Program-made: the position numbers and the translations under genes
Shown: positions 1 through 64,000 of the stretch, piece after piece
Layout: the number at the start of each line of letters is the position of its first letter
How positions within the stretch are numbered: the first letter of the stretch is position 1
Notes under the pieces: model-generated
The model's database searches: none
What the model was told of the DNA's origin: nothing
The model's input: only the letters and a program-made list of their open reading frames with translations
Assembly: GCF_023161965.1 (NCBI RefSeq)
Contig: NZ_JALNTY010000002.1
Location: 398,552 to 462,551 of the forward strand
Origin: Anaerosoma tenue
GTDB lineage: Bacteria > Actinomycetota > Coriobacteriia > Anaerosomatales > Anaerosomataceae
DNA: 64,000 nucleotides
Direction of reading: 5' to 3'

Positions 1-1114
1 AGACGAGAAGGAACGGCAAGAGGACCCCGTTGATCACCTGGGACACCAGCATGATGCCGATGAGGTCGATCCCGGGCACCAGGATCACCGCGGCCGAGGA
101 GAGGATCACCCCGGTGTACAGGCCGTTGAACAGGGGCGCCTCCGACCACGACCGGTCGATGCCCGACTCCCAGCCGAACGCTTCGCAGATGGCGTAAGCG
201 GCTGTCAGCGGCAGCACGGCCGCAGCGAGCAGGGACGCGGAGAGCAGTCCCACCGAGAAGAGCAGTTCCGCGTACGGGCCCGCCAGGGGAGCGAGTGCGC
301 TCGCCGCGTCATCCGCGCTCTCGATGACCGCTCCGGCCGGATGCAGCACCGTGGCGGTGGTGATGATGATGAAGCAGGCGATGACGTTGGCGGCCACAGC
401 GCCCGCCATCACGTCCCATCGGGCGAGGATCCACTCCTTGACCGTGGTCCCCTTGTCCACGATGTTGCTCTGCACCAGGAACTGCATCCACGGTGCGATC
501 GTGGTGCCGGTCAGTCCGATCGCGAGCGCGATGAAGGCACGGTCGGGGACGATGCGGGGCGTCACCATGGCGTGGCCGACCTCCAGCCAGTCGGGCCGCG
601 CGAGGAACGCGGCGACGACGTAGGCGATGAAGACCGACGAGAGCGCCAGGAACACCTTCTCCACGTTGCGGTAGCTGCCTCTCACCACGAGGAGCCATAC
701 CACGAGCGCCGCCACAGGGACCGAGAGGTATCTGGTCACGCCGAAGATCTCCATCGCCGCCGCGATGCCCGCGAACTCGGCGATGGTGGTGGCGGCGTTG
801 CTCGCCAGCAGCATGAGCATCGCCAGGAACGTTGGCCGGACGCCGAAGCGCTCGCGGATGAGAGCCGCGAAGCCCTTGCCCGTGACGGCGCCCATCCTGC
901 CGGCCATCTCCTGGATGATCACGAAGCTGGGTGTCATGGCGAGCATCATCCACAGCATCGTGTAGCCGTATCGTGCGCCCGCCACGGAGTACGTCGAGAT
1001 GCCGCCGGAGTCGTTCCCGGCGGAGGCTGCGATGACGCCGGGACCGATCACGCCCAGCACCGCCAGCAGCGGCAACCTCCTCTTCATGTGGTTCGTGGAG
1101 ATCACGCCGGGCAT
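1..1114 (-). CDS. Nramp-related divalent metal (probably Mg2+) transporter, 3' end outside window
   Basis: A frame open to the window edge gives about 371 residues of a polytopic membrane protein of the SLC11/Nramp fold. Helix 1 reads GPGVIAASAGNDSGG, so the classical metal-binding DPGN becomes DSGG: the Asp is kept and the Asn lost. Helix 6 reads TTIAPWMQF where classical Nramp has MPHN. Near the edge, SQVINGVLLPF matches a late Nramp helix. These substitutions are known from the NRMT clade, whose characterised member from Eggerthella lenta moves Mg2+. The ATG directly follows the upstream TAG (TAGATG), so translation is coupled to the MgtE-like gene; an internal ATG at 1087 is possible. Import of Mg2+ or Mn2+ is inferred from these residues and from the M-box leader. 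The C-terminus is not visible. Confidence 0.85.
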   Translation of the reverse strand, partial: MPGVISTNHMKRRLPLLAVLGVIGPGVIAASAGNDSGGISTYSVAGARYGYTMLWMMLAMTPSFVIIQEMAGRMGAVTGKGFAALIRERFGVRPTFLAMLMLLASNAATTIAEFAGIAAAMEIFGVTRYLSVPVAALVVWLLVVRGSYRNVEKVFLALSSVFIAYVVAAFLARPDWLEVGHAMVTPRIVPDRAFIALAIGLTGTTIAPWMQFLVQSNIVDKGTTVKEWILARWDVMAGAVAANVIACFIIITTATVLHPAGAVIESADDAASALAPLAGPYAELLFSVGLLSASLLAAAVLPLTAAYAICEAFGWESGIDRSWSEAPLFNGLYTGVILSSAAVILVPGIDLIGIMLVSQVINGVLLPFLLV

Positions 1115-2980
1115 CTACGCGCCGGTACCCGGCACGCTCCCGAGCGAGCCCGCCACGTACGCGAGCGTAAGGTAGACGACGGCGCTCAGGAGCATCGTCA
1201 TGACCGATAGGCCGGTGCCGGAGACCGTCTTGCCGGCGGCGCTCCGCCGCAGTGCGAGATGGCCGAGCAGCCCCCCCGCCAGTGCCGTCAGCAGCGCGGC
1301 CACCGCCGTGGACACCGCGAACGGCGTGGCGGCGGGGTCGATGTCCCCTAGCAGCAGGAACGCGAGCCCGAACGCGACCAGGGCGCTCAAGGCGGCGGTC
1401 ACCAGACCGATCCCGCCCTCACGCAGCAGGCGCGATCCCAGCGACGGGCGTTCTTCGCCGGCATCGCCTTCGATCAGCTCGGCGAGCGTGCGCGACGACA
1501 GGTCCTCGGCTGTGCGCAAGAGCAGCGGCAGGATCACCACGGCCCAGCCCATGAGGAGCGTCCCCGCCCGTGCGGAGGATCCGGTGCCCTCGACAAGGCC
1601 GGCGAGCGGTACCCGCAACGATATATAGGCGAGGAAGGCAACGGCCCAGACGAGCAGCCACGCGTTGCGGCGCACCAGCCACCACCACCATCCCGCGATG
1701 CGACCGTGCTCCGCGGCGGCGCCGGTGGCGATCGCGAGGTCCTCGGCAGACTCCTCCTCGAGCACGTCCAGGGCATCGTCGACGGTGACGATACCCAGGA
1801 GGACCCCGGTCTCGTCGATGACGGGAAGGGCGAGCAGGTCGTACTTGCTCATCATCTCCGCCACGAGCTCCTGGTCGTCATCGGGATTCACGGTGATGAC
1901 CTCCCGCTGGATGAGCTCGGTCACCGGCGTATCCGGCTCCGACATCACCAGGTCGCGCAGCGACACGACACCTTCGAGGCGGCGGTCGTCATCGACCACG
2001 TAGATGTAGTAGATGCTTTCGTGCTCGGCGGCGCCGGTCCGCAGATGGTCCACCACGCCCTGCACCGTCATGTCATCGGTGAGCGTGGTCACCTCGGGCG
2101 TCATGATGCCACCCGCCGTCTTCTCCCGGTAGCCCAGCAGCGAACGGATCGCCTGAGCCTCGCTCACTCCCATGAGACGCAGCAGCGCCTCGGCCTTGTC
2201 GTAGGGAAGGTCGCCGATGATGTCGGCGGCGTCATCGGGGTCCATCTCCTCCAGGATGTCCGAGGCGCGCTGGTCGCCGAGGTCGCCGATGAGGTCCGCC
2301 TGGAACTCGTCCTCGAGCTCGGCCACGGTGAGTGCGGCCTGGACGTTGTCGAGATGCTCGAACACCCGCGCGCGCTGTGAGGGGTGCAGCTGCTCGAGCA
2401 CGTCGGCCACGTCGGCCGGATGCAGTTCGTGCAGGCGCTTGTGGGTGATCGACAAGCGCACGTGTGAGAGGTCGCGATCGAGCAGGTCCATGTAGTTCCA
2501 GGCGATGAGGTTCTCGGAGAGTTCTCGGCCGAGAAGGCGCATCGCGGAGGCGGCTGCACGTTCCACTGCGGGGTGAAGGCCGCGCAGGATGCCGCGGGCC
2601 CCCACCTCGGCGCCCAGAAGGCGAAGCTGGTTGCGCGATTCCGAGAGCTTGAGGTCGTTGACCCGCACGACCTTCATGCCCTGCGTGTCCACGATCTGCT
2701 TGTTGAGCAGGTCTCGCGCGAGCAGGACCTCGTCCGGCTGGAGATAACTGAAGCGGAGCGCGGCGCGTTCGGCGTTGAGCTGGACGCGTTCGTCCTCGAG
2801 CGATGCCACGAACTTGCGCCACGAGAGCATGAACGGCGTCTTGTCGGGGCCGAGGAACGCGAGCGAGGTGACGCGGGGGAACACCTCGCCGGTGGCGATG
2901 GCGATGTCGCTGATCTCGCCGATGACCTCGCCGGCGGCATCCACCACCGGCTTGCCCAGCATCTGGGTGAGATAGAACAT
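1115..2980 (-). CDS. PRC-barrel / MgtE-N / CBS-domain protein with C-terminal membrane domain
   Basis: About 621 residues from the chosen ATG, which has a good AGGAAGGAG site 5-7 bases upstream; a longer frame reaches 3001. Domain order is two PRC-barrel-like segments (about 1-140), an MgtE N-terminal superhelix (about 200-300, with repeats such as MDPDDAADIIGDLP), a CBS pair (about 305-425, starting near GGIMTPEVTTL), then about five hydrophobic helices (about 435-620). MgtE-N plus CBS is the Mg2+-sensing half of MgtE channels. The membrane part looks diverged from standard MgtE, so it may be a true channel or a sensor/regulator of the transporter translated right after it. It is the first gene downstream of an M-box riboswitch, which supports a role in Mg2+ homeostasis. 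Confidence 0.85.
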   Translation of the reverse strand: MFYLTQMLGKPVVDAAGEVIGEISDIAIATGEVFPRVTSLAFLGPDKTPFMLSWRKFVASLEDERVQLNAERAALRFSYLQPDEVLLARDLLNKQIVDTQGMKVVRVNDLKLSESRNQLRLLGAEVGARGILRGLHPAVERAAASAMRLLGRELSENLIAWNYMDLLDRDLSHVRLSITHKRLHELHPADVADVLEQLHPSQRARVFEHLDNVQAALTVAELEDEFQADLIGDLGDQRASDILEEMDPDDAADIIGDLPYDKAEALLRLMGVSEAQAIRSLLGYREKTAGGIMTPEVTTLTDDMTVQGVVDHLRTGAAEHESIYYIYVVDDDRRLEGVVSLRDLVMSEPDTPVTELIQREVITVNPDDDQELVAEMMSKYDLLALPVIDETGVLLGIVTVDDALDVLEEESAEDLAIATGAAAEHGRIAGWWWWLVRRNAWLLVWAVAFLAYISLRVPLAGLVEGTGSSARAGTLLMGWAVVILPLLLRTAEDLSSRTLAELIEGDAGEERPSLGSRLLREGGIGLVTAALSALVAFGLAFLLLGDIDPAATPFAVSTAVAALLTALAGGLLGHLALRRSAAGKTVSGTGLSVMTMLLSAVVYLTLAYVAGSLGSVPGTGA

Positions 2981-3120
2981 ATGGCTCCTTCCTCCCGGCA
3001 CGCGGGCCGGCAGGTCGATCGTGGCGGGCCCCGGTCACCCACGACGATCGCAGGAGCCGGGACCTAGGGACTTGATGGTGTCACCGAGGTCCGTTTCTCT
3101 TGGCAACAGGTCCGACAACG

Positions 3121-3152
3121 AAAAGAGCCCCGCATCATCATGACGGGGGCCC
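3121..3152 (-). terminator. Intrinsic terminator in the M-box leader
   Basis: Read on the minus strand, GGGCCCC and GGGGCTC pair around a 14-base loop and are followed by TTTTCGTT. It lies about 110 bases downstream of the Mg2+ aptamer and about 140 bases before the MgtE-like start. This is the expected place for an expression platform that stops transcription when Mg2+ is bound. The stem is clear; the mutually exclusive antiterminator was not worked out. Confidence 0.7.
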
Positions 3153-3264
3153 TGGAGCGGCATGCGCCGCACGCGGAGCGGCATCGTATCACGGCCGCCC
3201 GCTGCTCCGTCCCTCGTCTGCGGATTTGGCACTGTCCGACGTAGGGCGCACGGCACGCCGTGCG

Positions 3265-3402
3265 GCGGAAAGTTCCCGCCTTTGCAGTCCCAGCCACCTT
3301 AGCCTTCGCCTTAAGCCGGCGAGGGCTGTTCTACCCATTGGCGTCTCTCGACATTTCCGGGCAGTGGCCTGTGTTCGAACAGGAGCCGCACCGTAACAGA
3401 TG
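3265..3402 (-). ncRNA. M-box (ykoK leader) Mg2+ riboswitch aptamer
   Basis: Minus-strand sequence matches the conserved M-box core in the correct order: GGCTCCTG, then CAGGCCACTGCCC, then GAAATGTCGAGAGACGCCAA, then TGGGTAGAACAG, then GGCTTAAGGCGA, then GGTGGCTGGGACTGC. These are the signature blocks of the Bacillus mgtE and ykoK leaders, which fold around several Mg2+ ions. A promoter lies upstream and an intrinsic terminator downstream, before the MgtE-like gene and the Nramp-related gene. High Mg2+ would therefore switch the transport operon off. The match is strong by eye; the boundaries are approximate. Confidence 0.93.
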
Positions 3403-3447
3403 GAGCGCTCGTGTCGCTGTCAACGCACCGCACAGCGGTGCACGTGC

Positions 3448-3476
3448 ATTGTAGGTCTCCGTGTGGCATGCGGCAA
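3448..3476 (-). promoter_or_regulatory. Probable sigma-70-type promoter of the M-box leader
   Basis: On the minus strand a TTGCCG -35 (3471-3476) and a TACAAT -10 (3448-3453) are 17 bases apart. The predicted start lies near 3441, about 40 bases before the aptamer, as needed for a complete riboswitch. A TTGACA nearer the aptamer was rejected because transcription from it would cut into the fold. Confidence 0.55.
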
Positions 3477-3522
3477 CACCCCGCAGGACGAAGGGCCCGC
3501 ACCCTCTATGGCGCGTGGACGA

Positions 3523-4419
3523 TCATCCGGTGGCGCCACGCCACGCCCTGGCGAACTCGGCCCATCCCTCCGTGCGATCGCCTGCGGTGCGCCACACGTT
3601 GTCGCGAGGCTCACGCTCGAGACCGGCCACGACGCCGTTGCTGCCGAACGCGTTGCCCACGAGCGTCATCACGCCCACCGCATCGGCCATCTGGAGGTCG
3701 GTGGCCGAGTCGCCGATGGCCGCGGCCTGCTCGCGCGAGAGCCCCCGCCAGGCGAGGTCGAGATCGATCGCCCGCGCCTTGCACACTCCGCGCGGCACCA
3801 CGTGATACGCGTGGGGCGGCATGTCGCGGCAGGTGAGTGTCCCATAGCTGCGCAGCATCCCGTTGTCCACGAGATCCAGCGGCAGCGGGAGCGTGTCGAG
3901 CACCGCTTGTCCTTTGGCCACGTCGAGACATCCGCGGAGCAGGAGCGAGACCTCGCGGTCGAGCTGCCACGGCGCGTAGTGCTCGATGCGGCCGGGGAAG
4001 GCTTCGATCAAGGTCTCGGCCGCCCGCACCTGATTGATCGCCTCGAAGGGGGAGAGCCCGGGGGCCGCCACGTCGTCCGGCCACTCGCCAAGGTCCACAC
4101 GTTCCTGGAAGTCGAGACCCGTGCCGTGCACGATGATGCCGCCGGCCTCGGCGATATAGCCGTCCCAGCCAAGCAACTGTGTGAGCTCGCGGAGCTGGAT
4201 GCGGCCTCGTCCCGAGATGGGGACGACCTTGAGTCCCGCGCGGTTGAGCGCCACGATCTGTTCTGCCACGACGAGCGAAGGCGACGCTGCTGCGTCGGCG
4301 AGCACGCTTCCGCCCTTGGCCACGAGCGTGCCGTCGAGGTCGGTGTACAGCACGCGTACGCGCGACAGGGCGTCTGCGGCACGGGGGTCTGTCGCGATCA
4401 GCGGGATGTCGGGTGCCAC
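3523..4419 (-). CDS. HAD-superfamily phosphatase (Cof-like)
   Basis: About 298 residues from a GTG preceded by AAGGAG four bases upstream; the longer open frame to 4833 has no supporting site. Motif I, LYTDLDGTLV near residue 25, carries the nucleophilic Asp. Motif II is the Ser in VVPISGRG. Motif IV is AIGDSATDLQMADAVG near residue 250. A large insert between motifs II and III (about 80-215) fits a type IIB cap, as in Cof/sucrose-phosphatase-like enzymes acting on small phosphorylated metabolites. The substrate cannot be read from sequence. It is divergent from the secreted-protein gene and convergent with nothing, so it is probably monocistronic. Confidence 0.8.
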   Translation of the reverse strand: MAPDIPLIATDPRAADALSRVRVLYTDLDGTLVAKGGSVLADAAASPSLVVAEQIVALNRAGLKVVPISGRGRIQLRELTQLLGWDGYIAEAGGIIVHGTGLDFQERVDLGEWPDDVAAPGLSPFEAINQVRAAETLIEAFPGRIEHYAPWQLDREVSLLLRGCLDVAKGQAVLDTLPLPLDLVDNGMLRSYGTLTCRDMPPHAYHVVPRGVCKARAIDLDLAWRGLSREQAAAIGDSATDLQMADAVGVMTLVGNAFGSNGVVAGLEREPRDNVWRTAGDRTEGWAEFARAWRGATG

Positions 4420-4648
4420 GGCGCTCCTTCCATAGGTGCCGCCCCATTGTAGGTGATGGCGCCACAGCATGGCGCCGGCCCGTTCGGCGGATGCAGTCCG
4501 TACACCGGGCCAGGGTGTGTGTAGGCGCGCCCCTCCACGGGTAACAAGTCTCACGGCCTCCCTGCGGGGCAGGGTCCCGGGGGGACGGGGGCTGTGCCGC
4601 CGTGTCCGCTCGGTCCGATGCGACCGGAGCGGAGAGGGAGGTACCGCC

Positions 4649-5800
4649 ATGAAACACGTTCGAATACTAATCGTGGTTGCGCTCGCGCTCGCCCTTGCCG
4701 TGCAGATGACACCGGCGTTGGCCGCCAGCGGCACACCGAACACGGATCCGCCGAAGCCTGGTCCCGATCCTGGCACGGGAGAGCAAGACCCCTTCGCCGC
4801 GATGCCCAACCTGTCGTTCCCCGTGGTCGCCACCGATCACATCGAGACCTTCTACCTGAAGACCTGGACCGATCTCGACGGGGACGGCGAGTACGACGGG
4901 AACGAGTTCACGCTCACGCTCGACGCTGACGGGAACCCTATCCCGATCGAGGTCCTCGAGGTCATCAGGGAGCAGTACACGGGCGGCTATGAGGGCAACG
5001 AGGGCGAGGTCTACACCACGTATGTGATCGGTGACGACGGCGGTACCGTGGATGCCGACCTCGACGGCGTGCCCGATATGACAGAACCGATCGACATGGA
5101 GACGTGGCTCCGTTCGATGGCGCCATGGTATCCGCAGCCGACGACGACCACCTCCGACGACCCCAACCTGATCTGGAACGTCGACTACGTGAGCGCGTCC
5201 AACAGCTGGCAGGCCGACTGGGTGAAGACGGCCGACGCGGTGATGATCGACTTCATCGACTGGGGCAATCCGATGGAGAACATCAACCCGATCGTCGGGC
5301 AGCGGTTCCCCGTGGAGATCGCGCTCTATCAGAAGCTTGCCGAGCCGATGACCGCCTACAAGATGGCGTGTCTCGAGTACCCCGGAAGCAAGACCGAGCT
5401 CTTCGGCACCTCGACGCTTGACGGCAGCGGGTACACGTGGGAGTCGTACTACGCGACCGTGCTCACCAACAGGTTCTTCGCCGAGGTGTGGAACCCCGAC
5501 GGGAGCATCACCAAGCTCGACATCGAGCCCGGGATCGGGCCGAGCGGCAAGATGAACTTCGCCTCGGCCGGCGGGGGCTGGATCCCCACGATGCCCGGCT
5601 GGCACCGGGTCTGGCTCCATACGAACGACCCGCTGATCAGCCTCCAGGGCGCTATCGTGAACAACGACGAGCACTACATCATGTCCACGGGCTTCCTGGC
5701 CGAGGAACTCACCAAGAACAAGCTCGAGCTGACCGGCATCGTCGGTGACAGCACCTTCATCGACGTTCTGGTGGTCAAGCCGAGCGGCGGCAAGAAGTAG
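4649..5800 (+). CDS. Secreted protein of unknown function
   Basis: 383 residues from an ATG with GGAGAGGGAGG upstream. Residues 1-25 form a typical signal peptide (MKH, then a Leu/Ala/Val core, cut near TPALAA). A Pro/Gly/Asp linker follows (about 27-45). The mature part has Asp-rich stretches such as DLDGDGEYDGNEF and DADLDGVPDM that resemble Ca2+-binding loops, and many aromatic residues. I do not recognise a family; there is no heme motif, no lipobox and no cell-wall anchor, so it is probably exported and free or loosely associated. A strong terminator follows immediately, so it is a single-gene unit. Confidence 0.75.
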   Translation: MKHVRILIVVALALALAVQMTPALAASGTPNTDPPKPGPDPGTGEQDPFAAMPNLSFPVVATDHIETFYLKTWTDLDGDGEYDGNEFTLTLDADGNPIPIEVLEVIREQYTGGYEGNEGEVYTTYVIGDDGGTVDADLDGVPDMTEPIDMETWLRSMAPWYPQPTTTTSDDPNLIWNVDYVSASNSWQADWVKTADAVMIDFIDWGNPMENINPIVGQRFPVEIALYQKLAEPMTAYKMACLEYPGSKTELFGTSTLDGSGYTWESYYATVLTNRFFAEVWNPDGSITKLDIEPGIGPSGKMNFASAGGGWIPTMPGWHRVWLHTNDPLISLQGAIVNNDEHYIMSTGFLAEELTKNKLELTGIVGDSTFIDVLVVKPSGGKK

Positions 5801-5858
5801 CGCTGACACGGGCACGCGGACGGAGGCGCCCGCTGACCGATGTCACGCTCCGCTCACC

Positions 5859-5890
5859 GACCCCGGGGACCCAGCTCCCCGGGGTCGTTC
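5859..5890 (+). terminator. Strong intrinsic terminator
   Basis: A perfect 11-bp inverted repeat (GACCCCGGGGA and TCCCCGGGGTC) around a CCCAGC loop, followed by GTTCTATA. It closes the secreted-protein gene and separates it from the GNAT gene. Confidence 0.75.
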
Positions 5891-5939
5891 TATACTTGCA
5901 GGGGTCCTCCGTCCCATCTGTCCCGCAAGGAGCTTCGCA

Positions 5940-6545
5940 GTGAACGACGAACCGCAGGCCCCATATCCTCAGTACAGATGCGCCCAGTGCGGCAAGGAGC
6001 TTCCGCTCACCGACGCCCGCCTTGCGGTCATGTGTGGCGATCACCGCTCGGGCGATGAGGATATCGAAGTGACCATCCGCCCCGCGCTTCCAGCCGATCG
6101 CCACGATATCGAGGACATCTGCGACCAGGCGCTCGGGGAGACCGACGTGGACACCTTCGGCCGCTCGTTCGATGTGCTCGAGCAGGAGAATCTGGTCGCC
6201 GTCTTCGAGGGCGGGCTCGCCGGCCTTCTGTCCCTTGCGGTGCATGAGGGCGATCTGGCGGTCGTGCTCCTGAGCGTGTACCCGGAGTTCCAGGGCCACG
6301 GTGTGGGGCGTGCCCTGATCGGTGCGGCGATCGACCTCGCGGCGGCGCGAGGCCTTCCGGCCGTGAAGGCCGCCATCAGCAACGACGACGTACCGTCGTT
6401 CTCCTTCTATCAGCGCCACGATTTCGTGATCGACTCCATCGCCAAGGGCCTGCTCGCCGACCGCTACGGTTCCGCGGAGCCCGGCTTCTCAGGCATACTC
6501 GTGCGTGATGAGATCAGGCTGCGCCGCTCCGTGTGCCGCGCCTGA
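5940..6545 (+). CDS. GNAT-family N-acetyltransferase with N-terminal Cys-rich segment
   Basis: 201 residues from a GTG with AAGGAG upstream; a longer frame to 5745 would run through the terminator and is rejected. Residues about 12-34 contain CAQC and then CGDH, possibly a small zinc site. The GNAT fold occupies about 45-190: VTIRPALPADRHDIEDIC for the first strand and helix, then LSVYPEFQGHGVGRALI, which carries the acetyl-CoA pyrophosphate loop (Q/RxxGxG/A), then SFYQRHDF near the end. The substrate is unknown. The lipoprotein gene follows after 25 bases on the same strand, so the two may be cotranscribed. Confidence 0.85.
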   Translation: MNDEPQAPYPQYRCAQCGKELPLTDARLAVMCGDHRSGDEDIEVTIRPALPADRHDIEDICDQALGETDVDTFGRSFDVLEQENLVAVFEGGLAGLLSLAVHEGDLAVVLLSVYPEFQGHGVGRALIGAAIDLAAARGLPAVKAAISNDDVPSFSFYQRHDFVIDSIAKGLLADRYGSAEPGFSGILVRDEIRLRRSVCRA

Positions 6546-6570
6546 GCCGCCGCCTCCGGAAGGAAGCCCC

Positions 6571-7308
6571 ATGCGTCTTCGATCGTTGTCCGTCTACGCC
6601 TGCGCCATTCTCGCGCTGATGCTCCTCGCCGGCTGTTCGGCGGTCGGAGGCGAGGATGTCCCGGTCTCGACCGGTCCGGCGTTCCAGGATGTCGACCCCG
6701 ACCCGATCAGGATCGGGGTGACACCGGATGGCGACGCGCTTCCGCTGTGGGTCGCCGACCGCGAAGGACTCTTCGGCGATGCGGGGGTCGAAGCCGAGAT
6801 CGTCGTCTTCGAGTCGCCTACGGAACGGGACGCGGCTCTCACGAGCGGCTCGATCGACGCTTTCGTCGGCGGGATCGCCTCGGCGCTGGCGCTCGAGACC
6901 TCCGGCGTCCCGGTGGCGCTCGTGGCGACTCTCACCGATCCGGCGCGCTCAGGAGAGACGACCGGCGCCGCTCTGCCCGAAGGAGCGAGCGACGGCCTGA
7001 GCACGGATCCGGTATTCCTCGGGATCGCGGACCACTACCTCGCGCTGCCATCAGGCCTCCTGGCGTCGCGTGCGGTGCTTCAGGCGTACAACGCGGCGGT
7101 GGTCCGCATACAGGCCGATCCCGGCGGCTATCGTGATCTTCTGGCCGAGGTGGCGCGCATCGACGACGTGTCGGTGTCCACGCGCTACCTTGCGGCGGCG
7201 GCCCCGGGGAGGAGCCTCATCGAAAGCCTGCTAGCGCAGCAAGAGACGGGCGGAAACGGCTCGCCGGCACCAGGTTGCGACGATCTGGTCCTGGATATCG
7301 TGCGGTAG
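6571..7308 (+). CDS. Lipoprotein, short ABC-type solute-binding (SsuA/NMT1-like) protein
   Basis: 245 residues. The signal ends in a lipobox LLAGC with the lipidated Cys at 22. The start of the mature domain (IRIGVTPDGDALPLWVADREGLF, then ERDAALTSGSIDAFVGG) resembles NMT1/SsuA-type binding proteins, which present aminopyrimidines, sulfonates or nitrate to ABC importers. Full members have around 300 residues or more; here lobe II seems shortened between about 130 and 155. No permease or ATPase gene is adjacent. It may be an orphan receptor or a degenerate copy. GGAAGG lies upstream of the ATG. It converges on the receiver gene, with four bases between stop codons. Confidence 0.7.
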   Translation: MRLRSLSVYACAILALMLLAGCSAVGGEDVPVSTGPAFQDVDPDPIRIGVTPDGDALPLWVADREGLFGDAGVEAEIVVFESPTERDAALTSGSIDAFVGGIASALALETSGVPVALVATLTDPARSGETTGAALPEGASDGLSTDPVFLGIADHYLALPSGLLASRAVLQAYNAAVVRIQADPGGYRDLLAEVARIDDVSVSTRYLAAAAPGRSLIESLLAQQETGGNGSPAPGCDDLVLDIVR

Positions 7309-7312
7309 GTCG

Positions 7313-7684
7313 TCAGGTGTCGAGCATGCGCTCCACGTGCTGCCTGAGGTCGCCCGGCGAGAACGGCTTGACGAGATAATCGTTGCAGCCGAGGTCTTCG
7401 CCGTGCGCAAGATCGTCCTTCTGTGCGGCCGTGGTGAGCATCATCACGCGCACGCCCGCCGTCTCGGGCCGTTTGCGCAGGAAGCCGAGCACCTCCCACC
7501 CGTCGAGCTTGGGCATGGTGACATCGAGGAGGATGAGGTCCGGCTTGCGCTCGATCGCCGTTTCCAGCGCCTGCTCACCGTCCACGGCCTCGATCAACTC
7601 GTGGCCGAGAGAACGGAGCGCGGCCTTCACGAGCATGCGGATCTGCGCGTTGTCATCCGCGGTGAGGATCAGTCTCTGCGCCAT
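7313..7684 (-). CDS. Stand-alone response-regulator receiver protein
   Basis: 123 residues, a single REC domain with no output domain. The acidic pair is in TADDNAQIR, the phosphoacceptor Asp is in LILLDVTMPKLDGW near residue 53, the switch Thr is in MMLTTAA, and the conserved Lys is in DYLVKPFSPGD. It is last in the four-gene operon of hybrid kinase and receivers. Such proteins usually act by phosphotransfer or by binding a partner, as CheY does. The target is unknown. Confidence 0.88.
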   Translation of the reverse strand: MAQRLILTADDNAQIRMLVKAALRSLGHELIEAVDGEQALETAIERKPDLILLDVTMPKLDGWEVLGFLRKRPETAGVRVMMLTTAAQKDDLAHGEDLGCNDYLVKPFSPGDLRQHVERMLDT

Positions 7685-7719
7685 CGTCGCGATGCCCCTC
7701 GGTCGTGGCGTCCGGCCTG

Positions 7720-8178
7720 TCAGTCGCGATCTCTGTGCATGATCTCGACGATCTTCGACAGCTTCGCTTCGCGGCGACCACGCTCGCGCTCGAACTCGGC
7801 CCGTTTGGCCGGATCCAGCATCGCCGCGATATGGTCGGCCACCTCGGAGGGCTTGAACGGCTTGGGGAGGTAGTCGGCAAAGGGGTCGGAGGCGATCTCG
7901 CGGTGCTGCTCCTCGAACGTTCCGGCCGCCGAGAGGAAGAGGATCGGCAGCTCCTTCGTCTCGGGGCGCTGCCGCAGCTTGTCGTGCACCTCGTGACCGG
8001 TCATCCCCGGCATCATGACGTCCAGCACCACCAGGTCGGGTTTGTGGGCGGTGATCGCGGCAAGCCCCGTAAGACCGTCCTCGGCCTCGAGGACCTCGAA
8101 TCCGCGGTTGCCGAGCGCTACTGACAGAAGCTTGCGGATCGACGGCTCGTCATCGACGACCAGGACCTTCTTCATCAC
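7720..8178 (-). CDS. Stand-alone response-regulator receiver protein with charged C-terminal tail
   Basis: 152 residues (the second Met is an equally good start). The REC domain covers about 1-122: VVDDEPS, acceptor Asp in LVVLDVMMPGMTG, Ser in LFLSAAG, Lys in YLPKPFKPSE. A tail of about 30 residues rich in Arg, Glu and Lys (KRAEFERERGRREAKLSK) looks like an amphipathic helix that could dimerise or bind a partner. It is the third gene of the kinase-receiver operon. Confidence 0.87.
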   Translation of the reverse strand: MMKKVLVVDDEPSIRKLLSVALGNRGFEVLEAEDGLTGLAAITAHKPDLVVLDVMMPGMTGHEVHDKLRQRPETKELPILFLSAAGTFEEQHREIASDPFADYLPKPFKPSEVADHIAAMLDPAKRAEFERERGRREAKLSKIVEIMHRDRD

Positions 8179-8194
8179 GGCTGGTTCCTTCCCC

Positions 8195-8560
8195 TCAGGT
8201 ATCGAGCAGTTCGTTGACCCGCAATACCAGGTCCTTGGGCGTGAACGGCTTGCAGATGTACTGCTCGGCGCCGCGGTTCAGCCCCTCTTGCACCTCGGTC
8301 TGCTGGCTCTTGGCGGAGAGCATGATCACCGGGATGTCGGCAGTGCCTTCGTCATCCTTGAGCCTGTCTAGTACGTCATACCCGGTCATGACCGGCATCA
8401 TCACATCGAGCAGTATGAGGTCGGGACGCTCGGCCCGCGCCAGCTCGAACGCTTCGCCTCCGTCCGCCGCCTCCAGGATCTCGTGCCCCCGGTTGCCGAG
8501 CGTGAAGGAGACCAGCTTGCGGATATGCGGTTCGTCGTCAGCTACGAGGATCCTGCTCAC
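8195..8560 (-). CDS. Stand-alone response-regulator receiver protein
   Basis: 121 residues, a single REC domain: VADDEPH, acceptor Asp in LILLDVMMPVMTGYD, Ser in IMLSAKS, Lys in YICKPFTPKD. Its ATG overlaps the stop of the upstream hybrid kinase by four bases (ATGA), so translation is coupled and the kinase is the likely phosphodonor. Confidence 0.88.
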   Translation of the reverse strand: MSRILVADDEPHIRKLVSFTLGNRGHEILEAADGGEAFELARAERPDLILLDVMMPVMTGYDVLDRLKDDEGTADIPVIMLSAKSQQTEVQEGLNRGAEQYICKPFTPKDLVLRVNELLDT

Positions 8561-10749
8561 GATGTCCCACTCTCTGGAGGCGGACCTTCGACACTCTCTT
8601 CTCTGACTATCACAGACTCGATGTGCGATATGAAGTCCTCGACATCGAACGGCTTGCCTACCAGATCCGAAGCCAACTCCAGAACGTTCTCGCGCTCCCG
8701 GTCCGGTTGGAACGCCGACATGATCACCACGGGGATGTCCGCGGTTTCCGGGTCGTTCTTCAGCGCCTGGAGCACCTCGTAGCCGTCCATCACCGGCATA
8801 CGGAGATCGAGCAGTATCGCGTCGGGCCGACGACGTGCAACGGCGGCCATGGCCTCCTTGCCGTTGTATGCGCCCATCACCGCGTATCCGCGCTGCTTGA
8901 GCGTGCGTGTCAGCAGGTCGACGATGTTCCGGTCGTCATCGGTGACGAGCACCAGCGGCGATGAGATGGACCCGACGAGCGTGTCGATCATGTCCATCAG
9001 GCGCGCCTTGTCGATAGGCTTCTCAAGGTAGTCGGTCGCGCCTGAGCGGGCGCTCTTGGCCTCGTCGCAGATGATCGACAGGACGACGACAGGGATGTCC
9101 TTCGTCCTGGGATCAGCCTTGAGCTCTTCCAGAAGCCGGAAGCCGGCGCCTTCTTCCACCATCACGTCGAGCGTGATGACACGCGGCTCGAACTCCACCG
9201 CGTACTCCCACGCTTCCTTGGCGTTGTACGCCTTCACGACTTCGTAGCCTCGATGGGAGAGGTAGGTGGCGATCAGATTCGCCACGTCCTCGCAGTCATC
9301 CACCACCAACACGCGCCCGCCCGGAGAGCCGAGCGGGCCTTCGAGCGACGGAGTGCGCACGTGCCTGTCCGATGCGAAGGGGAGCGTGAACCAGAACGTC
9401 GACCCCTCACCCTCCTCGCTGTCCACGCCCACCTGTCCGCCGAGGAGTTCGATGATGCTCTTGCATATCGAAAGCCCCAGACCGGTGCCCCCGATCTCGC
9501 GGGTGAGCGAGGAGTCGACACGGTAGAACTTGGTGAACAGCCGGGCCTGGTTCTCCGGTGAGATGCCGATGCCCTCATCGGAGATGGCGACCTTCACGCA
9601 GCCATCGTCGACGCTCGCTTTGATGTGGACGTCCCCGCCTTCGGGCGAGTACTTGATGGCGTTGCTGACGAAGTTGATCAGAACCTGCCCGATGCGGTCC
9701 GGATCGCCCGCGGCCTTCGGCAGGTCGTCCGGCACATCCACGTGGATGGTGCGGCCCTGCTGGTCCGTCACGGCCTTGAAGGTGTTGACCGCGCCCGCGA
9801 CCCGTTCCCCCACGTCGAGTGGTTGCACCTTGAGCACGATCCGCCCGCTCTCGATGCGGGAGATGTCGAGCATGTCGTTGATGAGCTCTACCAGCCGGTC
9901 CGAGTTCTCCTTCACGATAGAGAGGAACTCCTGCTGGATCTCGTTGATCTCCCCGGCCTCGCCATCGAGGATAAGATCGATGTAGCCCTTGATCGACGTG
10001 AGCGGCGTGCGGAGCTCGTGGGAGACCGTGGAGACGAACTCGTTCTTCATCTGCATCGCTTCGCGTTCGCTGGTCACGTCCCGGATCGTCGCCACCGACC
10101 CTACGTAGCTTTCCCGGTCGTCGTACACGGGGTCCACCCGCACGTCCACGATCCGATGCTCCGGCTCCTCCATGCGCACCTCGCGCACCTGAGTACCCGC
10201 TTCGCGCACCGGGCCTGCGGGGTCTGGTGCGATGCCGAAGACCTCCCAGGTGTCGGTCTTCAGGCCTACGAGGGTCTCCGCCCCACGACCCAGGATCTTC
10301 TCCGCTGCGGGATTCACGAACGTGAGACGGTCCTCGGCGTCGAACACCAGCATGCCGTCGCTCGTGCTGAGAAGAATCGCCTCCGAGCGGCGCCGCACAG
10401 CCAGGAGCTCGGTATCGTCACGCACGGTGATCACGGTGCCGGTGCCGCCGCCGTCCTCGGTATAGGGCGCGACCGTGAACGAGTAGCTGTGCCCGGCTCG
10501 CTCGAAGGTGCTGCTCACCAGTTCCCACTCCGCAGCCGCGGACTTGAGCGCTGGAACGAATTCGGGCACGCCCAGCACGCTCGAAGGCGCCCCGACGCAC
10601 TCGGTCCGCTCAAGCCCCAGCATCTCCGCCGCAGGTTCGTTGAGCACACGTACGGTGTGATCGGGCGCGACGGCTATCATGCCTTCGCGAGTGCCCGCCA
10701 TCAGTGCGCGGATGTGTGAGAAACAGCGCCGGTCGTCGTTCGTGGGCAT
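8557..10749 (-). CDS. Hybrid sensor histidine kinase (PAS-PAS-HisKA-HATPase-REC-REC)
   Basis: About 730 residues from the ATG preceded by GAGGGG (a frame to 10773 is longer by eight). There is no membrane segment, so it is a cytoplasmic sensor. Order: PAS (about 15-115), PAS (about 120-230, VFDAEDRLTFVNPAAEKILG), HisKA with the phosphorylated His near 244 (VSHELRTPL), HATPase (N-box NFVSNAIKYS, G1 DEGIGIS, G2 GTGLGLSI), then two receivers (near 480-595 with LDVMVEE, and near 600-715 with LLDLRMPVMDG). No Hpt domain is present, so phosphate must pass directly or through another protein to the three single receivers encoded downstream. The signal is unknown. Confidence 0.9.
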   Translation of the reverse strand: MPTNDDRRCFSHIRALMAGTREGMIAVAPDHTVRVLNEPAAEMLGLERTECVGAPSSVLGVPEFVPALKSAAAEWELVSSTFERAGHSYSFTVAPYTEDGGGTGTVITVRDDTELLAVRRRSEAILLSTSDGMLVFDAEDRLTFVNPAAEKILGRGAETLVGLKTDTWEVFGIAPDPAGPVREAGTQVREVRMEEPEHRIVDVRVDPVYDDRESYVGSVATIRDVTSEREAMQMKNEFVSTVSHELRTPLTSIKGYIDLILDGEAGEINEIQQEFLSIVKENSDRLVELINDMLDISRIESGRIVLKVQPLDVGERVAGAVNTFKAVTDQQGRTIHVDVPDDLPKAAGDPDRIGQVLINFVSNAIKYSPEGGDVHIKASVDDGCVKVAISDEGIGISPENQARLFTKFYRVDSSLTREIGGTGLGLSICKSIIELLGGQVGVDSEEGEGSTFWFTLPFASDRHVRTPSLEGPLGSPGGRVLVVDDCEDVANLIATYLSHRGYEVVKAYNAKEAWEYAVEFEPRVITLDVMVEEGAGFRLLEELKADPRTKDIPVVVLSIICDEAKSARSGATDYLEKPIDKARLMDMIDTLVGSISSPLVLVTDDDRNIVDLLTRTLKQRGYAVMGAYNGKEAMAAVARRRPDAILLDLRMPVMDGYEVLQALKNDPETADIPVVIMSAFQPDRERENVLELASDLVGKPFDVEDFISHIESVIVREESVEGPPPESGTS

Positions 10750-10887
10750 AGCAGGTCCCCTCGATGCAGGCATACCTCACCACCCCGTTATTCGCATGAG
10801 GAGAGGCGATTCCTGCCGGTGGGGACGTGCGCGGAGGATACGAGCAGCAGAGGGAGCGGCTGGTGCCGCTCCCTCTGGGCGGTCTCG

Positions 10888-10963
10888 TGGTGCCCCCTGG
10901 AGGATTCGAACCTCCGACACCAGGTTTAGGAAACCTGTGCTCTATCCCCTGAGCTAAGAGGGC
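10888..10963 (-). tRNA. tRNA-Arg (anticodon CCU)
   Basis: Minus-strand cloverleaf of 73 bases plus an encoded CCA. The acceptor arm GCCCTCT pairs with AGGGGGC, the D-arm is AGCTCAGGGGATAGAGC, the anticodon stem CAGGT/ACCTG encloses TTCCTAA (anticodon CCT, reading AGG), and the T-arm contains GGTTCGAATCC. Confidence 0.95.
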
Positions 10964-11053
10964 GCGTGGTGGATTCTATCACCCCCGCGCACCTCCCTCC
11001 ACGGTGACCGCGGCGGTGTGTGCGGCTCGGTGGGAAGGCCGGGGTAGAAACGA

Positions 11054-11081
11054 GAGCCGGGCCGCGTGTGCGGCCCGGCTC
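11054..11081 (-). terminator. Intrinsic terminator
   Basis: A perfect 12-bp inverted repeat (GAGCCGGGCCGC and its complement) with a four-base loop. On the minus strand it is followed by TCGTTTCT. It closes the small membrane-protein gene that ends at 11107. Confidence 0.65.
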
Positions 11082-11106
11082 ATCCCCAACGGCGCTCAGA
11101 AGGATC

Positions 11107-11271
11107 TCAGGCGCCGGTGAAGAGGTGACGTGGATGGATGTGGGCGGGGTCAGCTGCCTCGGCCCTCATCTCGTCTCGCCACAGGAAGTAGTAGGACAGG
11201 GCTCCGGGGATCAGGTACTGTAGGCTGATCCATGCGATCGCGGCAAGCACCAGTACGGCTGTGAATGACAT
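11107..11271 (-). CDS. Small single-span membrane protein
   Basis: 54 residues from an ATG with GGGGAGG nine or so bases upstream. It has one hydrophobic helix (VLVLAAIAWISLQYLIPGAL) followed by a charged, His-containing tail (WRDEMRAEAADPAHIHPRH). No family recognised. Small proteins of this size often accompany transporters, but no transporter gene is adjacent. It has its own terminator and is separated from the acyl-CoA synthetase gene by about 160 bases containing AT-rich promoter-like sequence, so it is a separate unit. Confidence 0.6.
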   Translation of the reverse strand: MSFTAVLVLAAIAWISLQYLIPGALSYYFLWRDEMRAEAADPAHIHPRHLFTGA

Positions 11272-11430
11272 CGTCTGGCACCTCCCCTCCCCACTCGGTT
11301 TCCGTCCCCGCAAGGGCGGTCGGATTCCCTCCACTGAGTGCGTACCCGCATAGAACAAATATCAAACTGCATAGGATGTGCTGATTTGAGCATACCCCGC
11401 CAGGTACATTGTGTATATTGTTACGATGTA

Positions 11431-13185
11431 CTACTCGCTGCCGACACCCCTGTCGTGTTCCCGGATGGCTACGCGGCGGATCTTGCCGTTCACGGTCTTG
11501 GGAAGCGCGCTCACGAAGTCGATGACGCGCGGGTACTTGTAGGGCGCGGTCCGCTTCTTCACCCAGGTCTGCAGTTCTCTCACGAGCGCCTCATCGCCGA
11601 CGTAGCCCTCGTTCAGCACGATCGTCGCTTTCACGGCGTAGCCGCGTACGGGATCCGGCATGCCGGTGACCGCACACTCACGTACCGCGTCGTGCTCGAG
11701 CAGCACGCTCTCCACCTCGAACGGGCCGATGCGGTAGCCGGAGCTCTTGATCACGTCGTCGTTGCGGCCCACGTACCAGTAGTGGCCGTCTTCGTCGGCC
11801 CACGCGGTGTCGCCCGTGTGGTACCAACCGTCGTGCATCGCTTCGGCCGTGCGCTTCTCGTCCCGGAAGTACTCGAGCAGGATGCCGTCGGGGCGCGGGT
11901 GGATCTTCACGACGACCTCGCCGGTCGTGCCCGGCGGGCACTCGGAGCCGCTCTCGTCCTGGATCTGCACGGTGAAGTGCGGCGACGGCTTGCCCATCGA
12001 GCCGGGCTTGGGTGTCATGCCGATCGAGTTGAAGACCAGGAGCGTGGACTCCGTCTGGCCGAATCCCTCCACCAGCGACAGTCCGGTGTGCTCGCGCCAG
12101 CCGTCGAAAAGGTCGGGGTTGAGCGCCTCGCCGGCGGTGGTGCAGTACGAGAGGCAGCTGAGGTCGTAGCCGTCCACGCCGGCCTGCATCATGAGGCGGT
12201 ACATCGTGGGCGGGCAGCAGAGCGTGGAGATGCGGTGCTTCTCGATGAGCGAGAGGATCTCGGCGGGATCGAAGCGATCGAAGTCGTACGTGAAGACGCA
12301 CGCCTCCATCGTCCACTGGCCGTAGTACTTGCCCCACACGGCCTTGCCCCAGCCGGTGTCGGCGATCGTGAAGTGGACTCCGCCGTCGCTCACCACGTTG
12401 TGCCAGTGCTTGGCGGTGACCGTGTGCGCCAGCGCATAGCCGCTGTCGTGGAGCACCATCTTGGGGTTGCCCGAGGTGCCCGAGGAGAAGTACAGCAGGA
12501 ACGGGTCGGCAGCGAGTGTGGGGACGCGTTCCCAGCTCTCCGACGCCTCACGCACGCCGGTGTTGAAGTCGTGCCAGCCCGCGCGGGTGGCGGGAAGCGA
12601 GCAGACGCCGTCCGGACCCGAGAGTGCCGAGCCGATGCGGTTGCCCTCGGCGTCGAGCTCCTGGTCGACGAGCATGCCACCCCCGCCGTTGACGAGGATG
12701 CGCGTCTCGAGCGTGGGGCACTCGGCAGCCACCGTGTCGGCCGTGGTCGCGATGTCGCCCACCGACGTGCAGATGAGCGCCTTCACCCCTGCGCTCTGTA
12801 TGCGGTAGGTGAGATCGTGCTCCTTGAGCATGAAGGTGGCGGGGATCATCACGGCGCCGAGCTTGTGGAGGGCGGTGGCCACGAACCAGAATTGGTAGTG
12901 GCGTCGCAGGATGACCATCACCATGTCGCCGCGTCCGATGCCGAGCGAGGCGAGGTAGGCGGCGGTTTTGTCGCTCCAGCGCTTCATCTCGCCGAAGGTG
13001 AAGGTGTGCTCCTCGCCCTCGGGATTGCACCAGACCATCGCGCGCCGGTCGGGCTCCGCTTCGGCGATATCGTCGACGACGTCGTAGCCGAAGTTGAAGT
13101 CCTCGGGGTAGTGCAGGCCGAAGCGGGAGAGGATCCCGTGCTCGTCGTACGTCTCCTCGACGTAGCGGAGGTTGATGTCTCGCAT
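11431..13185 (-). CDS. AMP-forming acyl-CoA synthetase
   Basis: 584 residues, full length for the ANL adenylating family. Visible motifs: the P-loop A3 YFSSGTSGNPKM (about 230), FGQTE (A5, about 370), WYHTGDTAW with the ribose-binding Asp (A7), GRNDDVIKSSGYRIGP hinge (A8), and the adenylation Lys in NGKIRR (A10). It activates a carboxylic acid with ATP and CoA. The overall pattern resembles medium-chain/acetyl-CoA-synthetase-like enzymes, but the substrate cannot be read. It lies 43 bases downstream of an XRE-cupin regulator on the same strand. A paralogue with the same kind of neighbour lies at 28189-29862. Confidence 0.9.
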   Translation of the reverse strand: MRDINLRYVEETYDEHGILSRFGLHYPEDFNFGYDVVDDIAEAEPDRRAMVWCNPEGEEHTFTFGEMKRWSDKTAAYLASLGIGRGDMVMVILRRHYQFWFVATALHKLGAVMIPATFMLKEHDLTYRIQSAGVKALICTSVGDIATTADTVAAECPTLETRILVNGGGGMLVDQELDAEGNRIGSALSGPDGVCSLPATRAGWHDFNTGVREASESWERVPTLAADPFLLYFSSGTSGNPKMVLHDSGYALAHTVTAKHWHNVVSDGGVHFTIADTGWGKAVWGKYYGQWTMEACVFTYDFDRFDPAEILSLIEKHRISTLCCPPTMYRLMMQAGVDGYDLSCLSYCTTAGEALNPDLFDGWREHTGLSLVEGFGQTESTLLVFNSIGMTPKPGSMGKPSPHFTVQIQDESGSECPPGTTGEVVVKIHPRPDGILLEYFRDEKRTAEAMHDGWYHTGDTAWADEDGHYWYVGRNDDVIKSSGYRIGPFEVESVLLEHDAVRECAVTGMPDPVRGYAVKATIVLNEGYVGDEALVRELQTWVKKRTAPYKYPRVIDFVSALPKTVNGKIRRVAIREHDRGVGSE

Positions 13186-13228
13186 GAAGAGCCCTTCTCG
13201 GTCGGTGCCGGTGCCGGCGGGGACGGGG

Positions 13229-13804
13229 CTAGCGGGCGTCGTCGTGAAGCACGACCGCCAGGAACGTGCAGGGCTCCCCGCCGATCGCCACCATGCCGTG
13301 ACCGCGGCCGGAGTCGTAGTAGACGGTGTCGCCGGGGCCGAGGTCCTCTGTGTGGTCCTCGAATGCGAAGCGGAGCCGCCCGCTGATCACGTGATCGAGC
13401 TCCTGGCCGGCGTGACGCGAGAGATGGACGGGCTCGTTCTCGGCGCCGGCGATGTAGGGCGCGGTCACCATGAACGGCTCGGCCTTCTTGTTCTTGAAGG
13501 TGGGCGCCACATGGCGGTACTCGAAGCCCTCGCGGCGCTTGATCGCCAGTCCTTCGCCCGCACGCACCACCGAGTAGCCCGTGAGGTGCGGGTTCTCGCC
13601 CGTGAGAAGCTCGATCATGTCCACGCCGAACCGCTCGGCCGCGCGGTAGAGGAAGGTGAAGGAGAGATCGGCCTCGCCGGACTCCATCGCGGCGTACTCG
13701 GCCACACTGCGGCCGGTGGCGTCGGCCATCTCCTGCATCGTGAGGTCCATGTCCTCGCGCAGTGCGCGGATCCTGCCCGCGACCTCGGCGATCCTCGGTT
13801 CCAT
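13229..13804 (-). CDS. XRE-type HTH / cupin regulator
   Basis: 191 residues: an N-terminal helix-turn-helix (about 8-65, MQEMADATGRSVAEYAAMESG) and a C-terminal cupin_2 barrel (about 110-185) with the metal-site-like pattern HLSRHAGQELDHVI, then GDTVYYDSGRGHGM. The family binds DNA and senses small ligands in the cupin. It is cotranscribed with the acyl-CoA synthetase, so control of acid activation is the natural inference; a cupin with direct small-molecule or RNA-independent roles is also possible. A second copy lies at 27629-28180. Confidence 0.87.
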   Translation of the reverse strand: MEPRIAEVAGRIRALREDMDLTMQEMADATGRSVAEYAAMESGEADLSFTFLYRAAERFGVDMIELLTGENPHLTGYSVVRAGEGLAIKRREGFEYRHVAPTFKNKKAEPFMVTAPYIAGAENEPVHLSRHAGQELDHVISGRLRFAFEDHTEDLGPGDTVYYDSGRGHGMVAIGGEPCTFLAVVLHDDAR

Positions 13805-13893
13805 GCGGTCCCTCCTCAGGCGGTCGGCATCCCGCGCTCACGGTCGTCGCGGTGAAGTGAGGCCATTGTAGCGGTAGGTAGAGGGGCCGGGCG

Positions 13894-16800
13894 CTACTCC
13901 ACACCGCCGCTCGAGCCGAGCCCGAAGAACCTCTCGAAGAACTCGCCGAGCTTCCCGAGCACGCGCTGCTTCTTCTCGCCGTGGCCACCCTCTGGGCTAA
14001 AGCGCGACGCTGGCGGCAGCACCTTGGTGATCGCAGTCCCGGTGGTGCGGATCGCGCCGTCTCGGAACGCTGTCTCGATGAAGGCGCGTGTCTCATCCGG
14101 ACGCAGGCCCTCGGACTCGATGATGGCAGCAAGCTCGGCCTCGCGCCGAGCCAGGATGAACGCCTGCCACTCCTCATCGATCGCGCCGCTCACCGACACC
14201 GAGTCCACGAACGCCTCGATCAGGTCCTTCTTGTTGCGCAGGCTCGGGCTGGCGTCGATCGCGCGGCTGATGGAGGCGCGGATCTCCTTGTCGGTGCCAT
14301 CGCGGTGGGCCGCACGCCACTTCTCCACCAGCATGAGGATGTAGTCCACATTGATCTCGACCTGCTTGATGAGCTCGATCTCAAAGACGATATCGTCGTT
14401 TATCGACTCCTTCTCGGCCCGGCCCCGGTACTCCGCGTAGAGGTCGAGGTAGACGCTGCGGTAGTCCTGCCCCTGACGCTCGGTCAAGAGCTCGCTTCCG
14501 GCGAAGTCGTCAAAGGCCGTGAGGATGTTCTGCAGGCGCAGGATGGCGCCGAAGAGCGCGATGAACTCCTTCTGAGCGCTCTCGCCCACGACCGGTGTGC
14601 CGAGCGGGTACTTCTCGAGCAGCTCACCCACCTTCTCGGCGTACTCGGCGTAGTACTCGCGGTACGGTTTGAGCAGCACGATGCCGCATGCGTCCTTGTT
14701 GCCGAAAAGTGCGATGGCGTCGTTGGTCCGCTGCTCCAGGTCACGGAACGAGACGATGTTGCCGTAGGTCTTTACCGAGTTGAGGATGCGGTTGGTACGC
14801 GAATACGCCTGGATGAGGCCGTGCATCCGCAGGTTCTTGTCGACGAAGAGCGTGTTGAGCGTGGTGGCATCAAAGCCGGTGAGGAACATGTTCACCACGA
14901 TGACCAGGTCGATCTGGCGGCCGCGCAGACGTAGCGAGAGGTCCTTGTAGTAGTTCTGGAATTTGTCGGTCGAGGTGTCAAAACTCGTGCCGAAGTGAGC
15001 GTTGTAGTCACGGATCGCATCGTCGAGGAAGTCGCGAGAGGACTGGTCGAGCGCGCCGGTCTCGAAACCCTCCTCGTCGAGATAGCCCTCGATCTCCTCG
15101 TTGGCCGCATACGAGTAGATGAGGCCCACCGTGAGCCGACGGTCGGGCGTGAGCGCCTCCTGCTGTTTCTTGAACTCGAGGTAGTAGCGCTTGGCCGCCT
15201 CGATCGACGCGGTGGCGAAGAGCGCGTTGAAGCCGCGCATCCGTTTGCCGGCAAGCGCATAGTGCTCGGCGCGCTTGGTCTTCTGGTCGAAGTGCTCGAG
15301 CGTGTAGGCAACGACCTGCTCGATGCGCTCGGGCGCCATGAGCGCACGCTCGGTGTCGATGGCGGCCACCTGCGCATCGGTGATGTGCTCCGGCAGCTTG
15401 ATGGTGTTCACGTAGTCGATACGGAACGGGAGCACGTTCCTGTCGGTGATAGCATCGACGATCGTGTAGGTGTGCAGCTTCTCACCAAAGGCTTGCTCGG
15501 TGGTCTGCAGGCCCGGTCTGCCTGCCCCCGCGTTCTCGGCGAAGATCGGCGTGCCGGTGAAGCCGAAGAGGTTGTAGCGCTTGAACGCCTTGGTGATCGC
15601 CGAGTGCATCTCGCCGAACTGCGAGCGATGACACTCATCGAAGATGATCACGATGTGGCCCGAGTAGATCACGTGGCCCTTGTTGGCCGAGATGAAGTTG
15701 GAGAGCTTCTGGATCGTGGTGATGATGATCCGCGCACCGGGGTCCTCGAGCTGTTTCTTGAGCACCGCGGTCGAAGTGTTGGAGTTGGCGGCGCCTCGCT
15801 CGAAGCGGTCGTACTCGCGCATCGTCTGGTAGTCGAGGTCCTTGCGGTCCACGACGAAGAGCACCTTGTCCACGCTCGGGATGTTGGTGGCGAGTTGCGC
15901 GGCCTTGAAGCTCGTGAGCGTCTTGCCCGAGCCGGTGGTGTGCCACACGTAGCCGCCTGCGGCTAGCGTTCCGAGCTGCCGGTAGTTGGTGGAGACCTCG
16001 ATCTTCTGCAGGATCCGCTCGGTGGCCACGATCTGGTACGGGCGCATCACCAGCAGCATGCGGTCTGCGGTGAGCACGCAGTACTTCGTGAGGATGTTCA
16101 ACAGCGCATGCTTGGCGAAGAACGTCTTGGCAAAGGCCGTGAGCTCCTGGATCGGCCGGTTGGTGGCATCGGCCCACCACGAGGTGAACTCGAATGTGTT
16201 CGACGTCTTGCGGGTCCGCTTGGAGCCGGCCATCTCACTCAAGTGCTGCTGGCGGGTGGTGTTGGAGTAGTACTTGGTGAGCGTGCCGTTGCTGATCACG
16301 AAAAGCTGCACGTACTCGAAGAGGCCGGAGCCTGCCCAGAAGCTGTCGCGCTGGTAGCGGTCGATCTGGTTGAATGCCTCGCGGATGTCCACACCCCGGC
16401 GCTTGAGCTCGATGTGCACCATCGGCAGGCCGTTCACGAGCACGGTTACGTCGTAGCGGTTGGATCGCGCCGCGCCGCCCTCACCCTCGGCGATCTCGTA
16501 CTGGTTGATGACCTGCAGCCGGTTGTTGTGGATGTTGGTCTTGTCGATGAGCGAGATGTTCTTCGTGGAGCCGTCGTCGCGTTTCAGGATCTGGACATGG
16601 TCCTCCTGGATGCGCACGGTCTTCTCGATGATGCCCTCGTTGGCGCCCGCGATCCTTTCGGTGAAGAAACGACCCCACTCACTGTCACTGAAGGTGATCG
16701 CGTTCAGCTGCTCGAGCTGCGCGCGGAGGTTGGCGATGAGCTCGGCCTCGCTCGTGATGGGCAGGTACTCGTATGCCTGCGATCCCAGGAGCCGAATGAG

Positions 16801-16929
16801 CTCCCGCTCGAGCGCAGCCTCAGACTGGTAGGCGGCCTCCTCGACTGCCTCCGGCACGTACTCGGCGACGACCGTGCTCTCCGCGCTCACGGCGATCGGG
16901 TCGTAGCGTGTGGTCCGGGCGTCGGTCAT
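13894..16929 (-). CDS. hsdR: Type I restriction enzyme, R subunit
   Basis: 1011 residues, full length. The N-terminal nuclease part has YDVTVLVNGLPMVHIELKRRG, whose E-x-K with the upstream Asp fits the PD-(D/E)XK site. The SF2 translocase has Walker A TTGSGKT near residue 340, DECHRSQ (motif II), GFTGTP (motif III) and later helicase motifs ending in FLTGFDA and AYSRTNR. It cuts unmethylated DNA far from the recognition site after ATP-driven translocation, in complex with HsdM and HsdS. Its start overlaps the AbiEii-like stop by four bases, so it is translated with the AbiE-like pair and not next to hsdM/hsdS, which lie 4 kb away on the same strand. Confidence 0.93.
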   Translation of the reverse strand: MTDARTTRYDPIAVSAESTVVAEYVPEAVEEAAYQSEAALERELIRLLGSQAYEYLPITSEAELIANLRAQLEQLNAITFSDSEWGRFFTERIAGANEGIIEKTVRIQEDHVQILKRDDGSTKNISLIDKTNIHNNRLQVINQYEIAEGEGGAARSNRYDVTVLVNGLPMVHIELKRRGVDIREAFNQIDRYQRDSFWAGSGLFEYVQLFVISNGTLTKYYSNTTRQQHLSEMAGSKRTRKTSNTFEFTSWWADATNRPIQELTAFAKTFFAKHALLNILTKYCVLTADRMLLVMRPYQIVATERILQKIEVSTNYRQLGTLAAGGYVWHTTGSGKTLTSFKAAQLATNIPSVDKVLFVVDRKDLDYQTMREYDRFERGAANSNTSTAVLKKQLEDPGARIIITTIQKLSNFISANKGHVIYSGHIVIIFDECHRSQFGEMHSAITKAFKRYNLFGFTGTPIFAENAGAGRPGLQTTEQAFGEKLHTYTIVDAITDRNVLPFRIDYVNTIKLPEHITDAQVAAIDTERALMAPERIEQVVAYTLEHFDQKTKRAEHYALAGKRMRGFNALFATASIEAAKRYYLEFKKQQEALTPDRRLTVGLIYSYAANEEIEGYLDEEGFETGALDQSSRDFLDDAIRDYNAHFGTSFDTSTDKFQNYYKDLSLRLRGRQIDLVIVVNMFLTGFDATTLNTLFVDKNLRMHGLIQAYSRTNRILNSVKTYGNIVSFRDLEQRTNDAIALFGNKDACGIVLLKPYREYYAEYAEKVGELLEKYPLGTPVVGESAQKEFIALFGAILRLQNILTAFDDFAGSELLTERQGQDYRSVYLDLYAEYRGRAEKESINDDIVFEIELIKQVEINVDYILMLVEKWRAAHRDGTDKEIRASISRAIDASPSLRNKKDLIEAFVDSVSVSGAIDEEWQAFILARREAELAAIIESEGLRPDETRAFIETAFRDGAIRTTGTAITKVLPPASRFSPEGGHGEKKQRVLGKLGEFFERFFGLGSSGGVE

Positions 16930-17801
16930 GCCGTTTCCTCTCCGAATCCTAGCGCTCGCAGTGCCTCCGTGAACTGTCGCACAACAAGGACCGCCTCGTT
17001 CCGTGCACGCGCGGTCTCGTCGTCCGCGCCTCCGGACGCTCTCAAGGCGGCGTAGTCGATCGCTCCCGCTCTGTCTGCAGCAGCGAAGTCACCGAGGACG
17101 CGGGCAATCGCCGAGGTGACGAATGGCTCCCGTGCGACCGGGCTTGATGCCACTGCGGAGGCAGCGGCCCCGGGGCCTCCCTGCCACCATCTGAGTACGT
17201 AGACGAGGTCATAGGCATCCTTGGCCTTGCGCCGATCCAGGTATGCGTCGGCCTTAAGCGCCACGAACGGTGCCAGATTGGTGATCTGGAACTCGACGGT
17301 CGACCGGGCACCATCGAGGAGCAGCACGTCACGCGAGATCGTGAGTGCATCGCGGAAGGCAAGTTCGACACCTCTCACGCACAGAAGCCCCACGCCGCCA
17401 GCGCCTGCGGGCGGCGTGACCTTGGGGCGGAACACCGTCCCGGGCGTAGTCTTCGCAGAGTCACCGAGCAACTCCAACACCACGAAGTCGCCGTCGACCT
17501 CCGCCGCCCAGCGCCACGAGGTGCCGTCGACACGCACGAACCCGTTCCCCTTGAGGTTGTTCTCAAGTGTGCGGTATGCCCCCTCATCCCGGCCATCGAG
17601 AGCAAGGCGGAGCGCCACGTCGACGTCTGTCGACCCCACGTGCGGCGGCTGCTCGTAGCCGTCTCCCTGGACAAGGTAGCGAGGGACCAGTCCGCCTACG
17701 AGGCACACCCTATGCCTCCACGGCTGACCGATCCCGCGCATGAGCGTACAGAGGACCCGCTCGCAGCGCTCGGTCGCAGTGTCGCTGTATCCCTCTGTCA
17801 C
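16926..17801 (-). CDS. AbiEii-like nucleotidyltransferase (type IV toxin-antitoxin toxin)
   Basis: 291 residues from a GTG preceded by AGGGGGAG; the frame open to 17876 would overlap the upstream gene. The nucleotidyltransferase core is visible: GG at 36-37 (CLVGGLVPRYLV) and S-T-D-V-D at 57-61, equivalent to the GS-x-DxD site of MNT/AbiEii enzymes. RRKAKDAYDLVYVL near 235 fits the conserved KxxDxxD region of that family. AbiEii toxins modify tRNA 3' ends and block growth. It follows the AbiEi-like antitoxin gene by ten bases and overlaps hsdR. The family assignment is good; toxicity is inferred. Confidence 0.72.
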   Translation of the reverse strand: MTEGYSDTATERCERVLCTLMRGIGQPWRHRVCLVGGLVPRYLVQGDGYEQPPHVGSTDVDVALRLALDGRDEGAYRTLENNLKGNGFVRVDGTSWRWAAEVDGDFVVLELLGDSAKTTPGTVFRPKVTPPAGAGGVGLLCVRGVELAFRDALTISRDVLLLDGARSTVEFQITNLAPFVALKADAYLDRRKAKDAYDLVYVLRWWQGGPGAAASAVASSPVAREPFVTSAIARVLGDFAAADRAGAIDYAALRASGGADDETARARNEAVLVVRQFTEALRALGFGEETA

Positions 17802-17811
17802 GTGTCTCCCC

Positions 17812-18828
17812 CTAGAAACCGATGACGGTCTCGCGAAGATGCTCCGCCTGCTCTTCTCCCCGCGCCGGGTCTGCAAGCGCGTCTACGTACATCCTGAAGA
17901 TCGAGGTGCGGTACACGCCGTTGGAGAATTGCGCCCCGACGGTGACCGCACTGCGACCACGCATCACAACGAGATTCGCTCCATCATCCGCAGGCATCGC
18001 GCCGAGCGCGCTCAAGATGAAGTCAGCGCTGTGCGGCGCGGTTACCCACACCTCGAACTTCCGTATAGCGGTCACGTGCGGGGCCACCATCTGAGCGGCA
18101 GCAACTCCGGTGAACCAGGCCTGGAGGCCGGCTTCGCCTGCCAGCCGACGCGATACCTCACGCATCGTATCCAGTGCGCCGTTGTTGAGGATGAATCCGC
18201 GTGCGACGACCTTGCGGTCGGCCACGGCATCATGCGCGTAGCGGTCGAGCAGTGCCCCGGCGTCGATCACGCGCCGCCGGGTGGCCGGGCCTGCCCCCGT
18301 GCGCTCCAGAAGCCCTACGGCTTCCAGGGCCACAACAGTATTCTGTGCGGCGCCGAGCGATGCGCGACCTTCAGTGGCCAGGTCGGCCACCTTCCACTCC
18401 CGCATGGGATCCTGCAGCAGTGCGAGGGCGACACCTCCCGCGGTACCGCTCAGGCGCAGCGCCTTCTCCTGGGCTTCGACAGGTGGCGCGGCCTCGTTCT
18501 GCAGGCGGATGAGCATGGCCGGGGCGTGGAGCCGAATCCGCAGGAGACGATCATCCATGTAGTTGGCGTCCGCCCTGTTGAGCTCGGCGAGCGCATTCTG
18601 ACTGAACCGGCGACCCACGATCACTGGTAGCGTTGGTAGCGTCTCGGCACGGCGCAGCGCCTGCATGACCTGCTCGGTTCGGCCCGAACCGGCGCTCACT
18701 ACTTGCAGCACGCCTTCGCCCTCAGCAACGCCCTCGAGAAGCACGGTGTCACCGACCGCGCGGAAGGCGCCTGCATCAGCCTGAGTGAGGCGGCGTGCCA
18801 GATCCTGTGCGTATGCTGCCGTGTCCAT
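17812..18828 (-). CDS. AbiEi-like winged-helix antitoxin/transcriptional regulator
   Basis: 338 residues from an ATG with GGAG six bases upstream (the frame extends to 19011 but would cover the HigBA control region). A winged-helix segment is visible near 135-190 (VALALLQDPMREWKVADLATEGRASLGAAQNTVVALEAVGLLER). The C-terminal half (VEVW-type strands such as FEVWVTAPHSADFILSALG) fits AbiEi proteins with a DNA-binding head and an antitoxin domain. It is first in the order antitoxin, nucleotidyltransferase, hsdR. Repeated TTTTCACT boxes lie over its promoter, as expected for negative autoregulation. Confidence 0.65.
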   Translation of the reverse strand: MDTAAYAQDLARRLTQADAGAFRAVGDTVLLEGVAEGEGVLQVVSAGSGRTEQVMQALRRAETLPTLPVIVGRRFSQNALAELNRADANYMDDRLLRIRLHAPAMLIRLQNEAAPPVEAQEKALRLSGTAGGVALALLQDPMREWKVADLATEGRASLGAAQNTVVALEAVGLLERTGAGPATRRRVIDAGALLDRYAHDAVADRKVVARGFILNNGALDTMREVSRRLAGEAGLQAWFTGVAAAQMVAPHVTAIRKFEVWVTAPHSADFILSALGAMPADDGANLVVMRGRSAVTVGAQFSNGVYRTSIFRMYVDALADPARGEEQAEHLRETVIGF

Positions 18829-18889
18829 TTTCACTCCATGGTCATTTTCACTGCGCAATGAAAATAGCACAGAAGTGAAAATTGGTCGA
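18826..18889 (-). promoter_or_regulatory. AbiEi-like promoter with repeated TTTTCACT operator boxes
   Basis: On the minus strand a weak -35 TCGACC (18884-18889) and -10 TATTTT (18861-18866) are 17 bases apart. Around them are three copies of an 8-9 base box: TTTTCACT at 18874-18881, and AGTGAAAA in the opposite orientation at about 18844-18852 and 18827-18835, plus a near copy AATGAAAA. Boxes in both orientations over the promoter and the start codon fit dimer binding by the AbiEi-like protein. The boxes are seen directly; binding is inferred. Confidence 0.6.
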
Positions 18890-18975
18890 GTGCCCACCGG
18901 GATGGCTTCGCTATGAGTCACGGACCCATTCTTCTTGCTTGGCGTCGCGCCCAACCCACTGCAGCCCCCAGTATC

Positions 18976-19020
18976 TTTACCAAAACGGTAAACCCATGGT
19001 ATGTTTACCACATCGGTAAA
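18976..19020 (+). promoter_or_regulatory. Tandem palindromic operators and promoter of the HigBA-like module
   Basis: Two 17-base palindromes, TTTACCAAAACGGTAAA (18976-18992) and TTTACCACATCGGTAAA (19004-19020), are 28 bases apart centre to centre. The arms TTTACC/GGTAAA are identical in both. A -35-like TTTACC (18976-18981) and a -10-like TATGTT (19000-19005), 18 bases apart, overlap them. This is the layout expected for autorepression by the HTH antitoxin encoded in the operon that starts at 19040. Confidence 0.75.
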
Positions 19021-19039
19021 CTAGACGTCGTGGAGACAC

Positions 19040-19378
19040 GTGGAGATCATCTTCGCAACGAGGAGGCTCGAGGCCTCAATGGCCTCGCACCAGGCGCGGG
19101 TCAGGGCATTCGGTGCCGAAAGGGCGAACAAGCTGAACACCCGGCTTACCCAGCTCTATGAGGCAGACCGGCTCGAAGACATGCGCAGCCTTCCTGGTCG
19201 ATGCCATGAACTCCATGGCGATCGTCAGGGTCAACTGGCGGTTGATGTGACGAAGAACTACCGCCTCATCTTCAAGCCTACGGAGCAACCGCCACCGCAG
19301 AGAGATGGTGGCGGACTCGACTGGAGCACGGTCGAGGCGATCACGATCTTGGAAGTGGAGGACTACCATGGCCAATGA
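19040..19378 (+). CDS. HigB/RelE-type toxin (killer protein)
   Basis: 112 residues from a GTG. The pattern, with a Leu/Arg-rich first helix (RRLEASMASHQARVRAFG), then DRLEDMRSLPGRCHELHGDRQGQLAVDVTKNYRLIFKP, fits the RelE/HigB fold; R and K residues near the end of the barrel are the usual mRNA-cleaving positions. Such toxins cut mRNA on the ribosome. Order toxin then antitoxin, with an 11-base overlap, is typical of HigBA. Palindromic operators lie directly upstream. Confidence 0.85.
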   Translation: MEIIFATRRLEASMASHQARVRAFGAERANKLNTRLTQLYEADRLEDMRSLPGRCHELHGDRQGQLAVDVTKNYRLIFKPTEQPPPQRDGGGLDWSTVEAITILEVEDYHGQ

Positions 19379-20486
19379 CCGTCGCTCATGGGCGCCGGAT
19401 GTTCCGGTTTCCCCCGGCGAGACCATCCGGGAGATCCTCGAAGAGCGCGCGATCTCTCAAGTGGACTTCGCCACGCGCCTGGGCAGGAGCGAGAAGTTCG
19501 TCAGCCAGCTCATCAACGGCAAGGCATCGCTCAGCTACGACACGGCAATCGAACTCGAGCGGGTTCTGGGCGTGCCCGCCAGCTTCTGGAACCGAGCGGA
19601 GGCCACCTACCGTGGGCTCCTGGCGCACCAGACGCGGCTGGCCGCATCCGAGGAGCAGGCCGAGTGGGTTCGCTCATTCCCGGTGAAGGATATGGCGGAC
19701 AAGGGGCTGATCGCGCGTAAGACGAGCGCCGCTGAGCAGGCAGAAGGGCTCCTCTCCTTCTTCGGTGTCTCGTCGATCGATGCGTACCGGGACTACTGGT
19801 CGGCCGAGAGGAGACTCGCCGCACGCATGAGCACGGCGTACACCCCGGAGGTCCCAGCGATCACGGCGTGGCTACGGGCCGGCGAACGAGAGGCCGAGCT
19901 GATCGACACGGCTCCCTACGACGAGGAGCGGTTCCGCCTAGTACTTGATGAACTCAGGCACGCAACTCGACTGCTCCCGTGTGAATGGCAACCGCTGGTA
20001 GTGAGCCGCTGTGCCGAAGCAGGGGTTGCTGTGGTGTTCGTTCCTGATCTGCCGAAGACGCGCTGTCACGCGGTCAGCTGGTGGGTGAGTAAGACGCGGG
20101 CGGTCATCCAGCTCGGCTCGTTCTACAAGACCGACGACCAGGTGTGGTTCAGCCTCTTCCATGAGGCCGCGCATCTGCTGCTGGACCGAAGCCGTTCGCG
20201 GATCAGTGATCTGGACGGGGACGCCGAAACAGAGCGGAAGATGAGTGAGTTCGCCGGTAACCTGCTGATCCCAGCCGAGGCGTACGAGTCCTTCGTTTCC
20301 CAGGGTCGTCCATCTAAGGCCGAGGTCGTCGCCTTCGCGGAGCACATTGGGATCGCCGCAAGCGTCGTGGTGGGAAGGCTGCAGCACGACCGAGTCATTC
20401 CATACAACTGGATGAACGACCTCAAGACGAAGTTGGACTGGGCGGTCTATCCTCACTCCACGCCGCGGTTCTCCCAGTCGCCGTAG
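19368..20486 (+). CDS. HigA-type HTH antitoxin fused to an ImmA/IrrE-like metallopeptidase domain
   Basis: 372 residues from an ATG with GGAAGTGGAGG upstream. Residues about 15-75 are an XRE/HigA helix-turn-helix (PGETIREILEERAISQVDFATRLGRSEKF in two parts of the same helix bundle). The C-terminal half carries a zinc-peptidase motif HEAAH at 265-269 followed by a helix with FAGNLLIPAEAYE, as in ImmA/IrrE proteins that cleave repressors. Plain HigA proteins are only about 100 residues. The overlap with the toxin shows coupling. It converges with the GIY-YIG gene and overlaps its end by 34 bases. Confidence 0.85.
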   Translation: MANDRRSWAPDVPVSPGETIREILEERAISQVDFATRLGRSEKFVSQLINGKASLSYDTAIELERVLGVPASFWNRAEATYRGLLAHQTRLAASEEQAEWVRSFPVKDMADKGLIARKTSAAEQAEGLLSFFGVSSIDAYRDYWSAERRLAARMSTAYTPEVPAITAWLRAGEREAELIDTAPYDEERFRLVLDELRHATRLLPCEWQPLVVSRCAEAGVAVVFVPDLPKTRCHAVSWWVSKTRAVIQLGSFYKTDDQVWFSLFHEAAHLLLDRSRSRISDLDGDAETERKMSEFAGNLLIPAEAYESFVSQGRPSKAEVVAFAEHIGIAASVVVGRLQHDRVIPYNWMNDLKTKLDWAVYPHSTPRFSQSP

Positions 20487-21349
20487 GAGGTTCCGTCGTC
20501 GCACTTCCATTCGCGCCGCCCGTTGCTCGACCGGCCGAGCGCGATGGCCCCCGCGGCTGAAGGGGATCCGAAGGGGATGTCCCGGGTCAGGATCCCGATA
20601 TCGCCGCGCACCTGGATCGAGCCGTCCGCGATGAGCTTTCGGTGCTGCGCGCGGTACGACGCGTAGGAGCGCTCCGTGCTCTCCGCCTTGCCGGTGCCCG
20701 CCCAGACAGCTACGACCTGGGAGCCCTCAAGCAGCATGAACTCGTCGCCGATCTGCTGCGCTCGCGCATCGACGTTGTGCTTCTTGTTGGTGAGCGTGAA
20801 CACCGGCGAGTCCGGGGCTGCGACTGCCGACGCGGGTGCCGCCTTGCGGACCCGGATGGCATTGACGCCGAGGACCGGCAGAACGATGTGCAGCTGGTCC
20901 AGGAAGGCCTCCATGTCCGAGATCTGCGCCTCCGAGAGCTTCCGGCCGCGCGGGTCGTTGCCGTTGGCGAGCGTCACGCGGGCCGCCTGCCTGGCGAGCT
21001 CCACCAGCCGCCACTCCAGGTAGCCCCAGTGCCCCTCGGTGAACGAATCGTCCTTGGAGGTGATGAGCACCACGCGGTCCCAGAACTCCTTCTTGGCCGA
21101 GTGGTCGCGGAACCGGTTGATGAAGTCCTCGGTGCGGCCGATGTAGCACCGCACACCGCCGAGCGCCTCCTCGTCGTCGCCGAGGAGCAGGTAGGCACCG
21201 TTGCGTTTGGCCTCTGGCCGCTTGAGGATGTCGCCGAGGTCCGAGCGCGGTCCTGCGAGCACGTGGCCGGTCCAGCCGGCTATCTCCGCAGTGGTGATCC
21301 CGCCCGGGATGCCTTCGACGAGGAAGACCTCGATGTGTTTGCCCGTCAT
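20453..21349 (-). CDS. GIY-YIG nuclease-family protein with C-terminal DUF4357-like domain
   Basis: 298 residues. The GIY-YIG core is at about 45-130: GAYLLLG (GIY strand), CYIGRTED (YIG strand with the catalytic Arg in IGR), and a downstream Glu in YLEWRLVELA. The C-terminus (SPSAAGAIALGRSSNGRREWK) fits the DUF4357 domain often joined to this nuclease near type I restriction genes. Its start overlaps the hsdS stop by four bases, so it belongs to the hsdM-hsdS operon. Its role there is not established; a nicking or homing-type nuclease is inferred. Confidence 0.82.
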   Translation of the reverse strand: MTGKHIEVFLVEGIPGGITTAEIAGWTGHVLAGPRSDLGDILKRPEAKRNGAYLLLGDDEEALGGVRCYIGRTEDFINRFRDHSAKKEFWDRVVLITSKDDSFTEGHWGYLEWRLVELARQAARVTLANGNDPRGRKLSEAQISDMEAFLDQLHIVLPVLGVNAIRVRKAAPASAVAAPDSPVFTLTNKKHNVDARAQQIGDEFMLLEGSQVVAVWAGTGKAESTERSYASYRAQHRKLIADGSIQVRGDIGILTRDIPFGSPSAAGAIALGRSSNGRREWKCDDGTSYGDWENRGVE

Positions 21350-22506
21350 GCAGCCGCCTCCTTGAAGGTGAGCAACCGGTCACGGTAGTACTCGTACTGC
21401 GTGCGGCGTGCGGAGAGCTCCGCCGGAAGGCCGATGGAGAGGTCGTTCACGAGGGCGTCGAAGGCGTCGAGAATTGCGACGATGCGCCGCTGCTCCCTGA
21501 GGGGTGGGACCGGGATTACCAGCCGCTTGAAGCCTTCGATGTCGATGTTCTTCTGCGCGGATTGAGTGGACGTGGCGAATATCAGGGGCTGCATGTTGAG
21601 CAGAACCTGCCCAACATATTCCTTCTCAATATCCGGCACGGCACATTCGAACGTGAAGCCAGAGTCAAGCATCCAGAACTGACCACCCACACGGCGGACG
21701 CAGTTCTCAGACATCGCGAACCGAGAGACCACCCACTCATCCTCGCGGTTGTAGGCATCGGTCTTGAAGCTCGCCCCGCCGCCACCATAGACCGGGTACA
21801 CGGTCCCTGCATCCTTCGCCTTCGTGATGCGAGCGCCGAAGTTGACGCGGATGAGCTCACCCAACGGAACCCACCGGACCCCCCCCTCAGGGAAGGAGAG
21901 GAGCGAGTCTCGGTAGTGGGCATACTGACGTCGCCGGGCTTCCAGCTCCGCCTCCAGCTCCGCTTCCAGCGATGTGAACAAATCCAGTGTACGCGCGATC
22001 TCCTGCTGGATCTCAAGCGGCGGAACAGGCACCTTGTAGTCTCGAATCATCCGCAGGTTCAAGCCGCCGCGAGTGCCATCGCCGGATGACACGCTGCGCA
22101 GTTGCTGGTACTGCGTCTGCAGGAAGTAGTAGAGGTAGTCGCTGTTCACCGAGCCGTAGGGGATGATCGCGGCCAACGACTGATTCGTGCAGAGCGCGAT
22201 TCGGATTCGCGCTACCTTCCCTCGTGTCTTGCCTTGACCTGCCAGGGCGATTACAACAGCACCCGGCGGAACCATCTTGGTGCTGCACGCCGCATACCCG
22301 GCCTCGGTGATGAACTTCTCAGTGTCACTTACCGTTCCCTTGTTTACCTCGCCAGACCCCATCCAGGGGATGGTTCCTCCCTCCCAATACACAGACACGC
22401 CCGAGGCTGGCGTGGCCCCTGAGTAGCATTCGGCGACGTCTCCAATCTGCCTGTGCGGCACCCCACCCGGGCACAGCTCCGCGATCAGCTCGTCGATGCG
22501 ACTCAC
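21346..22506 (-). CDS. hsdS: Type I restriction enzyme, specificity subunit
   Basis: 386 residues with two target-recognition domains (about 15-170 and 205-365), each closed by a conserved helix: PVPPLEIQQEIARTLDLFTSLEAELEAELEARRRQ and its repeat PVPPLREQRRIVAILDAFDALV. The DNA site recognised cannot be read from sequence. It binds HsdM and HsdR and fixes the target for both methylation and cutting. Four-base overlaps on both sides place it between hsdM and the GIY-YIG gene in one operon. Confidence 0.92.
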   Translation of the reverse strand: MSRIDELIAELCPGGVPHRQIGDVAECYSGATPASGVSVYWEGGTIPWMGSGEVNKGTVSDTEKFITEAGYAACSTKMVPPGAVVIALAGQGKTRGKVARIRIALCTNQSLAAIIPYGSVNSDYLYYFLQTQYQQLRSVSSGDGTRGGLNLRMIRDYKVPVPPLEIQQEIARTLDLFTSLEAELEAELEARRRQYAHYRDSLLSFPEGGVRWVPLGELIRVNFGARITKAKDAGTVYPVYGGGGASFKTDAYNREDEWVVSRFAMSENCVRRVGGQFWMLDSGFTFECAVPDIEKEYVGQVLLNMQPLIFATSTQSAQKNIDIEGFKRLVIPVPPLREQRRIVAILDAFDALVNDLSIGLPAELSARRTQYEYYRDRLLTFKEAAA

Positions 22507-24071
22507 GCCTGCCCCTCCAAGTCCGCGACAATCGCGTCAATCTGCGTCCTCAGCTCAGCCTGTCGCACCACGATCTGTGCGATCTCGGCGTTCAGCGCCA
22601 CGATGTCGACCTCCTCGCGCGTGTCCTCCTGCTCCACATACGAGCTCACCGCGATGTTGTACTCGTTGTCAGCGATCTCGGCGTTGGGCACCAGGCGGGC
22701 GAAGCACTCCACGTCCTCGCGTGCGGTGAACACCTCGAGGATGTGCTGCCGGTTGGCCTCGGTGAGCTTGTTCTTGTTGCCGCCTCGGACGAACTCGGCC
22801 GATGCGTCAATGAAGAGCGTGGCGTTGTCGGTCTTGGACTTCTTGAGCACGATGATGCACGTGGCGATCGTGGTGCCAAAGAACAGGTCCGGCGGCAGCT
22901 GGATCACCGTGTCGATGTAGTTGTTGTCGATGAGGTACTTGCGGATCTTGCGCTCGGTGCCGCCGCGGTAGAGCACGCCGGGGAACTCGACGATCGCGGC
23001 CGTGCCGTCCACCGCAAGCCAGCTCAGGATGTGCATCGTGAAGGCGAGGTCGGCCTTCGACTTGGGCGCGAGCACGCCTGCGGGCGCAAAGCGCGGGTCG
23101 TTGATGAGCAGCGGATTGGCGTCGCCGTCCCACCTGATGGAGTACGGCGGATTGGACACGATCGCCTCAAACGGCTCGTCATCCCAGTGCGCGGGGTCCA
23201 GCAGCGTGTCGCCGTGCGCGAGGTCGAACTGCTCGTAGTTCACGTCGTGCAGAAACATGTTGATGCGCGCGAGGTTGAACGTGGTGAGGTTGATCTCCTG
23301 GCCGAAGAACCCCTGCCGCACGTTCTCCTTGCCGAGCACCTTCGCGAACTTGAGCAGCAGCGAGCCGGAGCCGCACGCTGGGTCGTAGACCTTGTTCACC
23401 GCGGTCTTGCCCACAACCGTGATGCGCGCCAGGAGCTCACTCACTTCCTGGGGAGTGAAGAACTCGCCACCCGACTTGCCGGCACTCGACGCGTACATCG
23501 TCATGAGGTACTCGTACGCATCGCCGAACGCGTCGATGGTGTGGTCCTCGAAGCTGCCCAGGTCCAGATCGCCGATGGCGTCGAGCAGCTTCACGAGCTT
23601 CTGGTTGCGCTTGGCCACGGTGGGCCCGAGCTTGGCGCTGTTCACGTCAAGATCGTCGAAGAGACCCTTGAGGTCGTCTTCGCTCTCGGCGCCCACCGCC
23701 GAGCGCTCGATGTTGCGGAAGACGCGCTCGAGCGTCTCGTTGAGGTTCTCATCGGCCGCTGCGCGTGCACGCACGTTGGCGAAGAGCTCACTCGGCAGGA
23801 TGTAGAAGCCCTTCTCGGCAACCGTCACGGCGCGGCCGAACTCGGCATCAGCGTCGGAGAGCTTCGCGTAGTCGAACCCGGTGCGCCCCGCTGCGCGCTC
23901 CTGCGCGTTCAGGTACGCGGTGAGGTTCTCAGAGATGAAGCGGTAGAAGAGGATGCCGAGCACGTAGGTCTTGAAGTCCCAGCCATCCACGGACCCGCGA
24001 AGGTCGTTGGCGACGCGCCAGATCGTCTTGTGGAGCTCGGCTCGCTGGGCTTCCTTGGTGGATGGGGCCAT
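22503..24071 (-). CDS. hsdM: Type I restriction enzyme, DNA adenine methyltransferase subunit
   Basis: 522 residues from an ATG with GGAGAAGAG upstream (the frame to 24113 adds 14 residues without a site). The N-terminal HsdM helical domain (about 10-140) is followed by a methyltransferase fold: SAM-binding motif I VYDPACGSGSLLLKFA near 250 and catalytic motif IV NPPYS near 320, typical of N6-adenine methylation. EFFTPQEV just before motif I is also diagnostic. It is first in the operon hsdM-hsdS-GIY-YIG. Confidence 0.94.
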   Translation of the reverse strand: MAPSTKEAQRAELHKTIWRVANDLRGSVDGWDFKTYVLGILFYRFISENLTAYLNAQERAAGRTGFDYAKLSDADAEFGRAVTVAEKGFYILPSELFANVRARAAADENLNETLERVFRNIERSAVGAESEDDLKGLFDDLDVNSAKLGPTVAKRNQKLVKLLDAIGDLDLGSFEDHTIDAFGDAYEYLMTMYASSAGKSGGEFFTPQEVSELLARITVVGKTAVNKVYDPACGSGSLLLKFAKVLGKENVRQGFFGQEINLTTFNLARINMFLHDVNYEQFDLAHGDTLLDPAHWDDEPFEAIVSNPPYSIRWDGDANPLLINDPRFAPAGVLAPKSKADLAFTMHILSWLAVDGTAAIVEFPGVLYRGGTERKIRKYLIDNNYIDTVIQLPPDLFFGTTIATCIIVLKKSKTDNATLFIDASAEFVRGGNKNKLTEANRQHILEVFTAREDVECFARLVPNAEIADNEYNIAVSSYVEQEDTREEVDIVALNAEIAQIVVRQAELRTQIDAIVADLEGQA

Positions 24072-24163
24072 GGCGTCTCTTCTCCGCGTGACGGGTATGG
24101 GCACTCCTGCCATTCTACAATGAGACTATGACACCCTCTGGCCCCCCGACCGAGGAGCCCCGC

Positions 24164-24865
24164 ATGTTCGATCCGCACACGATCGGCCGGTTCACCGTCG
24201 TCACCGGGCATTACGGCTCCGGCAAGACCAACCTGGCCATCAACCTCGCGCTCGATCTGGCGCAGGCCCACGACGAGGTCCTGCTCGTGGACCTCGACAT
24301 CGTGAACCCGTACTTCCGCTCGTCGGATTACACGGAGATGCTCCGCGAGCACGGTGTGCGCGTGATATCGCCCACGTTCGCCGGCACCACGCTCGACACG
24401 CCGTCGCTCCCGGCGGCGGTGTCCGGCGCGTTCGACACGAGCGGCGCCGTGATCTTCGATGTGGGCGGCGACGATGTGGGGGCCACCGCGCTCGGCCGGT
24501 ACTCGAAGGACATCAAAGCGATTGACCACGAGATGCTCTACGTCATCAACCGCTATCGCAACCTCACCGGCGGGCCCGGGGAGGCGGCGGCGCTTCTCAG
24601 GGAGATCGAGGCGGCGTGCCACCTGAAGGCCACCGGCGTGGTGAACAACTCGCACCTCAAGGCCGAGACCACCGCGGCCACCGTGCTCGACTCGCTCCCG
24701 TTCGCAAGCGAGACGGCATCCCTCCTCGGTCTGCCGCTGTTGTTCACGACCGTCCCGCACCGCCTTCTGGAGGATCTTCCCGGCACGCCGGGTGCTGCGG
24801 GAATCGTTGAAAACGCGTATCCTGTCGAGATTCACGTCCGCACGCCCTGGGAGGACGCCTCGTAG
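24164..24865 (+). CDS. P-loop ATPase (MinD/ParA-like), linked to 2-oxoacid oxidoreductase genes
   Basis: 233 residues from an ATG with GAGGAG seven bases upstream; an ATG at 24128 has no such site. The Walker A motif GHYGSGKTN lies at about 15-23, with LLVDLDIVNPYFRS as the switch-like Asp region and VIFDVGGDD as Walker B. This is the SIMIBI class, but with a diverged P-loop lacking the usual deviant Lys arrangement of ParA. Homologous ATPases sit beside ketoacid:ferredoxin oxidoreductase operons in other anaerobes; a role in maturation or cofactor loading of that enzyme is possible but unproven. Confidence 0.78.
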   Translation: MFDPHTIGRFTVVTGHYGSGKTNLAINLALDLAQAHDEVLLVDLDIVNPYFRSSDYTEMLREHGVRVISPTFAGTTLDTPSLPAAVSGAFDTSGAVIFDVGGDDVGATALGRYSKDIKAIDHEMLYVINRYRNLTGGPGEAAALLREIEAACHLKATGVVNNSHLKAETTAATVLDSLPFASETASLLGLPLLFTTVPHRLLEDLPGTPGAAGIVENAYPVEIHVRTPWEDAS

Positions 24866-24929
24866 GGTGTCGGGCATGTCAGCGCACCGGGAGCACCGCC
24901 TCCCGTCCGTATAAGGAGGTCATCCGCTG

Positions 24930-25136
24930 ATGGCTCGGATCATCGTGGACGGACGCTACTGCAAGGGCTGCGGCCTGTGCGTGGAGGTCTGTCCGAGCAA
25001 CTGCATCGTGCTCGACCCCGACACGATCAACGACAAGGGGTACCACCCCGCGATGCTCACCGACGAGTCGCTGTGCACGGGCTGCGCGTCCTGCGCGCTC
25101 ATCTGCCCCGACGTGGCGATCACGGTCGAAAGGTAG
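24930..25136 (+). CDS. 2-oxoacid:ferredoxin oxidoreductase, delta (2[4Fe-4S]) subunit
   Basis: 68 residues with two full ferredoxin motifs: CKGCGLCVEVCP and CTGCASCALICP, each binding one [4Fe-4S] cluster. It carries electrons from the thiamine-pyrophosphate centre to free ferredoxin. AAGGAGG lies upstream of the ATG. It is first of the delta-alpha-beta-gamma order typical of four-subunit VOR/KOR enzymes, with the alpha gene seven bases downstream. Confidence 0.92.
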   Translation: MARIIVDGRYCKGCGLCVEVCPSNCIVLDPDTINDKGYHPAMLTDESLCTGCASCALICPDVAITVER

Positions 25137-25143
25137 GTGTGAG

Positions 25144-26217
25144 GTGTCCGAGAAGGTCCTGATGAAAGGCAACGAGGCGCTGGCCGAGGCGGCCATCCGT
25201 GCAGGATGCCGCTTCTTCTTCGGTTACCCGATCACGCCCCAGACCGAGCTTGCCGCGTACATGGCCAAGCGCATGCCCAAGGAGAACGGCGTCTACCTGC
25301 AGGCCGAGAGCGAGATAGCGGCGATCAACATGGTGTACGGCGCGTCTGCGGCCGGCAAGCGGGCGATGACGTCATCGAGCTCTCCCGGCATCTCCCTCAA
25401 GGCCGAGGGCATCAGCTACATGGCCGGCGCCGACCTGCCGGGCGTGATCATCAACGTGCAGCGCGGAGGACCCGGCCTCGGCGGCATCCAGCCGAGCCAG
25501 TCGGACTACTTCCAGGCCACGCGCGCCACCGGTCACGGCGATTTCCACCTCATCGTGCTGGCGCCGTCCACCGTGCAGGAGATGACCGACCACGCGTACA
25601 TCGCGTTCGACCTGGCCGACGAGTACCGCGTGCCGGTGATGGTTCTCGCCGACGGCATGCTCGGCCAGATGATGGAGCCCGTGGTGCTCCCTGAACCCAA
25701 GACCGACGAGTCCGACAAGCCGTGGGCGGTCACCGGACACAAGGGCGAGCGCCCGCACAACATCGCCAACTCGCTCTATCTCGCGCCAGAGCGTCTCGAG
25801 GAGACCAACGTGGAGCGCTACGAGCGCTACGAGCGGATCAAGGCAACGGAGCAGCGCGCCGAGGAGTACCTGCTTGAGGACGCTGAGATCGTGCTGGTGG
25901 CCTTCGGCGCGAGTTCGCGTATCGCCCGTAGCGCGATCAACAAAGCCCGCGAGAAAGGCATCAAGGCGGGCCTCATCAGGCCGATCACGCTGTGGCCGTT
26001 CCCGGTGGACGCCATCGAGGCCGCCGTCCCGGGAGCGAAGGCATTCCTCACCGTGGAGATGAACATGGGTCAGATGGTGGACGACGTGCGCCTTGCCGTG
26101 AGCGGTCGCCGTCCGGTGGAGTTCTTCGGCCGCACCGGCGGGATCATCCCCACGCCTGCGGAGACGCTCGCCGCTATCGAGCGGGTCGCCGTGTCGCTGG
26201 AAGGAGGCGCCCGATGA
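25144..26217 (+). CDS. 2-oxoacid:ferredoxin oxidoreductase, alpha subunit
   Basis: 357 residues starting at GTG. The N-terminal part (GNEALAEAAIRAGCRFFFGYPITPQTEL) is the pyrimidine-binding domain and the C-terminal part (about 240-350, VLVAFGASSRIARSAI) is the transketolase-C-like domain of this subunit. The family oxidises 2-oxoacids with CoA to acyl-CoA, CO2 and reduced ferredoxin. The length and pattern match branched-chain (VorB) or 2-oxoglutarate (KorA) enzymes; which one cannot be settled here. The beta ATG overlaps its stop (ATGA). Confidence 0.9.
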   Translation: MSEKVLMKGNEALAEAAIRAGCRFFFGYPITPQTELAAYMAKRMPKENGVYLQAESEIAAINMVYGASAAGKRAMTSSSSPGISLKAEGISYMAGADLPGVIINVQRGGPGLGGIQPSQSDYFQATRATGHGDFHLIVLAPSTVQEMTDHAYIAFDLADEYRVPVMVLADGMLGQMMEPVVLPEPKTDESDKPWAVTGHKGERPHNIANSLYLAPERLEETNVERYERYERIKATEQRAEEYLLEDAEIVLVAFGASSRIARSAINKAREKGIKAGLIRPITLWPFPVDAIEAAVPGAKAFLTVEMNMGQMVDDVRLAVSGRRPVEFFGRTGGIIPTPAETLAAIERVAVSLEGGAR

Positions 26218-27026
26218 GCAAGCTCGTGTTCCAGCGCCCGCACGCGCTCACCGACATACCGTTCTCGTACTGCCCGGGCTGCACGCACGGAATCGTGCAC
26301 CGGCTCGTGGCCGAGACGCTCGACGAGCTCGGTATCGAAGGCACCACGGTGGGTGTCGCGCCCGTGGGCTGCTCGGTCCTCGCGTACGAGTTCTTCGGTT
26401 GCGACATGGTGCAGGCGGCGCACGGCCGCGCACCCGCGGTGGCCACCGGGCTCAAGCGCGCCATGCCCGAGAACGTGGTCTTCGCCTATCAGGGTGACGG
26501 CGACCTCGCGTCCATCGGCACCGCGGAGACGGTGCATGCCGCCACCCGCGGCGAGAAGATCACCGTGATCTTCATCAACAACGCCATCTACGGCATGACC
26601 GGCGGGCAGCTGGCTCCCACCTCGCTGCCGCAGCAGGTGACGCAGACCAGCCCGTACGGGCGCGACGTGAACGAGGCGGGCTTCCCGATCCGCATGGTGG
26701 AGATGCTCTCCACGCTCGACGGTGTGGCGCTTGCGCAGCGCGTGACCGTCGACAGCCCCAAGAACGTGCGCGTGGCGAAGAAGGCCATCAAGAAGGCGTT
26801 CGAATATCAGGTGGAGGGTGTGGGCTACACGATCATCGAGGTCGTTTCCACCTGCCCCACCAACTGGGGTCTTTCACCGGCAGACGCGCTCCAGTGGCTG
26901 CGCGACAACATGCTGCCGTACTACCCGCTCGGCGTGTACAGGGACGTGAAGGCCGAGGGGTACGCCAACGTGGCGGAGGCCGCCGCGGCGCGTGCGGAAC
27001 GGCTCGCGTCGGGGGGTGACGCCTGA
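26214..27026 (+). CDS. 2-oxoacid:ferredoxin oxidoreductase, beta (thiamine pyrophosphate) subunit
   Basis: 270 residues from an ATG with GGAGG upstream. YCPGCTHG near residue 20 is conserved in this subunit, and QGDGDLASIG with a later Asn in FINNAIYGMTGGQ forms the Mg2+/thiamine-pyrophosphate motif. It completes the active site with the alpha subunit. Its stop and the gamma ATG share bases (TGATG), so the four subunits are made in step. Confidence 0.92.
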   Translation: MSKLVFQRPHALTDIPFSYCPGCTHGIVHRLVAETLDELGIEGTTVGVAPVGCSVLAYEFFGCDMVQAAHGRAPAVATGLKRAMPENVVFAYQGDGDLASIGTAETVHAATRGEKITVIFINNAIYGMTGGQLAPTSLPQQVTQTSPYGRDVNEAGFPIRMVEMLSTLDGVALAQRVTVDSPKNVRVAKKAIKKAFEYQVEGVGYTIIEVVSTCPTNWGLSPADALQWLRDNMLPYYPLGVYRDVKAEGYANVAEAAAARAERLASGGDA

Positions 27027-27616
27027 TGGCCGCACCGGTGAACATGCTGCTCGCAGGCTTCGGCGGCCAGGGCATCCTCTTCGCGGGCAAGCTCATCGCA
27101 TACGCTGGCCTCATCGAGGGCCGCGAGCTCTCGTGGTTGCCGAGCTACGGTCCGGAGATGCGTGGCGGTACCGCGAACTGCAGCGTCTGCCTCTCCGACG
27201 AGCCGATCGGCTCGCCGCTCGTGCTCGAGCCCGACGTGCTCGTGGCGATGAACCAGCCCTCGCTCGACAAGTTCGTCGACTCCGTGGTGCCAGGCGGCAA
27301 GGTGATCGTGGACTCCACCATGTGCCAGCGCCTGCCGGACCGGGACGACATCGACGTCTTTCCCGTTCCCGCCACCCAGCTTGCCGAGGAGAACGGTCTC
27401 AAGGGGCTCGCCAGCGTGATCCTCGTGGGCAAGCTCCTGCGGGAGATCGGCTTCTGCGACCCGCGGACGCTCGATGCAGCGATCGCCAAGAGCGTTCCTG
27501 CGAGGAAGGCTCACCTGCTGCCCAAGAACCGCAAGGCGTTCGAGATCGGCATGCTCAACGAGGATGGGGAGTCCGTGCCGGTCTGCTCGCTGCCGGACGA
27601 CTGGTCGGTGGAGTAG
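27026..27616 (+). CDS. 2-oxoacid:ferredoxin oxidoreductase, gamma subunit
   Basis: 196 residues of the POR/KOR gamma fold: GFGGQGILFAGKLIAYAG at the start, SYGPEMRGGTANC in the middle (CoA-contact region of the family) and a Pro/Lys-rich end. It completes the delta-alpha-beta-gamma enzyme. The XRE-cupin gene follows after 12 bases, so the regulator and acyl-CoA synthetase are probably in the same operon. Confidence 0.92.
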   Translation: MAAPVNMLLAGFGGQGILFAGKLIAYAGLIEGRELSWLPSYGPEMRGGTANCSVCLSDEPIGSPLVLEPDVLVAMNQPSLDKFVDSVVPGGKVIVDSTMCQRLPDRDDIDVFPVPATQLAEENGLKGLASVILVGKLLREIGFCDPRTLDAAIAKSVPARKAHLLPKNRKAFEIGMLNEDGESVPVCSLPDDWSVE

Positions 27617-27628
27617 GGGAGGCGGCAC

Positions 27629-28180
27629 ATGACCACGGAGTTCAAGGACATCGGCCTGCGCATCAAAGGCCTGCGCGAGTCGTGCGACATCCCACGCGAG
27701 GAGATGGCCGCCGACCTCGGCATCGACCTTGAGACGTATATCGCCTATGAGGAGACCGGCGCGGATGTGCCGATCTCGGCCATCTTCCACATGGCTAGCA
27801 AGTTCGGCGTGGACCTCACCGAGATCCTCACCGGTATCCCGGCGCGGCTCGACACCTATCAGGTGGTGAAAGCCGGCACCGGGCGCACGGTGGACCGCTA
27901 CCCCGGTTACAACTACCAGGACCTCGCGTGGGGGTTCGGCCACAAGATCATGCAGCCGCTGCTCGTGACGCTCGACCCTTCCGATGAGCCGGCCGAGCTC
28001 GTGACCCATCGCGGTCAGGAGTTCAACCTGGTGCTCAAGGGGAAGGTCATCGTCACCTTCGAGGATCGTGACCTGGTCCTCGAGGAGGGCGACAGCATCT
28101 ACTTCAACCCGAACCACCCTCATGGCCAGAAGTGCGGCGGCGATGAGCCTGCTCAGTTCGTGACCGTCATCGTCGAGTAG
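27629..28180 (+). CDS. XRE-type HTH / cupin regulator
   Basis: 183 residues, the same architecture as the gene at 13229-13804: helix-turn-helix at about 8-65 (REEMAADLGIDLETYIAYEETG) and a cupin barrel at about 105-180 (HRGQEFNLVLKGKVIVTFEDR, then GDSIYFNPNHPHGQ). It lies between the oxidoreductase gamma gene and the acyl-CoA synthetase gene, eight bases before the latter. Ligand control of oxoacid or acyl-CoA metabolism is the likely role. Confidence 0.87.
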   Translation: MTTEFKDIGLRIKGLRESCDIPREEMAADLGIDLETYIAYEETGADVPISAIFHMASKFGVDLTEILTGIPARLDTYQVVKAGTGRTVDRYPGYNYQDLAWGFGHKIMQPLLVTLDPSDEPAELVTHRGQEFNLVLKGKVIVTFEDRDLVLEEGDSIYFNPNHPHGQKCGGDEPAQFVTVIVE

Positions 28181-28188
28181 GACCGTTC

Positions 28189-29862
28189 ATGGACCACGTG
28201 ATCTCCCGGCACTGCCCCCGTCTCGAGTTCGACTCCTACGAGGACTTCCTCGCGGACTTCCGCATCGAGCCCACCGGAGACTTCAACTTCGGCTACGACG
28301 TGGTGGACGAGTGGGCGCGCGTGGAGCCGCAGAAGCGTGCGCTGGTGTGGTGCGACGACGATGGCGCCGAGCGCACGTTCACATTCTCGGACGTCTCACG
28401 GCTCTCGAACCGTATGGCCAACGCGTTCGCGGACCTCGGCATCGCGAAGGGCGACGTGGTCATGCTCATCCTGCGCCGGCGGTGGGAATACTGGATCACC
28501 GCTGTGGCGCTCCACAAGATCGGCGCGATCCTCATCCCCGGCTCGGTGCAACTCACCACCAAGGACATCGTGTACCGCGCTGAGAGCGCCGGCGTGAAGA
28601 TGATGGTCTGCGTGGACGACGCGTACGTGCTGTCGCAGGTGGACGGCGCGCGCGCCGATGCGCCCACGATCGAGGCGTGTGTCGTGGCGGGTCCCGCTCG
28701 CGAAGGCTGGCTGTCGTTCGACGAACTGCTGGAGGCGCACGCCGACGAGTGGGAGCGCCCCACCGGCGACGCGTATCCCGGCGGGCGCGACACCATGCTC
28801 GTGTACTTCACCTCGGGCACCACGGGTCTCGCCAAGATGGTCATGCACGATTTCCTGCACCCGCTCGGCCACATCATCACCGCACGCTACTGGCAGCAGG
28901 TGCGCGAGAACGAGTTACACTTCACCGTCTCGGATTCAGGATGGGCCAAGTTCGGCTGGGGCAAGATCTACGGTCAGTGGATCTGTGGCGCCACCATCCT
29001 CGGCTACGACATGAAGAAGTTCGTGCCCGCCACGCTCATGCGGAAGGTGCAGGACTATCGCGTCCACACGTTCTGTGTGCCGCCCACGATGTACCGGTTC
29101 ATGCTGCAGGAGGACGTCTCGGCGTACGACTTCTCGAGCGTGGAGACCTTCGCCACCGCGGGCGAGCCGCTCAACCCTGAGGTCACCAAGCAGTGGGAAG
29201 CGTTCACCGGGAAGAAGATCCGTGAGGGCTTCGGGCAGACCGAGGGCCCCGTGCTGGTGGCCACGTTCCCCTGGCTGGAGCCGCGCCCAGGATCCATGGG
29301 CAAGCCGTCGCCGCTTCTCAATATGAAGCTCATCACCGAGGACGGCGTGGAGGCCGAGGACGGCGAGGAGGGCATCATCTGCGTGACGGGCCTCAAGGAG
29401 GCCTATCCGCCGGGGCTCTTCGTGGGCTACTACAACGATCCCGTGATGACCGAGGCCGCTGTGGGCGGCGAGTACTACGAGACAAAGGACGTGGCCTGGC
29501 GCGACTCAGACGGCTACTACTACTTCGTGGGCCGGAACGACGACGTGATCAAGTGCTCCGGCTACCGCATCGGCCCCTTCGAGGTGGAAAGCGCGCTCAT
29601 CGAGCATCCTGCCGTGGTGGAGTGTGCCGTCACCGCGGCGCCCGATCCCATACGTGGCCTTGTGGTGAAGGCGACGATCGTGCTCGCCAGGGGCTGGACG
29701 GGTTCTCCCGAGCTTGCCAAGGAGCTTCAGGACCACGTGAAGAAGACCACGGCGCCGTACAAGTACCCGCGCATCGTGGAGTTCACCGACGAGCTTCCCA
29801 AGACGCTCGGCGGGAAGATCAAGCGTAAGCAGATCCGGACCGCAGACGGCGTGGGCGACTGA
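28189..29862 (+). CDS. AMP-forming acyl-CoA synthetase
   Basis: 557 residues, paralogue of the enzyme at 11431-13185. Motifs: A3 YFTSGTTGLAKM (Ala where most have Pro), A5 GFGQTEGPV, A8 GRNDDVIKCSGYRIGP and the A10 Lys in GGKIKR. It follows the oxidoreductase and XRE-cupin genes on one strand. The enzyme could activate acids for reductive carboxylation by the oxidoreductase, or run in reverse to save energy from acyl-CoA produced by it. The direction cannot be read from sequence. Confidence 0.9.
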   Translation: MDHVISRHCPRLEFDSYEDFLADFRIEPTGDFNFGYDVVDEWARVEPQKRALVWCDDDGAERTFTFSDVSRLSNRMANAFADLGIAKGDVVMLILRRRWEYWITAVALHKIGAILIPGSVQLTTKDIVYRAESAGVKMMVCVDDAYVLSQVDGARADAPTIEACVVAGPAREGWLSFDELLEAHADEWERPTGDAYPGGRDTMLVYFTSGTTGLAKMVMHDFLHPLGHIITARYWQQVRENELHFTVSDSGWAKFGWGKIYGQWICGATILGYDMKKFVPATLMRKVQDYRVHTFCVPPTMYRFMLQEDVSAYDFSSVETFATAGEPLNPEVTKQWEAFTGKKIREGFGQTEGPVLVATFPWLEPRPGSMGKPSPLLNMKLITEDGVEAEDGEEGIICVTGLKEAYPPGLFVGYYNDPVMTEAAVGGEYYETKDVAWRDSDGYYYFVGRNDDVIKCSGYRIGPFEVESALIEHPAVVECAVTAAPDPIRGLVVKATIVLARGWTGSPELAKELQDHVKKTTAPYKYPRIVEFTDELPKTLGGKIKRKQIRTADGVGD

Positions 29863-29877
29863 CGTAGCGTGATGCGG

Positions 29878-30882
29878 TCAGCGTCTGGAGAACCGCGATC
29901 TGGAGCGTTCCCGTGCGGGATGGGGGACGGACTCTGCGGTTGTCTCCGCCCCGCGACCGGTGCCTGAGGCCCTGACCGCCACGCCGCCTTCGTCGATGAG
30001 CGCTACGAGAGCATCGAGCGGCGCAGGGTCGAACTGGCTCCCGCGGCCCGCGATGAGACTGGCTCGGGCCTCCTCCAGCGAGAGGCCGTCTCGGTAGGGC
30101 CGGTCGCTCGTCATCGCGTCGAACGCGTCGGCGACGGCGAGCACCCGTGCTTCGGCCGGGATCCTGCTCCCCGCGAGGCCGTCCGGGTATCCTGCTCCGT
30201 CCCAGCGCTCGTGATGATGGCGCACCACCGGCACCACGTCGCTCAGGAACTCCACAGACTCGATGATCGCGGCGCCCGTGACCGGATGCCGCTTGATCTC
30301 CTCGTACTCCCCGGCATCAAGACCGGCGGGCTTGAGCAGCACAGCGTCGGATGTGGCGATCTTGCCGATGTCGTGGAGGAGTCCGGCCCGTTCGAGGCAG
30401 GGAACGCGGTCATGCATCCCAAGGCGGGCGCCGATCGCCGCTGCATAATCGGCCACGTGCAACGAGTGGAGCGCCGTGTAGTGATCTCGCGCGTTCACGG
30501 CGGTGCTGAGCGACTGGAGGATGCTCACGCGGTACTCGCTGAGCGTCTGTAACGACTCCTCCAGGCGGCGGTCGAGGCGCTCCACCGAGCGTCTGGCCCG
30601 CTCGGCACGCTCCGCCTCGCTGCGGGCATACAGGGCGTGCATGGCGTAGAGCACGAGCGGCAGGAAGACCACCTGCGCGTAGTCCTCCGAGAGATCCATG
30701 CCTTCCGGCTGAGCCGCCGCCACGTGCCCGATACTGACGACCGTCATGATGCCCATGGCCGTGAGCACCAGTATGGACAGGTATCGCAGCTCGGTCCTGG
30801 AGGTCCGCACCAGCGCCACACTCGCGGCCAGGAAGGCCGCTCCGAACCCGATCACCGCAACGATGTCGAACGCACGGACCAT
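29878..30882 (-). CDS. HD-GYP domain protein with N-terminal membrane helices
   Basis: 334 residues from an ATG that overlaps the upstream stop (TGATG); a longer frame to 30933 exists. About three membrane helices (1-85) are followed by a charged coiled segment (RSEAERAERARRSVERLDRRLEES, in two parts) and an HD-GYP domain (about 125-300): HSLHVADYAAAIG, HDIGK, then HHHERWDGAGYPDGLAG. This metal-dependent class hydrolyses cyclic di-GMP. Together with the diguanylate cyclase at 58 kb it shows that this second messenger is used. It converges on the acyl-CoA synthetase end. Confidence 0.88.
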   Translation of the reverse strand: MVRAFDIVAVIGFGAAFLAASVALVRTSRTELRYLSILVLTAMGIMTVVSIGHVAAAQPEGMDLSEDYAQVVFLPLVLYAMHALYARSEAERAERARRSVERLDRRLEESLQTLSEYRVSILQSLSTAVNARDHYTALHSLHVADYAAAIGARLGMHDRVPCLERAGLLHDIGKIATSDAVLLKPAGLDAGEYEEIKRHPVTGAAIIESVEFLSDVVPVVRHHHERWDGAGYPDGLAGSRIPAEARVLAVADAFDAMTSDRPYRDGLSLEEARASLIAGRGSQFDPAPLDALVALIDEGGVAVRASGTGRGAETTAESVPHPARERSRSRFSRR

Positions 30883-31166
30883 CAGCGACCGTCTCCTGGT
30901 CGCGACGACCAGGCGCGTATCACGATCACGCACAGCGCGGCGAAACAGAGGCCGCCGATCGCGAAGAGGAGGTGCTCAAGGGCGTTCAGGATCGTCGGCG
31001 CGACGAATCCCTCGGCAACGGTCGCCACATACGCTCCGAACATAGCGCCGAGGGCGCAGGCGAGGAGGGGTTTGCCCGGGAGCTCGATGCCCCGGTACGT
31101 CCATACGACGACCGGGATGAGCGCGATGCTGAGCACCAGTATGATGAGCTCGCTCTGCTGTACCAC
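30882..31166 (-). CDS. Small three-helix membrane protein
   Basis: 94 residues starting at GTG with GAGGTGA upstream. Three hydrophobic segments: about 6-22, 35-52 and 62-85, ending in a short charged tail. The stop overlaps the HD-GYP start, so the two products are probably a pair. I do not recognise a family; it may be a membrane anchor or sensor partner of the HD-GYP protein. Confidence 0.7.
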   Translation of the reverse strand: MVQQSELIILVLSIALIPVVVWTYRGIELPGKPLLACALGAMFGAYVATVAEGFVAPTILNALEHLLFAIGGLCFAALCVIVIRAWSSRPGDGR

Positions 31167-31339
31167 CCGGGCTCACCTCGGCGGACATACCCTCGTGGGC
31201 GATGCTTGCTGGTCATGGCGAGTATAGCGGAGCCACGCCGCCGGTACGATGCTTGCTCGACACGTGGTGGCGATCGTCGGGACCCGCGTACAATGGGTGC
31301 GCCTGTGCGTCATGTCCGTCCGCATGAAGGGCCGAGCCT

Positions 31340-32602
31340 GTGCGTGTCATCAGGGCCATAGCGATCGGTGCCGTCGTCGTGCTGGCGACCGCTGCGCTCA
31401 CGGTCGCCGGTCTCACGTGGTTGCCCGGACTCGTGGTTGCGGATGCGGATACGATATCGGCTGCGGAGGCGTGGCCTTCCGCGACTGCCGAGCGCCCGGT
31501 CCCCCGGCCGGTGCCCCCGGTGGAGCGCATCACCATCGCGGCGGTGGGAGACCTGATGGCGCACATGCCCCAGGTCACGTCCGCGAGCGTCCCCGGAGGC
31601 TACGATTTCACCCCGTGCTTCGCCTTCGTGGAGCCTGAGATCGCCTCGGCCGACCTGGCGATCGGGAACTTCGAGACCACGCTCGCCGGCGCGGACAGGG
31701 GGTTCAGCGGGTATCCCACGTTCAACACCCCCGACGAGTTCGCGCAGGCTGCGGCTGGCGCCGGCTTCGACGTGCTCACCACCGCGAACAACCACGTGCT
31801 CGATCGGGGTCCGTCGGGTGTGGAGCGGACACTGGATGTCCTGGACGGGCTTGGCGTCCGACACACGGGCAGCGCGCGCACCGCCGACGAGGCCGGACGG
31901 ATCCTGGTGGAGGACGTACGCGGCGTCAGGGTCGCGGTCCTGGCGTACACGTACGGCATGAACGGGTTCACCGCGCCTGCCGACAGACCGTGGATGGTCA
32001 ACGTCATCGACGAAGCCGCGATGGCCGATGCCGTCATGGAGGCGCGGCCGGTCGCGGACATCGTGGTGGTGAGCATCCACAACGGCGTGGAGTACCGCCG
32101 CCAGCCGTCGGAGCGGCAGCAGCGGCTTGAAGAAGCGATGATCGAGGCGGGAGCCGATGTCGTGCTCGGCAGCCACCCGCACGTGATCCAGCCGATGGAG
32201 ACGGTGGAGGTCACGGATGAGGACGGCGCGCAGCGCACGGGGTTCATCATCCACTCCCTGGGCAACTTCGTGTCCAACCAGCGAGAACGCTACCGGAACA
32301 CCGGCCTCGTGCTGCGTCTCGGGTTCGAGAAGGATCTCGAGGAGGGCGTGACCAGCTTGTCGTTCGTGGAGTACGTGCCTGTGTGGGTGGACGACACGGA
32401 CGATTCGGGCAGGGAGCACCGCGTGCTGCCGATACGTGCCGCGCTCGATGATGCGGACTACCCGGGCGTCACGTCCGACGACCGCGCGAAGATGCAGCAG
32501 GCGTGGGACGACACAACGAGCCACCTCGGGGGCACACCCGATACGTCCGGGCCGGCCGGACGGGTGCTCTTCTACGGCGAGCCGGACGTGCAGCGGCCCT
32601 AA
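31340..32602 (+). CDS. CapA-family (PgsA-like) metallophosphoesterase-fold protein
   Basis: 420 residues from a GTG. A membrane anchor or signal covers about 7-32, then a Pro-rich linker. The CapA domain (about 60-330) shows the metal-binding series AAVGDLMAH, NFETTLAG, ANNHVLDRG, GSHPHVIQP and SLGNFV. CapA/PgsA proteins take part in poly-gamma-glutamate capsule assembly or hydrolysis; no other capsule gene is adjacent, so this may be a stand-alone surface phosphatase-like enzyme. It overlaps the end of the convergent aldo/keto reductase gene by four bases. Confidence 0.85.
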   Translation: MRVIRAIAIGAVVVLATAALTVAGLTWLPGLVVADADTISAAEAWPSATAERPVPRPVPPVERITIAAVGDLMAHMPQVTSASVPGGYDFTPCFAFVEPEIASADLAIGNFETTLAGADRGFSGYPTFNTPDEFAQAAAGAGFDVLTTANNHVLDRGPSGVERTLDVLDGLGVRHTGSARTADEAGRILVEDVRGVRVAVLAYTYGMNGFTAPADRPWMVNVIDEAAMADAVMEARPVADIVVVSIHNGVEYRRQPSERQQRLEEAMIEAGADVVLGSHPHVIQPMETVEVTDEDGAQRTGFIIHSLGNFVSNQRERYRNTGLVLRLGFEKDLEEGVTSLSFVEYVPVWVDDTDDSGREHRVLPIRAALDDADYPGVTSDDRAKMQQAWDDTTSHLGGTPDTSGPAGRVLFYGEPDVQRP

Positions 32603-33429
32603 CGATCGCCCCCGCGGTCAGGCTCCGGGCCGAACCGCTCGCCGCGATCGAGGTCGTCTATGGCAGCCATCTCCGCCGTGTCCAGCTGGAAGTCGAACAC
32701 GTCGGCGTTCTCGGCGATGCGCTCGGGGTGGACCGACTTGGGGATGGTCACCACGTCATGCTGGAGCAGCCACCTGATCGCCACCTGTGCGGGGCTCTTC
32801 CCATGACGCTCGCCGATCGCCACGAGCTCGGGCACCTCGCCGACGCGACCCTTCATGATCGGCGCCCACGCTTGCACCACGATCCCGCGCTCCTGGCAGT
32901 AGCGTCGCACTGACGGCTGCTGGAGCCATGGGTGGAACTCGTATTGGTTGACCATCGGCGCCGTCTCCGCACTCGCGATGAGCGACTCCAGATGGTGCTC
33001 GAGGTGGTTGCACACGCCGATGGCGCGCACGAGCCCCTCCGAGTAGAGCTTCTCCATGGCCCGCCAGGTCTCGGGCGTCTCCTCGCGGGGCCAGTGGACG
33101 AGGTAGAGGTCCAGGTAGTCGGTGCCGAGGCGGTCCAGGCTGCGCTCGAACGCCTCGATCGTGGATGCGTACCCCTGCTCGTCGTTCCACACCTTGCTCG
33201 CGAGAAAGACCCCGGCGCGGGGTATCGAGCTCTCGGCGATGGCCTTGCCGATCCCCGCTTCGTTGCCGTAGAGCGACGCGGTGTCGATGCCGCGATAGCC
33301 CAGCTCGAGGGCGGCCAGCACTGATCGCTCCACGTCCCCGCCCTCGGCAGACCTGTACGTCCCCAGCCCGAGACGGGGCATCTTCACGCCGTTGGCGAGT
33401 TGCACGGTGTCCGTTATCCCAGTCAGCAT
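32599..33429 (-). CDS. Aldo/keto reductase
   Basis: 276 residues from an ATG with GGAGGAGGTGG upstream; a frame to 33897 is longer but has no site. The AKR catalytic tetrad is visible: Asp in GIDTASLYG, Tyr in the same segment, Lys in FLASKVW and His in LVHWP. The NADPH site lies in the C-terminal part (VTIPKSVHPERIAEN). This resembles 2,5-diketo-gluconate reductase-type AKR5 enzymes, which reduce small carbonyl compounds. Divergent from the phosphoribosyltransferase gene. Confidence 0.92.
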   Translation of the reverse strand: MLTGITDTVQLANGVKMPRLGLGTYRSAEGGDVERSVLAALELGYRGIDTASLYGNEAGIGKAIAESSIPRAGVFLASKVWNDEQGYASTIEAFERSLDRLGTDYLDLYLVHWPREETPETWRAMEKLYSEGLVRAIGVCNHLEHHLESLIASAETAPMVNQYEFHPWLQQPSVRRYCQERGIVVQAWAPIMKGRVGEVPELVAIGERHGKSPAQVAIRWLLQHDVVTIPKSVHPERIAENADVFDFQLDTAEMAAIDDLDRGERFGPEPDRGGDR

Positions 33430-33540
33430 ATCGCCACCTCCTCCCACCATCATACCGTCCCTGTCGGACGACCGGAGACCGCACGGGCTGAGGTGGGAAT
33501 ACAGCGAGTGGGGCATGGTCGTGCATCGGAGGTGGGAGAG

Positions 33541-34167
33541 ATGTTCGTCGATCGCAGAGACGCGGGCCGCCGCCTCGCGGCGGTCCTGGAGGGACGGATC
33601 GGCCACGACGCGCTCGTGCTGGGCATACCGCGGGGAGGAGTGATCGTTGCCGATGAGGTGGCCCGGGCGCTCGGACTCGAACTCGACTGCGAGGTGGTGC
33701 GCAAGATGGGTGCGCCGGGCGATCCCGAGTACGCCATCGCGGCGGTGGATGCCGACGGCGCTGTGGTGGGTAACGCCACCGCCTGGGCGGACGAAGCGTA
33801 CGTCCATCGCGCCGCCGAGGCCGCCCGCGTCGAGATAGCCCGGCGGCTTGCGACGTACCGCAAGGACCGGCCGCTTCCACTGATCGTCGGCCGGCACGTC
33901 GTGCTCGTGGACGATGGTGTCGCTACGGGACTGACGGTGGCAGCAGCTGTGCAGTCGCTCAAGCGACGGCAGGCGTCACGGGTGACGGTGGCAGCCCCCG
34001 TGGCCTCTCCTGCAGCCGAGGAGCTGTTGCAGGGGATGGCGGACGAGGTGGTGGTCGTCTGGGTCGATCCGAGGTTCCGTGCGGTAGGGCAGTATTATGA
34101 GCGGTTCGACCAGACGTCGGACGACGAGGTGATCGACACCCTCGAGTCGGCGTGGTCTCGCGGCTGA
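33541..34167 (+). CDS. Phosphoribosyltransferase-fold protein
   Basis: 208 residues from an ATG with GGTGGGAGAG upstream. The PRPP loop is VVLVDDGVATGLT near residue 125, and the N-terminal part has LVLGIPRGGVIVADEVARALG. The overall pattern is the stand-alone PRTase-like family often found beside dienelactone hydrolase or erythromycin-esterase-like genes in other bacteria; none is here. The substrate is unknown; it is not a purine salvage enzyme by length or loop context. Confidence 0.83.
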   Translation: MFVDRRDAGRRLAAVLEGRIGHDALVLGIPRGGVIVADEVARALGLELDCEVVRKMGAPGDPEYAIAAVDADGAVVGNATAWADEAYVHRAAEAARVEIARRLATYRKDRPLPLIVGRHVVLVDDGVATGLTVAAAVQSLKRRQASRVTVAAPVASPAAEELLQGMADEVVVVWVDPRFRAVGQYYERFDQTSDDEVIDTLESAWSRG

Positions 34168-34182
34168 GCGGGTCCCCGGCCC

Positions 34183-36072
34183 TTAGGGCGTCTCGGGATC
34201 CTCTTCGCCGCCGTCGCCGTCAGGCAGCTTGCCCACCTCGATCTCAACTTGGTCGCCACGGGACGCCGACGAACCGGGGATCGGGAACTGGTTGATCACG
34301 ATCCCGTCGTCCGGGCTGCTCACGTAGACCACCTTGGGCGTGAGGCCGGCATCGGTGAGCGCCTTCTTGGCGTCCGCCTCGTTCATGGTCCGGACGTCGG
34401 GCACGATGATGACCTCGGGACCCTTGGAGACCTCGAGCGTCACCGTGCTCCCTGCCTTGAGCACGACGTTCGCGTCGGGGCTTTGTGAGATCACGCTGCC
34501 CTTGGCCACGGTGTCGCTGAACGACTCGGTGGTCTTCACGTTAAGCCCGATGCCTTCAAGCTCGGCGGTGGCGTTGGCGACCGTCTTGCCGGTCACATCC
34601 GGCACCTCCACCTGCTCGACACCGGCCGAGACATACAGGACCACGCTGGTGCCCTTGGGCACGGTCGCACCGGCAGCCGGCTCGGTCCGTATCACGAGAC
34701 CCTTCTCGATCTCGGCGTTGTTCTCGTCGCGCGTCCTATCGTACTCGAGATCGTCTGACGCCTTCAGCATGTCTATGGCGGTCTGCTCGGACATCTCGGT
34801 GAGATCGGGCACGGCGACCTCGGCAACCCCGAGCGACACCACGATGTTGACGGCGGTCCCGGGCTCGACTTGCTCGCCGGCCGGCGGATCCTGGCTGATG
34901 ATCATGCCTATCGCGACCGTGTCGCTGTTCTCGGTACCCACCACCCCAAGCGTGAGGCCTGCGGTCTCGAGCTCCGCGGCCGCCTGCTCCTCCGTGAGTC
35001 CGGAGAGCGTGGGAACGACCACGCCGCCGCCATCGAAGGCGCCCAGCGCGAACGCCACGCCAAGGCCGGCGGCGATGAGGACGGCTACGAGCGCGACCCA
35101 CGCCCAGGGGCTCATGCGTCGCTCGGGCACCGGCTGCATGCGCGGCGAGCCGGTGGGGCGAGAGCTCGCCGAGTTCTCCACCGGCGGCAGCACGCTCGTC
35201 TGGTCCGCCGCCGCAGCCCCGCCGTAGATGCCGCCCACGGCCGACTGACCGCCGGCGACACGCCGCAGGTCGTCACGCATCTCGCTGGCCGACGCATAGC
35301 GATCGGCGGGGTTCTTGCGCAGCGATCGCAGGATGACCGCCTCGAGCGCCGGAGGGACCGCCGCACGCACCTGACGCGGCGGCACCGGCTCGTCGTTCAC
35401 CTGCTTGAGCGCGGTCGCCACCGGGGTGTCGCCGTCGAAGGGCAGGGTGCCGGTCGCGAGCTCGTAGAGCGTCACGCCGAGCGAGTAGAGGTCCGAGGCG
35501 GGCGTGAGCGGCTTCCCCTGCGCCTGCTCCGGGCTGATGTACTGGGCCGTGCCGAGCACGGAGCCCGTCTGTGTCATGGTGGTGTTGCCGGCGCGGGCGA
35601 TGCCGAAGTCCATCACCTTGATCGTGCCGTCGGGCGTGAGGACGATGTTGTGCGGCTTGATGTCGCGGTGGATGATGTCGTATCCATGCGCCACCGTGAG
35701 CGCACCGCACACCTGGGCGCCATACTCGGCCACCTTGTGCGGGTCGAGCGGACCCTGCCTGCTCACCAGCGATTTGAGATCGGTGCCCTTCACGTACTCC
35801 ATGACGATGTAGTACGTGTCACCGTCGCGGCCCCAGTCGTACATGTTCACGATGTTGGGGTGTGACAGGTTGGCGGCGGCCTGCGCCTCCTGGCGGAAAC
35901 GGGCCACGAAGTTGGGGTCTGACGCATACCGGGCATGCAGCACCTTGACCGCGACGGTGCGGCCGAGGACCTCGTCGACGGCCTTGAACACGTCGGCCAT
36001 GCCGCCCGACCCGATCTTCTCCGTCACCTTGTATCTGCGTCCGAATATGAGATCTTCCACCAGTGACTCCAC
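34183..36072 (-). CDS. pknB: PASTA-domain serine/threonine protein kinase (PknB type)
   Basis: 629 residues. The kinase domain (about 12-275) has GSGGMADVF, catalytic HRDIKPHN, DFG in VMDFGIA and the activation segment with TTMTQTGS. One membrane helix (about 325-345) leads to four PASTA repeats (about 350-625) that bind peptidoglycan or lipid II outside the cell. Start GTG at 36072 has GGAGG three bases upstream; GTG at 36060 has GGAG at a more normal distance. It is last in the block FhaA-FhaB-PP2C-SEDS/PBP-PknB and coordinates wall growth with division. Confidence 0.93.
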   Translation of the reverse strand: MESLVEDLIFGRRYKVTEKIGSGGMADVFKAVDEVLGRTVAVKVLHARYASDPNFVARFRQEAQAAANLSHPNIVNMYDWGRDGDTYYIVMEYVKGTDLKSLVSRQGPLDPHKVAEYGAQVCGALTVAHGYDIIHRDIKPHNIVLTPDGTIKVMDFGIARAGNTTMTQTGSVLGTAQYISPEQAQGKPLTPASDLYSLGVTLYELATGTLPFDGDTPVATALKQVNDEPVPPRQVRAAVPPALEAVILRSLRKNPADRYASASEMRDDLRRVAGGQSAVGGIYGGAAAADQTSVLPPVENSASSRPTGSPRMQPVPERRMSPWAWVALVAVLIAAGLGVAFALGAFDGGGVVVPTLSGLTEEQAAAELETAGLTLGVVGTENSDTVAIGMIISQDPPAGEQVEPGTAVNIVVSLGVAEVAVPDLTEMSEQTAIDMLKASDDLEYDRTRDENNAEIEKGLVIRTEPAAGATVPKGTSVVLYVSAGVEQVEVPDVTGKTVANATAELEGIGLNVKTTESFSDTVAKGSVISQSPDANVVLKAGSTVTLEVSKGPEVIIVPDVRTMNEADAKKALTDAGLTPKVVYVSSPDDGIVINQFPIPGSSASRGDQVEIEVGKLPDGDGGEEDPETP

Positions 36073-36208
36073 ACCCTCCAGGCCCCGAGGCCGCTATCGG
36101 CGATCCATGACATTCTACTTCATCAGGCCGTTGCGCTCATCGTGTCCCGACAAGCGCCCTACGCGCGTCCTCCGGCCGCCGTCTCCGTGGCCGCCAAGAG
36201 CGCCTTCG

Positions 36209-38953
36209 CTACCGGTATCCTGCCGAGATCGCCGCCTCCAGTACACCTCGTGCCGCCGGAGCCGCCACACTGCCGCCTACCCCCGAGTTCTCGAGGATGA
36301 TAACCACCGCGACCCGTGGTTCCTCGGCCGGCGCGAAGGCGATGAACCAGGCGTGCGTCTCCACCGACTTGCCGGCCTCGGCGGTGCCGGTCTTGCCGGC
36401 CACCGTCACGCCGTCGAGTGCGGCGCGCCCTCCCGACCCGGACCTCACCACGCCCACCATCGCCTCAGTGACCCGGGCGGCGGTCTGGGGGTCGAGCGCC
36501 TGCGTCCAGGGCCGGGGTGTGGTGCGTGTGATGATCCGTCCCGAGCGGTCGGTTATGGCGTCGACGAGATAGGGGCGCATCACCGTTCCGTCGTTGCCGA
36601 TGCCGGCCGTCACGAGCGCCATCTGCAGCGGCGTCACCTGGGGCCCGGGCGGGCTCTCGTGCTCGCCCACGGGCTGTCCCACGCCCGCCCATGCCGTCTC
36701 CCACACGGTCATCTCCTGCGGGTCCGGCATGAGCGATCTGGCCACGGGCAGGTCGAACGGCACGTTGGAGCCGATGCCGAACTCCTCGCACTGGTCCACG
36801 AGCACGCTTGCGCCGATATCGTGGGCGAGCTGCCCGAACACCGTGTTGACCGAGCTCGCGGTCGCTTTGCGGAGGTCGATGGCGCCGTACGAGCTGCCTC
36901 CGTAGTTGGTCACGGGGGCGCCGCCTATGTCGATACGTGCGGGACCCGTGTATGTGGTGTCGAGGCTCGCCATGCCGCTTTCGAGGGCTGCCGAGAGCGT
37001 GACGACCTTGAATGTCGATCCAGGTGGGTACAGGCTCGACCCGGAGCGGTCGAGGAGAGGCGCCCCGCTCCCGTCGCTCGAAAGCCGTTCCCACTCCTCA
37101 TCGATCGCGGCCGGGTCGTATGCGGGGTTCGACGCGTATGCGAGCACCGCCCCGGTGGAGGGGTCGATCGCCACGCAGGCGCCCCGCCGGTCCCCGAGGG
37201 CAGTCTCAGCGGCCGCCTGCACGCGTGAGTCGATCGTGAGTCGCACGTCGTTCCCGGCCACGGGCGTGCCCGCGGCCGCCTCGATCATGTCCGCGAAGGT
37301 GGCGAAATCGCGCTTGCCGGCAAGGGCCTCGTTGGCGGTGGCCTCGATCCCCGCGCGCCCGTATCGGATGCTGTAGTAGCCGAGCACGTGAGCCGCACTC
37401 GTGCCCTGCGGGTATTCCCGGACGTACACGGAACCGTCCTTCACAGATCTGGCCAGGACCACGCCGTCGGATGTGATGATGGCGCCCCGCTCCTGCTTCA
37501 GCTCGGCCGTGAGGCCACGGGTGTTCGCAGGGTCGGTCTTGAGGTCGGCGGCGGCCACGACCTGCACGTAGGTGAGGTTGACGACGAGCGCAACCATGAG
37601 CACGGCCAGGAAGCCCGCCACACCGGTGAGCCGCCGGGTGAGCGCGAGGCGGCCGAGCAACCCGGCGCCGCCGGTCACCGCGATCTCCGTCTCGCTGCCG
37701 GTGCCCGCGTCGCCGGCACGCATCAGCAGTCCGAGGAGGATGAAGTTGGAGAGCAGCGAGCTGCCACCATAGCTCACGAACGGCAGAGTGATGCCGGTCA
37801 GCGGGATCAGCCGGGTCACGCCGCCCACGATCACGAACGCCTGGAGGCCGAGGGTGGCCACCAGGCCCGTGGCCATGATCGCCGCGGCGTCCGAGCGCGC
37901 GCGTGTCGCGGTGGCGAGTCCCCGCATGCAGAACACCAGATACGCGATGATCAGCGCGGCGCCGCCGAGCAGCCCGAGCTCCTCGGCCACGGCGGTGAAG
38001 ATGAAGTCGGTCTCCACGAAGGGGATGCGACCGGGCAGGCCGCGTCCGATGCCGAGCCCGATGACGCCGCCGTCGGCGAGCGCGAACAGCGACTGCACCA
38101 GCTGGTAACCACGACCCGCAGCGTCGGCGAAGGGGTCGAGCCAGATGGCGACCCGCTGCTGGACATGCGCGAACATCATGTATGCCGCCGATGCTCCCGC
38201 CGCGAAGAGCCCGAGGCCGGTGAGGACGTAAGCGGGCCTGCCCGTTCCCGCGTAGAGCATCACCAGGAACGTCCCGAAGAAGAGCAGGCTCGAACCCAGG
38301 TCCTTCTCGGCAACGAGGACGACGAGGCTGATCGCCCACATCATCAGCAGCGGCCCCAGGTGTTTCGCCGGCGGGAGCCACACGCCAAGGACCCGCGTGG
38401 TGGCCACCGACAAGACCTCGCGCTTCTCGGCAAGGTAGGCGCCGAGGAACACGACGATCAGGATCTTGGCCACCTCGGCAGGCTGGAACGAGAACCCCGC
38501 GAACCGGAGCCACAGCTTGGCGCCGTTGACCTCCACGCCGACGAGGGCGGGCAGCACGAGCAACACGATGCCCGCGAGTGCGATCGTGTACTTGTAGCGG
38601 CCCAGGCGCTCGAGCGACGGGACGACGGCAAGCGTGGCGACGAGTGCGGCGATACCCGCCAGGACCCAGAGGACCTGGCTGCCGGCAAGCTCGGGATCGA
38701 GCCGCGTGATCGTCGCGAGCCCGATCCCGGTGAGCAGGAACGCGATGGGCATGAGCGCCGGATCGGCGCCCCGGGCCAGGAAGCGGGCGGCCACATGCGC
38801 GGCGAGGAAGCAGGCGAAGAGGCCCAGCGGCACGAGGAGGTCGCCTATCGCCACGGTGCCGCCCGCCGACCCCTTCACCAGGGCGAACAGCACCACGACC
38901 GCAGGGGCGGCGGCGAGAAGCAGGAAGAGTTCGGTGTCGCGCCTGCTCTTCAT
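36209..38953 (-). CDS. SEDS glycosyltransferase (RodA/FtsW) fused to class B penicillin-binding protein
   Basis: 914 residues in one uninterrupted frame. Residues 1-415 are a polytopic SEDS protein: EVNGAKLWLRFAGFSFQP and FVETDFIFTAVAEELG are RodA/FtsW signatures. A further helix at about 443-465 anchors a transpeptidase domain (about 485-912) with all three active-site motifs: S646-T-F-K649, S701-V-N703 and K854-T-G-T. In most actinobacteria these are two adjacent genes, rodA and pbpA; here they are one polypeptide making and cross-linking glycan strands. It follows the PP2C gene by six bases. The dimerisation part of the PBP is short compared with PBP2. Confidence 0.93.
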   Translation of the reverse strand: MKSRRDTELFLLLAAAPAVVVLFALVKGSAGGTVAIGDLLVPLGLFACFLAAHVAARFLARGADPALMPIAFLLTGIGLATITRLDPELAGSQVLWVLAGIAALVATLAVVPSLERLGRYKYTIALAGIVLLVLPALVGVEVNGAKLWLRFAGFSFQPAEVAKILIVVFLGAYLAEKREVLSVATTRVLGVWLPPAKHLGPLLMMWAISLVVLVAEKDLGSSLLFFGTFLVMLYAGTGRPAYVLTGLGLFAAGASAAYMMFAHVQQRVAIWLDPFADAAGRGYQLVQSLFALADGGVIGLGIGRGLPGRIPFVETDFIFTAVAEELGLLGGAALIIAYLVFCMRGLATATRARSDAAAIMATGLVATLGLQAFVIVGGVTRLIPLTGITLPFVSYGGSSLLSNFILLGLLMRAGDAGTGSETEIAVTGGAGLLGRLALTRRLTGVAGFLAVLMVALVVNLTYVQVVAAADLKTDPANTRGLTAELKQERGAIITSDGVVLARSVKDGSVYVREYPQGTSAAHVLGYYSIRYGRAGIEATANEALAGKRDFATFADMIEAAAGTPVAGNDVRLTIDSRVQAAAETALGDRRGACVAIDPSTGAVLAYASNPAYDPAAIDEEWERLSSDGSGAPLLDRSGSSLYPPGSTFKVVTLSAALESGMASLDTTYTGPARIDIGGAPVTNYGGSSYGAIDLRKATASSVNTVFGQLAHDIGASVLVDQCEEFGIGSNVPFDLPVARSLMPDPQEMTVWETAWAGVGQPVGEHESPPGPQVTPLQMALVTAGIGNDGTVMRPYLVDAITDRSGRIITRTTPRPWTQALDPQTAARVTEAMVGVVRSGSGGRAALDGVTVAGKTGTAEAGKSVETHAWFIAFAPAEEPRVAVVIILENSGVGGSVAAPAARGVLEAAISAGYR

Positions 38954-38959
38954 GACCGG

Positions 38960-40039
38960 TTACGGGGCCGTCGTCGCGGAGGTCTCTTCCGCCAGCGCCC
39001 GGTAGGTCTGCACGAGGTCGCGCGCCTCGGCGATCCCGTCAAGCTGGATGCCTGTGGACAGCCGCGCCGCCATGATCGGGCTCAGGGCGCTCACCGGTAT
39101 GGTGGTGACCTCGGAACGCTCGTGAAGGCTGAGGCCGGCGAACGTGCCCGGCACGCCCTCGTAGATGGCCACGTAACCACCCTCGTCGATCACGTACGCT
39201 TTCGAGCGTGCGTATGAGTCGGCCACCCACGCCGCTCCGCCCACCACCGCGAGCGCCGCAAGCAGCCACAGGAGCCGCACGCCCCACCGGCGAGCGCCGG
39301 GGGCGCCCCCCGCGCGGCGGGGTCGCGTTCCGATGTCCACGACCACGACGGTGATGTTGTCCTGCCCGCCCGCCTCCAGGGCGCTGTCGATGAGTTCGCG
39401 CACGGCCACGGATGGGGTGGGGGCAGTGGCCAACACGTGCTCGATGTCCTCGTCACGCACCATCGATGTGAGGCCGTCTGTTGTGAGCAGCAGCCGGTCT
39501 CCGGCTGCCGCCTCGGCCTCGAAGGTGTCGGCGAGCATATTGGGGTCTGACCCGAGCGCCCGGGTGATGACGCTCCGATTGGGGTGTGAACGTGACTCCT
39601 CGGCGGTGATGCGCCCCTGTCGAACCAGGTCGGCCACCATGGAGTGGTCCTGGGTGAGCTGCTCGAGGGTCCCGAGATGCAGCAGATACGCGCGGCTGTC
39701 GCCTACGTGGGCGACTGTCAGATGCGTGCCCTCGACCATCGCAGCCGTGAGCGTCGTGCCCATGCCGGAACGGCCACGACCGGACGTGGCGGCGTCTATC
39801 ACCGCCGAGTTCGCCTGCCGCACCGCGCGACCGAGGGCCTTGAGGTCGCCGGAGCGCGGCGCCGCTTCGAGCAGCGTGTCGATGGCGAGCGAGCTGGCCA
39901 CTTCGCCGGCCTGATGACCGCCCAGCCCGTCGGCGACCGCGAACAGCGGGGGAGCGAGCAGGAACGCGTCCTCGTTCACCGACCGCACCTTGCCGACGTG
40001 ACTGTCACCCGCGTATCGCGACTCGCCCTGCGCGCTCAC
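38960..40039 (-). CDS. PP2C-type protein serine/threonine phosphatase (PstP type)
   Basis: 359 residues. The PP2C domain (about 1-240) shows VRSVNEDAF, VADGLGGHQAGE, VGDSRAYLL, DGLT and DNITVVVVD, which hold the metal centre. A membrane helix (about 268-290) follows and a short external domain ends the protein. It reverses the phosphorylation made by PknB. Its ATG overlaps the FhaB stop by four bases. Confidence 0.93.
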   Translation of the reverse strand: MSAQGESRYAGDSHVGKVRSVNEDAFLLAPPLFAVADGLGGHQAGEVASSLAIDTLLEAAPRSGDLKALGRAVRQANSAVIDAATSGRGRSGMGTTLTAAMVEGTHLTVAHVGDSRAYLLHLGTLEQLTQDHSMVADLVRQGRITAEESRSHPNRSVITRALGSDPNMLADTFEAEAAAGDRLLLTTDGLTSMVRDEDIEHVLATAPTPSVAVRELIDSALEAGGQDNITVVVVDIGTRPRRAGGAPGARRWGVRLLWLLAALAVVGGAAWVADSYARSKAYVIDEGGYVAIYEGVPGTFAGLSLHERSEVTTIPVSALSPIMAARLSTGIQLDGIAEARDLVQTYRALAEETSATTAP

Positions 40040-40452
40040 AGCCTCACCACCTCGATCCGGTTGCGGCCGAGCTCGATCGCGTCGCCTGCCGACAGCGGCA
40101 TCGGCCGGGTGACCGGCTGACCGTTGACGACCGTCCCGTTGGTGGAGTCGAGGTCCTCGATGATGAAGCCGTTGTCCGACACGACGACCCGCGCATGGGT
40201 GGACGACACGAAGTCGTCAGCGATCACGAGGTCCGCGTCGGCGGAGCGGCCGATGAGGACCGGCCCGCTGAGCGGCACCGTGACGCCGGTGATCTCACGC
40301 GGCCCCCGGGTCACACGCAGCGCCAGCCCGCTCGCAGGTCGACGCACGCCGCCCCTCACCTTGCCGATGCCCGATCTGATAGCGGCGAGCAGGAAGAGGT
40401 AGAGAAGTCCGATCAGCACGATCCGCCCGAACAGCAGGACGATGTCGACCAT
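40036..40452 (-). CDS. FHA-domain membrane protein (FhaB type)
   Basis: 138 residues. One N-terminal membrane helix (IVLIGLLYLFLLAAI), then an FHA domain (about 50-135): GRSADADLVIADDFVSSTHARV, then DLDSTNGTVVNG. FHA domains bind phosphothreonine, so this is a target and scaffold of PknB; in mycobacteria FhaB/FipA links the kinase to division. GAGGGGG lies upstream of the ATG, overlapping the FhaA end region. Confidence 0.9.
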   Translation of the reverse strand: MVDIVLLFGRIVLIGLLYLFLLAAIRSGIGKVRGGVRRPASGLALRVTRGPREITGVTVPLSGPVLIGRSADADLVIADDFVSSTHARVVVSDNGFIIEDLDSTNGTVVNGQPVTRPMPLSAGDAIELGRNRIEVVRL

Positions 40453-40455
40453 GAC

Positions 40456-41169
40456 TCACCCCCTCGGCTCGTGGTACACGAGACGGACGAGACCGATCTC
40501 GATGACGTCCCCGTCGTGCAGCCGCCGACGCTCCACCGGTTCGCCGTTGACGCGCGTGCCGTTGGTGGAGCCCAGATCGACGATGGCCCAGCCCTCGTCG
40601 AGGCGCATGAACGCGGCATGACGCCGTGAGACATTGACGTCGGCGATATGGATCTGACACTCGGCCAGACGACCCACGGTCACTTCGTCTCCGCTCAGGA
40701 CGACGTCGTGCCCGAGATCGCTCATGGTGACGGTGGCGAGACCGGCGCCTCCATCACTCCCGGCCGGACCCGGCCTGGCGGCGCTGACGGCAGGCTCGGG
40801 CTCCTCGGTGAGCGACGCGCTCACGCGGAAGCGTCCCAGTCGCAGGTCGTCGTGCACGACGAACGAGACGCTCGGGCGCGTGCGCAGGTGATAACCGCGC
40901 TCGCGGGCGTGATCGGTCACATAGGTGGCGAGCTCCCCGCCGAGCGTGGCGCGGAACGAGCCGAGCTGATCGTGGTCCTCACGGGAGAGCGCGATGGTGT
41001 ACGCGGTGGGAGCGTAGACCGTTCCTACACCGAGGGTACGCCCGTCGTCGGCAGCCCGCGCGAGGGCCCTCGCGAGCTCGACGGGCTGCACAGGGGAGCG
41101 GAACGCTCCCGCGAACATGCCCTCGATCGCGCCGCCGATCCGGTCTTCGAAATCGGAGAGGATACCCAT
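40456..41169 (-). CDS. FHA-domain protein with N-terminal DUF3662 (FhaA type)
   Basis: 237 residues: DUF3662-like domain at about 1-120 (FEDRIGGAIEGMFAGAF, then PVELARALARAADD), a linker, and a C-terminal FHA domain (about 160-235) with DVNVSRRHAAFM and DLGSTNGTRVNG. In mycobacteria FhaA binds the phosphorylated MviN pseudokinase and controls lipid II flipping. Here it opens the fhaA-fhaB-pstP-SEDS/PBP-pknB series. Confidence 0.92.
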   Translation of the reverse strand: MGILSDFEDRIGGAIEGMFAGAFRSPVQPVELARALARAADDGRTLGVGTVYAPTAYTIALSREDHDQLGSFRATLGGELATYVTDHARERGYHLRTRPSVSFVVHDDLRLGRFRVSASLTEEPEPAVSAARPGPAGSDGGAGLATVTMSDLGHDVVLSGDEVTVGRLAECQIHIADVNVSRRHAAFMRLDEGWAIVDLGSTNGTRVNGEPVERRRLHDGDVIEIGLVRLVYHEPRG

Positions 41170-41306
41170 CTACCTGCGCCGTGGTCGGGGTCTGTGCGGA
41201 CCCCTCATGATACCAGGGGCTGTGCGGAGGGCGGCCAAGAGCGTCAGCTGGCCGTTGACAAGCGCAGCAGCCTGACGCGTCTGCAGCGGTCTCGGACGCT
41301 CTCGCT

Positions 41307-43016
41307 TCAGTCGTCGCGCGGCGGAGGAGAGCCGGCGGCCACAACGGCCGCCATGAGCGCGGCCGACACGCCGAGGTCGATGGCCGCGAGGGCGAGCATC
41401 GTCCCGTCCTGGGCCAGCAGATCCCACACGGCGAACGAACCTGCCATGACGGCGAGTCCCGCCGCAACGCCCGCCAGCGCCCACAGGCGGCTGCCGCGGC
41501 CGCAGGCCAGCGAGCACAGCGCCGCCGCAAGCGCCCACGACACAGGGATGAGGATCAGGCCCGGGTCGGCGAGACTCTCCAGGAATGCATCCGTCCCGAC
41601 GCCCGAGCGCCATGGCGTGAGCAGCCACTGCCAGCCGGGCAGGAGCAGCGGGCGAGCGCCGCCCGTGGCCGCAGCCACCAAGATGGTCGTGATCGCGGAC
41701 AGCCCTCCGGCAAGGGCGGCTCGTGCGGGCCTGTAGACGAATCCTGCGATGAGCGGCGCGAACGGTGCGCACCGCGCGATCCCTATCACGGGAGTCACCG
41801 CCGGAAGCAATGAATCCCCCTCGCCAAGCCGTGCCGTCGTCAACCACCAGGCCAGCACCAGAGCGAACGCCGCCAGCCCGATCCACCACTCGGCCATGAT
41901 GCCGAGACCGACGGAGATGGCCACACCTCCCAGGGCGAGCCCGAGCCCGGGGGCGAGAGCGCCCGCCAGACCCGCGATGGCCGCCGATGCCGCACCAGCG
42001 CCGGAGCGCGGCAGCATCGCGCTCACGCCTGCCCACGCGAGCCATCCGGATACGAAGGCCGCGGAACCCCTGAGCAGCCAGCCGGAGTAGGGAGCGAGGG
42101 CGTACCACACGCCGCCGCCTGCGTACTCGCCCTCGAAAGCGAGCTCATCCCCCAGCGCATCGTCGAGATAGGCGGCGAGCATCTCGCGCCCGGTCGCCGC
42201 TTCGCCGAGGTGGAGCGACAGTGCATCGATGAACGCCTCCACCGAGTCGTGGCGTTCATCCGGGTCGGGTGACAGCGCCGCGAGCAACACGTCGGAAGCG
42301 GCGTCGGGGATCCACGGGGCGAAATCCGACGGAGCGGGAACCTCGGCCACCTCGATCTTGAACAGCGATCCCTCGGGGGTGTCCGAGTCGAACGGGCAGG
42401 CGTTGGTGAGCACCTCGTACATCAGGGATGCCAGCGCCCACACATCCGTGCGCTCATCGAGCCGCTCGCCGCGGATCTGCTCGGGCGGCATGTATCCGAT
42501 CGTGCCGGCAGTGCCCGCGGCGCCGCCGTGGGCATCCGTGAGAGCGGCGATACCGAAGTCGGCGACCTTTGGGCGGCCGTCACGCGTGATGAGCACGTTG
42601 CCGGGCTTGATGTCGAGATGGAGCACGCCGTTGGCGTGGGCGTACCGGAGCGCGGATCCGACCGACTCTAGCACCGCAGCCGCTTCGTCGGGGTCGAGCG
42701 GAGCCTGGCGCTGGTCCAGGATCTCGGCCAATGAGGCGCCGTCGATGTCCTCCATGACGATGTAGGCGTCCGCCTCGTCGAGGTCCCATTCATGCACCGT
42801 GACGATGGCGGGGTGGTTGAGGAGCGCTGCCGTACGCGCCTCGGCCAGGCCCGTGCGGGTGAGGGGGCGTCCCGAGCGGTCGAGGGGGAGCGGCAGGCGC
42901 TTGATGGCCACACGGCGGGCCATCCGGGTGTCGAAGGCGAGCACCACGGAGCCATGGCCGCCGGACCCCAGGTCGGCGAGCGGGCGGTACCGGTCGAGTA
43001 TGGACTGCTCCTCCAC
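41307..43016 (-). CDS. Serine/threonine kinase with large C-terminal membrane domain
   Basis: 569 residues. The kinase domain covers about 8-270: GSGGHGSVVLAF, VAIKRL, DFG in VADFGIAAL and PPEQ. The catalytic loop is HLDIKPGN, so the Arg of HRD is replaced by Leu, while the catalytic Asp and Lys are kept; activation may not depend on a phosphorylated loop. About 300-560 contains eight or so hydrophobic helices. It lies upstream of the FhaA block on the same strand, separated by 137 bases, where mycobacteria would have other genes. It is not PASTA-linked. Confidence 0.85.
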   Translation of the reverse strand: MEEQSILDRYRPLADLGSGGHGSVVLAFDTRMARRVAIKRLPLPLDRSGRPLTRTGLAEARTAALLNHPAIVTVHEWDLDEADAYIVMEDIDGASLAEILDQRQAPLDPDEAAAVLESVGSALRYAHANGVLHLDIKPGNVLITRDGRPKVADFGIAALTDAHGGAAGTAGTIGYMPPEQIRGERLDERTDVWALASLMYEVLTNACPFDSDTPEGSLFKIEVAEVPAPSDFAPWIPDAASDVLLAALSPDPDERHDSVEAFIDALSLHLGEAATGREMLAAYLDDALGDELAFEGEYAGGGVWYALAPYSGWLLRGSAAFVSGWLAWAGVSAMLPRSGAGAASAAIAGLAGALAPGLGLALGGVAISVGLGIMAEWWIGLAAFALVLAWWLTTARLGEGDSLLPAVTPVIGIARCAPFAPLIAGFVYRPARAALAGGLSAITTILVAAATGGARPLLLPGWQWLLTPWRSGVGTDAFLESLADPGLILIPVSWALAAALCSLACGRGSRLWALAGVAAGLAVMAGSFAVWDLLAQDGTMLALAAIDLGVSAALMAAVVAAGSPPPRDD

Positions 43017-43084
43017 GGCGCTCCTGTGTCGCGACTAGAGCGATTGTACGTCACCGGCGAAGGGGCGACTGCGGAAGGGCGTGC

Positions 43085-43114
43085 AAAAGGGCGGAGCCTG
43101 AGGCCCCGCCCTTT
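43085..43114 (-). terminator. Intrinsic terminator of the prolyl isomerase gene
   Basis: On the minus strand AAAGGGCGG and CCGCCCTTTT form a 9-bp stem with a GC-rich loop and end in TTTT. On the plus strand the sequence is nearly symmetric. It lies 13 bases after the isomerase stop and ends that unit before the kinase gene. Confidence 0.75.
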
Positions 43115-43126
43115 CGACGCGTGACG

Positions 43127-43555
43127 CTACTCTTTGACGATCTTGACGAGCTCGAGGTCGAACGTGAGGTCCTGACCGGCGAGCGGGTGGTTGAAGTCGA
43201 GCACGACGAACTCCTCGGCCACCTCGGCCACCATCGCGTTCACGCGCTGGCCGTCGGGGCCCTGGAGCTCCACGCCCCAGCCCACCTGCGGGAGCCCGCT
43301 CTCGAAGGCCTCGACCGGGACCTGCTGCTTCGCCTCTTCGATGCGCTCACCGTAGGCATCGACGGCGGGAATCGTGACCTTGGCGGTGTCGCCCTCCTCA
43401 AGGTCCGCGACCGCTGTCTCGAACCCGGGGATGACCGTGTGCTCACCGATGGTGAACGTGAGCGGGTCGCGACCGCGGCTGGTGTCGAACTCGGTGCCGT
43501 CTTCGAGCGTGCCCGTGTAGTGCACGCGGACGGTGTCGCCGTTCTCTGGTTTCAC
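43127..43555 (-). CDS. FKBP-type peptidyl-prolyl isomerase, SlyD-like
   Basis: 142 residues. FKBP core at about 5-65 and 120-142: VRVHYTGTLEDGTEFDTS and IPGFETAVADLEEGD. An insert-in-flap chaperone domain lies at about 70-120. The His-rich metal tail of E. coli SlyD is absent. It helps proline-limited folding in the cytoplasm. CAGGAG precedes the ATG and a terminator follows, so it is a single-gene unit. Confidence 0.92.
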   Translation of the reverse strand: MKPENGDTVRVHYTGTLEDGTEFDTSRGRDPLTFTIGEHTVIPGFETAVADLEEGDTAKVTIPAVDAYGERIEEAKQQVPVEAFESGLPQVGWGVELQGPDGQRVNAMVAEVAEEFVVLDFNHPLAGQDLTFDLELVKIVKE

Positions 43556-43730
43556 GAGGGAATCTCCTGTCGATCGAAAACATACCGTTCTGAATCACAC
43601 TCTACCGTACACGTCTGGAGAGCGGGCGCAACCCGGGGGTGACGCATACGCCTACCGTGTCGGACGCCGGTACGCAGCAAGCATCGTGCCTTGCCCGACA
43701 AGTCTCATGTTCGGCCTGGAGGCCGCACAT

Positions 43731-44624
43731 CTACTCGGTAAGCGCTTCGCCCGCCGTATAGTCATATCCCGAGCCAAGCAGGCTGTGCGGGATCATGTAC
43801 ACGATGAACGTGACGAGTCCGGCGATCACAATCGTGCGACGCGCCCACGGGCCGTCCTTGCGGCTTCCGGTGTTAAAGAAGACCGCCACGAGCCACAGAA
43901 CGAGTTCTATCGTGACCTTGTTGTCCGTGAGGTCCCAGCCCAGCGGTATGCCGGCCCAGTACACACCGAACGCGTACTTCTGCATGATCGGGCCGAAGAT
44001 GAAGCCGCCCAGAAGGAGCGTGATCAGTGCTGCCCACATCATCCAGCGCGGCTTGCCCCCGGGCCTGAGCGCCTCGAGCGCGGCGCGGATGCCAAACAAC
44101 ATGGACAGCATTATCGTCACCACATGCGGCAGGACGACCGTCAACATCGGCATGTCGCCGCGATACCGCGATACGATCGCCTCGCCGGCGCCGTCGTCGA
44201 TCACGTAGTTCTCGCCATCGTACTGGAGGTGCACGAAGTACGCGTACTTGCCGGCCATCTCACTGAGTCCGGGCAGTCTGGCGGCAAGGAGCTCGACCTC
44301 TTCGGTGTCGCCCATACTCTCGAGCTCAACGGTCTGGATCTCCATGTCCACGACCTGCGGCTCATCGTCCGAGTTCACCCGCCAGTACTCGACGTAGCCT
44401 GTGGTGCCCTCCGGGGCGTCGACACCAATCGCCAGCTCCTCATCAAGCACCCGGCTGCGGATGAACTCATACTCCACGACCTCGCCGTCGCTCAGCGCCA
44501 ATTCACCTGCGAGCGGGTCGTACGGGTCGTTCTCATAGAGCACGTAGAACCCGGTGATGACGATCGCGATCAGCCACAAGAGCACGCTGACCACCCGCGG
44601 GTGGGATTCCATCCACTGCCTCAT
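43731..44624 (-). CDS. Membrane protein with extracytoplasmic domain, function unknown
   Basis: 297 residues. An N-terminal helix (about 12-30) is followed by a soluble acidic domain (about 31-155) and four helices (about 160-180, 193-212, 238-255, 265-288). The soluble part is beta-rich by appearance. I do not recognise the family. It lies 112 bases downstream of the multiheme cytochrome on the same strand, so a link to electron transfer at the membrane is possible but unproven; it has no heme or quinone motif that I can see. Confidence 0.72.
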   Translation of the reverse strand: MRQWMESHPRVVSVLLWLIAIVITGFYVLYENDPYDPLAGELALSDGEVVEYEFIRSRVLDEELAIGVDAPEGTTGYVEYWRVNSDDEPQVVDMEIQTVELESMGDTEEVELLAARLPGLSEMAGKYAYFVHLQYDGENYVIDDGAGEAIVSRYRGDMPMLTVVLPHVVTIMLSMLFGIRAALEALRPGGKPRWMMWAALITLLLGGFIFGPIMQKYAFGVYWAGIPLGWDLTDNKVTIELVLWLVAVFFNTGSRKDGPWARRTIVIAGLVTFIVYMIPHSLLGSGYDYTAGEALTE

Positions 44625-44736
44625 GTGCGCCTCACATCCTCACTGATAGGGAAACCGGCGAGGGGTTGCCCCCGCGCCTGAGGGTATCGCTGCCCGACGG
44701 ACGCGGCAATCGGCCGCGGCGCATCGAACGCGCGCG

Positions 44737-47031
44737 CTACGGGATCTGGATGAACGTATCCGGGGTGCGGATCGGGTAGTAGCCCCAGTTGTGCTCGTCG
44801 TACGGCTCGGTGGCGGTACCCCAGGCCTCGCGCACGTAGTAGTCGGTGCCGCTCACCGGGAGAGAGAGGTCGCCGTAGCCGCTGAACGGATACTCATGGA
44901 GGACGGTCCAGTGGGGGTCGCCGCTGGGAGCGCCGCGCCACACCTGCCACTCGACCCATTCGTCAGGTGCGAGCGTGCCCGTGTTGAAGCGGACGGTCCC
45001 GCTCCCACCCACGACGGTGAAGCTCACGGTGTTCGTGGCCTCCACGTTGCCGGACCAGTCTTCCGACCAGAACTCGAGCGTGTGTGGGAAGCTGCCGCTC
45101 GGAGCGAGGACCGTCACGCGGGACCCCGTCTGCACCGGGCCATCGTCCAGTGAGTAGTACGTGGTCTTGGCTCCGAGGGAGCTCGCGTCGGTCGCCGTCA
45201 GCGTGATGTACACGGTGTTGTAGTAGTACGTGTCGCCAGCGACGGCGTTGGATGTGGTCACCGGCGGTGTGGTGTCCTCGGCGATCGTGAAGCTGGCGGT
45301 CTTCACCGGTGATTCGACGTTGCCCGCCTGATCCACCGACCAGAACTCCAGCGTATGCGCGCCGGGTGTCGTGATGGTAAGGCTGCCGCCTACCTCCGTG
45401 TCGCCGCCGTCGAGGCGGTAGAACGTCGTCCCGACGCCCACCTTGCCGCTGTCCGTGATGGAGAACTCGATGAACGCGGCGCCGACGTAGCTCGCGATGG
45501 CGTCCGACGAGGTCACGGGCGCCGTGGTGTCGCTGGCGCTGTACAAGGTGTGGCAGTTGGCGCACTTGGACTGATTGGGTGGGCCGATACCTGAGGTGTG
45601 ACACAGACCGCACTGCCCGCCCCCGTAGGAGTCCGCCCAGGGGTCATGCGCCTCGGCCACGCCGTCATGGATGGTGACATGGCAGCCGCCCTGCTGGCAG
45701 CTGTTGTCCCACGAGCCCAGCGTGTCGTACGGGGTCGTGTGGCACGCCAGGCACTGTTGCGCGTGGACGGCGTTCAGGTCCGTCGTGTGACAGATGGTGC
45801 AGTCGACGTACACCACGTAGGGCTCCGTGGGGAATCCGATCAGCGCGTCGTCATGCTGCCCCGGTTCGAATATCATCACATCGCCGCTCCCGGGCACGGC
45901 GTCATGCCGCAGGGAATGGCAGTTCAGACAGAGGCTGTACGGCTCGGCGGGTTCCGGCGCGCGGACGAGGAAGCTCGCGTTCTCGCTCTCGTGCGGGAAG
46001 ACCTGGAAGCGGGGGTTGTCGTACGGGCTGGCGTCCTCACCGTAGGCGGTCACCCGGAACTCCTGACCCGCTGCTGTCAACGCCGGGTTAGTGCGACGGC
46101 CCGACGGCCCTACGTCACGGGCGTCCTCGTGGCACTGTTGGCAGAGCGGCCCGCGCCCCTCTTGCAGCGGTGTCTTGAGGGTCGGCTCGGTGACATCCGG
46201 CCCCGGCATGACGTAACCGCGATTGCTCTGGCCGAGACTGCCGAGCTCCGTCTCAGCCGAGCCGACGCCCGTCACAACCGGGGTGCTCGCGTAGGTGTAC
46301 GTGTCGTCCTGGGCGACGGGATGCTCTTCGATCACGCCCGAACCCTCGGCGTGCTGCAGCAGGCGGCCCTCGTGGCACGATGCGCACCACCCCACTCCGT
46401 ACGCTTCAACAGACACGTCCGCGCCGGACGGCTGCTGGCGGAGCAGGCGGTTCGTTGGGATGCCGATACCGGTGTCGCTGGTCTCGGACGCGCGCAACCG
46501 ATCGCCGAGGAAGGGGTCGACGGTCTGTGAGTCGTGTGCCGAGTGGCAGTCGATGCAGGTGAGCGTCCCGTTGGGGCCCATGAACGACCTGGAGGTGGCT
46601 CCGCCGTCGCTCGCCCCACCGGGGACGACGTCCGTGGTGTTGATGCGGTGGGTGGCCCCCGGGTCCTGTCCTGTCCGGGCCTTGATGACTCCGTACACAG
46701 CAGCCCCGCCGGTGCCGTCGTGGCAGGAGGTGCACATGTCGCTCACGGTCTGCTCAGGCAGCAGGTTCTCGCTGCTGACCGCCTGGTGCGTGACGTGGCA
46801 GGTGAGGCACTTGGTCGTTCCGGGCGTATAGCCCCCGTGTGGCCCCTTTCGGGTTGCGGCCAGCAAGGCGGGGTCGCCGCCGGGCTCGAGGATGTCCGTC
46901 TCGGAGGCTCCGTGACAGTCGACGCAGTCCGTGCGCGAGGGATCCGTAGAGTCGCCGGGATACGCGTATGCCGCGCCCGGGGTAACGAGCGCGGCCGCGA
47001 TGGCGATCATCAATACGAGCGAGCGGGACAT
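44737..47031 (-). CDS. Secreted multiheme cytochrome c with Ig-like repeats
   Basis: 764 residues with a signal peptide (about 1-23, cut after AYA). Eleven CXXCH motifs begin near 36, 75, 100, 159, 216, 297, 368, 411, 427, 474 and 490, and one CX4CH (C-Q-Q-G-G-C-H) begins near 445. After 500 come two tandem OmpL47/bacterial-Ig-like repeats (each with TLEFWS, then AGNVES or GNVEATN) and a unique C-terminal domain (about 676-764). The heme part is periplasmic or outside the cell; the repeats probably bind the wall or a surface. It suggests extracellular electron transfer or a terminal reductase. Confidence 0.92.
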   Translation of the reverse strand: MSRSLVLMIAIAAALVTPGAAYAYPGDSTDPSRTDCVDCHGASETDILEPGGDPALLAATRKGPHGGYTPGTTKCLTCHVTHQAVSSENLLPEQTVSDMCTSCHDGTGGAAVYGVIKARTGQDPGATHRINTTDVVPGGASDGGATSRSFMGPNGTLTCIDCHSAHDSQTVDPFLGDRLRASETSDTGIGIPTNRLLRQQPSGADVSVEAYGVGWCASCHEGRLLQHAEGSGVIEEHPVAQDDTYTYASTPVVTGVGSAETELGSLGQSNRGYVMPGPDVTEPTLKTPLQEGRGPLCQQCHEDARDVGPSGRRTNPALTAAGQEFRVTAYGEDASPYDNPRFQVFPHESENASFLVRAPEPAEPYSLCLNCHSLRHDAVPGSGDVMIFEPGQHDDALIGFPTEPYVVYVDCTICHTTDLNAVHAQQCLACHTTPYDTLGSWDNSCQQGGCHVTIHDGVAEAHDPWADSYGGGQCGLCHTSGIGPPNQSKCANCHTLYSASDTTAPVTSSDAIASYVGAAFIEFSITDSGKVGVGTTFYRLDGGDTEVGGSLTITTPGAHTLEFWSVDQAGNVESPVKTASFTIAEDTTPPVTTSNAVAGDTYYYNTVYITLTATDASSLGAKTTYYSLDDGPVQTGSRVTVLAPSGSFPHTLEFWSEDWSGNVEATNTVSFTVVGGSGTVRFNTGTLAPDEWVEWQVWRGAPSGDPHWTVLHEYPFSGYGDLSLPVSGTDYYVREAWGTATEPYDEHNWGYYPIRTPDTFIQIP

Positions 47032-47242
47032 GTCATGCCTTGGTCGACTTGATGTGAGCGTAGTGCTGTGAGACGTGAGGAAGCAAAGGGCGGACCATTA
47101 TGCATCCTTAATACTGCGTCTGTGGCCGGTCTCCTGTCGCGTGGCGCGATCATGGGAGGTGCACGGTTGCGTGCGCGCGGGCCCTGCGATGCCTGGTTCC
47201 CGCAGTCTCCCCCATGTGATACCATGCCTACCTGCTGGAATT

Positions 47243-47328
47243 GCGGGTGTGGCGGAATGGCAGACGCGCATGGTTCAGGTCCATGTGGGGGCAACCCCGT
47301 GAAGGTTCAACTCCTTTCACCCGCACCA
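47243..47328 (+). tRNA. tRNA-Leu (anticodon CAG)
   Basis: 83-base body plus encoded CCA. The acceptor stem GCGGGTG/CACCCGC is perfect, the anticodon stem CATGG/CCATG encloses TTCAGGT (anticodon CAG), a long variable arm (GTGGGGGCAACCCCGT) marks the class II leucine tRNA, and the T-loop is GGTTCAACTCC. Confidence 0.95.
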
Positions 47329-47550
47329 CCGATCATCACGATGGCTCCGGTCCTGGCGGCTGGGGCCATCGCCGCATCCGGGGCCTCGCGCGTGGTGTCT
47401 CGCTGGCCCTGCGCGGCGGGATCGGCTTCGCGTATACTGCGTCGAAGCGCGCGCCGGCACGCGTAGAGTTGAAGGTTCTGTACGTTCCGCGTCGTATACA
47501 GGATAGGTAGTATCCAATCGGCGTCTACGCTGCCGTTCGCTCGTTAGGAC

Positions 47551-48894
47551 GTGTCATACATGCTGTCTGAACGCCTGCTCACCGGCGCCCTGCGCGTGCT
47601 CAACCGCGGCTACATGAGCCAGGAGCCGGTGGATATCGCCCAGCTCCCGGATCCGGAGCCTGGCCGGCAGTACTCGCTGTACATCCACATCCCGTTCTGC
47701 GAGCGGCTGTGCCCGTACTGCTCGTTCAACAGGTTCCTTTACGGCGAGGACCGTGCCCGCTCCTACTTCACAACGCTGAGGACGGAGCTCGAGCGCTCAG
47801 CAGAGCGCGGGTTCGACTTCCGGGCGCTCTACATCGGCGGCGGCACCCCCACGATCCTGGTGGACGAGCTCTGCACGACGATCGATCTTGCGCGGTCGCT
47901 CTACCCGCAGATCGGGGAGGTCTCTGCCGAGTCGAGCCCCAACCACATCACCGACGAGACCATCTCGGCGCTCAAAGACCGCGTGCAGCGGTTCAGCGTG
48001 GGGGTACAGAGCTTCGACGACAGCCTGCTCAACCAGATGGCGCGCTATGACAAGTACGGCTGCGGCGATGCGGTGTTCGAGCGCGTGGCGTATGCCGCGG
48101 GCAAGTTCCACTCGCTGAACGTGGACATGATGTTCAACTTCCCGAGCCAGACGCTCGCGATGCTGGAGAAGGATGTCGCGAGGGTGAAGCTCACCGGCGC
48201 CAACCAGACCACCTTCTACCCGCTGATGGCCTCGCCGAAGAACCGCAAGGAACTCGCGAGGACGATCGGCGCCATGGATTATGCCCGCGAGGCCGAGTAC
48301 TACCGGGTCGTGTGCGACGGGCTCGCCCCGGAGTTCGAGCCGGCCTCGGCGTGGACGTTCTCGCGCGACAAGGGCGGCATGATCGACGAGTACATCGTCG
48401 ACTACGAGGAGTACGTGGGCCTCGGCTCGGGCGCCATGTCGTACGTCGGCGGGCGTCTCTACAACAACACCTTCTCGCTCGACGGATATCGTTCCCGGAT
48501 CCAGGAAGGCCGGAGCGCCATCGCCAAGGCCGGCAAGCCGTACGACACCCTCGGTCGCATGCGGTACAGGTTCGTGACCGAGCTCTTCGGTCTCCGTCTG
48601 GACAAGCAGCGCTTCAAGGCCGACTTCGGGGTGCCGATCGAACGTGCGTTGCCGCTGGAGATGACCTTCATGAGACTGTCCGGAGGCATCGACGTCAATG
48701 ACGAGCGCTGGGTCACTCTGACCCCACGGGGACGGTACCTGCTGCTCGTGATGATGCGGGAGACGCTCGCCACCTCCAACGATCTCCGTGATCACGAGCG
48801 GGAGATGCTGCCCGCGCACGAGAAGGTGCTCCTGAACGACACCGGTGTCGTACCGTGCGGCCCCCCGCCCGAGCGGTTCTGCGCCGCGAGCTGA
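47551..48894 (+). CDS. Radical SAM protein, HemW/coproporphyrinogen-oxidase family
   Basis: 447 residues from a GTG (ATG three codons in is possible). The radical-SAM site is HIPFCERLCPYCSF near 50 (CX3CX2C), followed by the glycine-rich SAM motif GGGTPT near 95. HemN has a fourth cysteine after the cluster that is absent here, so this is closer to HemW-like heme chaperones than to true coproporphyrinogen oxidase. The reaction is not known. It lies after tRNA-Leu and before two small genes. Confidence 0.85.
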   Translation: MSYMLSERLLTGALRVLNRGYMSQEPVDIAQLPDPEPGRQYSLYIHIPFCERLCPYCSFNRFLYGEDRARSYFTTLRTELERSAERGFDFRALYIGGGTPTILVDELCTTIDLARSLYPQIGEVSAESSPNHITDETISALKDRVQRFSVGVQSFDDSLLNQMARYDKYGCGDAVFERVAYAAGKFHSLNVDMMFNFPSQTLAMLEKDVARVKLTGANQTTFYPLMASPKNRKELARTIGAMDYAREAEYYRVVCDGLAPEFEPASAWTFSRDKGGMIDEYIVDYEEYVGLGSGAMSYVGGRLYNNTFSLDGYRSRIQEGRSAIAKAGKPYDTLGRMRYRFVTELFGLRLDKQRFKADFGVPIERALPLEMTFMRLSGGIDVNDERWVTLTPRGRYLLLVMMRETLATSNDLRDHEREMLPAHEKVLLNDTGVVPCGPPPERFCAAS

Positions 48895-49007
48895 GGGCGC
48901 CCGGGGGCCTTGGCGTCACCGCCGCATGGTATCAGGCGAGTGTCCTCATCGCGATTGCGCCGCCCCACTCCGTGAGTCATCATGGCTTATGGAAGAGGGT
49001 GGTCCCG

Positions 49008-49370
49008 GTGCCTGCCAAAGAAGAACCCCGTGGGTTCGATGACGACTTCACGACCGAGCACGCGCACAGGATGATCGACTTCTACTGCAAGACGCTCACC
49101 GAGCTGGGATATCGTTCCGTACCGTACAAGGACGTGGACTCACACATCGGCGCTTGCCGGCTGGAGACTCCCAAGTTCGACACCCTGAACCACGCGCTGT
49201 GGATGTGCAAGCAGACCCGGCTGTTCCTACGAGCCGGACGCTTCGCCAAGGCCTACCGATGGATCGGCACCATCCAGGGAATCCTTCTGATGAACGGCGT
49301 CTTCAGCATCACGGAACTCAAGGGGCATAATCGGATCGACCTACCACCGGTGACGCCGCGACGGCAGTAG
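49008..49370 (+). CDS. Small protein of unknown function
   Basis: 120 residues from a GTG (the frame opens upstream at 48855 in other codons). Contents: a charged N-terminus, then helices with DFYCKTLTELGYRSVPYKD, two Cys (CR, CKQT), and a Pro-rich end. No membrane segment, signal or known motif. It is followed 20 bases later by another small gene on the same strand; they are probably one unit. No family recognised. Confidence 0.55.
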   Translation: MPAKEEPRGFDDDFTTEHAHRMIDFYCKTLTELGYRSVPYKDVDSHIGACRLETPKFDTLNHALWMCKQTRLFLRAGRFAKAYRWIGTIQGILLMNGVFSITELKGHNRIDLPPVTPRRQ

Positions 49371-49389
49371 GTGGGGCCAAGGGGCAGAT

Positions 49390-49602
49390 GTGGACGCGTT
49401 CTCACCCATACGGGGCAAGTGCTTCTACTGGCGCGAGCAACTCGACGACGAGGACCGGTACAACACTCGCGTGAAGAAGGAAGACTGGCGGGTGGAGTGC
49501 ACGTGCTTCGTGGAGGGAACGCGCTGGCTGTACACGGCCAGCACCGTCCCTGACGACTGCCCCAACAAGCGGCATTGCCGCTACTACATCTACTTCGGCT
49601 GA
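49390..49602 (+). CDS. Small cysteine-containing protein
   Basis: 70 residues from a GTG with AAGGGGCAG upstream. Five Cys: near 11 (GKCFYW), the pair in ECTCF, and DDCPNKRHC. The spacing could hold a zinc ion or disulfides. No signal peptide. Aromatic residues are frequent. Not recognised; coupled by proximity to the gene ending at 49370. A 8-bp inverted repeat without a T-run follows at 49609-49636. Confidence 0.5.
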   Translation: MDAFSPIRGKCFYWREQLDDEDRYNTRVKKEDWRVECTCFVEGTRWLYTASTVPDDCPNKRHCRYYIYFG

Positions 49603-49694
49603 TGAAGAGAACGGCCCCCCTGTTGGGAGGCCGTTCCGGAAGCCGGCTCGGGCAGTCCGTCGTCAGTAATCCTTGTCAGCCGACGCTCCCACGA

Positions 49695-49853
49695 TCAGTG
49701 CCGCGCGGGTAGTCCGCCGCCCGGGGTCACGCGCACGCGGTATCCGGCTCCGTTGCAGCCGTGACACGGGCGCCAGTTACCTGCTCCCGCTCTCGACTCC
49801 ACGGTGATGACCTTGTTGCCCCGGCACACGGGACAGGTCTCCTTGCGGACCAC
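49695..49853 (-). CDS. Very small zinc-ribbon protein (two CXXCXG motifs)
   Basis: 52 residues from a GTG preceded by AAGGGGGTG six bases upstream. The sequence has CPVCRGNK near 7-14 and CHGCNGAGY near 30-38, two copies of the DnaJ-type CXXCXGXG zinc-binding repeat. It has a basic, Pro/Gly-rich end. The gene is too short for standard caller limits. Free-standing proteins of this kind may bind nucleic acid or act as chaperone-like zinc knuckles. The function is not known; the coding call rests on the Cys pattern and the ribosome site. Confidence 0.6.
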   Translation of the reverse strand: MVRKETCPVCRGNKVITVESRAGAGNWRPCHGCNGAGYRVRVTPGGGLPARH

Positions 49854-50133
49854 GCTTCACACCCCCTTGATGTGACTCACCGATTATTAAGCAACCTTCA
49901 GGAAATGTCCAGAGTTCGTGTGCAAGCGGTCGAACAGCGGGGGTTGTCCGGCCGCGCGGGGCTTCATCCACATGCCGTCTCCGACGGTGCGCACCGGCCC
50001 GTGAATGACGCAACGGTAACGGCTCAAAGACGGGGCGATTTCGTGCGCTTGTTGCGGGTCGCGCGAAGGGCGATAAGGGGTGTGGGCCCACGCGGGGCCA
50101 CCACTACGAGAGAGATAGGCAGGGACGAGCGAG

Positions 50134-50553
50134 ATGCTGGAGGCAAGGGTTGCGCGTCGTGCGCAAGTCATCAGGTGGGACGAGATCGGTTTGCGGGCAG
50201 CGCAGGCCGTTGTGAACGTGCTGAACCCACGCTCCGTACAGGTTGCGGCAGCCGCTATCGGCCCCCGGGCCGCTCGGGCCACGCAGCATGTGAGCGGCAG
50301 GATCGAGCCGCATGTGGACCGGATGGTGCTCACGCTTGGACTGACCTATCCGCTGGCGATGGCGCCGCAGCTGTACAACGTGTGGGCGCTCGACCAGACC
50401 GCCGGGATCTCGAGCTTCACTTCGGTGATGGGTCTCGTGATGTCGGTGGCGTGGACGCTCTACGGGTTGATCCACCGCCAGAAGTCCATATGGCTGGCCA
50501 ACGGCGTGTGGATCGCCGTGCATGCTGCGATGATCGCCGGTCTGCTCAGGTAG
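50134..50553 (+). CDS. SemiSWEET/PQ-loop-type membrane protein with N-terminal extension
   Basis: 139 residues. A polar N-terminal segment (1-60, rich in Ala/Arg/Val) is followed by three membrane helices (about 64-82, 90-110, 115-137). Helix 1 has AMAPQLYNVW, the PQ motif of SWEET/SemiSWEET sugar transporters, and helix 3 has the Asn in ANGVWIAVH. The usual SemiSWEET is 85-100 residues; this one is longer at the N-terminus. It would transport a small sugar or amino acid as a dimer. Substrate unknown. Confidence 0.72.
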   Translation: MLEARVARRAQVIRWDEIGLRAAQAVVNVLNPRSVQVAAAAIGPRAARATQHVSGRIEPHVDRMVLTLGLTYPLAMAPQLYNVWALDQTAGISSFTSVMGLVMSVAWTLYGLIHRQKSIWLANGVWIAVHAAMIAGLLR

Positions 50554-50614
50554 ACCCTCCAGGCGACGTCACGGGGGCGGGGGCCCCGGGTGGCGGCGCT
50601 GATGCTTCACGATG

Positions 50615-50645
50615 AAGGCCGTCCCGGTCTTGCCGGGACGGCCTT
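50615..50645. terminator. Intrinsic terminator-like hairpin between convergent genes
   Basis: AAGGCCGTCCCGG and its complement form a perfect 13-bp stem with a five-base loop between the SemiSWEET gene (plus) and sufB (minus). It is symmetric and could serve both strands; the T-runs are short on each side, so the strength is uncertain. Confidence 0.6.
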
Positions 50646-50699
50646 CGCCACGTACCGATGAAGTCGAGCCGTCTCAAGGGACGGCCCTTAGGCGCCTCG

Positions 50700-51971
50700 T
50701 CACATCGCCTCTTTGCTCGTCTCCTCGATCGCCTTGTCGATCTGCTTGCGCAGCACATCCGGCAGACCGGGGATGTCGATGTTCACGAAGCCCCGGGTGA
50801 TCATCGATACCGCCTCGTCCTTGGGCAAGCCGCGCGTCATCAGGTAGTAGATCTCCTCGGCAGCGATGGGAGAGATCGCAGCCTCGTGGCTCAGCTCGGC
50901 GCCCGGCGCGCCCTCGCTTGCAAGGTCCGGGATCGCCCACTGCGTGGACTGCTCCGACTGGACGATGCCACGACAGTCGAGGTGCGCCTTGCACGAGTTC
51001 GTCCGGCCGACGAGACGACCGCGGGAGTACACGGTGGACTCATCCAGGGAGACCGTCCGCGCCACGGCCTCGGAACGGGTGTCCTCGCCGATGAGCTGCG
51101 TCTCGCTCCCGAGGTCGATGTAGCTGTCCTTCATGCCGTAGACGATGGAGTTGAAGACGGCCTTGGAGCGGTCGCCCACCAACTTGGCCACCGGGAACGA
51201 CTGGATCGACTTCACCGGTTTCAGCAGCACGTAGTTGTTCACGTAGACGCCGTCTTCGTCCACGACGATCCCCGTGCGCGGTCGGACGCTGAAGTCCTCG
51301 GCCCAGTTGTGGATCATCGTGAAGGTGAGGTGTGCGTTCTTGCCTACGTAGAACTCGGAGATGCCCGCGTGGAGGCCTTCCTCCACGTCGGTGTGGACGT
51401 TGCAGCCGGTGATCACGTTGGCCTCGGCGCCGTCCTCCACCACGATGACGTTGTGGACGTTCTGGCTCACATTGCTTTCGCTCACGAAGAGGCAGGCCTG
51501 GATGGGCTTCTCGACCTTCCGGCCGGCCTTCACGCGGATGAAGTAGCCTTCCGTCTGATGGAGCGCCGCGAGCGCCGTGTACTTGTCCTTGCCAGGGTCG
51601 ACCGCGCGCCACCAGTACTTCTCGATCAGCTCGTCGCCGTAGAGGGCGAGCGCCTCCTGAGTGCTCATGATCTCGATGGCGTTGTCGAACGCCTTCTCCA
51701 CGCGCTCGTAGATGGGAGAGCGGTCGAGCTGGAAGTAGCTCGCCGAGCGGTTCGACTCGTCGGTGTCGAAGCCCGACATCAACGCCGTTTCCTTGATCTG
51801 GCGTTGAAGCGAATCGAGCGAGGCGATCCTGTCATGCTCGGAGACCGTGGTGAACCGTGTGATGTCGATGTCCGGACCGAGGGCGGCCGGCTTGTCCTTG
51901 GCGGCCTCTGCCGCCAGACGGATCTCTTCGAGGCGCTCGAGCGCCGCTGGGCTCAGCTGAATGTCTGGCAT
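50700..51971 (-). CDS. sufB: SufB/SufD-family iron-sulfur cluster scaffold protein
   Basis: 423 residues from an ATG with GGAG nine bases upstream; the ATG lies inside the sufC 3' end. The right-handed beta-helix core (about 130-330) has the family pattern (ASYFQLDRSPIYERVE, then EDGAEANVITGC, AHLTFTMIHNW). C-terminal GRTNSCKAHLDCRGI with a later HEAA and Glu marks the SufB side of the family. With SufC it forms the minimal SmsC-SmsB-type machine found in archaea and anaerobes; no SufS, SufU or SufD gene is adjacent. Confidence 0.88.
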   Translation of the reverse strand: MPDIQLSPAALERLEEIRLAAEAAKDKPAALGPDIDITRFTTVSEHDRIASLDSLQRQIKETALMSGFDTDESNRSASYFQLDRSPIYERVEKAFDNAIEIMSTQEALALYGDELIEKYWWRAVDPGKDKYTALAALHQTEGYFIRVKAGRKVEKPIQACLFVSESNVSQNVHNVIVVEDGAEANVITGCNVHTDVEEGLHAGISEFYVGKNAHLTFTMIHNWAEDFSVRPRTGIVVDEDGVYVNNYVLLKPVKSIQSFPVAKLVGDRSKAVFNSIVYGMKDSYIDLGSETQLIGEDTRSEAVARTVSLDESTVYSRGRLVGRTNSCKAHLDCRGIVQSEQSTQWAIPDLASEGAPGAELSHEAAISPIAAEEIYYLMTRGLPKDEAVSMITRGFVNIDIPGLPDVLRKQIDKAIEETSKEAM

Positions 51972-52726
51972 AGTTTGCACTCCACACATGCGTCGTAACC
52001 GTGGCTGGATATCTCTTCGATCAGGTCGAGCGGGTTGCCCTTACAGGCGAGCCGGCCGTTGTAGAGCACGTGCGCCACGTCGGCGTTGACGAACTCCAGG
52101 ATATGACCGGTGTGCGTGATGATCAGGCCGGCGCGCGTACGCTCGGAGATGCGGCCCTCGCCCTTGAGAAGGGCGTTCATGGCAGCGCCCACGACGGCGA
52201 TGTTGTCAAGATCCACGCCGCTCTCCGGCTCATCGAACAACGCGAGATCCGGCATCTGGGCGAGAAGCTGGGCCATCTCCGACCGCTTCGCCTCGCCGCC
52301 GGAGAAGCCCATGTTCACGTCACGCTCGAGCATGTGGCCGAGGCTGAGCTCCTCGTCGAGCTGTCCGATGGCAGCGTCGTCGAGCTGCCCCTGCGCCGCT
52401 ACGCCGATCACCTGGCGCAGCTTGACGCCGCGGACGGCGGGAGGGCGCTGGAACGCGATGCCGATGCCCATGCGGGCCCGCTCGTCGATCTCCATGTCGT
52501 CGAGATCGACGCCCTTGAACAGGATGCGCCCCTGGGTGATGCGGTAGCCGGGCATGCCGACGATGGTGTTGAGCAGGGTCGACTTGCCTCCGCCGTTGGG
52601 GCCGAGAAGCACATGCGTCTCGCCCTCGAGTATGGTGAGGTCGACGCCTCGCAGGATCTCACGGTCTCCCACGGAGACGTGCAGATCCTCGATCTGCAGC
52701 AGGGCGTCTGGCTGTTCGGAGGTCAT
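51953..52726 (-). CDS. sufC: SufC ATPase of the minimal Fe-S assembly system
   Basis: 257 residues, an ABC ATPase: Walker A GPNGGGKST near 40, signature FSGGEAKR, Walker B DLALFDEPESGVDLD and His switch ITHTGH. The end carries CVECKLCQTF, an extra Cys cluster not seen in E. coli SufC, which may bind a metal or cluster. It overlaps the start of sufB by 19 bases. Confidence 0.92.
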   Translation of the reverse strand: MTSEQPDALLQIEDLHVSVGDREILRGVDLTILEGETHVLLGPNGGGKSTLLNTIVGMPGYRITQGRILFKGVDLDDMEIDERARMGIGIAFQRPPAVRGVKLRQVIGVAAQGQLDDAAIGQLDEELSLGHMLERDVNMGFSGGEAKRSEMAQLLAQMPDLALFDEPESGVDLDNIAVVGAAMNALLKGEGRISERTRAGLIITHTGHILEFVNADVAHVLYNGRLACKGNPLDLIEEISSHGYDACVECKLCQTFS

Positions 52727-52840
52727 TGGTCACCTCGTTCCTCGAAGTCAGGATCGATCAGGGGTAGTAGCACGAGCCGTGCCGTTCGCTGGTTCGGCTC
52801 AGAGGATGCCGCATTACTGTACCAGGGATGACGACGGCGG

Positions 52841-55114
52841 TCAGGGCGACCCGGCGATCCGGCCGATCGAGCCGAGCACGCTGTCCGACACCACGTCGGT
52901 CTCGCCGATTGCCCAGATGTCCACGAGCGCCTCCCGATGCGCCGAGGCATACGCCTCGGCGGGTGGTGTTGCGCCCGTAGGCCGCACGAGCAGGACGGGC
53001 GCCCGGGCCCGTCCGCCGAGTGGCCCGGCGGCGAGGGCATCGGGGAAGTCGAAGCCTGTGGCCAGTATCACGCGCCCGGGGAGGAGCCCGTGGCGGAGCG
53101 AGTACTCGGCCATCATCGCCGCGGTCTCGAACCGGTCGTTGCCGCCCACCCGGACGGGCGAGGGCAGCCGCGCTTCCACAACACCCCCGACCACGTCGCG
53201 CTGTCCAACGATGACTGTGGAGGTGATGCTGTACTCGGAGAGTATGCGCCGGGAGTCGTCGGGCAGCCAGTTGCCGTCTGCCAGTACGATTGGCCAGTCG
53301 TTCGCCGATGCGAGAGGCGCTGCCGCCACCGCGTCAGGCCAGTTGCGGCCGCTCACCACCACGGCGGTGGCGATGGTCCGGGTGCGATCCCGCATTCTGC
53401 GTGATATGAGAAGCGACGTCTCGTACCGGTCGTGTCCGCCCACCCGCTCGATCGATGTGATCCCCGCCTTGCTGCGCAACTGCGAAGCGACGGTGTCCGA
53501 GACCGCAGCGGTTCCTCCGAGGACTATGGCGTTCTTCGCACCGAGGCGCCCGATCTCGGCGGCAACCTCATCTGGCAGGTACCTCGCGGGCGTAAGCAGT
53601 ATCGGACCGTTCACGCTGGAGGCCAGCGGCGCTCCCGCGAGCGCGTCGGGGAAGTCGCCCTCGGTGGCTATCACCACGGAGCGCGCACCCTCGGGGAACG
53701 AGCTCCTCGAGACCTGGATCGCCGTCGAGCTACGGTTCCGTCCGGCGATGCGCGCGGTGGAAAGCGCCGTGTCGCGAGGGATGAGCCCGCTTTCGCCCCA
53801 GAGGAACATGCGGTGGAAGAAGTCGCTTTCGTCGTCGGTCCAGTCGGTGAAGAGCACCCGTGCAGTGTCGGCTCCTCCGCGGACGATCACGGGATCCGAG
53901 TAGATGATGCGCGGTTCGCTGGGCGACACCCGCTCGGCGAATTGCCACGTGAGCCCCCGGTCGTCCGACACCCACCGCTCGATGCGTCCTCCGCGACCGC
54001 GGTAGTCCCAGTCCAGACTGCCGCGAGCGTCGCTGTCGCCGGTGACCACGAACGCCTCGAGCGATCCATCGGCCCGGGGATCGAGCGCTGCCGCGTCGAA
54101 GTAGTGGTCGGTGGTGACGATACGGGTGCCGCGCCAGCCGCTTGCATCACGCCGGGCGAAACGCCATTCGTACGCGCCGGGCCCGCTGCCGTTGCCGATC
54201 AGGTAGAGAACGCACGGGACGCCCTCATCATCGGTCCGTACCGAGACCTCGTTCACGAACCGGTCGCCCGAGTCGACGAGCCGGCAGTGCGCGTCCGCTT
54301 CGGTGAGCGTGAGCGGAAGCGCAAGCCGGGTCCCGTCTACGCCGCGCCACGAGCCGCCGGGGTCGCGCACCGCGTAGTAGAGGTTGCGCCGCACGAACAG
54401 CCGCCCATCACGCATGAGGTCGCGATCGAGCCAGGTGAACACGGTATGGACGGTCCCATCAGGTGCGGCGTTGTAGTTCGCATACCAGTAGGCGTGGTAG
54501 TCGGCAGCAAGGACGCGCTGCTCGCCACCGAACGTCACGGCACCGTCTGTGCTCACCCGATATGACCAGTGCCCGTCGGAGGTGCGGTAGAACAGCATGA
54601 GGTCCGTGTCGGCCAAGGAGACGGCCTGCGGGTACGTCCCGCCCCAGAGCGCCGGCTGCGTGCTCCAGGCTGAAGAGCGGTCCGGCGACGATTGCCGGGC
54701 ATGCAATATGGAGCCACCGTGGGCACCGTAGAACGCGTGGACCCGCCCTGCCGAATCCCGGTAGAGCGCCGGAGCCCCGTGTGCGTCCAAACGCAACGGA
54801 TTCCTGCCGATGCGGATAGGAGCGGTCCAGCTCTGGGAACTCGCCTCGTATGAGGCGATGTAGGGGTCGAACCCGGGGCCCTGGTATGCGAGATACGTGA
54901 CGCCCTCCGCCTCGATCGCCGCAGGACCCAGCGCCATCTCCGATAGCACCGCTTCCTGCGCGGCATCACGGGCGAAGTACGGCACGCTCTTCGCAGATGC
55001 AGGAGTCGTCGCACTTGCTTGCACGACAGCGAGCACGGCGGCGCAGGTACAGACGGCGGTGGCGATCCGGACCTTCCGCTCCACGATCCGTGCGCTATGG
55101 CGGAAGCGCTTCAT
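52841..55114 (-). CDS. Secreted sialidase-like protein with three CWB2 cell-wall-binding repeats
   Basis: 757 residues with a signal peptide (about 1-42). A beta-propeller-like middle (about 50-430) carries Asp-box motifs such as SDDRGLTW and STDGAVTF. Three cell-wall-binding type 2 repeats end the protein (about 455-550, 555-650, 655-750); each has RVGG or RIAG followed by R-x-E/S-T-A/S and then FPDALAAGPL-like sequence. CWB2 repeats hold proteins to the wall through anionic polymers in clostridia and relatives. It may bind or trim glycans. Not in an operon. Confidence 0.85.
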   Translation of the reverse strand: MKRFRHSARIVERKVRIATAVCTCAAVLAVVQASATTPASAKSVPYFARDAAQEAVLSEMALGPAAIEAEGVTYLAYQGPGFDPYIASYEASSQSWTAPIRIGRNPLRLDAHGAPALYRDSAGRVHAFYGAHGGSILHARQSSPDRSSAWSTQPALWGGTYPQAVSLADTDLMLFYRTSDGHWSYRVSTDGAVTFGGEQRVLAADYHAYWYANYNAAPDGTVHTVFTWLDRDLMRDGRLFVRRNLYYAVRDPGGSWRGVDGTRLALPLTLTEADAHCRLVDSGDRFVNEVSVRTDDEGVPCVLYLIGNGSGPGAYEWRFARRDASGWRGTRIVTTDHYFDAAALDPRADGSLEAFVVTGDSDARGSLDWDYRGRGGRIERWVSDDRGLTWQFAERVSPSEPRIIYSDPVIVRGGADTARVLFTDWTDDESDFFHRMFLWGESGLIPRDTALSTARIAGRNRSSTAIQVSRSSFPEGARSVVIATEGDFPDALAGAPLASSVNGPILLTPARYLPDEVAAEIGRLGAKNAIVLGGTAAVSDTVASQLRSKAGITSIERVGGHDRYETSLLISRRMRDRTRTIATAVVVSGRNWPDAVAAAPLASANDWPIVLADGNWLPDDSRRILSEYSITSTVIVGQRDVVGGVVEARLPSPVRVGGNDRFETAAMMAEYSLRHGLLPGRVILATGFDFPDALAAGPLGGRARAPVLLVRPTGATPPAEAYASAHREALVDIWAIGETDVVSDSVLGSIGRIAGSP

Positions 55115-55177
55115 ACCACCATACTATCGCCTCGGAACGCATGATGGCTGACGAGTCGCACCGGCTGGGAGGATGAC

Positions 55178-56002
55178 ATGCGTCAAGACCTGTCCGACTT
55201 CATCGCCCGCGTCTGGCGCCACTATGAGGAGCACGGTCGCGACGATCTGCCCTGGAGGCACACCACCGCCCCGTACAACGTGCTCGTCTCGGAGGTGATG
55301 CTTCAACAGACGCAGGTGACGCGCGTGGTGCCCAAGTACGAGGTGTTCATGCGCGAGTTCCCCACGGTCGAGTCGCTGGCTTCAGCGTCGCTCGGCAGGC
55401 TGTTGGGCGCATGGCAGGGACTCGGCTACAACCGTCGGGCGCTCGCCCTCAAGCGGGCCGCCGAGATCATCGTGACCGAGCACGGAGGGGAGGTGCCGGC
55501 CACGCTGGACGGCCTCATGGCGCTGCCCGGGGTGGGCCACGCCACCGCGGCGCAGGTGCTCGCCTTCGCGTTCGATGTGGGAGTGCCGTTCATCGAGACG
55601 AACATCCGTAGCGTCTACCTGCACGAGTTCTTCCCGGACGCCGAGGATGTCCCCGATGCGGCCATCCTCCCGCTCGTGGAAGCGACGCTTGATGCGGATC
55701 GGCCTCGCGAGTGGTTCTGGGCGCTGCTCGACTACGGTGCGCATCTCAAGGCGACGGGCGGCAACCCGTCGCGCCGGAGCCGCCACCACACGAGGCAGGG
55801 CAGGTTCGAGGGGTCCAACCGGCAGCTGCGGGGCAGGATCCTCGCAGCGCTCGCAGGGCAGGGTTCCTCGGGTGCGCCGCACGGCATCGATGCGATCGCG
55901 GTGGTCGTGGGGTTCGAGCGCGAGCGGGTCGAGGCCGTCCTCGAGGCTCTTCAGTCGGAAGGCTTCGTGGTGTCCGAAGGCGAGCGGTGGCGTCTGGGCT
56001 GA
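55178..56002 (+). CDS. MutY-like adenine DNA glycosylase homologue lacking all cysteines
   Basis: 274 residues of the HhH-GPD superfamily: WRHTTAPYNVLVSEVMLQQTQV (the catalytic Glu is in SEV), then LPGVGHATAAQVLAF as the helix-hairpin-helix, and FIETNIRSV, where most family members have Asp at the Glu position. The protein contains no Cys at all, so the C-x6-C-x2-C-x5-C iron-sulfur loop of MutY and endonuclease III is missing. The C-terminal part (about 215-274) looks like a winged helix, not the NUDIX-like domain of MutY. Substrate preference therefore needs testing. Divergent from the CWB2 gene. Confidence 0.82.
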   Translation: MRQDLSDFIARVWRHYEEHGRDDLPWRHTTAPYNVLVSEVMLQQTQVTRVVPKYEVFMREFPTVESLASASLGRLLGAWQGLGYNRRALALKRAAEIIVTEHGGEVPATLDGLMALPGVGHATAAQVLAFAFDVGVPFIETNIRSVYLHEFFPDAEDVPDAAILPLVEATLDADRPREWFWALLDYGAHLKATGGNPSRRSRHHTRQGRFEGSNRQLRGRILAALAGQGSSGAPHGIDAIAVVVGFERERVEAVLEALQSEGFVVSEGERWRLG

Positions 56003-57168
56003 ACGCCGAGCTCTCGCGCCGCCTCGCTCTCAAGCAGCCGCGACGCTTCGTCGATGGCGATCCCGCGCTCGGCGGCGATCCGCGATGCGTCGTCGTTCTC
56101 CACCGCCAGCACGCGATAGCCGTCTGGCATCGTGGCAACCTTGAAGCGCGCTCGGCCGAACGCGGTGTCGATCTCGGTGACGTCCCGCTCGGCGAGCCTG
56201 CGTTCGAGCGGGACCACCCGGACTCCCAGCGTCCGTGTCTCGGCGATCATCCGGTCCGCGATGCGCGACGCGTCATCGGGTCGTGCGAGGGCGCTGAGCA
56301 GGGTGGCCGAGCGGCCCTTCTTCATCACGATCGGCGTCTGCCAGACATCGAGCGCACCGGCTTCACGGAGTCGCTCCGCAGCCGATGCCAGCTCCTCGGG
56401 GGTGAGGTGGTCGATGTTGGACTCGAGGAGCACGACCTCGTCGACCCCGGGCGTGCTCACGATGGGGTCGCCCAGGAGCAGCCGGCAGACGTTCGGCAGC
56501 CCGAGGTCGCGCGTACCGCATCCTGTGCCCACACGGCGGAGCACCATCGGGGGCACGGCGCCGAATTCCGAGGCGAACGCGCGGAGCGCCGCCGCGCCCG
56601 TGGGCGTGGTGAGCTCTCCGCCCACAGGGCCCGGCACGATCGGCATTCCCTGCAGGAGCGCCGCAGCCGCCGGTGCTGGGACCGGGAGCTCTCCGTGCTC
56701 GGTCGTCACAGTGCCGGTCCCTACCGCCACCGGCGAGGCCGCGAGGTGTTCGATGCCGAGAGAGTCGAGACCCATCGCTATCCCCAGCAGGTCGACGATC
56801 GTGTCCGCGGCGCCTATCTCGTGGAAGTGCACGTCGTCCACGTCCACGCCATGCACGTGCGCTTCGGCTTCGGCCAGCGCGGTCAGTGCGGCCAGCGCTC
56901 CCGTCCGGGCGCGCGCCGTCACGGGCGCACCCTCGAGAAGGCTGCGGAGCGCACGGTAGTCGCGTCGCGGCGCACCGGTCTCCGAGGCCCGCACGCCGGC
57001 GCCGGTGACGCCTGAGGAGCGCGTCGTGGGCGTCTCGACCACCACGGCGTCGAGCCCCATACCCGTGAGCGCGTCACGGAGCAGTCCGGGATCGAAGCCC
57101 GCGTCGATGAGCGCGCCGAGGAACTTGTCGCCGGACACGCCTGTGGAGCAGTCGAGGTAGCCGATCAC
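55951..57168 (-). CDS. larC: LarC nickel-insertion protein (nickel-pincer cofactor synthesis)
   Basis: 405 residues from a GTG that overlaps the larB stop (GTGA). Motifs: GYLDCSTGVSGDKFLGAL at the start, HVHGVDVDDVHFHEIGAADTIVD (metal-binding His-rich part), GELTTPTGAAAL and a C-terminal ferredoxin-like domain with ESNIDHLTPEE. LarC puts nickel into the pyridinium-3,5-bisthiocarboxylate cofactor using CTP. In Lactobacillus the gene is split by a programmed frameshift; here it is one frame. The 3' end overlaps the glycosylase gene by 52 bases. Confidence 0.92.
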   Translation of the reverse strand: MIGYLDCSTGVSGDKFLGALIDAGFDPGLLRDALTGMGLDAVVVETPTTRSSGVTGAGVRASETGAPRRDYRALRSLLEGAPVTARARTGALAALTALAEAEAHVHGVDVDDVHFHEIGAADTIVDLLGIAMGLDSLGIEHLAASPVAVGTGTVTTEHGELPVPAPAAAALLQGMPIVPGPVGGELTTPTGAAALRAFASEFGAVPPMVLRRVGTGCGTRDLGLPNVCRLLLGDPIVSTPGVDEVVLLESNIDHLTPEELASAAERLREAGALDVWQTPIVMKKGRSATLLSALARPDDASRIADRMIAETRTLGVRVVPLERRLAERDVTEIDTAFGRARFKVATMPDGYRVLAVENDDASRIAAERGIAIDEASRLLESEAARELGVQPRRHRSPSDTTKPSD

Positions 57169-57962
57169 GACGTCTCCGCATCCACAGGCGATCCGGTGGC
57201 GCTTGCCGCCTCGGCGACCATATGGTTGATGCGGCTTGCGAGCGCCGCGGCGCCGAAACCGTTGTCGATGTTCACGACCGCCATGCCCGACGCACACGAG
57301 TTCAGCATGCCGAGAAGCGCGGCGATGCCGCCGAGGCTCGCGCCGTAACCCACGGATGTGGGAACCGCCACCACCGGGCATGACACGAGGCCGGTCACGA
57401 GCGAGGGCAGGGCGCCCTCCATGCCTGCCACCGCGATCACCGCGTTGGCGTCACGCAGGACGTCGGTGTACGCAAGGAGGCGGTGCACTCCGGCCACGCC
57501 CACGTCGTACAGGCGGGTGACGCGGTTGCCCATCACCTCGGCGGAGATGGCGGCCTCCTCGGCGGCCACGTGGTCGGCCGTTCCCCCGGTGGCGACCACG
57601 ATGTGCCCCACGGAGGGGCGCTGCTCGCGACGGTCCACAAGGAGCAGCCGGGGCGCCTCGAAGTAGCGGGCGTCAGGCGCCACCTGCGCCACTTTCTGGA
57701 AGTGCGAGGGCGTGGCGCGCGTGCCGAGGAACACGTCACCGTGCTCCAGCATCTCGCGCGCGATCGACCGCACCTGCGACGGGGTCTTCCCTTCGCAGAA
57801 CACGACCTCGGCGAACCCGCACCTGAGCGCGCGGTGGTGATCGACCTTGGCGTCCTCGATCTCCCCGAACGGCAGCCGGGCGAGCGATTCTGCGGCGTCA
57901 TCCGCCGAGAGCGCTCCTGAAGCGACCGCATCAAGGAGTTCTCGTAGTCTCTGTGGGTCCAT
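57165..57962 (-). CDS. larB: LarB, nicotinic-acid-adenine-dinucleotide carboxylase/hydrolase
   Basis: 265 residues from an ATG with AGGAGG seven bases upstream (the open frame runs to 58337 without a site). The PurE-like (AIR carboxylase) domain covers about 115-255: VVATGGTADHVAAEEA, DVGVAGVHRLL, GMEGALPSLVTGLV and PTSVGYGASLGG. LarB starts nickel-pincer cofactor synthesis by carboxylating the pyridine ring. Order larB-larC with four-base overlap. LarE and a LarA-type racemase are not in the window. Confidence 0.92.
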   Translation of the reverse strand: MDPQRLRELLDAVASGALSADDAAESLARLPFGEIEDAKVDHHRALRCGFAEVVFCEGKTPSQVRSIAREMLEHGDVFLGTRATPSHFQKVAQVAPDARYFEAPRLLLVDRREQRPSVGHIVVATGGTADHVAAEEAAISAEVMGNRVTRLYDVGVAGVHRLLAYTDVLRDANAVIAVAGMEGALPSLVTGLVSCPVVAVPTSVGYGASLGGIAALLGMLNSCASGMAVVNIDNGFGAAALASRINHMVAEAASATGSPVDAETS

Positions 57963-58068
57963 GCAAGCGCCTCCTGCGTCTCCGGTGGCAACGGGTGCCG
58001 TTAGCACAATCGTTCTCCGAAGGTTATACACTGTTGAGACATCGTCTCGAGACAGAGGACATGGTTGC

Positions 58069-59610
58069 GTGCGTATCCCGGACGTCATACGTCGCATCGA
58101 CTGGCCGCTGCGGCTCATCATCGCAGGCCGTCTCCTCGCGGGCATGTCCCTTCTGGTGGTCCACCTGCTGAACGCCGGGAGTGCTACGTATGGGGCATCC
58201 ACGATCGTGGGCGTCACGATGTACGCGGGGTGGACGATCGTGTGGGTGGTGTGGGCGTACCACCCCAAGACGCGCGACCTGACCCGGATTCTCACGGCTA
58301 CGGCGCTTGTGGACGCGGTGGCGCTCTGCATGCTCACTGCAGCGACGTGCGCCGCGGGTGATCCGTACTACGCATGGTACGTGGCCGAGGGAGTGCTCTT
58401 CGCGCTTCTGCTGAAGCGTCGCAGGGCGTGGACCCTGGCCGGTGTCCTTGCTGTCTCTTACGCCCTGGGTACGGCGTTGCGCGGCGCTGTCACCGACCCA
58501 GTGAGCTACGTGTTCCTGCTCGTGGGCGCCGGTAGCCTTCTGGCGATAGGCATCGTCGTGGCGATCGTGCTCGGCGGACAGGAGGAGCGGCAGCGGCAGA
58601 TGGAGGAGCAGCGCGTTGAGATGGTGAAGCTCAACGACCGCCTGGAGCGGAGCGTCGGCGAGCTCAGGGCGGTCACGGAGATCACCGAGCTCATCCACTC
58701 CACGCTGGAGGTCGAGGCGGTCGGCCCCGTGCTGCTCGACATACTCGAGAAGGTCATCGACATCCCCTCGGCATCGCTCTACGTGATCGACAAGGCCAAG
58801 CAGGAGACGCTGTTCACCACCAGCAGCGCGCGCCCGATGGGGTTCCGCGGCTACTCGGGCTACGAGATATCCGGGCCGTCCACCACGTCGGAGGTGACAG
58901 GCGCGTTCTCGTGCATCGAGCTGGTGGACCACGAAAGCACGGCGGTGATCTTCTGCGCGGATGAGGGCGCCATCGAGAGGCTCACCCGGGACGATCGCGT
59001 GGTGCTGCAGGCGGTGGCTTCGGAGCTGGTGGTGGCGGTTGAGAACTCGAGGCTGTACCGCCTCACGAAGCGGCTCTCGATCACCGACGAGCTCACCGGC
59101 CTGCACAACTACCGATTCCTGCAGCAGCGCCTCGACGAGGAGCTCAGCCGTGCCGAGCGGTACGGCAAGCGGCTGTCGTTCCTGATGCTCGATATCGACG
59201 ACTTCAAGCGCGTGAACGACGTCCATGGCCACCGCGTGGGCGACCAGGTGCTGGCCGAGGTGGGCCGGCTTCTCAAGAGCACCGTGCGTGAGGTGGATAT
59301 CGTCGCGCGATACGGCGGCGAGGAGTTCTCCGTCATACTCCCCGAGACAGACGCGCCGGGCGCGTTCATCGTTGCCGAGAAGATCCGCGAGACGGTGAGC
59401 CTGCACCGGTTCGAAGACGCCGACGGCCAGCCGGTGGTGCATGCCACGGTGAGCATCGGACTCGCCAGCTACCCGTCGCACGCCAACGACAAAGAGTCGC
59501 TGCTCCGCGCGGCCGACGACGCCGTTTACCACGCCAAGGCCACGGGGAAGGACCGGGTCCGCGCTCCGCGGCTGCGTACCAGGCGCGGTGGCGTGGAGTC
59601 CCCGATCTAG
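58069..59610 (+). CDS. Diguanylate cyclase with membrane region, GAF-like and GGDEF domains
   Basis: 513 residues from a GTG with GAGGA upstream. About five to six membrane helices (about 10-165), a coiled linker (RQRQMEEQRVEMVKLNDRLE), a GAF-like domain (about 200-330) and a GGDEF domain (about 345-505) with the active-site motif GGEEF. RxxD five residues before it (REVD then IVARY) is the inhibitory I-site. It makes cyclic di-GMP and is product-inhibited. Divergent from larB. Confidence 0.93.
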   Translation: MRIPDVIRRIDWPLRLIIAGRLLAGMSLLVVHLLNAGSATYGASTIVGVTMYAGWTIVWVVWAYHPKTRDLTRILTATALVDAVALCMLTAATCAAGDPYYAWYVAEGVLFALLLKRRRAWTLAGVLAVSYALGTALRGAVTDPVSYVFLLVGAGSLLAIGIVVAIVLGGQEERQRQMEEQRVEMVKLNDRLERSVGELRAVTEITELIHSTLEVEAVGPVLLDILEKVIDIPSASLYVIDKAKQETLFTTSSARPMGFRGYSGYEISGPSTTSEVTGAFSCIELVDHESTAVIFCADEGAIERLTRDDRVVLQAVASELVVAVENSRLYRLTKRLSITDELTGLHNYRFLQQRLDEELSRAERYGKRLSFLMLDIDDFKRVNDVHGHRVGDQVLAEVGRLLKSTVREVDIVARYGGEEFSVILPETDAPGAFIVAEKIRETVSLHRFEDADGQPVVHATVSIGLASYPSHANDKESLLRAADDAVYHAKATGKDRVRAPRLRTRRGGVESPI

Positions 59611-59623
59611 AGAGGATCGCCGA

Positions 59624-60445
59624 GTGACCACTATCGCCTATCTGGGACCGGAAGGTACGTTCAGCGAGGTCGCGGCGCTCTCACTCGGCATGCCGGAGAT
59701 TAAGTCGCACTCATGCGTGAGCATCGCCGAGGTGTTCGAGGCGGTGGAGCGTGGGAAGGCCGACATCGGCGTGGTGCCGATCGAGAACTCGATCGAGGGC
59801 TCCGTCGTGGCCACGCTCGATGCACTCGTCTTCGACTCGTCCCTCGAGATCCAGCAGGAGCTCGTGCTCGACATCAGGTTCGCCCTGGTCGCGTCGCCCG
59901 GCACCGCTCTGGCCGATGTCACCTCGGTGGTGGCGCATCCGCAGGCGTCGGGGCAGTGCAGGCGGTGGCTCGAGCGGCACTTGCCGGGGCGGCCCGTCTC
60001 GGCGGCGAACAGCAACGCCGAGGCCGTGGCCACGGCCGCCTCCACCCCGGGGACGGCTGCGCTCGGACCGGCTCTGGCCGCTGAGATCTACGACGCCGAG
60101 GTGCTCGAGGACGACGTGCAGGACTATGCCGGCAACCAGACGAGGTTCGTGGTGATCGGCAGGGGGCTGCGTTCACGCACCGGTCATGACAAGACGTCGC
60201 TGGCGCTCTTCATGAAGCGCGACAAGCCCGGGGCGCTCCTGATGATCCTCTCCGAGTTCGCGTACGGCGACATCAACCTCACCAAGATCCAGAGCCGCCC
60301 CACGAAGCGTCAGCTTGGCGACTACATGTTCTTCGTGGACCTCGAGGGGCATGTGGATGACGAGCACGTACGGCTCGCGCTCGACTGTCTCCGGTTGAAA
60401 CTGCGCGAGGTGAAGGTCCTCGGCAGCTATCCTGTGGCCGGGTAG
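59624..60445 (+). CDS. pheA: Prephenate dehydratase
   Basis: 273 residues from a GTG with AGAGGA upstream. The two-lobed catalytic part (about 1-180) has AYLGPEGTFSEVAA, VPIENSIEGSV and NQTRFVVIGR, with the Thr in TRF essential for decarboxylation and dehydration. An ACT domain (about 190-268) with the ESRP-like QSRPTK binds phenylalanine. It converts prephenate to phenylpyruvate. It starts 14 bases after the diguanylate cyclase; joint transcription is likely but the link is not functional. Confidence 0.94.
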   Translation: MTTIAYLGPEGTFSEVAALSLGMPEIKSHSCVSIAEVFEAVERGKADIGVVPIENSIEGSVVATLDALVFDSSLEIQQELVLDIRFALVASPGTALADVTSVVAHPQASGQCRRWLERHLPGRPVSAANSNAEAVATAASTPGTAALGPALAAEIYDAEVLEDDVQDYAGNQTRFVVIGRGLRSRTGHDKTSLALFMKRDKPGALLMILSEFAYGDINLTKIQSRPTKRQLGDYMFFVDLEGHVDDEHVRLALDCLRLKLREVKVLGSYPVAG

Positions 60446-60543
60446 GCGCACTGCAAGTCACGCACGGGCGCTGCACGCGGGCCGCTAGGGCGTACCGCCC
60501 GTCGCCGCATACCAACCGCCGGCAACTCACCAGAGCACGCGCA

Positions 60544-60572
60544 TTGCGCTCTCGGCTTCGTATCGCTATAAG
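60544..60572 (+). promoter_or_regulatory. Probable promoter of the double-cubane/activator operon
   Basis: A TTGCGC -35 (60544-60549) and a TATAAG -10 (60567-60572) are 17 bases apart. Transcription would start near 60580, about 40 bases before the ATG of the dehydratase-family protein. Confidence 0.5.
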
Positions 60573-60619
60573 AAGACGTAATGCAAGCGATAAGCCCGCG
60601 TGACTGAATGGAGTCTCCT

Positions 60620-61900
60620 ATGAGCGATCAGGCTGTGGACTATCATCCGATGTGGGACGAGCTCGGCCTCGACCTCCCCACGCACGACGCGCTGCTGGAG
60701 GCGGTGGGTCAGCTCTTCGGCGACGCATACCTCACGCAGGAGAATCGCCCCACGGGCATGGATTACCTCAACTTCGTGATGAGCGAGGTCCACGGCCTAC
60801 GCATCAAGGAACTCGACGACTTCCGCAAATCGGGCGGCAAGGTGTTCGGCACGTTCTGTCTGTACGTTCCGGAGGAGATCATACGGGCCGCAGGTGCGTG
60901 GTCTGTGGGTCTGTGTGCCGGGGCCGAGTTCGCCTACGACGAGGTCGAGCAGATCATGCCGCGCAACACCTGTGCGCTCATCAAGAGCTTCATGGGCTTC
61001 AAGCTCGCCAAGGTCTGCCCCTACATCGAGTCGTCGGACCTGGTCATCGGTGAGACCACGTGTGACGGTAAGAAGAAGGCCTACGAGCTGCTCGGCGAGA
61101 TCCACGACACGTGGGTCATGGAGCTTCCGCAGATGAAGCGCCCCGAGGACATCGCCATGTGGAAGGCGGAGGTTCGCGAACTGGTGAAGAAGGCCGAGGA
61201 GATCACCGGCAACACGATCACCGAAGACTCTCTGCGAGCGGCCATCAAGGAAGTCAACGACAAGCGGCGTGCGCTCCAGCGCATCGCCGCGGCCTCGGCG
61301 GCCGACCCGGCGCCGATCAGCGGGAAGGACCGCCTGCTTGCCACGCAGGTGGCCTTCTACGACGATGTGCCGCGCTTCACGCAGATGATGAACACGCTTG
61401 CCGATGAGCTCGAGGCGCGCGTTGCCGCGGGCGAGGGCGTGGCACCCAGGGGAGCGAAGCGAGTGCTCGTCACGGGTACGCCGATGGCGCTGCCCAACTG
61501 GAAGATCCACGACATAATCGAGAAGGCCGGCGCTGTGGTCGTTGGCGAGGAGATGTGCACGGGCAGCCGCTATTACCAGGACCTCGTGCCCGAGGACGGC
61601 TCCACGCTCGACGAGATGATCGACGCGGTGGCCGAGAAGTACCTCGACATCAACTGCGCCTGCTTCACCCCCAACAAGGGTCGTATCGATGACGTGATCC
61701 GCATGGCGAAGGATCTGGGTGCCGATGGCGTCATCGACCTGTCGCTCCAGTTCTGCGGCCTGTACGAGATGGAGTCGCACGGCGTGGAAGAAGCGGTCCG
61801 CGCGGCGGGGCTGCCGGTGTTGAAGATCACGACCGACTACTCCATGGAGGACGTGGGCCAGCTCTCGACCCGTGTCGAGGCGTTCCTGGAGATGCTGTAG
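60620..61900 (+). CDS. 2-hydroxyacyl-CoA-dehydratase-family protein, double-cubane-cluster type
   Basis: 426 residues from an ATG with GGAG upstream. It is a single-chain HgdB/BcrC-family protein with nine Cys at 80, 99, 118, 133, 148, 313, 346, 348 and 379. CLYVPEE near 80 and ETTCDGKKK near 145 resemble the double-cubane cluster protein (DCCP) of Carboxydothermus, where an [Fe8S9] cluster reduces small substrates after ATP-driven electron transfer. Dehydratases of this family normally have two different subunits; only one is here. The activator follows after three bases. Confidence 0.8.
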   Translation: MSDQAVDYHPMWDELGLDLPTHDALLEAVGQLFGDAYLTQENRPTGMDYLNFVMSEVHGLRIKELDDFRKSGGKVFGTFCLYVPEEIIRAAGAWSVGLCAGAEFAYDEVEQIMPRNTCALIKSFMGFKLAKVCPYIESSDLVIGETTCDGKKKAYELLGEIHDTWVMELPQMKRPEDIAMWKAEVRELVKKAEEITGNTITEDSLRAAIKEVNDKRRALQRIAAASAADPAPISGKDRLLATQVAFYDDVPRFTQMMNTLADELEARVAAGEGVAPRGAKRVLVTGTPMALPNWKIHDIIEKAGAVVVGEEMCTGSRYYQDLVPEDGSTLDEMIDAVAEKYLDINCACFTPNKGRIDDVIRMAKDLGADGVIDLSLQFCGLYEMESHGVEEAVRAAGLPVLKITTDYSMEDVGQLSTRVEAFLEML

Positions 61901-61903
61901 GCG

Positions 61904-62650
61904 ATGCGGGTCCTCGGACTCGATATCGGCTCCAGGAGCATCGACGCGGTCTGGCTCGATGGAGACCGGATCGTGGACTGGGCGGTGGCCGACTCGGGGC
62001 ATGACCCCGGGTCGGCCTCGGCCGCCTTCGTTGAGCGCAAGGCGCACGACGTCATCATCGCCACCGGTTACGGTCGGCACGTCGCCAAGGAGCGCTTCGG
62101 TTGCGCCGCAGTCACCGAGATCACCGCGTACGGGCTCGGCTCGGCCGCACTGTTCCCCGAGGCCGCATCCGTGCTCGACATCGGCGGGCAGGACACCAAG
62201 GTGATCTCACTGGGACAAGCCGGTCGCGTGGTCGACTTCGAGATGAACGACAAGTGTGCGGCAGGCACCGGGAAGTTCCTCGAGGTGATGGCCCGCGCGC
62301 TGGGCTTCTCGCTGGAGGACATGGCCGAGAAGGCCCGGGAGGCCCGGGCAGGCATCGCCATCTCGAGCATGTGCACCGTCTTCGCCGAAAGCGAGGTAAC
62401 CGGTCTGGTGCACCGTGGTGAGGACCGTGCACGCATCGCGCGAGGTCTGCACGAGGCCATCGCGAAGCGCACCCTCGGTTCCCTCAAGCGTGTGAACGCC
62501 CGCGGACCGCTCGTCTTCGCCGGAGGTGTAGCCAAGAACCCGGCGATGGTGGACCTTATCAGCAGCGGATTCGTCGGCGAAGTGTTGGTGCCCGACGAGG
62601 CGCAGATCGTCGGCGCGTACGGTGCGGCGCTCAGTGCAGCGCGGGAGTGA
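61904..62650 (+). CDS. ATP-dependent activator (HgdC/BadF-type, DCCP reductase-like)
   Basis: 248 residues of the ASKHA fold: LDIGSRSID at the start, DIGGQDTK and FAGGVAKN as ATP-binding loops. Cys in KCAAGTG and in SSMCTVFAES are the two that, from both chains of a dimer, hold one [4Fe-4S] cluster. It feeds low-potential electrons to its partner with ATP hydrolysis. It lies between the DCCP-like gene and the DsrE-like gene in one operon. Confidence 0.93.
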   Translation: MRVLGLDIGSRSIDAVWLDGDRIVDWAVADSGHDPGSASAAFVERKAHDVIIATGYGRHVAKERFGCAAVTEITAYGLGSAALFPEAASVLDIGGQDTKVISLGQAGRVVDFEMNDKCAAGTGKFLEVMARALGFSLEDMAEKAREARAGIAISSMCTVFAESEVTGLVHRGEDRARIARGLHEAIAKRTLGSLKRVNARGPLVFAGGVAKNPAMVDLISSGFVGEVLVPDEAQIVGAYGAALSAARE

Positions 62651-62662
62651 GAGGAGTATCCG

Positions 62663-63001
62663 ATGTCGAAGCGGATCATGATCACGAGCGATACGTTTGG
62701 GAAGTCGAACGCCGAACTTGGCGCCATCCTTATGCGCAGCTTCCTGGTGTCGCTGGCGCACGAGAGGAACGCGCCGGCCGCCATCATGCTGAACAACGAA
62801 GGTGTCAGGCTGGCATGCGAGGGGTCGGAGGCTCTCGACGAGTTGCGTATGCTCGCCGACGCGGGCGTTGTGATCACTGCGTGCGGGACATGTCTGAAGC
62901 ACCTGGGGCTCCAGGACAAGCTTGCCGTGGGCGTTGAGGGCACCATGCCCGGACTGGTCGCTGCGGTATGCGGTCCCGACGAGATCGTCACGATCGGCTG
63001 A
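62663..63001 (+). CDS. YedF/DsrE-like small sulfur-carrier-family protein
   Basis: 112 residues: a DsrE/F-like fold (MSKRIMITSDTFGKSN, then GVRLACEGSEALDELRML) and the YedF-type motif TACGTCLKHLGL, with two Cys three apart. Full YedF proteins also have an N-terminal TusA domain, which is absent here. The family moves sulfur or selenium; here it may supply sulfide to the cluster or hold a thiol. It is 12 bases after the activator gene. Confidence 0.83.
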   Translation: MSKRIMITSDTFGKSNAELGAILMRSFLVSLAHERNAPAAIMLNNEGVRLACEGSEALDELRMLADAGVVITACGTCLKHLGLQDKLAVGVEGTMPGLVAAVCGPDEIVTIG

Positions 63002-63099
63002 TGGTGGTCCTCCCGGCCATAGAGGGGTGTCCGGCGGTATCTGCACAGGTGCCTGATGGGACTGTTACTCTGGTGCCACCCGAGCCGGAGACCACCTGC

Positions 63100-63804
63100 A
63101 TGCCCTTGTACACCGTCGATCTCCACAACCACACGCCGCTGATCCCCACCGACTACCGTGGGGATGTCTCCACCACGCCGCGCCAGATCGTGGAGCGGGC
63201 GCTTGAGGCGGGCATCGACGTGTGGGGCATCGCCGATCACTGGAGCGTGGGGTACGGCGATCGTGTGGTGGCCGCCGCCGAGGAGGTCTTTGCCGAGACT
63301 GGCCAACGGTTGCTCGTGTTGCCCGGCGCCGAGCTGCGGATACGCCACCAGGACGAGGAGACCCACATGGTGGCGCTCTTCCCGCCGCATGAAGAGGTCG
63401 AGCGGTTCGGTACGCTCCTCGGCTCGTTGGGCCTTGAGGATCCGGTCGCCCCGCTCGACCAGCTTCCCTGCTTCGCACACGATCGCGACCCGCTCGAGGT
63501 GGCACGGCTCGTGGACGAGGCCGGCGGTCTGTGTCACATCGGACACGTGGACCGCACCTTCGGCGAGTACTGCTTCATCGAATCCGACCTGGTGCACGAC
63601 CTGGCCGAGTGCGAGCACGTGTCGGCCGTGGAGCTGATCGATCATGGCTCGCGCGAGCGGTTCAGGGACGGACTTGCGATCGCGCACATCTCCTCATCGG
63701 ACTCGCACTCGCTCGAGGAGATGGGTCGACGCACCGCGGTGCTGGAGATGCCGGAGCTCTCCTTCGAGGGTCTGCGATCTGCGTTCGGGGCTGCCCGCGG
63801 CTAG
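63100..63804 (+). CDS. PHP-domain metal-dependent phosphoesterase
   Basis: 234 residues from an ATG with GGAG nine bases upstream. PHP metal ligands: TVDLHNHTPL near 5-13, GIADHWS near 48, ELRIRHQDEETHMVALF near 75-95, and SSSDSHSLEEMG near the end. This trinuclear phosphoesterase fold is used by YciV-type 3',5'-nucleotidases and histidinol phosphatases. The substrate here is unknown. It follows the DsrE-like gene by 98 bases and overlaps the stop of the convergent partial gene. Confidence 0.82.
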   Translation: MPLYTVDLHNHTPLIPTDYRGDVSTTPRQIVERALEAGIDVWGIADHWSVGYGDRVVAAAEEVFAETGQRLLVLPGAELRIRHQDEETHMVALFPPHEEVERFGTLLGSLGLEDPVAPLDQLPCFAHDRDPLEVARLVDEAGGLCHIGHVDRTFGEYCFIESDLVHDLAECEHVSAVELIDHGSRERFRDGLAIAHISSSDSHSLEEMGRRTAVLEMPELSFEGLRSAFGAARG

Positions 63805-64000
63805 TCGCGTGCGCTGAGCGGCTTCAGGTCTTCGGCGCGGGGGATGCCGAGCGCCAGGTGCCCCGTGATCCGATCGGCGAGGAACGCCGAGCGGTCCGCC
63901 GCATCGAGCGCGAGCGGCAGGACATCACCGCCCCGGAGCACGCCGAGCGAGCCGTGGGCACACGAGGTCTCTCCGTAGGCGGTGACTTCGTCGGCTCCCG
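63801..64000 (-). CDS. C-terminal end of a gene that begins outside the window
   Basis: An open minus-strand frame enters from the right edge and stops at 63801-63803. The 65 visible residues (GADEVTAYGETSCAHGSLGV, then a stretch ending LKPLSARD) are typical coding sequence, with one Cys. It overlaps the PHP stop codon, as tightly packed convergent genes do. The family cannot be told from this end. Confidence 0.55.
   Translation of the reverse strand, partial: GADEVTAYGETSCAHGSLGVLRGGDVLPLALDAADRSAFLADRITGHLALGIPRAEDLKPLSARD

Follow-up and report, generated by a model that had tools for sequence, protein, structure and literature searches.

Most bacteria build their walls with pairs of a SEDS glycosyltransferase and a class B penicillin-binding protein (bPBP), and it is still debated how these pairs couple polymerisation to crosslinking. 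In the actinobacterial pstP/pknB locus, as described for M. tuberculosis, the pair is RodA and PbpA, and the phosphoprotein PbpA is dephosphorylated in vitro by the PstP phosphatase of M. tuberculosis (PMC6554272). It has also been reported that engineered RodA-PBP2 fusions, joined in the SEDS-PBP order that we describe below for a natural protein, are active both in vivo and in vitro (PMC6207328, PMC10449877), and that the D262A substitution in E. coli RodA abolished the polymerase activity of such a RodA-PBP2 fusion (PMC6207328). In addition, a 2023 cryo-EM paper stated that some single ORFs code for a SEDS-PBP fusion, and gave the Rhodococcus RHA1 genome as its reference (PMC10449877). Here we examined a locus of this kind and its distribution in the Coriobacteriia. 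Whereas RodA and PbpA are encoded by two genes in M. tuberculosis, one gene encodes both in all Coriobacteriia genomes that we opened.

The window (the whole stretch of DNA that was analysed, 64,000 nucleotides) had been given an initial sequence-only reading, which placed a SEDS half and a PBP half in a single 914-residue frame without naming a strand. We found the frame to be uninterrupted and on the minus strand (38953..36209, ATG...TAG, 914 codons, 914 amino acids). A motif scan of the PBP half gave S646-T-F-K649, S701-V-N703 and K854-T-G, so that the transpeptidase motifs stand where that reading had put them (S646, S701-V-N, K854-T-G). The SEDS signatures, which it had called intact, are so: W271-L-D-P-F, G-Y-Q, T315-D316-F-I-F and PFVSYGG were all recovered, and D316 corresponds to E. 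coli RodA D262 in an alignment to RodA/FtsW proteins of solved structures. Three Pfam domains were matched above their cut-offs (Table 1), and no GT51 polymerase domain was among the Pfam matches of the protein. Taken together, the domains and motifs support a fusion of a SEDS glycosyltransferase and a class B PBP, both complete as judged by these features. The fusion missed the NCBIfam equivalog cut-offs for rodA_shape (206.7 against 336.7), ftsW (241.7 against 337.5) and pbp2_mrdA (317.3 against 455). Opposite the gene runs an antisense open frame of 609 codons (window 37388-39217, plus strand); long antisense frames are common opposite high-GC genes, and nothing marks this one as a gene.

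Table 1. Features of the fusion gene and its neighbours (window positions; residues are those of the fusion protein)
Feature	Position	Strand	Basis
pknB, PASTA Ser/Thr kinase	34183..36072	-	NF033483, 705.7 bits against a cut-off of 450; 4 PASTA stretches
rodA-pbpA fusion gene	36209..38953	-	SEDS glycosyltransferase plus class B PBP, 914 aa; Pfam domains; fused in 97/97 class genomes opened
SEDS half, residues 1-413	37715..38953	-	PF01098 (FTSW_RODA_SPOVE) at 89-413, 251.2 bits against a cut-off of 26.4; catalytic D316
Cytosolic linker, residues 414-441	37631..37714	-	Conservation and model
Class B PBP membrane anchor, residues 442-468	37550..37630	-	Hydropathy; model helix 429-466
PBP pedestal / dimerisation domain, residues 489-570	37244..37489	-	PF21922 (PBP_dimer_2) at 489-570, 73.1 bits against a cut-off of 27
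Transpeptidase domain, residues 591-905	36239..37183	-	PF00905 (Transpeptidase) at 591-905, 196 bits against a cut-off of 22.1; SxxK S646, SxN S701, KTG K854
pstP, PP2C phosphatase	38960..40039	-	NF033484, 249.6 bits against a cut-off of 230; conserved neighbour
fhaB, FHA-domain protein	40036..40452	-	PF00498; conserved neighbour
fhaA, FhaA_N plus FHA	40456..41169	-	PF12401, PF00498
Second Ser/Thr kinase, without PASTA, upstream of fhaA	41307..43016	-	PF00069; gene order in related loci

The gene occupies the place of rodA and pbpA in the actinobacterial block, as had been proposed from the letters: its neighbours and their order, fhaA-fhaB-pstP-rodA-pbpA-pknB, are those of the M. tuberculosis RodA and PbpA locus (PMC6554272), and this order is identical in fused and unfused loci. 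Unlike the M. tuberculosis-type locus, the fusion locus has an extra kinase upstream of fhaA, and we found none between the PBP and pknB; the upstream position is kept in at least 28 Coriobacteriia loci, whereas Actinomycetes loci carry the additional kinase downstream of the PBP gene instead. Also in the window, all on the minus strand, we noted a 764-aa multihaem (CXXCH) cytochrome whose C-terminal half appears by eye to contain repeat segments (44737-47031), an adjoining 297-aa protein without a Pfam match (43731-44624) and a type I restriction enzyme R subunit (HsdR) of 1011 aa (13894-16929). We counted three genes for SEDS proteins and six transpeptidase domains in the genome to which the window belongs, and this genome retains separate FtsW/FtsI and RodA/MrdA genes. 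The other two SEDS genes are separate from their PBP genes and, judged by coordinates and strand, each has its PBP gene on the upstream side. Since the C-terminus of a SEDS protein and the N-terminus of a class B PBP both lie in the cytosol, SEDS-then-PBP is the sole order that can be fused without an extra membrane helix. From gene order and this known topology we infer that the fhaA-fhaB-pstP-rodA-pbpA-pknB locus has the fusable order, unlike the other two SEDS clusters of the genome.

The survey of the Coriobacteriia that the sequence-only reading had recommended matched the fusion in 139 of the 149 genomes sampled, and the reading frame was joined in every genome in which the junction was opened (97/97, separately assembled, single-contig genomes included). 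The stop or frameshift between the halves that this reading had warned of is absent from all 97, in agreement with its description of a natural fixed-ratio fusion, the encoded ratio being 1:1. Among the ten class genomes without a match, pstP was also absent in eight and stood at a contig edge in two; since pstP was missing or edge-placed too, assembly gaps, and not separate genes, are probably the cause. Two families with long linkers were rechecked at frame level, and all 50 loci of the batch with both halves were fused. Compared with the nearest relative (L009), dN/dS was about 0.04 in the SEDS half, about 0.05 in the PBP half and, as calculated from 28 codons, about 0.10 in the linker. Synonymous change thus far outweighs amino acid change in all three parts, which indicates purifying selection on the linker as well as on each half.

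Outside the Coriobacteriia, every one of the more than 40 loci opened at frame level held two adjacent genes, consistent with the earlier remark that RodA/FtsW proteins and class B PBPs are normally encoded separately. No fusion was present among the matches listed in the phylum sample (396 genomes) or in 76 Mycobacteriaceae-like genomes; this part of the survey covered the Actinomycetota and, as its figures are those of the matches listed, rare fusions elsewhere are possible. One Mycobacteriaceae-like genome (G545) appeared to hold a second fusion, with an open-frame length of 972 aa for both halves, and was rejected because a stop, which this length measure reads through, lies between them; L073, L075 and L076, which looked fused in tblastn, proved to be separate genes when opened. 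In unfused relatives the PBP start often lies inside the SEDS gene stop (ATGA, GTGA), and in L075, L076, L128 and L148 a single stop codon separates SEDS and PBP frames that are already in register. Such overlapping starts and lone in-register stops are an obvious route to fusion. In each half-tree the fused sequences fell into a single clade, with weaker support for SEDS (0.73) than for PBP (0.995); this clade stands apart from the FtsW, RodA, FtsI and MrdA paralogues, and the fusion halves grouped with RodA and PbpA of the pstP locus (support 0.71 and 0.92). Because both half-trees give one fused clade, a single ancient fusion is the simplest reading, and the phylogeny suggests that adjacent or overlapping actinobacterial rodA and pbpA most likely fused once, in the ancestor of the Coriobacteriia.

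About 28 residues separate the last SEDS helix from the PBP helix. Among 58 fusions, D415, L433 and G434 of this linker are invariant, and R435, A437 and R441 are nearly so. The linker is 30-60 residues longer in families f18 and f22, the former of which includes the A. parvulum protein. We observed that longer linkers (L120-L124, fusion residues ~414-500) are rich in Ser, Gly and Ala. Structure prediction, another of the checks suggested at the outset, gave a whole-chain model (72 sequences) with a pLDDT of 92.9 and a pTM of 0.80, in which low confidence is found mainly at linker residues ~416-428. In this model the SEDS half has about 12 membrane helices, a 10-helix core with two extra at the N-terminus, and a single helix (429-466) that bears conserved residues runs from the linker into the PBP membrane helix. 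Residues 1-471 folded without an alignment reached a pLDDT of 45, and that model was set aside. When the fold of the full-length model was compared with solved structures, the transpeptidase reached Z scores of 59.2 (4MNR) and 53.6 (M. tuberculosis PbpA); the PBP half took up the list, and the SEDS half is assigned from sequence.

Our main reading, to which we give a probability of roughly 0.87, is that the protein is a fused RodA-PbpA orthologue acting as a single-chain peptidoglycan synthase. It builds on what was observed: the uninterrupted frame with its domains and catalytic residues, fixation throughout the class, shared synteny and purifying selection. The N-terminal SEDS domain would use D316 to polymerise lipid II on the outer side of the membrane. 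After the last SEDS helix the chain is predicted to re-enter the cytosol, pass through the short linker and recross the membrane once as the PBP anchor, which would put the pedestal on the outer side together with the transpeptidase domain, whose S646 may crosslink the newly made strand there. The chain presumably remains intact in the cell and would operate beside the separate FtsW/FtsI and RodA/MrdA genes, and the surrounding PknB/PstP/FHA signalling genes probably regulate it. At a guess, the linker might interact with the kinase, the phosphatase or the FHA proteins encoded by the adjacent genes. We think it unlikely that the permanent 1:1 tether and the class-specific linker (D415, LGR 433-435, R441; longer in two families) form a rewired synthase, controlled by PknB/PstP/FHA, that replaces regulated RodA-PbpA assembly.

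Several other explanations of the joined frame were considered. Two genes might have been fused artificially by assembly or sequencing, and the L128 and L148 loci are indeed one stop codon short of fusion; however, the joined frame recurs in all genomes opened, single-contig ones among them, which excludes artefact or chance and makes the probability of this explanation practically negligible. That the protein is a divergent pair with one half catalytically dead and serving only as a scaffold is barely plausible, given that all 58 fusions compared keep D316, S646, K649, S701, N703 and K854 unchanged and that the PBP half of the A. parvulum homologue was crystallised with several beta-lactams.

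The fusion might also be translated and then cut into two working proteins; signal peptidase, acting after the PBP membrane helix, would be one candidate. The invariant A468 lies where this helix ends on the outer side and is a possible -1 residue; however, most of the unfused bPBPs shown, which we take to be membrane-anchored, also have alanine there. The site is therefore not fusion-specific, and we rejected A468 as a processing site. Furthermore, the purifying selection on the linker and its conserved residues argue against cutting, which we regard as highly improbable. A further alternative, that the gene yields the full fusion and, through an internal start within the linker, a separate PBP as well, is very unlikely: a GTG at residue 426 in the window lies 6 bases after GGAG, a weak SD-like site, and starts with an SD match of at least 4 were present in 13 of 48 linkers, but the background for such starts elsewhere in the same genes is 18%, so that linkers are only slightly richer. 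The position of the start is not conserved among the fusions, and on this ground the internal start was rejected. We thus retain the intact single-chain synthase as the preferred reading.

A single chain fixed in a whole class provides native, stoichiometric material for structural and enzymatic study; its permanent tethering narrows the range of compatible coupling models, and the role of the linker is open to testing. Since the Coriobacteriia include common human gut genera, the fusion protein is likely a beta-lactam target in these genera. In a literature search we found no published account of a SEDS-PBP fusion as a trait of a whole class, or of a conserved cytosolic linker motif in such fusions. 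The existence of the fusions was already known; what the present analysis adds is their class-wide fixation, likely single origin and conserved linker.

Structures from Eggerthella lenta (4MNR) and Atopobium parvulum (4JBF, 4QJG, 4R0Q, 4R1G, 4R23, 4R3J, 4RA7, 4N1X) are end-to-end matches to the PBP halves of fusions in this class. Deposited as 'peptidoglycan glycosyltransferase', they match the PBP halves of the fusions of G082 and G090 (E-values near 1e-290). In the alignment shown for A. parvulum, identity is complete from about residue 505 on, and the numbering of the A. parvulum entries, 523-950, is consistent with the 954-aa fusion. These structures are truncated domains, several with beta-lactams, and for neither the SEDS half nor the linker of a natural fusion did we find a solved structure. 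PBP halves of two such proteins, beta-lactam complexes among them, have therefore been available from the PDB since 2013, and, together with the mention in PMC10449877, this means that a natural SEDS-PBP fusion is not new in kind. The natural fusions of that passing remark are the same kind of protein, and none was among the matches listed in the 76 Mycobacteriaceae-like genomes. M. tuberculosis-type PbpA shares the PBP dimer family PF21922 with the fusion. Class A PBPs likewise hold polymerase and transpeptidase in one chain, although their polymerase is GT51, which is unrelated to SEDS and has no match in the fusion. RodA-PBP2 of E. coli and SpoVE-SpoVD of B. subtilis, both engineered, also join SEDS and bPBP in one chain that is functional in cells and, for RodA-PBP2, in vitro (PMC6207328, PMC10449877). 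Their linkers, however, are man-made, GGGSx3 in the E. coli construct of PMC6207328, whereas the linker of the natural fusion has conserved residues.
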